NCBI GenBank assembly: GCA_002104935.1
Contig: MCGT01000067.1
Location: forward strand, 1-36,011
Length of the DNA: 36,011 nucleotides
Direction: 5' to 3'
Origin: Hesseltinella vesiculosa
Lineage: Eukaryota; Mucoromycota; Mucoromycetes; Mucorales; Cunninghamellaceae
Part shown: one piece after another, positions 1 through 36,011 of the stretch
Numbering within the stretch: the stretch's first letter is position 1
Layout: the number at the start of each line of letters is the position of its first letter
Translations under genes and position numbers: made by a program
Notes under the pieces: model-generated
Databases searched by the model: none
What the model was told of the DNA's origin: nothing
The model's input: the letters and a program-made list of their open reading frames with translations, nothing else

Positions 1-1615
1 AGAAAAAAAGGTTGGGCGGCGGGCAACCCATCTGGATGACATCTTGAACGTAAGTGCGACAATAAAAAAAAAAAGGTTAGGCGGGCAACTCACCTGGATG
101 ACACCTTGAACGTAAGTGCGACAAGAAAAAAAATAGGACTTGGGCTGGCGGGCAACCCATCTGGATGACAATCTTGAACGTAAGTGCGACAAGAAAAAAA
201 GGTTGGGCGGCGGGCAACTCACCTGGATGACACCTTGAACGTAAGTGCGACAATAAAAAAAAAAGGTTAGGCGGGCAACTCACCTGGATGACACCTTGAA
301 CGTAAGTGCGACAAGAAAAAAAGGTTGGGCGGCGGGCAACCCATCTGGATGACATCTTGAACGTAAGTGCGACAAGAAAAAAAGGCTGGGCGGCGGGCAA
401 CCCATCTGGATGACATCTTGAACGTAAGTGCGACAAGAAAAAAAGGTTGGGCGGCGGGCAACTCACCTGGATGACATCTTGAACGTAAGTGCGACAATAA
501 AAAAAAAAGGTTAGGCGGGCAACACACCTGGATGACACCTTGAACGTAAGTGCGACAATAAAAAAAAAAGGTTAGGCGGGCAACTCACCTGGATGACACC
601 TTGAACGTAAGTGCGACAAGAAAAAAAGGTTGGGCGGCGGGCAACTCACCTGGATGACATCTTGAACGTAAGTGCGACAAGAAAAAAGGCTGGGCGGCGG
701 GCAACCCATCTGGATGACATCTTGAACGTAAGTGCGACAATAAAAAAAAAGGTTAGGCGGGCAACTCACCTGGATGACACCTTGAACGTAAGTGCGACAA
801 TAAAAAAAAAAGGTTAGGCGGGCAACACACCTGGATGACATCTTGAACGTAAGTGCGACAAGAAAAAAAGGTTGGGCGGCGGGCAACCCATCTGGATGAC
901 ATCTTGAACGTAAGTGCGACAAGAAAAAAAGGCTGGGCGGCGGGCAACCCATCTGGATGACATCTTGAACGTAAGTGCGACAATAAAAAAAAAAGGTTAG
1001 GCGGGCAACTCACCTGGATGACATCTTGAACGTAAGTGCGACAAGAAAAAAAGGTTGGGCGGCGGGCAACTCACCTGGATGACACCTTGAACGTAAGTGC
1101 GACAATAAAAAAAAAAGGTTAGGCGGGCAACACACCTGGATGACATCTTGAACGTAAGTGCGACAAGAAAAAAAGGTTGGGCGGCGGGCAACCCATCTGG
1201 ATGACATCTTGAACGTAAGTGCGACAATAAAAAAAAAAGGTTAGGCGGGCAACTCACCTGGATGACACCTTGAACGTAAGTGCGACAAGAAAAAAAGGCT
1301 GGGCGGCGGGCAACCCATCTGGATGACATCTTGAACGTAAGTGCGACAAGAAAAAAAGGTTGGGCGGCGGGCAACTCACCTGGATGACACCTTGAACGTA
1401 AGTGCGACAATAAAAAAAAAAGGTTAGGCGGGCAACTCACCTGGATGACACCTTGAACGTAAGTGCGACAAGAAAAAAAGGTTGGGCGGCGGGCAACCCA
1501 TCTGGATGACATCTTGAACGTAAGTGCGACAAGAAAAAAAGGTTGGGCGGCGAGCAACTCACCTGGATGACACCTTGAACGCAAGTGCGATAATAAAAAA
1601 AAGGTTGGGCCGGCG
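1..1615. repeat. Minisatellite, about 26 copies of a ~60-bp unit
   Basis: The core TTGAACGTAAGTGCGAC recurs about 26 times at 60-68 bp spacing. Units fall into two main types: one with an AAGA-rich run and GGTTGGGCGGCGGGCAAC, the other with a longer A-run and GGTTAGGCGGGCAAC. They also alternate between CATCTGGATGACATC and CACCTGGATGACACC. The last unit (from about 1560) is diverged and stops near 1615. Units are very similar, which points to recent amplification or homogenisation. The array is cut by the left edge, so its true length is unknown. Several frames stay open for 60-195 codons because the unit carries few stops. These are not taken as genes. Confidence 0.95.
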
Positions 1616-1627
1616 ATTCAGGTGCAG

Positions 1628-1635
1628 TATAAAAG
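1628..1635 (+). promoter_or_regulatory. TATA box of the first HTH ORF
   Basis: TATAAAAG lies 37 bp before the ATG at 1672 and only about 13 bp after the last recognisable minisatellite unit. The match to the eukaryotic TATA consensus is exact. Its use is inferred from position. Confidence 0.5.
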
Positions 1636-1671
1636 CATTGGACATTTACACAAATCAGGAAATACACGACA

Positions 1672-2112
1672 ATGCAATTTGTACAAGAAAACGGCAGGAC
1701 GGCAAAACCCGTGCGACCTCCAACTCAGAAAAAAAGGCAATATCAGCGATATTCAAATAAGGTAAAGCACGACACCCTTTTTGAAACCATCCAAAATCCC
1801 AATGTCTCGATTGCAAAGATTGCCCGTCGGCACAGTGTGCATCAGCGCGTAGCGCAGCGCTGGTTTAACGAATTGAAACAGATTCCCCTCCTCCGCCCCG
1901 TGAAGATCAAACGCAATGCTCCAGACATGGAAACAATGATGTTCACCTTTAATACGCGAAACGAGGAACAACCATCAGTTTCTAGCTCTGGATCAAGAGT
2001 AGAAAATATCAACATTGAACATCTGATGAAGAAGCTTGGAGAAATGGGGCTTAGGGAAGAACCATGCGATGAACTGAGTTTGGATTTCGTAAATTTAAAA
2101 ATAAACAAATAA
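1672..2112 (+). CDS. Small helix-turn-helix protein, function unknown
   Basis: This is an intronless ORF of 146 aa. Residues about 32-70 form a likely DNA-binding helix-turn-helix, with the pattern VSIAKIARRHSVHQRVAQRW preceded by a basic stretch (QKKRQYQRYSNKVKHD). The pattern recalls Psq/homeodomain-like or transposase-type HTH units. No catalytic domain follows; the C-terminal half is polar with a short helical segment (IEHLMKKLGEMGL). The ATG follows a good TATA box. It could be a small DNA-binding protein or the N-terminal relic of a transposase. I do not recognise a named family. A second HTH ORF follows about 140 bp downstream on the same strand. Confidence 0.5.
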   Translation: MQFVQENGRTAKPVRPPTQKKRQYQRYSNKVKHDTLFETIQNPNVSIAKIARRHSVHQRVAQRWFNELKQIPLLRPVKIKRNAPDMETMMFTFNTRNEEQPSVSSSGSRVENINIEHLMKKLGEMGLREEPCDELSLDFVNLKINK

Positions 2113-2252
2113 ACTCTGCTTGACTTCCGGGCATTTGTTTTTGTGTCCTTTTTTGGGTCGCACGGAAGTTTGCAAGAGTGGGCTGTTGCTCGAGCAATAA
2201 ATACCTTCGTGATTTTCGACTTCGTAAATTACTACTTTGATTTCATACAATC

Positions 2253-2612
2253 ATGCCCTTCGAACCTTACCCATGCGATTATACCAGCCCTGTTACCTTC
2301 AGGATCTTGGACAGCCTTGGCAAGGAAGCCCCTCAACCAACTTCTATGGATCCAAACAGCTTTGTAATGGTGCCAGCTGTCGAAGAAGCGATCAGCGTTA
2401 GTCATTCGGCTGACAAAAGACTAAGCCCATGCGTACGCTACAAGATTTGGGAATGCAGGTACATTCACAAAATGAAGTATTCTGATATCGTGAATGTGAC
2501 CGGTGCATCCCGTGGCGCTTGTCACAATTACGCCAAGGAGTACCAGCGAAATCCTCCAGTGGATTTGATTTTGCAATTTAATCCTTCCCTGGTTGGTCTC
2601 CTACCTCTGTAA
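2253..2612 (+). CDS. Small HTH-like ORF, function unknown
   Basis: This 119-aa ORF has a helix-turn-helix-like stretch at residues about 62-97 (VRYKIWECRYIHKMKYSDI, then TGASRGACHNYAKEYQ), which resembles the first HTH of resolvase- or transposase-type proteins. Nothing beyond it suggests a catalytic domain. It sits on the same strand as the HTH ORF ending at 2112. An A/T-rich AATAAATA lies about 60 bp upstream. It may be a genuine short gene, or both HTH ORFs may be pieces of one decayed mobile element. No family is recognised. Confidence 0.4.
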   Translation: MPFEPYPCDYTSPVTFRILDSLGKEAPQPTSMDPNSFVMVPAVEEAISVSHSADKRLSPCVRYKIWECRYIHKMKYSDIVNVTGASRGACHNYAKEYQRNPPVDLILQFNPSLVGLLPL

Positions 2613-2671
2613 ATAAATAAATTGATTTACAGTATTCCTACTACTCATGCCTTCACGCACTTCGAAATCAA

Positions 2672-2802
2672 GTTTGCGGGAGTCGGACATCTGGTTTGCG
2701 TGAGGTGGAGATCAGGTTTGCGTGAAGTGGAGATCTGTTTGCGTGAGGTGGAGATCAGGTTTGCGGGAGTCGGGGGTCTGGTTTGCGTGGCTGGAGAACC
2801 AG
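2672..2802. repeat. Short degenerate tandem repeat, ~21-22 bp unit
   Basis: About six imperfect copies of a unit like GTTTGCGTGAGGTGGAGATC lie in a row. Variants carry GCGGGAGTCGG in place of GCGTGAGGTGG. Related GTTTGCGTG words continue more sparsely to about 2860. No coding role is apparent. Confidence 0.7.
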
Positions 2803-2859
2803 ATTCACGTGCACTGGAAATGCTTTGCGTGCAAATCAGACCTGGTTTGCGTGCAATCA

Positions 2860-4048
2860 ATTTTATTTTGCCTGTGAATTGGTTCTCTTTTGCCTGCTAA
2901 AAATTTTATCCTGCGCGCCAATCATCACAAAAAATACTGTACAGTGTTCCAGAAATTGCTGTCGCATTCTAAAAGTCGCATGTCGTTCTGCTTTTGGAAT
3001 CTCATCAGTGATGTTAATATTTCTAGCCAATCAAATTATTACATGGCCAACACTGAAAAAAAGTGGAGTACGATCAGAGGGCGTTTTTTTCCTATTCGTG
3101 CTCCCAAGATAGTTCTTGGATCACAATGTTTGAATCATTAATGATTTTAACCAAGACCATTAGTTAATACAAACGTACACGATAGTTATGATTCAGCTAG
3201 TCTGATCACAGAGATTCGAGCAGAATCGGAATGTGAAATTCTGACTTTTCTTTTTTTTTCAAGATCAATGGATTGACGTAAAATTACGCATGGGTAAATA
3301 GCGTGTTGAGTGGTGATGATACTAATAAAAATAGATCGACTGGTAGAGATCTCCTAGCTAATATTTAGCAGGTTAGTTTTGATGTCTCAAAACTTCAGCT
3401 AAAAAAATGCCATTTTTTTAGTTGACTCCCAGGCGATCTGATCAAATATCAACTTCAAATTCGTCAAAAATCGATTCACATCAAATTTTGCACATGGAGG
3501 GGTAATAATGGTACACACCTCTTAGGCATGGAAGTGATGGGCTAGGGATTGTCGACATGCAATGTAAGCATAAATTATAAAAAATCTCAGGCATATCGAA
3601 AGCTCGGGCCTACTGCTTTATGAGTTTGTGTTCCCTGCAACGAATCGCAACGATTATTGCCCAAATACAGGATATATAAGCTTTAAATAGTAAAAGAAAA
3701 TGCTCTTAGGTCAATTTGCTAATATTCAACGAATCAAAAATAGACTAAAATGGAAAGGAAGAATGGGACGCAGTTGGAGAGTGGGGAAATGGCGGAGTGA
3801 AAAAATAAACTCGCGTTTCACCTTTTTTTTTTGTTTCTTTCTTCTCGTTTTCCTTCATCACGAAAAATGGCCTGTACCAAGCAGGGTAGAAAAAGAAGAC
3901 AAAATACGCCTTCTACGTCACGTATGACCAAGCATTATACATATGAATTGTCTTTTCGATAGCGCCGTTATCTAATCGCTTTTCTCATCAGGCCCTGTCA
4001 AGCGACAAAGACGAAACAAAACAAGGAATGTAACAAAAAGAAGACAGA
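2860..4048. other. Gene-poor A/T-rich spacer
   Basis: I see no convincing gene here. Open frames are short, compositionally A/T-driven and lack recognisable motifs. A TATATAA word at about 3672 precedes an ATG at 3700, but that 75-codon frame looks random. The 5' part of the decayed Fanzor-like gene may begin late in this stretch: a basic segment can be read just before 4049. Confidence 0.5.
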
Positions 4049-7000
4049 ATGCTGATGAAAAAGCAGCAAAGCGTACCGGGAGAGATGAGCGATTCAAGAT
4101 CATCAAGTCGCCTATGTCCCTACCGCATACCCTCTCAACGTGCGCAAGGGAACCAATTGCTTGGTGGAAAGAAGACCAAGACACTCACGATCAAGCATGG
4201 ACTGTACCCATTATTGAAATCGCTACGCAAAGCCGAGAAAGAAATTATTATGGATGGCCTTCAAGCAGTTGTTGATTTTAATCGTCGTGTGTTGATTTGC
4301 AGTCACCTTTTTATCCTGGATTACTTCAACTCCCGCCTCACCAATGGCCTGGATATCCCTCTAGTGTTCCTGGACTATCAGTTTGTCAATGGTGTGTTTC
4401 AGCTTGTCATTGGCCGATCTTGGTTGAACGCCTTTCTCATCACTCAAGAAGTCTGTCAGCACATTGAAGAATCATTTCCCGCATATCTGATTCAGCATCC
4501 TAGTATCCACTGCCCACTGGTCCCTTCTACCATGCTTGGGAAACGCCTGCCCTATTGGATTTTCCAAGATTTTAACTTCTACGGCCCCGCACGTATGCCT
4601 CCAGCATGGTGAATCATGTCGTCAAGGTTTACGACCAAGCCTACATCGGCTACTTGCACGCTCGCCTTACTCGTTCCATCCCAGTAAGTAGCTCAAATAA
4701 CCCTCCACCTCTAACAGATCATCTTTTTTTTTTTTTTTCAATAGGAACTTAATCGCTTTCAAGTTGGAGCCCTTGCGGATTTTGTGTTTGACACGTGTGC
4801 ACAAAACCAAGACTTTGAACCAGTTTGGCCGACGATCAATGTTGAAGATTCTATCGACCATACTATGGTGGATGCCAAGGTCGACACTGCTTTGAACGAA
4901 TTGATAGACGAGACTTGGGACAGATGGACACAACTCGCCATTCGTATTGAACAAGAAGGACCCTTGCCACAGCAAGACGCGGGTGAGGACAACCAAGAAG
5001 AGGATGACAACCTCTCGGTCAGCACAGCCACAGCCATGTCCATCGACACTATCTCAAACCTTGGCATCTCGCGCCTTGATGTTGCTACTGGCCCTTATAC
5101 CTTGCCTCCGCTAGCTGATCCATCTCTCTCAACTGACAATGCTATTCGTAGCCAGGCTCCTCCATCTGCGTCTATTACAACGACAACGATCACCCGGTAT
5201 CCGCACCTGTTTATCAAGATTCTATTTGATGTGTTGTGCAGCTTGGAGCGCCTAAATGAAGATCAACACACCGCACCGGCGCCACAAACCTCTGTTCATT
5301 GGAATTGGACACATCACCAGTTCTCTGGAATGCATGACTGGAGTTATCTGAACCATCACCAGCGGTCAAAGCTCGTCCGTGGTATATCCAAATCCATCAA
5401 CAGCAACACTCCAGTGGACATTGAACGACTGCCTCGTGTCTTTTCTCAGCAATCCCGCCAACAAGTGACCACGCTTGTGGCCGAAACGCAACGAGCTCTT
5501 GCTTCTGGCATATTCTGATCTGGAGCATACCTTGTGTCACCAAAAGCGCGTCTTTTCTCGGCCCTCCCCACACCGCTCTCACCCGAGAATTCATTCAAGT
5601 CTCCCACGATTCTCTTGGTGAAATCATGCGCCATTTCGGATTAGAACACTACGTCGTACCTCAAGCGATTCGCCCAGTTGCTGGACAGTGCATGACAATT
5701 TCAAGATCCTGAACTTGAAAAGGATCCATAGTGAGTAAGTGGGAAACAAAGAGATAAAAAAAAGGTGAGAGCATTGCCGGATAAAAGGTATCTCACGTTT
5801 CATTTTCTAGTCGCGGAATCTTCCTCAATCAGCAGTACACTGATGGCTATTCCGTTTGCGTTCCATTCAAAATGATGTCCGGTGCATCGATCGGCCAATC
5901 TCTTCGACTGACCGACATTAGCCCTGTGGCCATGCAGCAAATGGACGTTTGGGGTATAGATCCTGGCGTCACCGACATCTTTGTAGCATCAAACTCCTCC
6001 GATCCCCGCCGCCGTGCTTACCTCTCCCAGCGGACCTTCCAGATGAACCATTGCTAGCCACACCGCCGAACCCAAGGCATCAGATCCGCCGCTTTTCCAG
6101 TGCTGAATATTATGTCAAAGCTGGCTACCGAAAAACCGTCGCAATTATCAAAGCCTGGAAGCAGCAGCACGACATCACTGAAATTGAGTCGTCCTTTGGA
6201 TCGCCAAAAACATCAGTGCGCCAAAACATCACTGCCTACATCACTGAAAAGCTACGCCATTTGGATCGCTTGCTCTTATTTTATGGCCAAGACATTCAGC
6301 AGCTCCGCTTCTTGAACTACAGGGGCGCGCAGCTCGTTAACCACGAACTGGTCGAGATATTTGTCGACGGTGGTCGCAAGTACGGATCCCATGCCTCCAA
6401 CTGTAACAGCCACGACACATACATGAGCCGGCTAAATGAAGATGGCAGTTTTAAGAGTCGTCGGCGTCAGCATGCCCATCCCTCCCCTCCTCAGCCGAGA
6501 TAATGTCAAAACCAACAAAAAAACTGACTTCTTTTTTTTTCAGCGAGACCAGAAATGGAAAGTGGCGTCCCTTGCCTTTCCAACCATCCACCCAGATACC
6601 CCTTCTGTGCATTGGTGATGGAAGATTTGGCAAATGACGAAAAATATACTGCAGTGTTTGCACGCTTTTTTTTGTCTAACGTGTTAAACAAGTTTTCCTT
6701 TTTTGGCGTCCCACCTAACCCTGTTTGGTTTTTTCTTACACTGCTCAGAATATACACATCAAGGCGAAACTGTTGAATGCCAAGGACCATGGCAAGACAA
6801 TGTTTACGGCTATGTACCAAAAGGTCCACTGACGAATATTGATGATGCCTGTCATTGGAAGCCCGGTTCCTTTGCCGTCCAAATACAATAAGAAGATCGC
6901 GTTCATGCAAGACTGGAAAGGCACGATGAATGAGTCACTGACTTCTTTGTCCTCTAAATCATTGGTTGAAGCCATGGCCACTGCATCAACAGAGCAAGCG

Positions 7001-7166
7001 TCCTCCTCCTCTGCTTGTCCTTGCCTACCGACCCATCTTCTTCCTCAGCTCCACCTGACACAAAGATCCTGATTGGTACAATGGTATGATGGAAACCAGG
7101 CCGCTTCAAAAAAACAGCTGCTGGAACTAACTTTTTTTTTTGCGTCAGATGAACTGTAATATTTGT
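4049..7166 (+). pseudogene. Decayed, divergent Fanzor (TnpB-like) nuclease gene
   Basis: Several disconnected frames together resemble a Fanzor RNA-guided nuclease. An N-terminal helical region lies at about 4160-4610, and 4784-5518 continues it after an intron (acceptor near 4744). An exon ends with a strong donor at 5735. The next exon, from 5811, carries a TDG-type strand and RuvC-I WGIDPG (Asp codon 5959-5961). It is followed by a Fanzor-like EYY / helical / FLNYRGAQ stretch at 6100-6400. An exon from 6544 reads into IGDGRFG (6611-6631), the RuvC-II position. CNIC at 7155-7166 may be a zinc-ribbon remnant. Disruptions: a stop at 4610-4612 whose continuation is in another frame, a stop at 5516-5518, a frame change between 5962 and 6090, and a TGA at 6635-6637. 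It is only distantly related to Fz2 and Fz3. The end is uncertain. Confidence 0.6.
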
Positions 7167-7387
7167 CCCAACCGCTGCCCTTTGCCACTCTGATGAACTG
7201 AGTCGAGAAATGATGTTTCTGCGCTTCCACCTCCTGCTCGAGCGTTGACGTACAGTTTATCCTCCATTCCAATACCTCTAGCTGGTAGCAATTAAATGTT
7301 CGTCTCATGTTTTATTTAAAAATAGGAATGATTGGGTGATTGGAGATGGAGTAAAACGACAGAAATAGAGAGAGAGAGAGAGAGAGG

Positions 7388-7734
7388 CTACGGAGTATCT
7401 AGAGAGAAAAAAACCATCGTCATTTCCCACCCACTTCTTAGGGCTGCTTACCACGTAAATAGATCAAGTATGGATCTTCAGGATGCATTGTTAATGCTTT
7501 GATTAAGATTGAATTGGCTGTGGCCAACTTTCCGTCATTTCTTTCAAGTTCGATGGCTAAACACCACAAGCGAGCTTCCATGCTATAGGTTGCAAGGAGT
7601 GGGCGGATGATAAACCTTTGCTGGCTGACAGGTAGGTGGCGCAAGTTGTCGATCAAATCACGCAGGTGCTCGGCACCATTAGATAGCAATGGTAAGCGTG
7701 GTGGGACAGTGGGTTGCATATTAGGGGACGACAT
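7388..7734 (-). CDS. HAT/TPR-like companion ORF of Fz2, divergently transcribed
   Basis: This small ORF starts at 7734 on the minus strand, 158 bp from the ATG of Fz2. Read straight through it gives 98 aa to 7438. A donor GTAAGC at 7451 and acceptor CTAG at 7399 would give a 97-aa version ending at 7388. The C-terminal half fits a HAT/TPR helix pair: MEARLWCLAIELE, NDGKLATAN, SILIKALTMHPEDPYL. That pattern (RLW..A..LE...G...AN.L..KAL...P) resembles HAT repeats of Prp6-type splicing factors. A homologous ORF lies in the same place and orientation upstream of Fz3, which argues that it is a real, co-inherited gene. Function unknown. The Prp6 resemblance is from memory of the family and needs a profile search. 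Confidence 0.6.
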
Positions 7735-7892
7735 TATGTGAAGTGAGAGAAAGAGGATAAAAAAATGCTTGTGCGGAAGTAAAAAAATAGTCGCGTCTTT
7801 TTCTTGGTTTTTTTTTCTTCTTGTTTCTCTTTTACTTTCTTCATTGACGTACTAGCCATCATTCAGCTTTTCTCCTTATCTTTGATCGTATT
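7735..7892. promoter_or_regulatory. Shared intergenic promoter region of companion ORF and Fz2
   Basis: This 158-bp gap separates two divergent start codons. The right half is pyrimidine-rich on the plus strand (T/C tracts, 7797-7845), typical of fungal promoter or 5' UTR sequence next to a start. No clear TATA box. The equivalent gap at the second module (11879-12016) has the same T-rich layout. Confidence 0.45.
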
Positions 7893-10800
7893 ATGGATGT
7901 ACCACGACCACCGCCCATCGGTGCAAACAAACACTTGTTACAGTCATGGTTTTTAGTGCTTATCAACGTCCCAATCCCCACTCTGCAAGCGTTGACGAAC
8001 GATGAAGCACGATTCGCTGAAGATCACCTTTTAACCCCTCAACAAACCATGATATTGCTCACCGCGGTACGTAAGTATCGCCAAGGTAAACTCGCCTCCT
8101 CAAGAGTGGGAGAATATATCTATTCCTCACCTTTTCTTTAAAAAAAAATGGTCAGGGCTACGAGAATGTACCGCATGTGGATCACCTCACCATGCAACTA
8201 GTCGATCACGTCAATGTCCTTTCCATGTGCCCCCAGATCACCGTAAGTGCATCTTCCTTTTGCACTTCTGGTACCCGTGCTGACTTTTCCGTCCTCTCTC
8301 TCTTTCTCTGATAGCAATCTTGGCGACAACCAGCACAGACAGAGAAACCTTGGCGGAGATAAGAAACCTGCAACAACAAGGCGACCTTCAACGCCAAGCT
8401 GCTGCAAGAAACCCACATCCACCTGAATTTTGCAACACTTGTGGCCTTCCAGGACACTCCAGAGCATCCCACCCTGCCTGTCCCATGCGAGCTATGAGCA
8501 AGCTGCAGTACATGTCGAGCCGATTACCTGGAAACGAAGAGTACACCCGCGTTCGCAGTCTTGATAGCATTGTCCGAACACCGTTTCGCCATCACCTCCT
8601 GGCAGCGATCAATGAAAAATCTGCTTACGTGCGCAGAACCATGACGTGACTTCAGCTGTTTTTAGTGGACTACGCCACGAATCATCCTAACCAAGTCCCT
8701 CCGTTCCTCTTCCAACAAAATGGTCTCTATGTGATATCTCAGCTAACAAGAGGTCGCATGAATAAATTCCAAGAAGCCTTGGACGAACGGATGCCAGATA
8801 CCGTCTTGGAACACTGGCAGGCATATGAGCAGTCCTTGCATCAGCTTGCCACGTATGACATGCCCGGCCATACACAAGAATTGACCATAGCCTGCAAGCT
8901 GCAGGCATCTTGCAATCGTAACCACGTGACGGAAAACTTCGAATCTAGAATCAAGCAATATGTGAAGTTTCGATATGCCGTTCATGGCCTGGTACGTAGG
9001 AAAAAAAAAGGCCGAGGTGGTTGGAAGGTTTGGCCAGGGACGATCTTCTAAACTCTACGATTTCATTCCATTTGTAGCTTCCTCCCTCCCGGGTCTTGGC
9101 CGCCATAAAAGATCATGTTTATGAGTGCTTCGCCCTGGAAACACGGATTCAAACTCCCGTCCCCGATACTATCCCCTCCATGTACAGGAACCAAATGGTG
9201 GTTATCTTAAATGAACTCTGGGCAATGAAACCAATTGATCTGCCTACGATTACCCAGGAAACCATTCGAGCCGATCCAGGTCAGCATTTGCCAATCCTTA
9301 TCAGTATCTTACAGGTTTACGATCACCATCGAGCCATCAATAGCAATAACAACAGTACCATTGCAATCCATCATTCACTATTTTGCCGATCCCATCAAGC
9401 AAGCCACGTTTTATAGACATTACGCCCGAGAACATCCAAACATTTGTTGGTGAGCATTCTGAAACAAACAACAGGGCAATGACATCATTACCCCCATTCG
9501 TGCGCAAGCTGCATCAGTATTGGACCATTTTCCAATTTGAAAAACTCGGATACCAAACGTAAGCTTAAAAAAAAAAAAAAAGAGAGAGAGTGCATTCACC
9601 TGCGCTTTTTTTCCTTCTATTTTTAGCTTTGAGGATCTACGAGACGACTGGATCACTGGTAAAATGTTTTCTGGTGTCATGCGTTCTGACGGTGTGCAGC
9701 TACACATCGTTTTCTCAAGATTACATCATGGACCTGATATGCCTGTGGTAGCCACTCCTGACCTTGCCAATGAAGATGTCAATGGTTTCACCCTTTCTGG
9801 CGTCGACCCTGGCCGTCGTGCTGTGGTGACGGTCTCTTACGGAAGAGGCAATGACCCCCACGGCATTCGATCTATGAGCTCGAAAGAGTATCGAACGGCA
9901 AGCCGAGAAATACACGAGCAGCATCACCTTGAACATCGGAAGTCGCTACCACTGCCCCCTGCTCCTGGTCCGCCCCTCCCCTATCACACTATGGCTGAAA
10001 TCGAGACTAATACGCCTATGGCCGCCACTGCTGATCCCCTGACAATCCGCGAATCCATCCATCACAAGCTTCTATGCTCAGAGTCCGCGTTGGCATTCTA
10101 CGACATCTCACATGCCCGTTCCCGCTTTGAGCTTCGAAAAGGCCAGCAGAGGGCCATTGCGATGACGGCTAACTACATCACGACTGGATCCAAAAAATAC
10201 AACCGATCATGCAGAGTGAAGCGGCACACACGACGAAATCGCAAACAAAGGAAGCGCAAGGCACAACGACGGCGCCAAGTTCGACAGTCTCGCCTCAAGG
10301 CCGAATACGATGACATTGTGCAATGTATTGAGCGACTGAGCGCAGCGCGAGACCAGCAGGCATATCACATGGACCAACTCCTTCGCGTGTCATTGGACGA
10401 TCCAATGTCCCTTCAACCTCGGACCCGCTCTGTCACCCAACGCCAAGCATTTGCGGTGTCACTGAATGAAGCTCTGGATATGTTCGTCAGTGGGCATGAC
10501 CATGCAACAACGACGCTGACCACTGAGATTGAAGAGCTCGAGGAACAAAAACAAGCAATCCAACGCCAATACCTGACCTCAAGTGGCCAAAGGTGAACAA
10601 AAAAACAATAGAATGCCTCACAGCAAAAGGCTCACCCTCCCTTTTTTTATCTTCTATTCTTCTAGCCGCGTACGTGCCGTGAAACATCAATTCAGTGGAT
10701 CTTTGGAACCCGCAAACGGCCTGCCATTGATATCCTTTGGTGCAGCGATGGTTGGAAGAGATGGGGTCCATCTGCGTGGCCACACCTGTGGGACGAACAG

Positions 10801-11184
10801 ATCTAGTTCGTCGCCACCTTCTCGAGCGCCAGAAGAGAGCCCTCTGTCTTGTGTCGCACACGGATGAGTTCTGGACATCCCAGGTAACGTGAAAAGAAGA
10901 GAAAGGAAAACTGAGCTTGACCCAATGCCCATGTCTATGTCTAGAACTGTCACCTATGTGGTGAACAACTGTCCCCGTGCGGGGAACCGATGGGCATGTG
11001 TTTTCCTTGAAGCACTGCTCAAACTGCGTGGCCATATGGGATCGCGATGCCTGCGCTGCCTCTAATATGTTCTGGATCCTGGAAGAAACTGTACAGAATG
11101 GTGTACGCCCACTGACTCTCACTCGCCCGCCTGCCGATCGACCTCCACGTCCGACCCTGCCATCTGAGCCTCTGTGGCGTCCAT
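7893..11184 (+). pseudogene. Fz2: Fanzor (TnpB-like RuvC nuclease), multiply disrupted
   Basis: The exon structure matches Fz3 one to one: 7893-8085, 8156-8242, 8315-8991, 9078-9558, 9627-10592, 10666-10883 and 10945-about 11184. It has the same phases except where damaged. The first exons carry two zinc-knuckle-like motifs (CTACGSPHH...CPFH; CNTCGLPGHS...CP). Exon 5 carries RuvC-I SGVDPGRRAVV and an Arg/Lys-rich coiled-coil insert. Exon 6 carries FGAAMVGRDG and HTDEFWTSQ; exon 7 carries CHLC...HCSNC and WDRDACAASN. Lesions relative to Fz3: TGA at 8647-8649 where Fz3 has CGC, a -1 frame change near 9355-9362, an extra G in 10790-10792, and a -1 change near 10975-10990. Each motif is still readable, so decay looks recent or partial. 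A terminal intron donor (GTAAGT at 11185) is conserved in position with Fz3. Confidence 0.8.
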
Positions 11185-11598
11185 GTAAGTCAGTGTTCAT
11201 ATCTTTTTTTTTTTTTTTTTTTTGGCTCAGTCGAATTCACCTCTTTTTTTTTATTTTAGGAATATCCCTTTTTTTATCCTTGTACTGCCGTAAATAGACG
11301 GTTGCACCGTCACCTTTATTTTTCTTTTGACGGTTGCTTGAAGTTTAATGTACAGGTAAGGCGAGAAAAAAAAAGTAGCAGTCGCTGACTTTCTCCTGCT
11401 CTTTGATATCCCCTTGCTCCGTATCTTTATTGGTAAGTTGAATTTCCATTCGCCATCGCATGCTAAACTTACCCTCACATTTCCATGTTTAATACAGTAG
11501 CTAAAACAAATTCGCAAGGCGAAGTCGCAAGCCGTTGCCGCATTTGAGGTATGAAAGAATTCGCTATTGCCGATCTTGTGAAGAAGGGAGCCGCGTTT
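11185..11598. other. 3' flank of Fz2: intron-like signals, hairpin, candidate guide-RNA region
   Basis: No coding frame is supported. The stretch opens with a GTAAGT donor, then T-runs and an acceptor-like TTTTAG at 11259. A perfect 5-bp inverted repeat GACGG/CCGTC (11297-11311) follows, with GACGGTTGC again at about 11329. Two further GTAAG words (11356, 11431) follow, each after a G-ending exon-like piece. A similar order of T-runs, TTGAAGT, GTAAG and a pyrimidine block occurs 3' of Fz3. In Fanzor loci the guide RNA is generally encoded beside the nuclease gene, so this is a candidate, not a demonstrated RNA. Confidence 0.3.
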
Positions 11599-11878
11599 TC
11601 AAATAAAAAAAAAGAGAGTAAGGTTCGCTTGATGGTATATGACTTTCATGAGAAGTGCATTTGCAGCATCGTGCTTCCCTTCTTGAGATTCTAAATGGAT
11701 AGCTTGGACCCACAGGCGAGGTTCCATGGGGTAGTCAGCCAAAAGTTCTCGCAGGATGGCCCGTACCATGGCGTTCGAGGATGCTGTCCAGGCTATCCAA
11801 CATGGTACGCAAATGATCAACAGCATTGGAGTAGCCAGGTATTTCGGGAGGACCGTTGATAGGAGGTGGGGTTGTCAT
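11599..11878 (-). pseudogene. Frameshifted HAT-like companion ORF of Fz3
   Basis: On the minus strand an ATG at 11878 starts a peptide (MTTPPPINGPPEIPGYSNAV, then DHLRTMLDSL) that matches the start of the Fz2 companion (P.....SNGAEHLRDLIDNL). It then hits a stop. The matching C-terminal half (RELLADYPMEPRLWVQAIHLE, GKHDAANALLMK) is in another frame from about 11780 downward. One indel around 11770-11800 explains both halves. A second frame or splice difference near 11630 affects the C-terminus. An intron could in principle bridge the frames, but I see no good donor/acceptor pair. Confidence 0.6.
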
Positions 11879-12016
11879 TGTGCCGTGCTGGATGTGGGTG
11901 AAGAAAAAAAAATGGCAAAAAGCGGCTCATTGTGATTTTTAAACCTCGCACGCGACTTTTTTTTTTTCCTTCTCTTTTTGCTTATTTTTTTTTTCACCTT
12001 CCAACTTCCTTGCTAC
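11879..12016. promoter_or_regulatory. Shared intergenic promoter region of companion relic and Fz3
   Basis: This 138-bp gap separates divergent start codons. An A-run lies at about 11905-11915 and T/C tracts at 11958-12005 precede the Fz3 ATG. Layout and length parallel the gap at 7735-7892, though little primary sequence is obviously shared. Confidence 0.4.
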
Positions 12017-15000
12017 ATGGAGAGAGAACAACCGCAACACCGCCCTTACATAGGCTCAAAGCACCACCTCCAAGCACTGTATATGACCTTGATAAATGTG
12101 CCAGAGCCTGTTTACACCAACCTAACAGGGAACTTTCAAGAGTTCCAAGCCAACAACGGCCTGACACAAGAGCAAGCCATCCTTGTACTCTCATGGGCTG
12201 AAAAACACAGATCAAGTAAGTCATCTGGGATAACACTGCTTCAGTTTTTTTTTTCCTCACCTTTTCATCTTCTTGAAACCCTCTCAAGCTCTTCGATTGT
12301 GTCAAGATTGCGGATCTCCTCATCACCTGACTCGCAGGTCGCGAGATTGTCCATTCCACGACCGTCAGCAAGGACGTAAATTTCTGCCTTCATTTTCATG
12401 TGAAAACCTGCTGACCTCATTTTTTGTCACTTGTCAGCCATCACGGCTACGACAGCTAGGGACCCTGATACCGCGGCTGACATTCGAAGAATGGTGCAGC
12501 AAGGTGCCCAACAATTTCAGGTGGCAGCTGCCAACCCAAACCCGCCTGAAGTTTGTCCTACCTGCCATCTGACTGGACATTCAAGCTCTGCAAATCGTGC
12601 CTGCCCATTTCATCCCACAAGCAGAGCTGAATTTATGAAACGCCACATGCCTGGCCATGAACAATACACACGAATCAAAAGCTTCGAAGCTTTCGTGCGA
12701 AAGCCATTTGTGGACCAGTTACGACAAGCAGTGTCCGTCAAATCTGAATATCTCAAGAATGTCATGACTCGCCTTCAACTGTTCATGTCAGATTATGCCG
12801 CCAACCATGCCTCTGATCTAACCCCCTTCCTGCTCCACCAAAACGGCCTCTACCTGGTCTCCCAGCTCATACGTGGTCGCCGTGATGAATTTGTCACCAA
12901 GTCTGCCCAAGACCCTCGTGTTCCTGCTTCCTTGCTCCGCCATTGGGACAATGATTACCATGTCACCTTGGCCCCCTATGACACCTATGACCAGCCGGGC
13001 CACACTGCGGAATTGACCATGGCATGCAAAGAGCAAGCAACGGCAAACAAAAACCACATCAGCAAGAACTTCGAAGGACGGGTGAAAGCCTTTATCAAAT
13101 TCCGGTTCGCTGTCGATGGCGAGGTAAAGCAGAGGTGAAAAAATAAGCATGGGTTGACTTTTCCGTGCTTGACTCTCTTCCATTTTTTTTTTTTTTTAGT
13201 TGCCTAATAGCAGTGCCATGGGTGCCATCAAAGCCTATGCCTACGACAACTTTGCGCTCCGCCAACCAGATCCATCACAGCCCATTCCCGAAGAAATCCC
13301 TCACCACCATCGACGTCTGATGAATGATGTGATCATTGAGTTGCGAGAGATGAAGCCATCAGAAGAAGACATCACCGCACAGACATTGCATGCCGATCCA
13401 GCGAAATACCTTCCCTTGCTTCGAACTATCCTCGACGTGTATGACTATCATCGATCTCTGCCCGAGACTGACGATGGTCCAGTCACATTGCCATCATTCA
13501 CGCTTCTCCCAATGCCCTCGAACCGCCCACGCTTTATCACCATCACAGCAGAGAACCTACCTTCCCTTGTCAACCGTCCCCACCACCAAATAAGCCGTCA
13601 AACACCCCGTCGCGTCCCACCGTTTATGGAAAAAATGGATCTCTTCTGGGACGTTTTCCGCCTTGACAAATATGGTTATGGAAGGCAAGTTCAGGAGACA
13701 CAGCGACAAAAAAAAAAGGGGGGGCAAGTGGGCTAATTTTATACATGACTTTCTAGTGTGGATGATGTGAACAATGAATGGCATTATGGTCGTATGTTTT
13801 CTGGTGTGTTGCGCACGGACGGTGTCCAAATGCATGTCGTGTTTGCAAGACTGCCAACAGGACCAAAACCACCTCTACTATACGCACAAGACTTTGCCAA
13901 TACGACTTACCCCATGCACCAATATGCGCTGTCGGGCACAGACCCTGGACGTCGAGCGGTCGTCACCACGTCCTTTGGATCTGGATCGGAGCCACACCCC
14001 ATACGTAGAGTGTCTGCCAAGGAATACAAGACGATAACCAAAGAGACCGTACGTCAGAAGCACCTGAATGACAGGAAAAATAATGTGCTCTTACCTCTTC
14101 CTGGCGGCACTATGGCAACGATGGCGACGATTGAATCGGAAACGCCGACGACGACCACATGCGACGTAGTTGAATTTAGGCAAGCCGTCTCGCACAAACT
14201 CCGCCATCTGACGTCGACAATGGCATTTTATGGAAGCCACTCATCGAAAGCCCGATTTGAAGCAAAGAAGGGTCAGCAACGAGGAGCCGCGGCCTGTGTC
14301 AACATCATGTTGACCGGGTCTGCCAAATATTGCAAGGCCAAGCGAATGAAAGCCAAGACGAGGAAAAACCGACGCCGGCGTCGCAAGTTGAGCCAGGAAA
14401 AGCGGGCAATCAAGCAGCAGATTGTTCGTTCTGACTATGTTGCTGTCGATACCCAGATCGCTGATGTCGACAACCAAATCGCTGTCCAAGAAGCCGCCAT
14501 GGATGCCATTGTTTCCGGGATCATGGATCTCGACCTGTCACAAAACCAAGCCATCCAAAGCGCACTGAACACACATGTGACCGCCCACGAGCTCATGGTC
14601 AACACACTGGAACAACATCGACTGCTCCTGAAAAACCAAAAGGAACAACTGCAACAAAAGTTCCTGGAACTGAACCATAGGTAGGAAATGGAATAAAAAA
14701 AAAAGGGAATCTGACTATTCCACCTCTTCTTTTAGCCCAAAAAAGTAAACCTGAAGTCGCCCTTGGAAAAAAAATCGTGCTCACTTTTTTCTTCCCCTCC
14801 TAGTCCTATGAAGAAACGATACCATGGCTCCCGCCCTCAGCAACAAGGCCCATCCTTGGTGGCGTTTGGTGCTGCAATGATTGGTCGCGATGGGGCCAGA
14901 ATCCGAGGGCATGCAGTTGGACGAACGGATGCTGTCCGAAATCACCTACTCGAACGCCAGTCCCGTGCCCTTGCTCTGGTACTGCACACAGACGAATACT

Positions 15001-15346
15001 TGACCAGCCAAGCAAGTGCTTTTTTTTTTAGTCAGAAGACAAGTGACAAATGTACGATTTTTCTTCTTATATCTAGGCTTGCAATGTCTGTGGAGGCCAA
15101 TTGTCACCCGTTGCCAACAACAACAACCAACAAGGCATCTTTGGCCTGAAGCACTGCACTGCCTGCTGCATGTTTTGGGACCGAGATGCCTGTGCAGCCA
15201 ACAACATGTTTTGGGCTGCGCTCTCAACGCTGGAGGTTGGGGCCCGGCCTGCTCCCCTCGCACGACCAGCTCCTGGTGGTCCACATCATCGACGTCCGAC
15301 TCTCCCCCTCATCTCCCTCCCACCGCAAAATTGTAAGGAAATCTGA
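12017..15346 (+). CDS. Fz3: intact Fanzor, eukaryotic TnpB-like RNA-guided nuclease
   Basis: Seven exons (12017-12215, 12289-12375, 12438-13123, 13200-13684, 13757-14680, 14804-15011, 15077-15346) join in phase to about 952 aa. Residues 71-90 and 135-154 are zinc-knuckle-like (CQDC...HH...CPFH; CPTC...H...CPFH). RuvC-I is SGTDPGRRAVV (D548). An Arg/Lys-rich coiled-coil insert with a likely NLS (KTRKNRRRRRKL) follows. The RuvC-II position is uncharged (AFGAAMIGRDG, G816). HTDEYLTSQ (E858) directly precedes a zinc ribbon with C865, C868, C890 and C893, and RuvC-III is WDRDACAANN (D900). This is the Fanzor signature with the relocated glutamate. Members of the family cut DNA using a guide RNA encoded nearby. 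Two introns (13685, 15012) begin with GC. The start was chosen by homology to Fz2. A conserved donor at 15333 suggests the real 3' end may be spliced further on. Confidence 0.85.
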
Positions 15347-15719
15347 TAACTTGATTGTTTTATGTGAACTCATGTTTTTATTTAGAGTTTTTTTTATTTT
15401 TTTTATACTACCAATTAGTCTTGGTTACGGATGACTTTTTTTTTTTTTTCATCTGTTTGAAGTGTGGGCTTTGCCCGATACTGGTAAGAATCGAGAGAGG
15501 GTGAAAAAAAAAAATCTGGCTTGGCACTCACTGTTCGTTTTCGTCGCTCCTGCTCTACCCTCTCTTGATTGGGTAAGTACCAACAAAAAACAGTTCGGAT
15601 TGGTCAACCTTCACCAAGCTCACCCCACCCCTTCCCTTTTTTAACTTTCTTAGGTTTCTGCGCCTTTTTTTTTATTTGCTCTTTTTGCGACATTTCCATT
15701 CCTGCGACATTTTTTTGTA
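15347..15719. other. 3' flank of Fz3 up to the DIRS insertion; candidate guide-RNA region
   Basis: T-rich DNA with exon-like pieces ending in donors: ...CGATACTG|GTAAGA near 15483 and ...TTGATTGG|GTAAGT near 15573. They are followed by an acceptor-like TTTCTTAG at 15653. The order (TTGAAGT, GTAAG, A-run, GCTCCTGCTCT-like block, TTATTG/TTGATTGG, GTAAGT) resembles the 3' flank of Fz2. It may be a spliced 3' UTR, an extra coding exon or the guide RNA. No open frame is convincing. Confidence 0.3.
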
Positions 15720-15736
15720 AATTATACTTCATTGGC

Positions 15737-15833
15737 GACAAGACCTAGATTGTGTTGTACTTTTCTTTATTCAAATTCCGATATATTAAAAAAAAATAAA
15801 TGTCAGAGAGAGTGTCAAAAGTGTAAAGTTATC
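15737..15833 (+). repeat. DIRS left inverted terminal repeat (97 bp)
   Basis: It starts GACAAGACCTAGATTGTG and ends GTGTAAAGTTATC. It is the exact reverse complement of 19733-19829. A further 17 bp of unique left edge (15720-15736) lies outside the repeat. Confidence 0.95.
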
Positions 15834-15878
15834 TTTTTCTTTATCGCCTTTCGGCTCATTTACCATCGATCAAGAGAG

Positions 15879-16688
15879 ATGTCTGATGATCTTATACAAC
15901 AGCTCATTAATCGTATTAACTCCTTGGAGACTCGCCTGTCAACTGGACCATCCGAACACGACTTCACTACCATCCAAGAAGATGAGCATGTCACTGTGGT
16001 TCAACCGGCCACGATTTTACGCCCTTACCCAGCACTACGAGCCGCCCTACCTCAGCTCGAACAGCCTTTCTTCCGTTCCCCACTCCCCGAGTCTGAACGG
16101 AAGCAGATCCTCAGGGGCTGTCCTCAAGTCCTTGACAGGGACTACGCAGCTCCTCCTCTTGGCGATCTGGACCTACCACCAGATGCCTTACGACTGGATA
16201 AACAACTGCGTGAAATACAATACCGCCTCTCTGGTATCACTCGACCATTGGATGTCTTTGCTCATGATGTGGTTCGTGGCGCTCCTGGTAGCACCACCCC
16301 TGACACCATTTTACTTCTGGTCCGCACGGTGGAAGCATTGTTGGCGGACACAGCAACCCTGGTATCTCAATACCGCATTGACAACGCGTGCAGGGCCCAA
16401 AAGCTCAAGCCCATTCAACTGGAATCAACATGGGAAGATGCTGCCCCCCAAGATTCTCAACAAACTCCCCTTCTTCCTGCCAAGAAGTTACTGGAACATG
16501 CTTCACTCCAAAAAGCCATTCGTACCCAGCTGGGACCTAAACCCAGAAAGGGAAAAGCGCGATTTAACTCGCCCCAATCAACGGTCGCACGACCAGAACC
16601 TCAACCTATCCATCCCGACTCAGCCAAGCGGGATTTTCGGCCAACCTTCAGGCACACAAACCCAAAACCGTCGACCCCACGCTCTTAA
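15879..16688 (+). CDS. DIRS gag-like ORF
   Basis: This frame encodes 269 aa from ATG 15879. It begins with a short coiled-coil-like stretch (LIQQLINRINSLETRL), continues as a mainly helical domain, and ends in a basic, proline-rich tail (PKPRKGKARF...). There is no zinc knuckle. The first-ORF position in a DIRS element and the composition suggest a nucleocapsid role; sequence similarity to other gag proteins was not verified. It overlaps the upstream-open part of the RT frame, which lies -1 relative to it. Confidence 0.7.
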   Translation: MSDDLIQQLINRINSLETRLSTGPSEHDFTTIQEDEHVTVVQPATILRPYPALRAALPQLEQPFFRSPLPESERKQILRGCPQVLDRDYAAPPLGDLDLPPDALRLDKQLREIQYRLSGITRPLDVFAHDVVRGAPGSTTPDTILLLVRTVEALLADTATLVSQYRIDNACRAQKLKPIQLESTWEDAAPQDSQQTPLLPAKKLLEHASLQKAIRTQLGPKPRKGKARFNSPQSTVARPEPQPIHPDSAKRDFRPTFRHTNPKPSTPRS

Positions 16689-18706
16689 AGATACCGGTGG
16701 GTGGAAGATTACAACACTTTTCTTCCGCATGGAACGCTCTCACTTCAAACCAGTGGGTGCGCAACGTCGTTACTCAAGGGTACCTCATTCCCTTAATTAC
16801 CTTACCTCCGCTACAGCCAACATCCAAAGTCTCCGTATCCACAAATCCCAAGACGTCCCCGACGACATCGCCAATAACATCTGCCCTCCAGACAGAAATA
16901 AACACACTCCTCACGAAGAGCGCCATTACTACCGCTACTCCGTCCCCGGGATTCGTGTCCTCCCTGTTCGTGATCCCGAAGAAATCAGGCGACCTACGGC
17001 CAGTTATCAACCTACGCAATCTCAACAGCTACGTTCAACCTACTCATTTCCGCATGGAAACGCTCAAGGAGGTATGTCGACTGATTCAACCGGGGGATTA
17101 CATGACCAGCCTCGACCTTCAGGACGCCTTCCTCCACGTCCCCATCCATCCGAACTCGCAGCACCTGCTCCGGTTTGCCTGGAAGGACCAGCAATACCAA
17201 TTTCGCTCCCTGCCTTTCGGCATGTCACTCTCCCCTTTGGTATTCACCAAAATTCTCCGCCCGGTGCTCCAGTGGGCTCGATCCTTGGGGATAAGAATAT
17301 CGGCCTACCTCGACGATCTGATCATCATTGCTCCGACATCACACCTGGCGCACAAACACACCCAAATGGTTCAACACAAGCTACAATCTCTAGGCTTCCT
17401 GATCAACATGAGGAAGTCATGCCTCTCGCCGGCGCAGATAATAGAACACCTGGGTTTCAGGATCAACAGCCAGCAAATGTCCTTGACGATCCCAGGAGCC
17501 AAACTCCGGGACATTCGACGCAAGGCATTGTATCTCTTGCGCAAGCCAGCCACCCTCCGCCTCCTGGCTTCCTTTATTGGTATGGCGCAAGCGGCGTCTC
17601 CTGCGATTCGCCCAGCCCGATTGTATCTGCAACATTTATTCCAACTCCGCACGACATTGTGGGAATCACACCATCATTGGTCTGCACCAATCACATTGTC
17701 CCAACCTGCGAAAGAGGAATTGCGCTGGTGGATCTCTCACCTCTCTTCCTGGAACGGACAATCCTTCATAGCCGAACCACCTACGGTAGAAGCATTCACG
17801 GACGCATCGGATCTAGGTTGGGGGGCTTGGATAGGTACCCACCACTTGTCATACCCCTGGTCGCCTCAGGAAGCACAACTCCATATCAACATGAAGGAGC
17901 TACTCGCCGTGAAGTATTTGATCCAACTACCACAAATCCGTGGCCAAGCGGTACACCTACACTGCGACAATACGACGGCAATTGCCTACATCAACCACTG
18001 GGGCGGGACACACTCAACACAACTACGCGATTTAGCCATCACGATTTGGAAACAGTGTTTGGCGGACAACACGCGTCTTCACCTTACATTCATACCTTCC
18101 GCATTGAACCCAGCCGACAGCCCTTCTCGCCTGGACCTAACGAAGAATTCCGAATGGTCGATCTCTCCGGTGAGCTTTCGCAAACTAGATCACCGATGGG
18201 GCCCCCACGACGTAGACGCCTTTGCTTCCAGCAGGAACCATCACCTACCCCATTACTTGACCTGGCGATACGACCCATCAGCCCAGGGCACAGACGCCAT
18301 GACGATCCCATGGACAGCTTGGCATCGGCCTTATCTGTGTCCCCCATGGAACTTACTTCTTCCAGTCCTCCAACGTCTCCACGACTCTCGCCAACCAGCG
18401 ACCATTGTGGCTCCCCTCTGGACGAGTGCGATTTGGTGGCCCCTCCTTATGAGAATGACGACCCGACGCCGCCCCATCCTTATTCCGTGCCAACATATCG
18501 TCAACGATCCGGTAAGCGACGTCCCTCCCTTGATGCCTTGGAGGATTCTCGCCTTCGACGTAAACGGCAACACCTCGAGGCACAAGGACTGGACAGCGCT
18601 TCTATCGACGTCATCATCAGAGGCGAAAGCACCCAAGGAAAAACTAACTACAAGTACTTCCAAGACGCATTTATCAAGTGGTCCTCAACTGTCAACCCGC
18701 CGGTGA
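16568..18706 (+). CDS. DIRS reverse transcriptase / RNase H polyprotein
   Basis: The frame opens at 16568 and has no ATG before the RT domain, so expression probably depends on frameshifting from gag (-1), a non-AUG start or splicing. RT motifs in order: KKSGDLRPVINLRNLN, SLDLQDAFLHVPI, FRSLPFGMSLSPLVF and the catalytic YLDD (codons 17306-17317). RNase H follows with all four acidic residues: FTDAS, MKELLA, HCDNTTA and NPADSPSR. After it comes a WGPHDVDAFAS ... DAMTIPW ... YLCPPW segment, which matches the position of the Dam-like methyltransferase domain of many DIRS elements, but with no canonical DPPY/NPPY motif. No stop or frameshift is seen within the domains. Confidence 0.88.
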   Translation, partial: LAPINGRTTRTSTYPSRLSQAGFSANLQAHKPKTVDPTLLKIPVGGRLQHFSSAWNALTSNQWVRNVVTQGYLIPLITLPPLQPTSKVSVSTNPKTSPTTSPITSALQTEINTLLTKSAITTATPSPGFVSSLFVIPKKSGDLRPVINLRNLNSYVQPTHFRMETLKEVCRLIQPGDYMTSLDLQDAFLHVPIHPNSQHLLRFAWKDQQYQFRSLPFGMSLSPLVFTKILRPVLQWARSLGIRISAYLDDLIIIAPTSHLAHKHTQMVQHKLQSLGFLINMRKSCLSPAQIIEHLGFRINSQQMSLTIPGAKLRDIRRKALYLLRKPATLRLLASFIGMAQAASPAIRPARLYLQHLFQLRTTLWESHHHWSAPITLSQPAKEELRWWISHLSSWNGQSFIAEPPTVEAFTDASDLGWGAWIGTHHLSYPWSPQEAQLHINMKELLAVKYLIQLPQIRGQAVHLHCDNTTAIAYINHWGGTHSTQLRDLAITIWKQCLADNTRLHLTFIPSALNPADSPSRLDLTKNSEWSISPVSFRKLDHRWGPHDVDAFASSRNHHLPHYLTWRYDPSAQGTDAMTIPWTAWHRPYLCPPWNLLLPVLQRLHDSRQPATIVAPLWTSAIWWPLLMRMTTRRRPILIPCQHIVNDPVSDVPPLMPWRILAFDVNGNTSRHKDWTALLSTSSSEAKAPKEKLTTSTSKTHLSSGPQLSTRR

Positions 18707-19575
18707 ACCCTTACTCCCCTTCCCCTGCGGACATCATGTCCTTTATTTCCCGCCAGCGATCAACACGCCCTTGGCAACCACCGACATGCGCCACCGCAAA
18801 ATTCGCCATCCTAGCACTTATTCCAGACAAAGCCCACCGCCAGAGGATTATGTCCGACGCAACATTCACGGAGTACTTCCTCGCACTGCGAAAAACGCAC
18901 ATTCGGGTTGCACCCTACAGCCGTTTCGATATCACCCCTGTCTTGGACAGCATCCGTACGGATCACGACAACCCCCAGCTCTCGTTACGGGTTCTGACCG
19001 CGAAGGTGTGTTTCTTACTCGGCATCACGGGATTCTTACGAGCCGCCGATATCAACTCCATCGACAGGGATGACTCGTACATCCATGGTGTCACCGGCTA
19101 CCTTCACCTGTCAATCATCAACCCGAAGGAACGCCGTCAGGGTTTCTCGATCACGAAGGAAATTACGATCGCCCCCTTCGCCCAGGACCCTATGCTTTGC
19201 CCGGTGCGTGCTTATAACACCTACTGCGAGCGCACACCAGCTCCATGTCAACAACCTTTCCCGGACTTCGACAACAAACCCAAGCCTTTCTTCACCCCAC
19301 TGATCCGAAACTTGGGCAACCTTGCCTTGACGGTCTCCCCTGACTCCATCCGACGCCACATACGCCACTTCCTTGATTTGATCCCTCGTCCAGCCCACGT
19401 CAAACGCCCAAAGGCACGGGCACTGGGATCCACCCTTGCCGCCATCAGGGGAGTGGCTATTGACGATATCTTGGTTCAAGGGAACTGGACCTCCCGCAAC
19501 GTCTTCCATGACCATTACCGCTTGTCCTCTGCCCACTCCTCCGACATTACCTCGACAGTGCTCCGCCAGGAATAA
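18310..19575 (+). CDS. DIRS tyrosine recombinase (integrase)
   Basis: The recombinase lies in the third frame and overlaps the RT ORF by about 400 bp. I start it at the ATG at 18310, but the frame is open far upstream, so the start is uncertain. An N-terminal SAM-like domain lies at about 18600-18950. Catalytic-domain landmarks: arginine in GITGFLRAADI, second arginine in RPKARALGSTLAA (the usual His of HxxR is Pro here), Trp in VQGNWTS (replacing the GH of phage integrases, as is common in DIRS/Crypton enzymes), and the nucleophile tyrosine in NVFHDHYRL. The enzyme would insert the circular cDNA at a short AAT core. The frame is intact to TAA at 19575. Confidence 0.85.
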   Translation: MDSLASALSVSPMELTSSSPPTSPRLSPTSDHCGSPLDECDLVAPPYENDDPTPPHPYSVPTYRQRSGKRRPSLDALEDSRLRRKRQHLEAQGLDSASIDVIIRGESTQGKTNYKYFQDAFIKWSSTVNPPVNPYSPSPADIMSFISRQRSTRPWQPPTCATAKFAILALIPDKAHRQRIMSDATFTEYFLALRKTHIRVAPYSRFDITPVLDSIRTDHDNPQLSLRVLTAKVCFLLGITGFLRAADINSIDRDDSYIHGVTGYLHLSIINPKERRQGFSITKEITIAPFAQDPMLCPVRAYNTYCERTPAPCQQPFPDFDNKPKPFFTPLIRNLGNLALTVSPDSIRRHIRHFLDLIPRPAHVKRPKARALGSTLAAIRGVAIDDILVQGNWTSRNVFHDHYRLSSAHSSDITSTVLRQE

Positions 19576-19602
19576 CACTTCATCGATGGTATTTCTTGCA
19601 AC

Positions 19603-19701
19603 ACACAATCTAGGTCTTGTCGCCAATGAAGTATAATTCTCTTTTAATCCGAATAAAATGACGGATTCACAGAATTATACGAGTAGACAAGACCTAGATT
19701 G
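19603..19701 (+). repeat. DIRS internal complementary region
   Basis: 19603-19640 is the reverse complement of the left end (15720-15757 region). From 19638 on it is the reverse complement of the right end (19814-19879 region). The two arms meet at one shared AAT (ATT on this strand). This region is thought to template completion of the element's ends during circular cDNA synthesis. Confidence 0.93.
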
Positions 19702-19732
19702 GCCCTCCCCTCCCTTTCCCTTCTTTATATTT

Positions 19733-19829
19733 GATAACTTTACACTTTTGACACTCTCTCTGACATTTATTTTTTTTTAATATATCGGAATTTGAATAAA
19801 GAAAAGTACAACACAATCTAGGTCTTGTC
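19733..19829 (-). repeat. DIRS right inverted terminal repeat (97 bp)
   Basis: Exact reverse complement of 15737-15833. It is followed by 50 bp of unique right edge (19830-19879) that is also represented in the internal complementary region. Confidence 0.95.
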
Positions 19830-20872
19830 TACTCGTATAATTCTGTGAATCCGTCATTTTATTCGGATTAAAAGAGAATAAAGTGTAAGAATGCAAGGTT
19901 TGGTTGGACAATGGGCTTGTGTGACAATGTTAGGAAGAGCCCAATGGCCGCAGATGTTTGTTCCAAATGGGGAAAATCAATGACTTTGCTGATTTGTGGA
20001 TACTGTAGCTTGCCAGCTTACACGTGAAAACCAATCTACGCATGGCCCCCACTTAATCCCGATGATAATCTTTTTTTTTTTTGGTTGCTGTGCATCACCG
20101 ACTATAATTCAAAAAGGTGGCGTTCTTCTCTTATCCAGACCATGACTTTCACCAACCCTCGTGCTATGTTGCTTTTCTTTTTTTTTTTTTGGAGATATTC
20201 AGCCATGGCCATGGTTGAGATGAAGGACACAACGACGCTACCTCTTCTTTTCGGTTTTTGGTTTTGGGTTTCAAGCGAACGCATGATTTTGTTTCTTCAA
20301 ACATTTGAAAATTGGCATGTCATTTCCCGTAGATATCCGAGAGGAGGGGCAGGGAAAGACGCTCACGTTTAAAGTTTAAAAAAAAATGGGAAACTTTCAC
20401 GCTGATAACGAAAACCTTGGATTGACATCGGAAGCCAGGAGAATATGCTGATTGGTGGATTAAATCTTTCTTCGCTTGATTTTGGTAATTTCCAACAGGC
20501 TCCCTGCAGTGAAATTGTTGCATAAGCAGAAAAGCATTCGGTGGGTATATTCCATCCGCCTATTTTTCGCATGGTTGCCATGGCAGCCTCGATGCAGTTC
20601 AATAGAGAATCGCTGTCTTTTTTTTTTTTAACATGGTCCATCCATGGTGCATGTAAATTGGGAGGCTATTAGACGTGATGAGGGAAAGTAAGGCTTGTGG
20701 GACAATCAAAACGTCATTGATCTCTCCACGATTTATATTTTTGGTGGAATTTAAGACCTGCATTTTACCTTTTATGATTTGTCCATGTCACTTTCATGGG
20801 TCGGAAGTTGGTTGGGTTCATTCACCAATTCTTTCAGAAAATGCTGGCATCGAAATAGTTCCTTTGCAGTGT

Positions 20873-20883
20873 GATAAGATAAC
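20873..20883 (+). promoter_or_regulatory. Double GATA motif upstream of glutamate synthase
   Basis: GATAAGATAAC contains two overlapping GATA-factor sites. A further GATAAG on the minus strand is at 21151-21156, and a CCAAT word at 21202-21206. Fungal nitrogen genes are commonly controlled by GATA factors (AreA/Gln3 class). Such short motifs are frequent by chance, so regulation is inferred. Confidence 0.35.
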
Positions 20884-21334
20884 GGATGAAAAAGATGAAT
20901 ACCAACTTCACACTTTGATCAGACAATGTCCCCAAAAAGACTCCTTTTCAATGCCTCTAAAAAGAATCATCACCAGCTAACCCAAACCGATGAGATCACA
21001 TGAAGTGTAAAATACAAAAGCGTTTCATCCTTGACAAAAAGGACAGTGTTTACTGCAAAAGAGAAAGGAACAGAGGATCAATCATTATGCAATGGTCACT
21101 TTTTTGCATGTGACCAAGAAGAATCAGATCGCCTGCTTTTCGTGGGCATTCTTATCAGAGGCAGCTAAACCAATCAAATCAAACAGAGCCATTGTCTCCA
21201 GCCAATGGATGCGCTTTATCTCGACAGCTTGACCCGATATAAAATAAGGGCGGTGCCCAGGTAGACATTTTTTTTTCTTTTTTTTTTTTTTTTTCCTTTG
21301 CTCCACCTTGGTAGAATATCCCCCCTCTCTCACT

Positions 21335-21347
21335 TATATTATAAATA
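21335..21347 (+). promoter_or_regulatory. TATA-like element of glutamate synthase
   Basis: TATATTATAAATA lies about 85 bp before the ATG at 21431, at a plausible distance for a fungal core promoter. Confidence 0.45.
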
Positions 21348-21430
21348 CTATTTCATTACCTTATACATATTTTCTTATATCCGTTTCCTATCTTTGTATA
21401 TATTACGCACGCGACTTACTTTAAAACTAA

Positions 21431-24400
21431 ATGATGACTATGGAAAACAAATCTTGGGCTGAAGCTATTCCTGCCGCGCAAGGTCTTTACAACCCTGAAT
21501 TAGAAAAGGATGCTTGTGGGGTTGGCTTTATGGTGAATGTCAAGGGAAAGCGCTCGCATAAGATCGTGAGTGAATCAGCCTCCATTGTAAGTGATCCTTT
21601 CCTACTGGCGGCCCTGGTCTCATCTTTTTCTTCATAGCTATGCAACATGACCCATCGTGGTGCCAGTGGTGCGGATATTCGTGATGGCGATGGCGCTGGC
21701 GTCATGACGGGGATTCCTCATGAATTCTTTGTGAACGAAGCTAAACGTGAACTCGATATCCAATTGCCTGAGGAAGGCCACTATGCCGTGGGCAACCTGT
21801 TTATGAAGGGCGATGCCGCCTCTCTGGAAGACAGCAAAAAGGTGTTTGAAGACATTGCCACCTCTCTCCATTTGAACGTTCTTGGCTGGCGCTCCGTTCC
21901 TGTGGATTCTTCCATCATTGGCCCTGCTGCCAAGTCCAAGGAGCCTGCCATCGTCCAGCCCTTTGTCGTCCTTGCCGACCAATCCTCCTTTGACGAGCAG
22001 TATTTTGAACGCCAGCTGTATGTCCTGCGCAAGCATGCCACCCACACCTTGACCATGAAGAAATGGTTCTATGTCTGCTCGCTCTCCAACAAGAACATCA
22101 TCTACAAAGGTCAATTGACTCCCAAGCAAGTCTTCCAATACTTCCACGATCTGAACAACTACCAATACACCACTCATTTTGCCTTGGTCCACTCTCGATT
22201 CTCCACAAACACCTTTCCTTCTTGGGACCGTGCTCAACCAATGAGATGGTGCGCCCACAACGGTAAGTCTAAACTCCGTCCATTTCGGAATGGAAGACAA
22301 GACTCACCCTTCTCTCCTTTTTTTTTTTTATCCTGCAGGTGAAATCAACACTCTGCGTGGCAACAAGAACTGGATGCGCTCGCGTGAAGGCATGATGAAA
22401 TCAGACAAATTTGGCGATGAACTGGACTTGCTTTATCCCATTATCGAAGAAGGTGGCTCTGACTCGGCTGCTTTTGACAACGTCCTTGAGCTTTTGGTCG
22501 TCAACGGTGTCTTGACCCTCCCTGAAGCCATCATGATGATGATTCCTCCTGCCTGGCAAAACAATGACAACCTGGCTCCTGAAGTCAAGGCTTTCTATCA
22601 ATGGTCCAGCAGCTTGATGGAAAGTTACGATGGCCCTGCCCTCTTCACTTTCTCTGACGGCCGGTAAGTACCCAAAAAAAAAAAAACGGTCGTTGCTGAT
22701 ATCTCCTTCCCCCCCAAAGGTACATTGGTGCCAACCTTGATCGTAACGGTCTGCGTCCTTGTCGTTACTACTTGACCTCTGACGACATCATGATCTGTGC
22801 CTCTGAAGTCGGTACTGTGTACGTGGACCCCGAGACCATTGTGGAAAAAGGCCGTCTCCAACCTGGTCGTATGCTTTTGGTCGACACAGTTGAAGGAATT
22901 GTTGTCGATGATAAGCAACTTAAGGCTCAAACCGCTGCCAAGCAAAACTTTGTCGACTGGGTCAAGCGCCAAAAGATCCACCTAAAGGACATCGTCGAAA
23001 AGGCCCATGCTACTTATCAACCTCAGTTGGATGCCACGTCCGTCAACGAAGACCCCCGCCTGCGCGCCTTTGGTTACACTTTGGAACAGCTTAACCTGCT
23101 CTTGCTGCCTCTTGCTTCCACCGGCAAAGAGCCTCTTGGCTCCATGGGTAACGACACTGCCCTTGCCTGTCTGGCCGAAAACCCCCGTCTGGTCTATGAG
23201 TACTTCCGTCAGCTCTTTGCCCAAGTAACCAATCCTCCTATCGACCCCATCCGTGAAGAAATCGTCATGTCTTTGGAATGCTACGTCGGTCCCGAAGGCA
23301 ACATTTTGGAAATGGACGAAAAGCAGCTTCACAAGCTCACCCTGCCCTCGCCTATCCTGTCCATGGAAGAACTTGCCGCGGTCAAGAACATGTCCGCCAT
23401 CTACCCCGACTGGAAGGTCGCCACCATCGACATCACTTTTGCCAAGGCCGACGGTGTTCAAGGCTACGTCCAAGCTCTCGAACGCATCTGTACCGAAGTG
23501 TCCCAAGCTATCGACCAACACTACAAGGTTGTCGTGCTTTCCGACCGTGGTGTCAATGCCGACCGTGTCGCCATCTCCTCCTTGATTGCCTGTGGTGGGG
23601 TCCACCATCATTTGGTCCGCAACAAGCAACGCTCTCGCGTCGCTTTGATGATCGAAACCGCCGAAGCCCGCGAAGTCCACCACTTCTGTGTCCTCCTGGG
23701 CTATGGTGCTGACGCCATCAACCCTTACCTGGCCATGGAAACCATGCTCAAGCTTGAACGCCAAAACGCCATCGACACCTCCCTGACGGGCGACAAGCTG
23801 ATCTACAACTACAAGAAGGGTATTGACAACGGTATCTTCAAAGTCATGTCCAAGATGGGTATTTCTACTCTGGCCTCCTACAAGGGTGCTCAAATCTTTG
23901 AAGCTTTGGGTGTGGACGACAGTGTCATCGCTCGCTGTTTCTCCGGCACTGCCTCACGTATCAAGGGTGCCACCTTCGACATCTTTGCTCTCGACGCCCT
24001 TGCTCTCCACAACCACGCCTACCCCTCTGGCAACTTTGTCGCCCCCATGACGTTGCCTGAATCTGGTGAATATCATTGGCGTCACGGCGGTGAGCCCCAC
24101 GTCAATGAGCCTGCTGCTGTTGCCAACTTGCAAGATGCTGTGCGCACCAAGAACCAAAGTGCCTATGACGCCTACTCGCACCATTCCTATGAAGCCATCA
24201 AGAAATGTACACTTCGTGGTATGCTGGACTTTGACTTTGAAAAGGCCAAGCCTATCCCCGTCGAACAAGTCGAATCCTGGGACACCATCGTCAAGCGCTT
24301 TGTCACCGGTGCCATGTCATACGGTTCCATCTCCATGGAAGCCCACTCTTCCTTGGCCATTGCTATGAACCGCCTGGGTGGTAAGAGCAAGTAAGTCTTC

Positions 24401-27400
24401 CTTCCCAAAAAAAAAAAAAGGATCTCCGTGCTGATTCTTTTTTTTTTTTCCTTAAGCACTGGTGAAGGTGGTGAAAAGCCTGAACGGTCATTGCCTCGTG
24501 AAAACGGCGACAGCATGCGCTCCGCCATCAAGCAAGTGGCTTCCGGTCGTTTCGGTGTCACTTCTTTCTACCTGTCTGACTCTGACGAATTGCAAATCAA
24601 GATGGCCCAAGGTGCCAAGCCTGGTGAAGGCGGTGAATTGGCTGGTACAAAGGTGTCTGAGGAAATCGCCTCCACTCGCAAGACCACTCCTGGCATTGGT
24701 TTGATCTCGCCCCCTCCTCACCACGACATCTACTCCATTGAAGATCTCAAGCAATTGATTTACGATCTCAAGTGCTCCAACCCTCGCGCCCGTGTGTCTG
24801 TCAAGCTGGTGTCTGAAGTTGGTGTTGGTATTGTCGCTTCGGGCGTGGCCAAGGCCCGTGCCGATCACATCTTGATCTCCGGTCACGATGGTGGCACTGG
24901 TGCTTCTCGTTGGACTGGTATCAAATATGCTGGTCTGCCCTGGGAATTGGGTCTTGCCGAAACTCACCAAACCTTGGTGCTCAACGATCTCCGCGGTCGT
25001 GTCATTGTCCAAACGGACGGACAAATCAAGACCGGCCGTGACATGGCCATTGCTTGTTTGCTCGGTGCTGAAGAATGGGGCTTTGCCACCACGCCCTTGA
25101 TCGCTTTGGGTTGTACCATGATGCGCAAATGTCATTTGGTAAGTAGGAAAAAAAAAAAAAAAGGAGCCTGCCTGCTCATTTTTTTCTTTCTTTTCAGAAC
25201 ACATGTCCTGTCGGTGTTGCCACTCAAGATCCTGAACTGCGCAAGAAATTCCAAGGTGCTCCTGAACATGTTGTGAACTTCTTCTTCTACCTGGCCGAAG
25301 AAATGCGTACCCTGATGGCTAAACTTGGTTTCCGCACTGTCAACGAAATGGTCGGTCACGCCGAAATGCTCAAAGTCAATGAATCCCTCCGTACCTTCAA
25401 GACGGCCAACTTGGACCTGACCCCCATCTTGACCCCTGCTTCGTCTCTCCGTCCCGGCGTTGCCAGCTACTGCGTCCAAAAGCAAATGCATAACCTCCAC
25501 GTCCGCCTTGACAATTACTTGATCGACGAAGCCGAAGCTGCTTTGACCAACAAGGAGCCCGTCAAGATCGAAGCCCAAGTCGTCAACACCGACCGCGCCC
25601 TAGGTACCACCCTGTCCTACCATGTCTCCAAACGCCATGGTGAAGCAGGTTTGCCTACCGACACTATCCATGCCAAGTTCACCGGCTCAGCTGGTCAATC
25701 CTTGGGTGCCTTCCTTGCTCCCGGTATCTTCTTTGAATTGGAAGGTGACGCCAACGACTACGTCGGCAAGGGTCTCTCTGGTGGTAAGCTCGCCATCTAT
25801 CCCCCAAAGAACTCTACCTTCAAGTCCGAAGAAAACATCATTGTCGGCAACGTCTGTTTGTATGGTGCCACCTCTGGCCGCGCCTACTTCCGTGGTATCG
25901 CTGCCGAGCGTTTCTGTGTCCGTAACTCCGGTGCTCATGCCGTCTGTGAAGGTGTTGGTGACCATGGTTGCGAGTAAGTCCCCAGCTACCAAAAAAAAAA
26001 ATAAGAAAAAAATGCTCACCTCCTTTTTTAGATACATGACTGGTGGTCGTGTGGTGATCTTGGGCAGCACCGGTCGCAACTTTGCTGCTGGTATGTCCGG
26101 TGGTATTGCCTATGTCTTGGACTTGCAAGGTGACTTTAAGCAAAAGGTCAACACCGAAATGGTTGAATTGGAAACCGTCAACGACGACGAACGTGTGGCT
26201 GAATTGCGCAACTTGATCGAAGATCACCGCCATTACACTGGCTCAGCCTTTGCCGACGAAATCCTTCAACACTTCAACGAATACCTGCCCAAGTTTGTCA
26301 TGGTCATGCCCACGGAATACAAGGAACTGTTGCTCAAGGAACGTGCCGCCGCCGCCGCCACCGAACAACCCAAGCAAGAGGAAAAGGTGTGCGAAACTCC
26401 CAAGAAGCGCGAAGCTCCTGTTGAAGATTTGGAAGACAGCGTCATGGACGAAGCCACCATTCTCGAACGCCGAAAGAAGCTCGACAAGATCCGCGGCTTC
26501 ATGAAGTACAAGCGCCGCACCGACGGCCATCGCAACGCCAAGCGCCGTATCCAAGATTTTGAAGAAATCAACAATCGCCTCACCCGCTCTCAGCTCCACG
26601 AGCAAGCCGCTCGTTGCATGGACTGTGGCATTCCATTCTGTCAATCCAGCGACACCGGTTGCCCCATCGGTACGAGAAAAAGCTAAAAAAAAAAAAAAAA
26701 AAAAAGAAGAGCCAGCGCTCACTTTTTCATGCTTGCTTGTAGGTAACGTCATTCCCAAGTGGAACGAATTGGTGTACAAGGACAACTGGAAAGATGCTCT
26801 TGAACGTCTGGTGATGACCAACAACTTCCCAGAATTCACCGGTCGTGTGTGTCCTGCTCCTTGTGAAAACAGCTGTACGCTCGGCATTAGCGAAAATCCT
26901 GTGGCCATCAAGAGCATTGAATGCGCCATCATCGACAAGGGCTTTGACGAAGGCTGGATCGTGCCCAAGGTGCCAGCCCACCGCACTGGCAAGCGCGTTG
27001 CTGTGATCGGTTCCGGTCCCGCTGGTCTCGCTGCCGCCGATCAACTCAACAAGGCCGGTCACTTGGTGACTGTCTACGACCGCAATGACCGCATGGGTGG
27101 TCTCTTGATGTATGGCATCCCCAACATGAAGCTTGACAAGAAGATTGTGCAACGCCGCCTTGACTTGCTCGCTGCTGAAGGCATCACCTTTGTGCCCAAC
27201 GCCAACGTCGGTATCGATGTCGATGCCCGCGAATTGCAAAAGGAAAACGATGCCGTCGTTGTCGCTACCGGTGCCACCTGGCCCCGTGATTTGATGATCC
27301 CTGGCCGTACCGAAGCCAAGTCTGGCGTCCACTTTGCCATGGAATTCTTGCAAGCCAACACCAAATCTCTCTTGGACAGCAACCTCCAGGACGGTCACTA

Positions 27401-28138
27401 CCTTTCCGCCAAGGGCAAGGATGTCATTGTCATCGGTAAGTTCACAAAAAAAAAAATTGACAGCCAGCTCACGTCTTTCTTTTCTCCCTTTCTCTAGGCG
27501 GTGGTGATACTGGTAACGATTGTATTGGTACCTCTCTCCGTCACGGCTGCAACTCTGTGGTCAACTTTGAATTGCTACCTCAGCCTCCTGTCGATCGTGC
27601 TCCTGACAACCCCTGGCCACAATTTGCCCGTGTCTACAAGGTCGACTATGGCCATGCTGAAGTCCAAGCTCACTTTGGCAAGGACCCTCGTGAATACTGC
27701 GTGCTGTCCAAGTCCTTCCAAGTGAACGCTGAAGGCCAAGTCACGGGTATCAACACTGTCCGTGTCGAATGGACCAAGACCGATGGCAAGTGGAGCATGA
27801 AGGAAGTCGAAGGCTCCGAGCAACTCTTCAAGGCCGATCTTGTGCTCCTGTCCATGGGTTTCTTGGGCCCTGAAAATGACGTTGTCAAGCAACTCGAGCT
27901 CACCCAAGATGCTCGCACCAACATCCTCACCACCAAGAAGACCAATTACGCTACCCACGTCCCTGGTGTGTTTGCTGCCGGTGACTGTCGCCGAGGTCAA
28001 TCCTTGATCGTCCATGGTATCAACGAAGGTCGCCAATGTGCTCTGGAAGTTGATGTGTTCTTGTCCGGCGCCAGTGCTTTGCCCGTTGCTGGCGGTATCT
28101 GGAAGCGCAGTGTTGCTGCCCCCATCAAAGCCAACTAA
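21431..28138 (+). CDS. GLT1: Glutamate synthase (NADH-type GOGAT), fused large and small domains
   Basis: Nine exons (21431-21586, 21638-22262, 22339-22663, 22720-24390, 24457-25138, 25198-25973, 26032-26669, 26743-27435, 27498-28138) join in phase to 2068 aa, close to the family's usual ~2100. The enzyme converts glutamine plus 2-oxoglutarate to two glutamates with reducing power from NAD(P)H. The class-II amidotransferase nucleophile is C29 in DACGVGF, preceded by a short propeptide-like segment. The FMN/synthase domain has SNTGEGGE at the exon 4/5 junction and 3Fe-4S cysteines C1145, C1151 and C1156 ([15 protein letters not shown]). The small-subunit-like domain has cysteines C1607, C1610, C1615, C1622, C1661, C1665 and C1669 for 4Fe-4S centres, an FAD site [14 protein letters not shown], and a nucleotide site [11 protein letters not shown]. 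All introns are 50-76 bp, GT-AG. The NADH preference is inferred from the fused eukaryotic form. Confidence 0.96.
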
Positions 28139-29565
28139 CTTTGCTACTGATTCTACCTCTTCATTATTTTGATTTACTGTTACATATCCCCTCTGCCAAT
28201 CTCCTAAAATTTATTTTTTTTTCCTCCTAGAATATCCAATTGCATGAAATAAAAAAAAATTGTTTGTTTTTTTCTACACGTCCATTGCTGGATATGAAGT
28301 TGCGGTTATTTCTTGTCATTTTGTACTGGTATGAATTCAATTTAAGCAATGTTACAATCTGATATTTGATCAGGCCACCTGGGCACCCATCCCCCTGGCG
28401 ATAATAGCCGATTTTTCTCTTTTTTTTTAAGCAGCCTTCACCAATCGACCAGAGGTTTTCAGCACCATCATCATTCATGCATTTGCCTTCCGTCACAAAA
28501 TTTCAGGTCGATCTGACTACTCCAGAGTGCTCTGCAACTTTTGTTTTTTTGTTTTCAAAATGAAAATGAAGAAACTGGTGGTCAAATTCATATTCCGCAG
28601 TGTCTTCCATTCCTGGCTAGTGCAATCATGAAATCTGGTCATCAGCGAATATTAACCTCGATATTAAGAAATAATCCAAAAGCTAATGTCACCATTTACA
28701 AACGATTCCAATGCTGGTAATCTCTTCTTTCGATGCCGTGCTTGTTTCAATGGCACTCTCCTCAGCTTGGTTTGTCTAAAGCAGCTCCAAAACGTCGGTC
28801 CTTTGAAATGGCGAAACCATTTTTTCCCCCCTTCAGTTCATTATTTGACTTGCACACTTGATTTTACTTTCGCGCGCATTAGAAAATAATTTAGCGGTTC
28901 GCCCGATTGGTCTGCTTGCTAAAAAATTATCCACCGCTCAAAAATAAACCTGTTTCCCGCCAAATGATGGCAGAAATCCGGTTTACAGTAATAAAGCAGC
29001 CTCCCCTCTTTATAGGGGGACGCCAGAAGCGCCTCGTTTGTTTGGGATTTCTAATGATGTTCAGGCAACACTCCACCAGTCTTGCCGTTTAAACGGCATT
29101 TTTTTAGTCAGAGAGCAACTTGGCGGTGGCAAGGCTCAACACCGTAGTGGGCTGACAGCGATCAGTGTGGCTCAAAGCTTTCTTTGTCCACCCGTTCCAC
29201 TGCCAAACTTGATAAAAAAAGCTACAATCTCTTTCTCCATTCTAAATCCCGCGCCAACGCCATCCAACTAATCCTGTCGTTTTTATTTTTATAATTATCC
29301 AAAATGACCCTGTAAAAAAGGACTACTTGCTCTAGGCAAGAATGCGCTCAATACTTTTGTCTGGCACCATGATAAAAAAAGCCGTCGTGCTTTTTTGCCA
29401 ACACTTGACACAAGACCTGATTGGCAACGGAGTTTTCTTTTTTTTTTGCCCAAGAAGTGGAAACAGTTCAGGGCTTTTTTTATTTTTAAAAAAAAAACGT
29501 TGGTCCACGCTTGGCGCCTTTTTCTTCTTCCTTGTCCACGGTGTTATAGATTTGATTGACTGAAC
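28139..29565. other. Intergenic region after glutamate synthase
   Basis: A/T-rich with many homopolymer runs. No open frame shows a domain, and I see no RNA gene. The left part will hold the glutamate synthase terminator and poly(A) site; AATAAA-like words occur near 28248. The right part will hold the promoter of V-ATPase subunit e. Confidence 0.55.
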
Positions 29566-29973
29566 ATGTCTGGCTACACTATCATTTGGATGTTCTTTGC
29601 TGCTGCCATTGCTTCTGGAGCTTCTTACATCTTCACTCCCAAAGGCATCAACCAAACGTAAGGCACTATGTTCCTCAGTAGATGATAAACGAAAGCTTGT
29701 GTTTCAATGAGTTATTGACCACCTGAGGTTTTTTTTTGATGAATAGCGTTATTCGCACGATGCTGATAATGACTATTACCTGCTGCTACTTGATGTAAGT
29801 GACTGAAGAGGTGCCAGCCATCCCAATGGGAAGACAGGATGACGACTCACATGCCTTTCCTTTCTTTCTCACTTTCATCTCTCCGTCATTGCAGGTGGGC
29901 TATTACCTATCTTGCGCAACTCCATCCCCTGATCAATCCAGTTCGTGTTGGTCTTCGTCCTCACCACGAGTAG
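29566..29973 (+). CDS. VMA9: V-type ATPase subunit e (Vma9 family)
   Basis: Three exons (29566-29657, 29747-29794, 29895-29973) give 72 aa. It is a small V0-sector membrane protein of the vacuolar proton pump. Two hydrophobic segments are visible: IIWMFFAAAIASGASYIF and TMLIMTITCCYLMWAITYLA. Between them is the FTPKGINQTV loop, corresponding to the PKG/PK-N motif of the family. The tail LHPLINPVRVGLRP closely follows fungal Vma9 (CQLHPL..P....LRP). The gene is too small and split to be seen as a single ORF; splice phases (2, 2) fit exactly. Convergent with Gid8, about 500 bp away. Confidence 0.92.
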
Positions 29974-30473
29974 ACTCCCAATGTCGCTGAGCACTCGGTT
30001 TTGGAGAGCATCTTTCCTGTTACATTCTCTCTTTCGCTTGCTCTTTGTTCCTCGTAACCTCATACCCTTCTTGTTTTATGATCGCTCCAGCCCCTTGATT
30101 ACATGTATCTTTCGATTAAATACAAAAAACGTGACAACTGGATGTGCACACCAAAATCTTTGTCGTGAACATCAAATCTACGCCGTGAGGATCAACAGCC
30201 ACAGATCACTTGGCTGCGAGGGGTTAAAAGTTGGCTGTGAGCGGTTCTACCAGCCTTGGCCCAGGCTGATCTTATGAAGCGCCACCAAACACGAGTGGGA
30301 ACATTTTTATTCATTGTTGGTATGGGGGAGAGACTGGGGGAGAGGCATGGGGGATGAGCAGGGGAGGGATAAACTATAGTACAAGTCGAGAAGGAAGAAG
30401 ACCAAGGCATTCCTTCACGAGCGGGGAGAGATCAATGGCAAAGAAAAAAAAAGGTCAGGGAAGAGGCAGGTTT
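29974..30473. other. Convergent 3' intergenic region
   Basis: Between the stop codons of the V-ATPase e and Gid8 genes. A poor local repetition of GTGAGGATCAACAGCCACAG / GGCTGTGAGCGG-like words occurs at 30180-30245, and a G/A-rich stretch at 30318-30440. No gene seen. It should contain both polyadenylation sites. Confidence 0.5.
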
Positions 30474-31433
30474 TCAAAGGGCATTGTTGGAATCCGAGGT
30501 ATCCATGTCATCTTGAGCGTCTATGGAGTAGACTAGCTCAGCCTTGACAAAATCATTGATGCGAGGGTAATCCATGCGCTCGTCGAGCTTTTCCTGGGAC
30601 CAGGCCAGCATATTGAGTAGCTTGGGAAGTCTTGGGTCGGGCTCGCGCGACTGGCTAAGCAAGATGACTTTGTTGAGTTCCTGTGCTGTCTTTTGTCTTT
30701 GCTGAGGCAGCAGTAAATCCTTGACAGGAGAGTCTTTGCTGTCCTGAAAGGCAAGGAGGGCCATTGTGCGTTCCAACTCCTCCAAAAATTCCGGATGCTC
30801 TTCGCCGCGAGGTGCCATTTCTTCAGCAGCAAAGTTCAGCGCCCCTTCGTCGTCGCCTTGTCGAATCAGCTCAATCAGCCGTTGTTGTTGCAAATGGAAA
30901 TACAATTTGGGATTGGTATCTAGAATCTGCAAGGCCCAAAAATAAATCAACATAAAAAAATGCGTCATCCGTTTCCAAACGCTCTCCAATTCTGGGCTGG
31001 TTCTTGTCGCCTCCATCTTAACCTCCCCTTAATCGTTACCTCGGGATTCAAATCATTCACCAAATCGATGGCTGCATCAATGTCGCCTGCTTGGACTGCA
31101 TGGCGTATTTCCCTACGTTCTTGAATCGACAGCAAATCTACACAAGGCGAGAGGCCGCTTTCTCTGCTGAATTGTTCAGCTGCTTCCACGTAGCCTTCTA
31201 TCACCAAGTAGTTCATAATCAGCTGATTCAATGTCCTAAAAAAAGCGTCATGAGTACAAGAACTTGAGGCTCTTCGTAAGATAAAAAGAAGAATAGAAAC
31301 AAGGCCACCCTTGCTGATGATTTATTTTCTTTTCACATGGGTCCGCTTACTGCTTTTCTACTGTAACCTTGGCTAGTCGCTGTTCCCACTCATCTTTGCT
31401 GATAGTTTTCCTTTTGACAGTTGTGGATGCCAT
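30474..31433 (-). CDS. GID8: Gid8-like subunit of the GID/CTLH E3 ubiquitin ligase
   Basis: Three exons on the minus strand (31433-31351, 31235-31040, 30926-30474) give 243 aa, close to the 228 aa of human GID8. Domains in order: LisH at about 27-60 (LNQLIMNYLVIEGYVEAAEQF), CTLH (RREIRHAVQAGDIDAAIDLVNDLNP), and a CRA domain with LYFHLQQQRLIELIRQGDDEGAL, EFLEELERTMALLAF and PRLPKLLNMLAWSQEKLD. The N-terminus (KDEWEQRLAKV) is also typical of Gid8/Twa1. The protein is a scaffold of the ligase that degrades gluconeogenic enzymes in yeast. Introns are GT-AG and in phase. Confidence 0.93.
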
Positions 31434-31722
31434 GACAAGCAATAAGTTACAATTAAAAAGAAAGAAAAGGCGAGGGTGAGAATTAGGAAAATAAATAGGT
31501 GCTGACGGCGGTCTTTTAAAAGAGATGCTTAGGCAGGAAGGCTTCTCTTTAAAACGTACAATTTTTTGTAGCGTTAAGAAAACATGCCCCAAAGTAACAT
31601 CAAGCGAGCGTAAATGGAAAACAAAAAACCAAAAAAAAGATAGAGGTGTACATTCGTTTGTCAGGCACAGCTGTTACAAAACAGCTCGCCAGATCGCACA
31701 CCAGAGTAAAAGCCAGCCAGGT

Positions 31723-32409
31723 TTATTTGTAAATCACGATGGGGGCATCCTCCAGCTGCTGCAGGACTGATGAGATACGTTCGTCGGTACAGACTGGGTC
31801 AGGACTGGGGTCTACTCGCAGAATCTTTCGAAAGCCTTCGTTGACATCGGCTGAGGGAGGCGAGTAATTTTTCACAAAGCGGCGCAAAATCTCCTGACCT
31901 TCGCTCCCTTGCACCCCGGTTGGGTGATCTTTCCGTGTCATGATACGCTGGGCACATTCCTGTGTTCCAAATAAAAGAAAGGGATGAGTTATGGATGTAA
32001 TTATGCTGCGACAGGAAGTCCAGTGCTTACACGGGCACCAGCAGTGAAGACAATACAATCCACAGGAACACCATAGTCGCCAGCGATCTGTACCCATGTC
32101 TTGCGTTGATCCACGTCAAAATTGCACCGATCCACCACCACATTGAAGTCCAGATCGAGGAATTTTTTGGTGTACATTGCGCACGCTTTTCTAGATTTCA
32201 TCTCATCTTGATTCACTCGCTTCCATTCCTAAAAAAAAAAAAAAGAGAGAGAGATAGCCATCCCGCAGAAGAAAAATAAAATGAAATGCAAACAGGTGAG
32301 ACCGTGTAAACAACAAATGAAATCTTACTGGATGAGCGATTAGCTTGGTGGAAAATGTGCTTTTGCCCGAGCCAGGCAAACCAACGAGGACAAGGATGCG
32401 TGGCATCAT
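31723..32409 (-). CDS. P-loop kinase, polynucleotide-kinase-like (AAA_33 type)
   Basis: Three minus-strand exons (32409-32329, 32228-32031, 31959-31723) give 171 aa. The Walker A motif is VGLPGSGKST (residues 9-18). Then come WKRVNQDEMKSRKA and the Walker-B-like/DRCNF motif VVVDRCNFDVDQRKTW. Third is an arginine-rich lid segment ECAQRIMTRKDHPTG, and last FVKNYSPPSADVNEGF. This set matches the 5'-kinase domain of PNKP-type polynucleotide kinases and the N-terminal kinase of plant aprataxin-like proteins. No phosphatase or HIT domain is attached, so it is a stand-alone kinase domain. The substrate (DNA or RNA 5' ends) is inferred from the family. A second ATG (32406) follows at once. Confidence 0.85.
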
Positions 32410-32826
32410 GAAGATTATAATAGTCGAGGTTTGCTCAAACAACAAAAAAAAGGGGGGGAAGAAGAATAAAAAAAAAACGCCGCACTCATCCCTGCTGTCA
32501 TCTTCGTGTGTAACACTTCACTTTTTTATTCATTGCTCTTGACTCAAGTAGCGCTGGTCATCTCACTCTTGATGCATTATTATGTAGCATACGTTGTTGC
32601 TTGTGCGATGTGCTACCATGCCCGGGGCGAGCTGCTAGGATACATTTTCGCTAGGTGGCCATTTCTGGGCCAACAGCGACGGGGTTTGAAACTGGGGCTG
32701 ATCAAGAAGCTGAGATAGAAAAAAGCTGCACGACGCCAATAAAAAGTTGTGGAAGCCAATCTGGAATATCAGGAGCCCCAACAAAAGTTGTTCCGAGGTG
32801 TTACAACCTCGAAACGGAGCCAGGAC
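32410..32826. other. Intergenic region, P-loop kinase gene to tRNA-Gly
   Basis: No supported gene. A plus-strand frame to 32718 has no ATG until 32574 and looks incidental. The left part is the promoter of the minus-strand P-loop kinase gene. Confidence 0.5.
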
Positions 32827-32897
32827 TGCTAGGTCCGGGAATCGAACCCGGGTGGCACGCTTGGGAAGCGTGAATCTTGCCACTAGATCAACCAAGC
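32827..32897 (-). tRNA. tRNA-Gly (anticodon CCC)
   Basis: Read on the minus strand: acceptor arm GCTTGGT/ACCTAGC with one T:T mismatch, and D stem ATCT/AGAT around TAGTGG. The anticodon stem is CACGC/GCGTG with loop TTCCCAA, giving anticodon CCC (codon GGG). The T arm is CCGGG-TTCGATT-CCCGG. The B box GGTTCGATTCC is exact. Length is 71 nt including the discriminator A. No intron. The acceptor mismatch is slightly odd but the fold is otherwise complete. Confidence 0.92.
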
Positions 32898-32927
32898 ATA
32901 CGGTTTGATAGACCGTAGAAAGGGCCT

Positions 32928-33201
32928 TGTTGTGAAATCGGCAGTTCGGCGCCCGATTCGGCCCGAATTGCCGAATAATTGTGATTGGCCATTTTCCTTT
33001 TCCCTTTTTTGTTTTTTTCTCTCTCCGCTTCCAATTCTTATTTTATTTTTTGACATCTGAACCCTGATTAAACACATCTCTTTTTGACGTTTTGAAGCGG
33101 AAGTGAAAGGTCAACAGAAAGAAGGAGAAAACCCGTACTTTTGTTCTATTCCTGCAGTCCGAAACCCTTTTCCCTATACACCCACACGTGCCGTCATATC
33201 A
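32928..33201 (+). repeat. Candidate 5' LTR of the Ty3/Gypsy element
   Basis: A TG...CA-bounded stretch (TGTTGTGAAATCGG ... CGTCATATCA) is followed by TTTTGGTGGAGGAGAGG, which could be the primer-binding site region before gag. The second LTR is outside the window, so the boundaries cannot be confirmed. It starts about 31 bp upstream of the 5' end of tRNA-Gly. Confidence 0.25.
32939..32973. repeat. Inverted repeat / hairpin
   Basis: CGGCAGTTCGG pairs with CCGAATTGCCG (11 bp, one G-T), separated by 13 bp. It is G+C-rich against an A/T-rich background. It lies between the tRNA gene and the Gypsy element, within the candidate LTR. Confidence 0.6.
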
Positions 33202-33395
33202 TTTTGGTGGAGGAGAGGAGCATACACAATTTTATTATTACAACTACCTACTGCAACAGTGACCGCACGACATCTTTTTTTCTTCTTTACACTTTTACTT
33301 CTTCGCTTCCCTTCCGAACCCCGACTTGAACCGTATACTTTTCCAGACATCTACCTCGTTTTTTTTTCTTTTTGACACTTTACATCGTACCAATC

Positions 33396-34397
33396 ATGAC
33401 CAACTCAATCGAATTGTACAACTTAATTGACAAGCCCGACAGCTTCAAAGGCGACCCTCAATTGGAAAACCCAATGTTGTGGTTACGAAATATGGAAACC
33501 TGGATGGATGCCTTAGACCTAACTGAGGAACAGAGGCTCAAGGTAGCACCTACGTTTTTGAAAGGCGCTGCTGCGACCCAATATGACAAGAAAATGGAAA
33601 AGCCGGAAACGTGGGCCGCCTTCACTGCAAGATTCAAGGAAACGTTTGTGCCAAGCGACCTGGAAGAAAGTTGGCGTAGGAAGTTGGATTCCATGAAACA
33701 AGACACGTTGTCGGTCTCTGCCTTGAAATTAGCTCTCGAAGAACTTTTCTTTCGTCTCGATATCACAAATGATAGCGAAAAGAAACGTCATTTGATTAAG
33801 TCACTAAATTGGGAACTAGCCAAGTGGGTGGAACGCAGCCGCCCTACCACCTACGACGAAGCCATTAGTTATGCCCGTCAGGAAGAAATCATCATGAGCA
33901 AATATGGCCGCACCAACCATCATGGAAGTTTGCAAAATCAAGATTATCGAGAGCAACAAGATCCTTCCCCATACTCAACTCCTATGGATCAAGAGAAACA
34001 GTGGTATCTACCAAGCCGAGATAATGAAAGCATCACTGACACGATGGACAATTTAGCCGACGCGCTCGGCAAGCTCAAGGTCCACTTCACTCCCCGTCCC
34101 ACCCAAGCACCAGCGCGACGTTATCAAGTACCTCAAGATTATGGCCAACGCTATGAATCTGGTCCTTCTCGCAACACCCCACGTGGTCCATTCCAACCTT
34201 CCCGCCAACAAGGAAACGGCTGGACCTGTCACAACTGCGGCGATCCCAACCATTTTGTGCGCAACTGCCCATTCCCCGTCAAAACCGTGGTGATCCTTAC
34301 CAACAACATCAAGGTCCGGGAAAAGACCAGGGACAATAGACCAAGGGATACCTATTGTCCTACAACCCCCAACTATCCCGATAAGAACGACGGATGA
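33396..34397 (+). CDS. Gypsy Gag with CCHC zinc knuckle
   Basis: This frame encodes 333 aa from ATG 33396. The Ty3-type capsid (retrotrans_gag) region spans about residues 15-190, with LWLRNMETWMDAL, LKGAAATQYDK, WAAFTARFKETFVP and the conserved LDSMKQ...SVSALKLALEEL stretch. Near the C-terminus is the nucleocapsid zinc knuckle CHNCGDPNHFVRNC (CX2CX4HX4C), flanked by Arg/Pro/Gln-rich sequence. The frame is intact and ends 23 bp before the pol frame opens. Pol is in another frame, so frameshifting or bypass would be needed for a Gag-Pol product. Confidence 0.88.
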   Translation: MTNSIELYNLIDKPDSFKGDPQLENPMLWLRNMETWMDALDLTEEQRLKVAPTFLKGAAATQYDKKMEKPETWAAFTARFKETFVPSDLEESWRRKLDSMKQDTLSVSALKLALEELFFRLDITNDSEKKRHLIKSLNWELAKWVERSRPTTYDEAISYARQEEIIMSKYGRTNHHGSLQNQDYREQQDPSPYSTPMDQEKQWYLPSRDNESITDTMDNLADALGKLKVHFTPRPTQAPARRYQVPQDYGQRYESGPSRNTPRGPFQPSRQQGNGWTCHNCGDPNHFVRNCPFPVKTVVILTNNIKVREKTRDNRPRDTYCPTTPNYPDKNDG

Positions 34398-34420
34398 TCG
34401 TGACAAAAAAAAAATAATAG

Positions 34421-35599
34421 CGAAAAAAAAACGATGACGACGCTTACACTTCCCAAAATTTCCTTAGTGAGACGCAAATACGCGCAATACAAGGTGTGAA
34501 GGTGTACAATGCAAAACATAGGAAGCGACGAGGACACACTGACGCCACAGGCAAGTTGGTGATCAAGGACGTGCCGCCTACCCCTGATGGGAAACCGAAA
34601 CAAAGAGGTCCTCTCCGTCGTCTACAGGTGGATGTGCCCCCAGTTGACATTTGGAATGTGATGCAAAATACGACGGCTGGACCAGGTGGTGTATCCCTCG
34701 CGCAGATCCTCGCCAGAGACAAAAAACTGGCGAAAGACGTGGTGGATGGTATCCGTTACTGCCATGGTCGAAACGCCAAACGCCCTGTGATGCCCGCTGC
34801 GATAACTGACACAGGTGCTGCTCCTTCACCGTTCAAGGCCAACCCTACCCGCATTAACGTCGCTGTAGCCGTAGAAGACGTAGACGATGACTCTTTTGAC
34901 GATGATTCAGTTTTTGATGAAGACGGTGACGCTGAATACTCTGAAGTGGAAAGTGACGTGGAAGAATCGTGGAACAATTTCCCTAAAGACGATGACTATG
35001 AAGACGTATTGAGTATAGCAGACGGGAAGGAGATGAAAAAACTATTGCCGTTCTCTGTCCCTGTTACGATCCTTGGTAAACCACTACAAGCCGTGGTAGA
35101 CACTGGTGCAGCACTTTCCGTTATCAGTTCCGCGCTAGTGCATCGTCTTGGACTGGTGGTGGATGGCGACATGAACTTCACCGTGGAGAATTTGGACCAG
35201 TCGACAACAAAACCGGGTGGTCTCTGCCATGGGGTCCCCATCGAAGTGGCTGGTTACAAACGCCCTGATAACATGATTGTACAAGACCGCAACGATGACC
35301 TATTACTATTGGGTATGCCATGGTTACAACGCTATGAAGCTACGCCATTACCTGCCACCTTGGAACTCAAGTTGCCAGTATGTAAGGAACCTGAACAAAA
35401 CTTACTGATAAGAGGTTGCGTTTGTGAAAATGATCCTGCAGTGCTATCGCGCATATATCATATCGCTACTCCAAGCTCGACTCCGAAGTTGGTAGTATTA
35501 AGGACATACTGTATTGGGCAGTGGGGATGGAGTCGAAGTCGACAAAACAATCGGGATGGAAGTTGGCAGTGGGGATGGATCAACGAAAGAAAAAGTTGA
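34421..35599 (+). CDS. Gypsy Pol N-terminal part with aspartic protease
   Basis: The frame is open from 34421 to 35599. The first recognisable Pol sequence is a basic N-terminal linker, then an acidic stretch (DDDSFDDDSVFDEDGDAEY). A retropepsin domain follows, with the catalytic VVDTGAALSVIS (Asp codon 35099-35101) and downstream LLLLGMPWLQRY. The frame ends in low-complexity sequence containing a direct repeat of GGCAGTGGGGATGGA (35517-35531 and 35565-35579). The natural Pol would continue into RT, which here is in a different frame. Confidence 0.75.
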   Translation, partial: RKKNDDDAYTSQNFLSETQIRAIQGVKVYNAKHRKRRGHTDATGKLVIKDVPPTPDGKPKQRGPLRRLQVDVPPVDIWNVMQNTTAGPGGVSLAQILARDKKLAKDVVDGIRYCHGRNAKRPVMPAAITDTGAAPSPFKANPTRINVAVAVEDVDDDSFDDDSVFDEDGDAEYSEVESDVEESWNNFPKDDDYEDVLSIADGKEMKKLLPFSVPVTILGKPLQAVVDTGAALSVISSALVHRLGLVVDGDMNFTVENLDQSTTKPGGLCHGVPIEVAGYKRPDNMIVQDRNDDLLLLGMPWLQRYEATPLPATLELKLPVCKEPEQNLLIRGCVCENDPAVLSRIYHIATPSSTPKLVVLRTYCIGQWGWSRSRQNNRDGSWQWGWINERKS

Positions 35600-36011
35600 A
35601 AAAAAAAAAACAATTGGGACCGACGGATCTGAGGGCGCAAATTATCAAGTCCGACAACCAGGCTGTCCATGATCTAGTGACCCGATACCTAGCATGTTTC
35701 GTCGAACAAACTGTCCCGTTTAGTGATGATTCTGCCATACCATTATGGTTAACGAAGATAGGCCTATCGCAGGGAAGCCGTACAGATTGACCTGGGAACA
35801 AGACGACGTGCTCAAGAGCACGCTGAATGATTTGTTGGCAGAAAAATTAATCCAGCCTTCCCAAGGACTGTATGCAGCCCCTGTAATTTTTGTAGCGAAG
35901 AAGACAGGAGACCTCAGAATGTGCGTGGACTACAGGAAGCTGAACGCGGTGACGGTCAAGGACTCCTTTCCTTTACCCCACATCGACGACATTATCGATG
36001 CTCTAGGAGAT
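35600..36011 (+). pseudogene. Gypsy Pol reverse transcriptase start, out of frame and cut by window
   Basis: A linker with KSDNQAVHDLVTRYLACFVE reads in one frame (to 35790). The RT proper reads in another from about 35745: PIAGKPYRL, AAPVIFVAKKTGDLRMCVDYRKLNAVT and FPLPHIDDIIDAL. These are the conserved first motifs of Ty3/Gypsy RT. The frame change between protease, linker and RT, next to an A12-like run at 35599-35610, suggests indels in this copy. The RT active site is beyond the right edge. Confidence 0.8.

Follow-up and report, generated by a model that had tools for sequence, protein, structure and literature searches.

A HAT-repeat-like companion gene paired head-to-head with one group of Fanzor1-type nucleases in Hesseltinella vesiculosa

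In the genome of the fungus Hesseltinella vesiculosa, one group of Fanzor nucleases is paired with a short companion gene that probably encodes a HAT-repeat-like protein, and both genes are carried together on mobile elements that insert at TA. We interpret the unit as a putative two-gene Fanzor1-type element in which the companion may contribute to guide-RNA handling. More broadly, we consider it possible, with a probability of roughly 0.4, that the companion is an accessory for an RNA step of the element.

The two Fanzor-companion pairs in the window

The window is the whole 36,011-nucleotide stretch that was analysed (contig MCGT01000067.1). It contains two pairs, belonging to element families designated B and A, with the following features.

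6755..7067, plus strand: block in the left arm of the B element, sharing 77-81% identity with elements of the C family
7438..7734, minus strand: companion 1 (B family), an intact HAT-repeat-like ORF of 98 residues
7735..7892: gap between the two start codons of pair 1, 158 bp
7893..11190 (end approximate), plus strand: Fanzor copy 1 (B family), several exons, a damaged copy
11422..11494, plus strand: block in the right end of the B element, sharing 89-99% identity with elements of the C family
11493..15702: A-family mobile element, its right limit placed by the match to copy L048 and its left end reading TA followed by CAGTAGCTAAAACAAATTCGC
~11629..11878, minus strand: companion 2 (A family), homologous to companion 1, frame-disrupted in the window
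12017..15343 (end approximate), plus strand: Fanzor copy 2 (A family), several exons
~15720-19879: DIRS-like element with inverted repeats, which splits off the presumed last bases of the B right end
19880..19887: AAAGTGTA, the presumed last bases of the B right end by comparison with copy L031

Companion 1 and Fanzor copy 1 lie head-to-head on opposite strands with their start codons 158 bp apart, and companion 2 and Fanzor copy 2 lie head-to-head at a distance of 138-139 bp. The paired arrangement is therefore real, with the order, orientation and spacing that a sequence-only reading of this DNA had claimed. The gap in pair 1 is presumed to be a promoter region shared by the two genes. The same reading had described one short ORF beside each Fanzor. 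This description holds for companion 1, of which a 100% identical copy is present at C33:106171. It does not hold for companion 2, which in the window is split over two frames, with an N-terminal MTTPPP... in one and a C-terminal ...RELLADYPMEPRLW... in the other. Two sister copies of the A family, L018 and L019, are open across the point of the frame break; the similarity of their companions to the others is gone after approximately residue 80. According to BLASTP, 22 of 42 residues are identical between companions 1 and 2, with an E-value of 5e-13 for the pair. This match, together with the genome-wide family described below, rules out chance similarity and bears out the suggestion that the two translations correspond.

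In Fanzor copy 1, an in-frame TGA lies near 8646 and the last exons contain frame breaks; in copy 2, both exons that were searched are open. In the available text of Bao and Jurka 2013 (PMC3627910), the Fanzor1 signature is a zinc finger/RuvC pattern, [TS][TS]xxC..C ... C..C ... RD, with a D located 125-275 residues before it. The spliced C-terminal part of copy 2 contains TDPGRR as well as TSQACNVC...CTAC...DRD, the latter of which matches the zinc finger/RuvC pattern. TDPGRR lies 312 residues before TS, outside the published range, and the regular-expression match used a different D. Against Pfam PF07282 (Cas12f1-like TNB), copy 2 scored 25.1 bits (E 1.9e-5), the cut-off being 26.3, and its middle exons alone had no Pfam match. 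The best PDB match of the TS...DRD stretch was the TnpB-like protein L79, and this match was weak (E 1.1). We treat copy 2 as a probable diverged Fanzor1-type protein.

Pairing across the genome and constraint on the companion

The genome searched was that of the window itself (27.05 Mb, 85 contigs, with the window as contig C64). The companion search yielded 33 matches at E ≤ 1, which were merged to 31 places. Thirty matches came with loci and two of these were duplicates, leaving 28 places that were examined; the three weakest places were left out. At 26 of the 28, Fanzor exon 1 lay head-to-head with the companion on the opposite strand, the exceptions being L008 and L021. Extrapolated to the start codons, the gap was 83-158 bp at 22 places and 448-466 bp at four.

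The reciprocal search with the Fanzor N-exon yielded 95 matches at E ≤ 0.001, merged to 85 loci, at which a companion was counted if it lay no more than 2 kb upstream. Twenty-two of the 85 loci had one. Among the loci with a best identity of at least 46%, a companion was present at 21 of 24, versus one of 61 (C45:951657) among those below 46%. Within this genome, the companion is thus characteristic of one Fanzor group, a group set by identity and without a tree. Nine companion places had no N-exon match nearby, and four of these (L020, L023, L025 and L029) keep exon 1, which suggests Fanzors whose interior has been lost. The loci above the identity threshold at which no companion was counted are C32:343, C2:663208 and C37:218338. 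The first is at a contig start, where upstream sequence is absent, and the other two are partial matches.

A profile search of the upstream regions of 12 sampled loci from other Fanzor subfamilies detected no companion at any of them (best E 0.65); as positive controls, six degenerate companions were recovered at E 4.1e-12 or better. These data indicate that a Fanzor as such does not need the companion, and the idea of a general Fanzor partner was rejected for this genome. Relatives of the companion were found neither in IMG/VR nor in the prokaryote genomes searched. The distribution also bears on whether the companion is a brake on Fanzor, an inhibitor encoded by the element that keeps cutting of the host genome in check. 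Such a role is conceivable given the many Fanzor-like loci in the genome, which are not direct evidence for it. However, the single detectable companion among the less similar loci implies that there is no general need for such a brake, and we consider this role very unlikely.

Comparison between lineages shows the companion to be protein-coding and constrained, though somewhat less tightly than Fanzor. The pS/pN values were 0.69/0.38 for families A and B, 0.80/0.42 for A and C, and 0.72/0.32 for B and C, corresponding to pN/pS ratios of 0.54, 0.52 and 0.45, respectively. The associated Fisher p-values (5e-5, 2e-6 and 1e-8, in the same order) are indicative only because sites were treated as independent. 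For the Fanzor N-exon, pN/pS was 0.28-0.40 in six pairs. Silent sites were near saturation between lineages and amino-acid sites were not. By codon position 1/2/3, companion mismatches numbered 36/24/60 of 97 each between B and C, and 40/23/41 of 77 each between A and B. With the fewest mismatches at codon position 2, the possibility that the ORF is an antisense or promoter artefact was rejected. Together, the purifying selection and the genome-wide head-to-head placement uphold the proposal that companion and nuclease have been inherited together in diverged lineages.

The companion might instead be a captured host exon that hitchhikes in the element. Any activity would then be directed at the host, where it could serve as a partial HAT decoy for Prp6 or CstF-77, and it would have no role for Fanzor. 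Consistent with such a passenger, its HAT sequence is of host type, truncated and broken companion copies are common, and the left arm carries another decayed piece of a repeated gene. Unlike decaying baggage, however, the companion has been kept under purifying selection across lineages whose silent sites are nearly saturated, and its placement beside Fanzor is constant. We regard a passenger as quite improbable.

Element ends, insertion history and truncated companions

Comparison of copies revealed sharp element ends, reading TA/CA... on the left and ...AGTG/TA on the right. TA was present on both sides in all three copies for which both ends were read (L041, 4485 bases; L048, 4231 bases; L047, 4183 bases), although a dinucleotide is by itself weak evidence. 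The terminal inverted repeats are short and imperfect, and are clear in one of these three copies: for the 36-base ends, the score was reached by 0 of 1000 shuffles for L047, 26 of 1000 for L041 and 242 of 1000 for L048.

In the window, comparison with L047, L048 and L031 located the insertion of the A-family element at the TA at 11493-11494, inside the right end of the B element. The octamer AAAGTGTA is interpreted as the terminal bases of the B element's right end, separated from the rest by the DIRS-like insertion. The probable order of events is thus insertion of copy 2 into the right end of copy 1, followed by the DIRS-like insertion. Copy comparison did not identify where the B element ends on its left side. 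A 7.6-kb stretch, which includes sequence to the left of the Fanzor-companion pair, is shared at 97% by window copy 1 and L031, and for this reason the two loci look more like products of a segmental duplication than like separate insertions.

In the left- and right-end blocks, the B and C elements share 77-99% identity, and their Fanzor DNA is ∼63% identical. The conserved end blocks may reflect function or an exchange of ends. The left-arm block is a degenerate remnant of another repeated gene and had no Pfam match. At the right end, folding of six sequences was unremarkable (z +0.95 to -2.34) and gives no support for a guide-RNA structure. A right-end pattern allowing up to 3 mismatches occurred at only 3 places in the genome and was too specific to serve as an element counter.

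A full-length, intact companion was present at six of the 28 places examined (L001, L002 and L004-L007); L001 and the window copy belong to one segmental duplication and so are not independent. In nine copies (L009-L017), an internal deletion cuts the companion after residue 62. In most aligned stretches, eight of these are 93-99% identical to one another; for the ninth (L012, in L041) the figure is 88-94%. Left ends were read in seven of the nine, all in different flanks, which indicates separate insertions. Insertion therefore does not require a full companion in cis, and no fewer than seven of the nine truncated-companion copies moved without one in cis. The spread of truncated copies and the small number of intact companions would fit a trans-acting companion or a dispensable passenger alike.

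These copies also bear on the proposal that the companion serves movement of the element and not Fanzor, by helping or restraining a Tc1/mariner-type transposase acting in trans or by dampening host silencing. The companion is contained in TA-flanked elements, 165 DDE_3 matches occur across the genome, and loss of the C-terminal half in the largest copy group, the nine described above, would be expected if the companion restrains movement. By contrast, its relatives are RNA-processing factors and not DNA-transposition factors. A role in movement is, in our estimation, unlikely.

Relatives of the companion, its possible role and known systems

A profile built from four companions was run against PDB sequences. 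Of the 13 matches at E ≤ 10, 11 were named RNA-processing factors: Prp6 (three matches), a Suf-domain protein, Cwf4, Utp6, CstF-77, CstF subunit 3, Crooked neck, a Crooked neck-like protein and Rrp5. The other two were a protein named only TPR_REGION and an unrelated G1-ATPase subunit. Four of the 13 had E < 1e-3, with Prp6 and the Suf-domain protein at E < 1e-6. The E-value of the top match, Prp6 (2.9e-22), is summed over many repeats, the best single repeat scoring 16.5 bits; the matches to CstF-77 (E 0.03) and Utp6 (E 0.009) were weak. We take the matched factors, namely Prp6, CstF-77, Utp6 and Crooked neck, to be HAT-repeat proteins. The matches agree with the HAT-like character ascribed to the companion from the letters alone, and we consider it a probable HAT-repeat-like protein.

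Pfam Suf (PF05843) scored 14.0-16.7 bits in the four companions, below its gathering score of 24.7, and the companion was accordingly not called a member of the Suf/CstF-77 family. Structure models predicted five helices with low confidence (mean pLDDT 63.9 and 57.8), and Foldseek searches with these models returned nothing at E ≤ 0.001. Suf- and Prp6-type genes are present in the host genome. The compared part of a candidate host Prp6 gene scored 38.8 bits in total against the companion profile, with a best repeat of 20.1. No host HAT gene that might be a close parent of the companion was recognised among the genome matches at E ≤ 1.

We propose that a group of TA-inserting Fanzor1-type elements captured a short piece of a HAT-repeat protein, with Prp6 and CstF-77/Rna14 as relatives, and kept it as a divergent second gene beside Fanzor, with which it would share a promoter. 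In most copies the start codons of the two genes are about 110-160 bp apart. The HAT protein would act on an RNA step of the element, perhaps by binding the Fanzor-RNA complex. Alternatively, it may engage the host splicing or 3'-end machinery and thereby promote synthesis or stability of the right-end transcript that bears the guide. The companion can probably be supplied in trans, which would explain the truncated-companion copies that spread, and one of the genome's Tc1/mariner-type transposases, acting in trans, probably drives movement of the element. We are more doubtful of the specific version of this proposal, in which the companion would be a dedicated cofactor that derives from the splicing/3'-end machinery and acts on the guide RNA or on its complex with Fanzor.

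The sequence-only reading knew of no HAT-like partner of Fanzor. In keeping with this, the available portions of PMC3627910, PMC10711439 and PMC10432273 do not mention a protein helper of Fanzor, and a word search for helper terms in the accessible text of PMC11423790 found none. None of the papers listed by the literature search contained both 'Fanzor' and 'HAT repeat'. The words 'Fanzor' and 'tetratricopeptide' both occur in the available text of PMC10744593 and PMC11127173.

A selected partner gene inherited with one Fanzor group would offer a testable case for a protein helper of some eukaryotic RNA-guided nucleases. If the proposal is true, such a nuclease would have a protein partner taken from host RNA processing, which would connect the guide RNAs of transposons with splicing or 3'-end factors of the host. 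Fanzors with a companion, with a truncated companion and without one provide natural comparisons within one genome.

Prp6, CstF-77/Rna14, Utp6 and Crooked neck chains carry many repeats. The companion resembles these factors in its profile matches and in the order of its predicted helices. It differs in size and setting: the matched chains have 530-941 residues, whereas the companion has approximately five predicted helices in 98 residues and is transposon-borne. TPR-CHAT is a helical-repeat protein encoded beside the type III-E CRISPR effector. The companion is likewise a helical-repeat-like protein beside an RNA-guided nuclease, a likeness by description only; unlike TPR-CHAT, it is far smaller and has no protease domain according to Pfam.

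According to the available text of Bao and Jurka 2013 (PMC3627910), some Fanzor1 elements of Tc1/mariner type carry a Mariner transposase and others Fanzor1 alone. PGv-1 combines a transposase, a GIY-YIG nuclease and Fanzor1, such that extra genes in Fanzor elements are already known. The elements described here likewise carry a Fanzor1-type gene and have TA target sites. They differ from the Tc1/mariner-type elements in the HAT-repeat-like partner found head-to-head throughout the group, and in terminal repeats that are short and imperfect. In the portion available of Saito et al. 2023 (PMC10432273), the SpuFz1 locus is a single ORF, in contrast to the two-gene pair. Eleven loci have further genes, including Gypsy/Ty3, and a Ty3 insertion into Fz was read as past transposition. 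Like the elements of H. vesiculosa, the fungal Spu-1 elements with SpuFz1 are multi-copy Fanzor elements; they have inverted repeats, and their conserved right end codes for the guide RNA. In the elements studied here, a right-end guide RNA is putative.

Other repeated sequences in the window

Besides the companion–Fanzor elements, in which a short HAT-repeat-like ORF lies head-to-head with the nuclease gene, the window carries the following features.

77–1512: short repeated sequence, with ORFs containing repeated RSRCHP... units
4049–5518, + strand: third Fanzor-like fragment of the window, smaller and of another subfamily
6817–7057: decayed piece of another repeated gene, in the left arm of the B element
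15720–19879: DIRS-like element with a reverse transcriptase and inverted repeats, inside the right end of a Fanzor element

The DIRS-like element is followed directly by AAAGTGTA at 19880–19887. The second part of the third Fanzor-like fragment is present in about a dozen genome copies at 95–96% identity. No companion match was found within 5 kb of these copies, except in the window and its duplicate on contig C33, where the B element lies ∼2 kb from the fragment.

Arms of the companion–Fanzor elements

The decayed left-arm piece is shared by the B and C elements (also L035:2613–2924). Eight relatives elsewhere in the genome, 71–72% identical to the piece, are contained in open frames of 282–474 aa. 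A Pfam search of the piece yielded no match. By eye, GT...AG-like intron signals were apparent at window positions 11422–11520 and 15560–15702; in the B, C and A elements, such signals fall in the untranslated right-end region.

Genomic distribution

Several companion–Fanzor copies were located less than 5 kb from contig ends, namely in the first 5 kb of contigs C12, C26, C51, C7, C68 and C62 and in the last 2.1 kb of C51. This placement may reflect either a subtelomeric position or assembly breaks. The number of Fanzor-like loci is very high for a 27 Mb genome: one exon query alone identified 85, and a whole-genome search with a query from another Fanzor subfamily revealed further loci beyond these.
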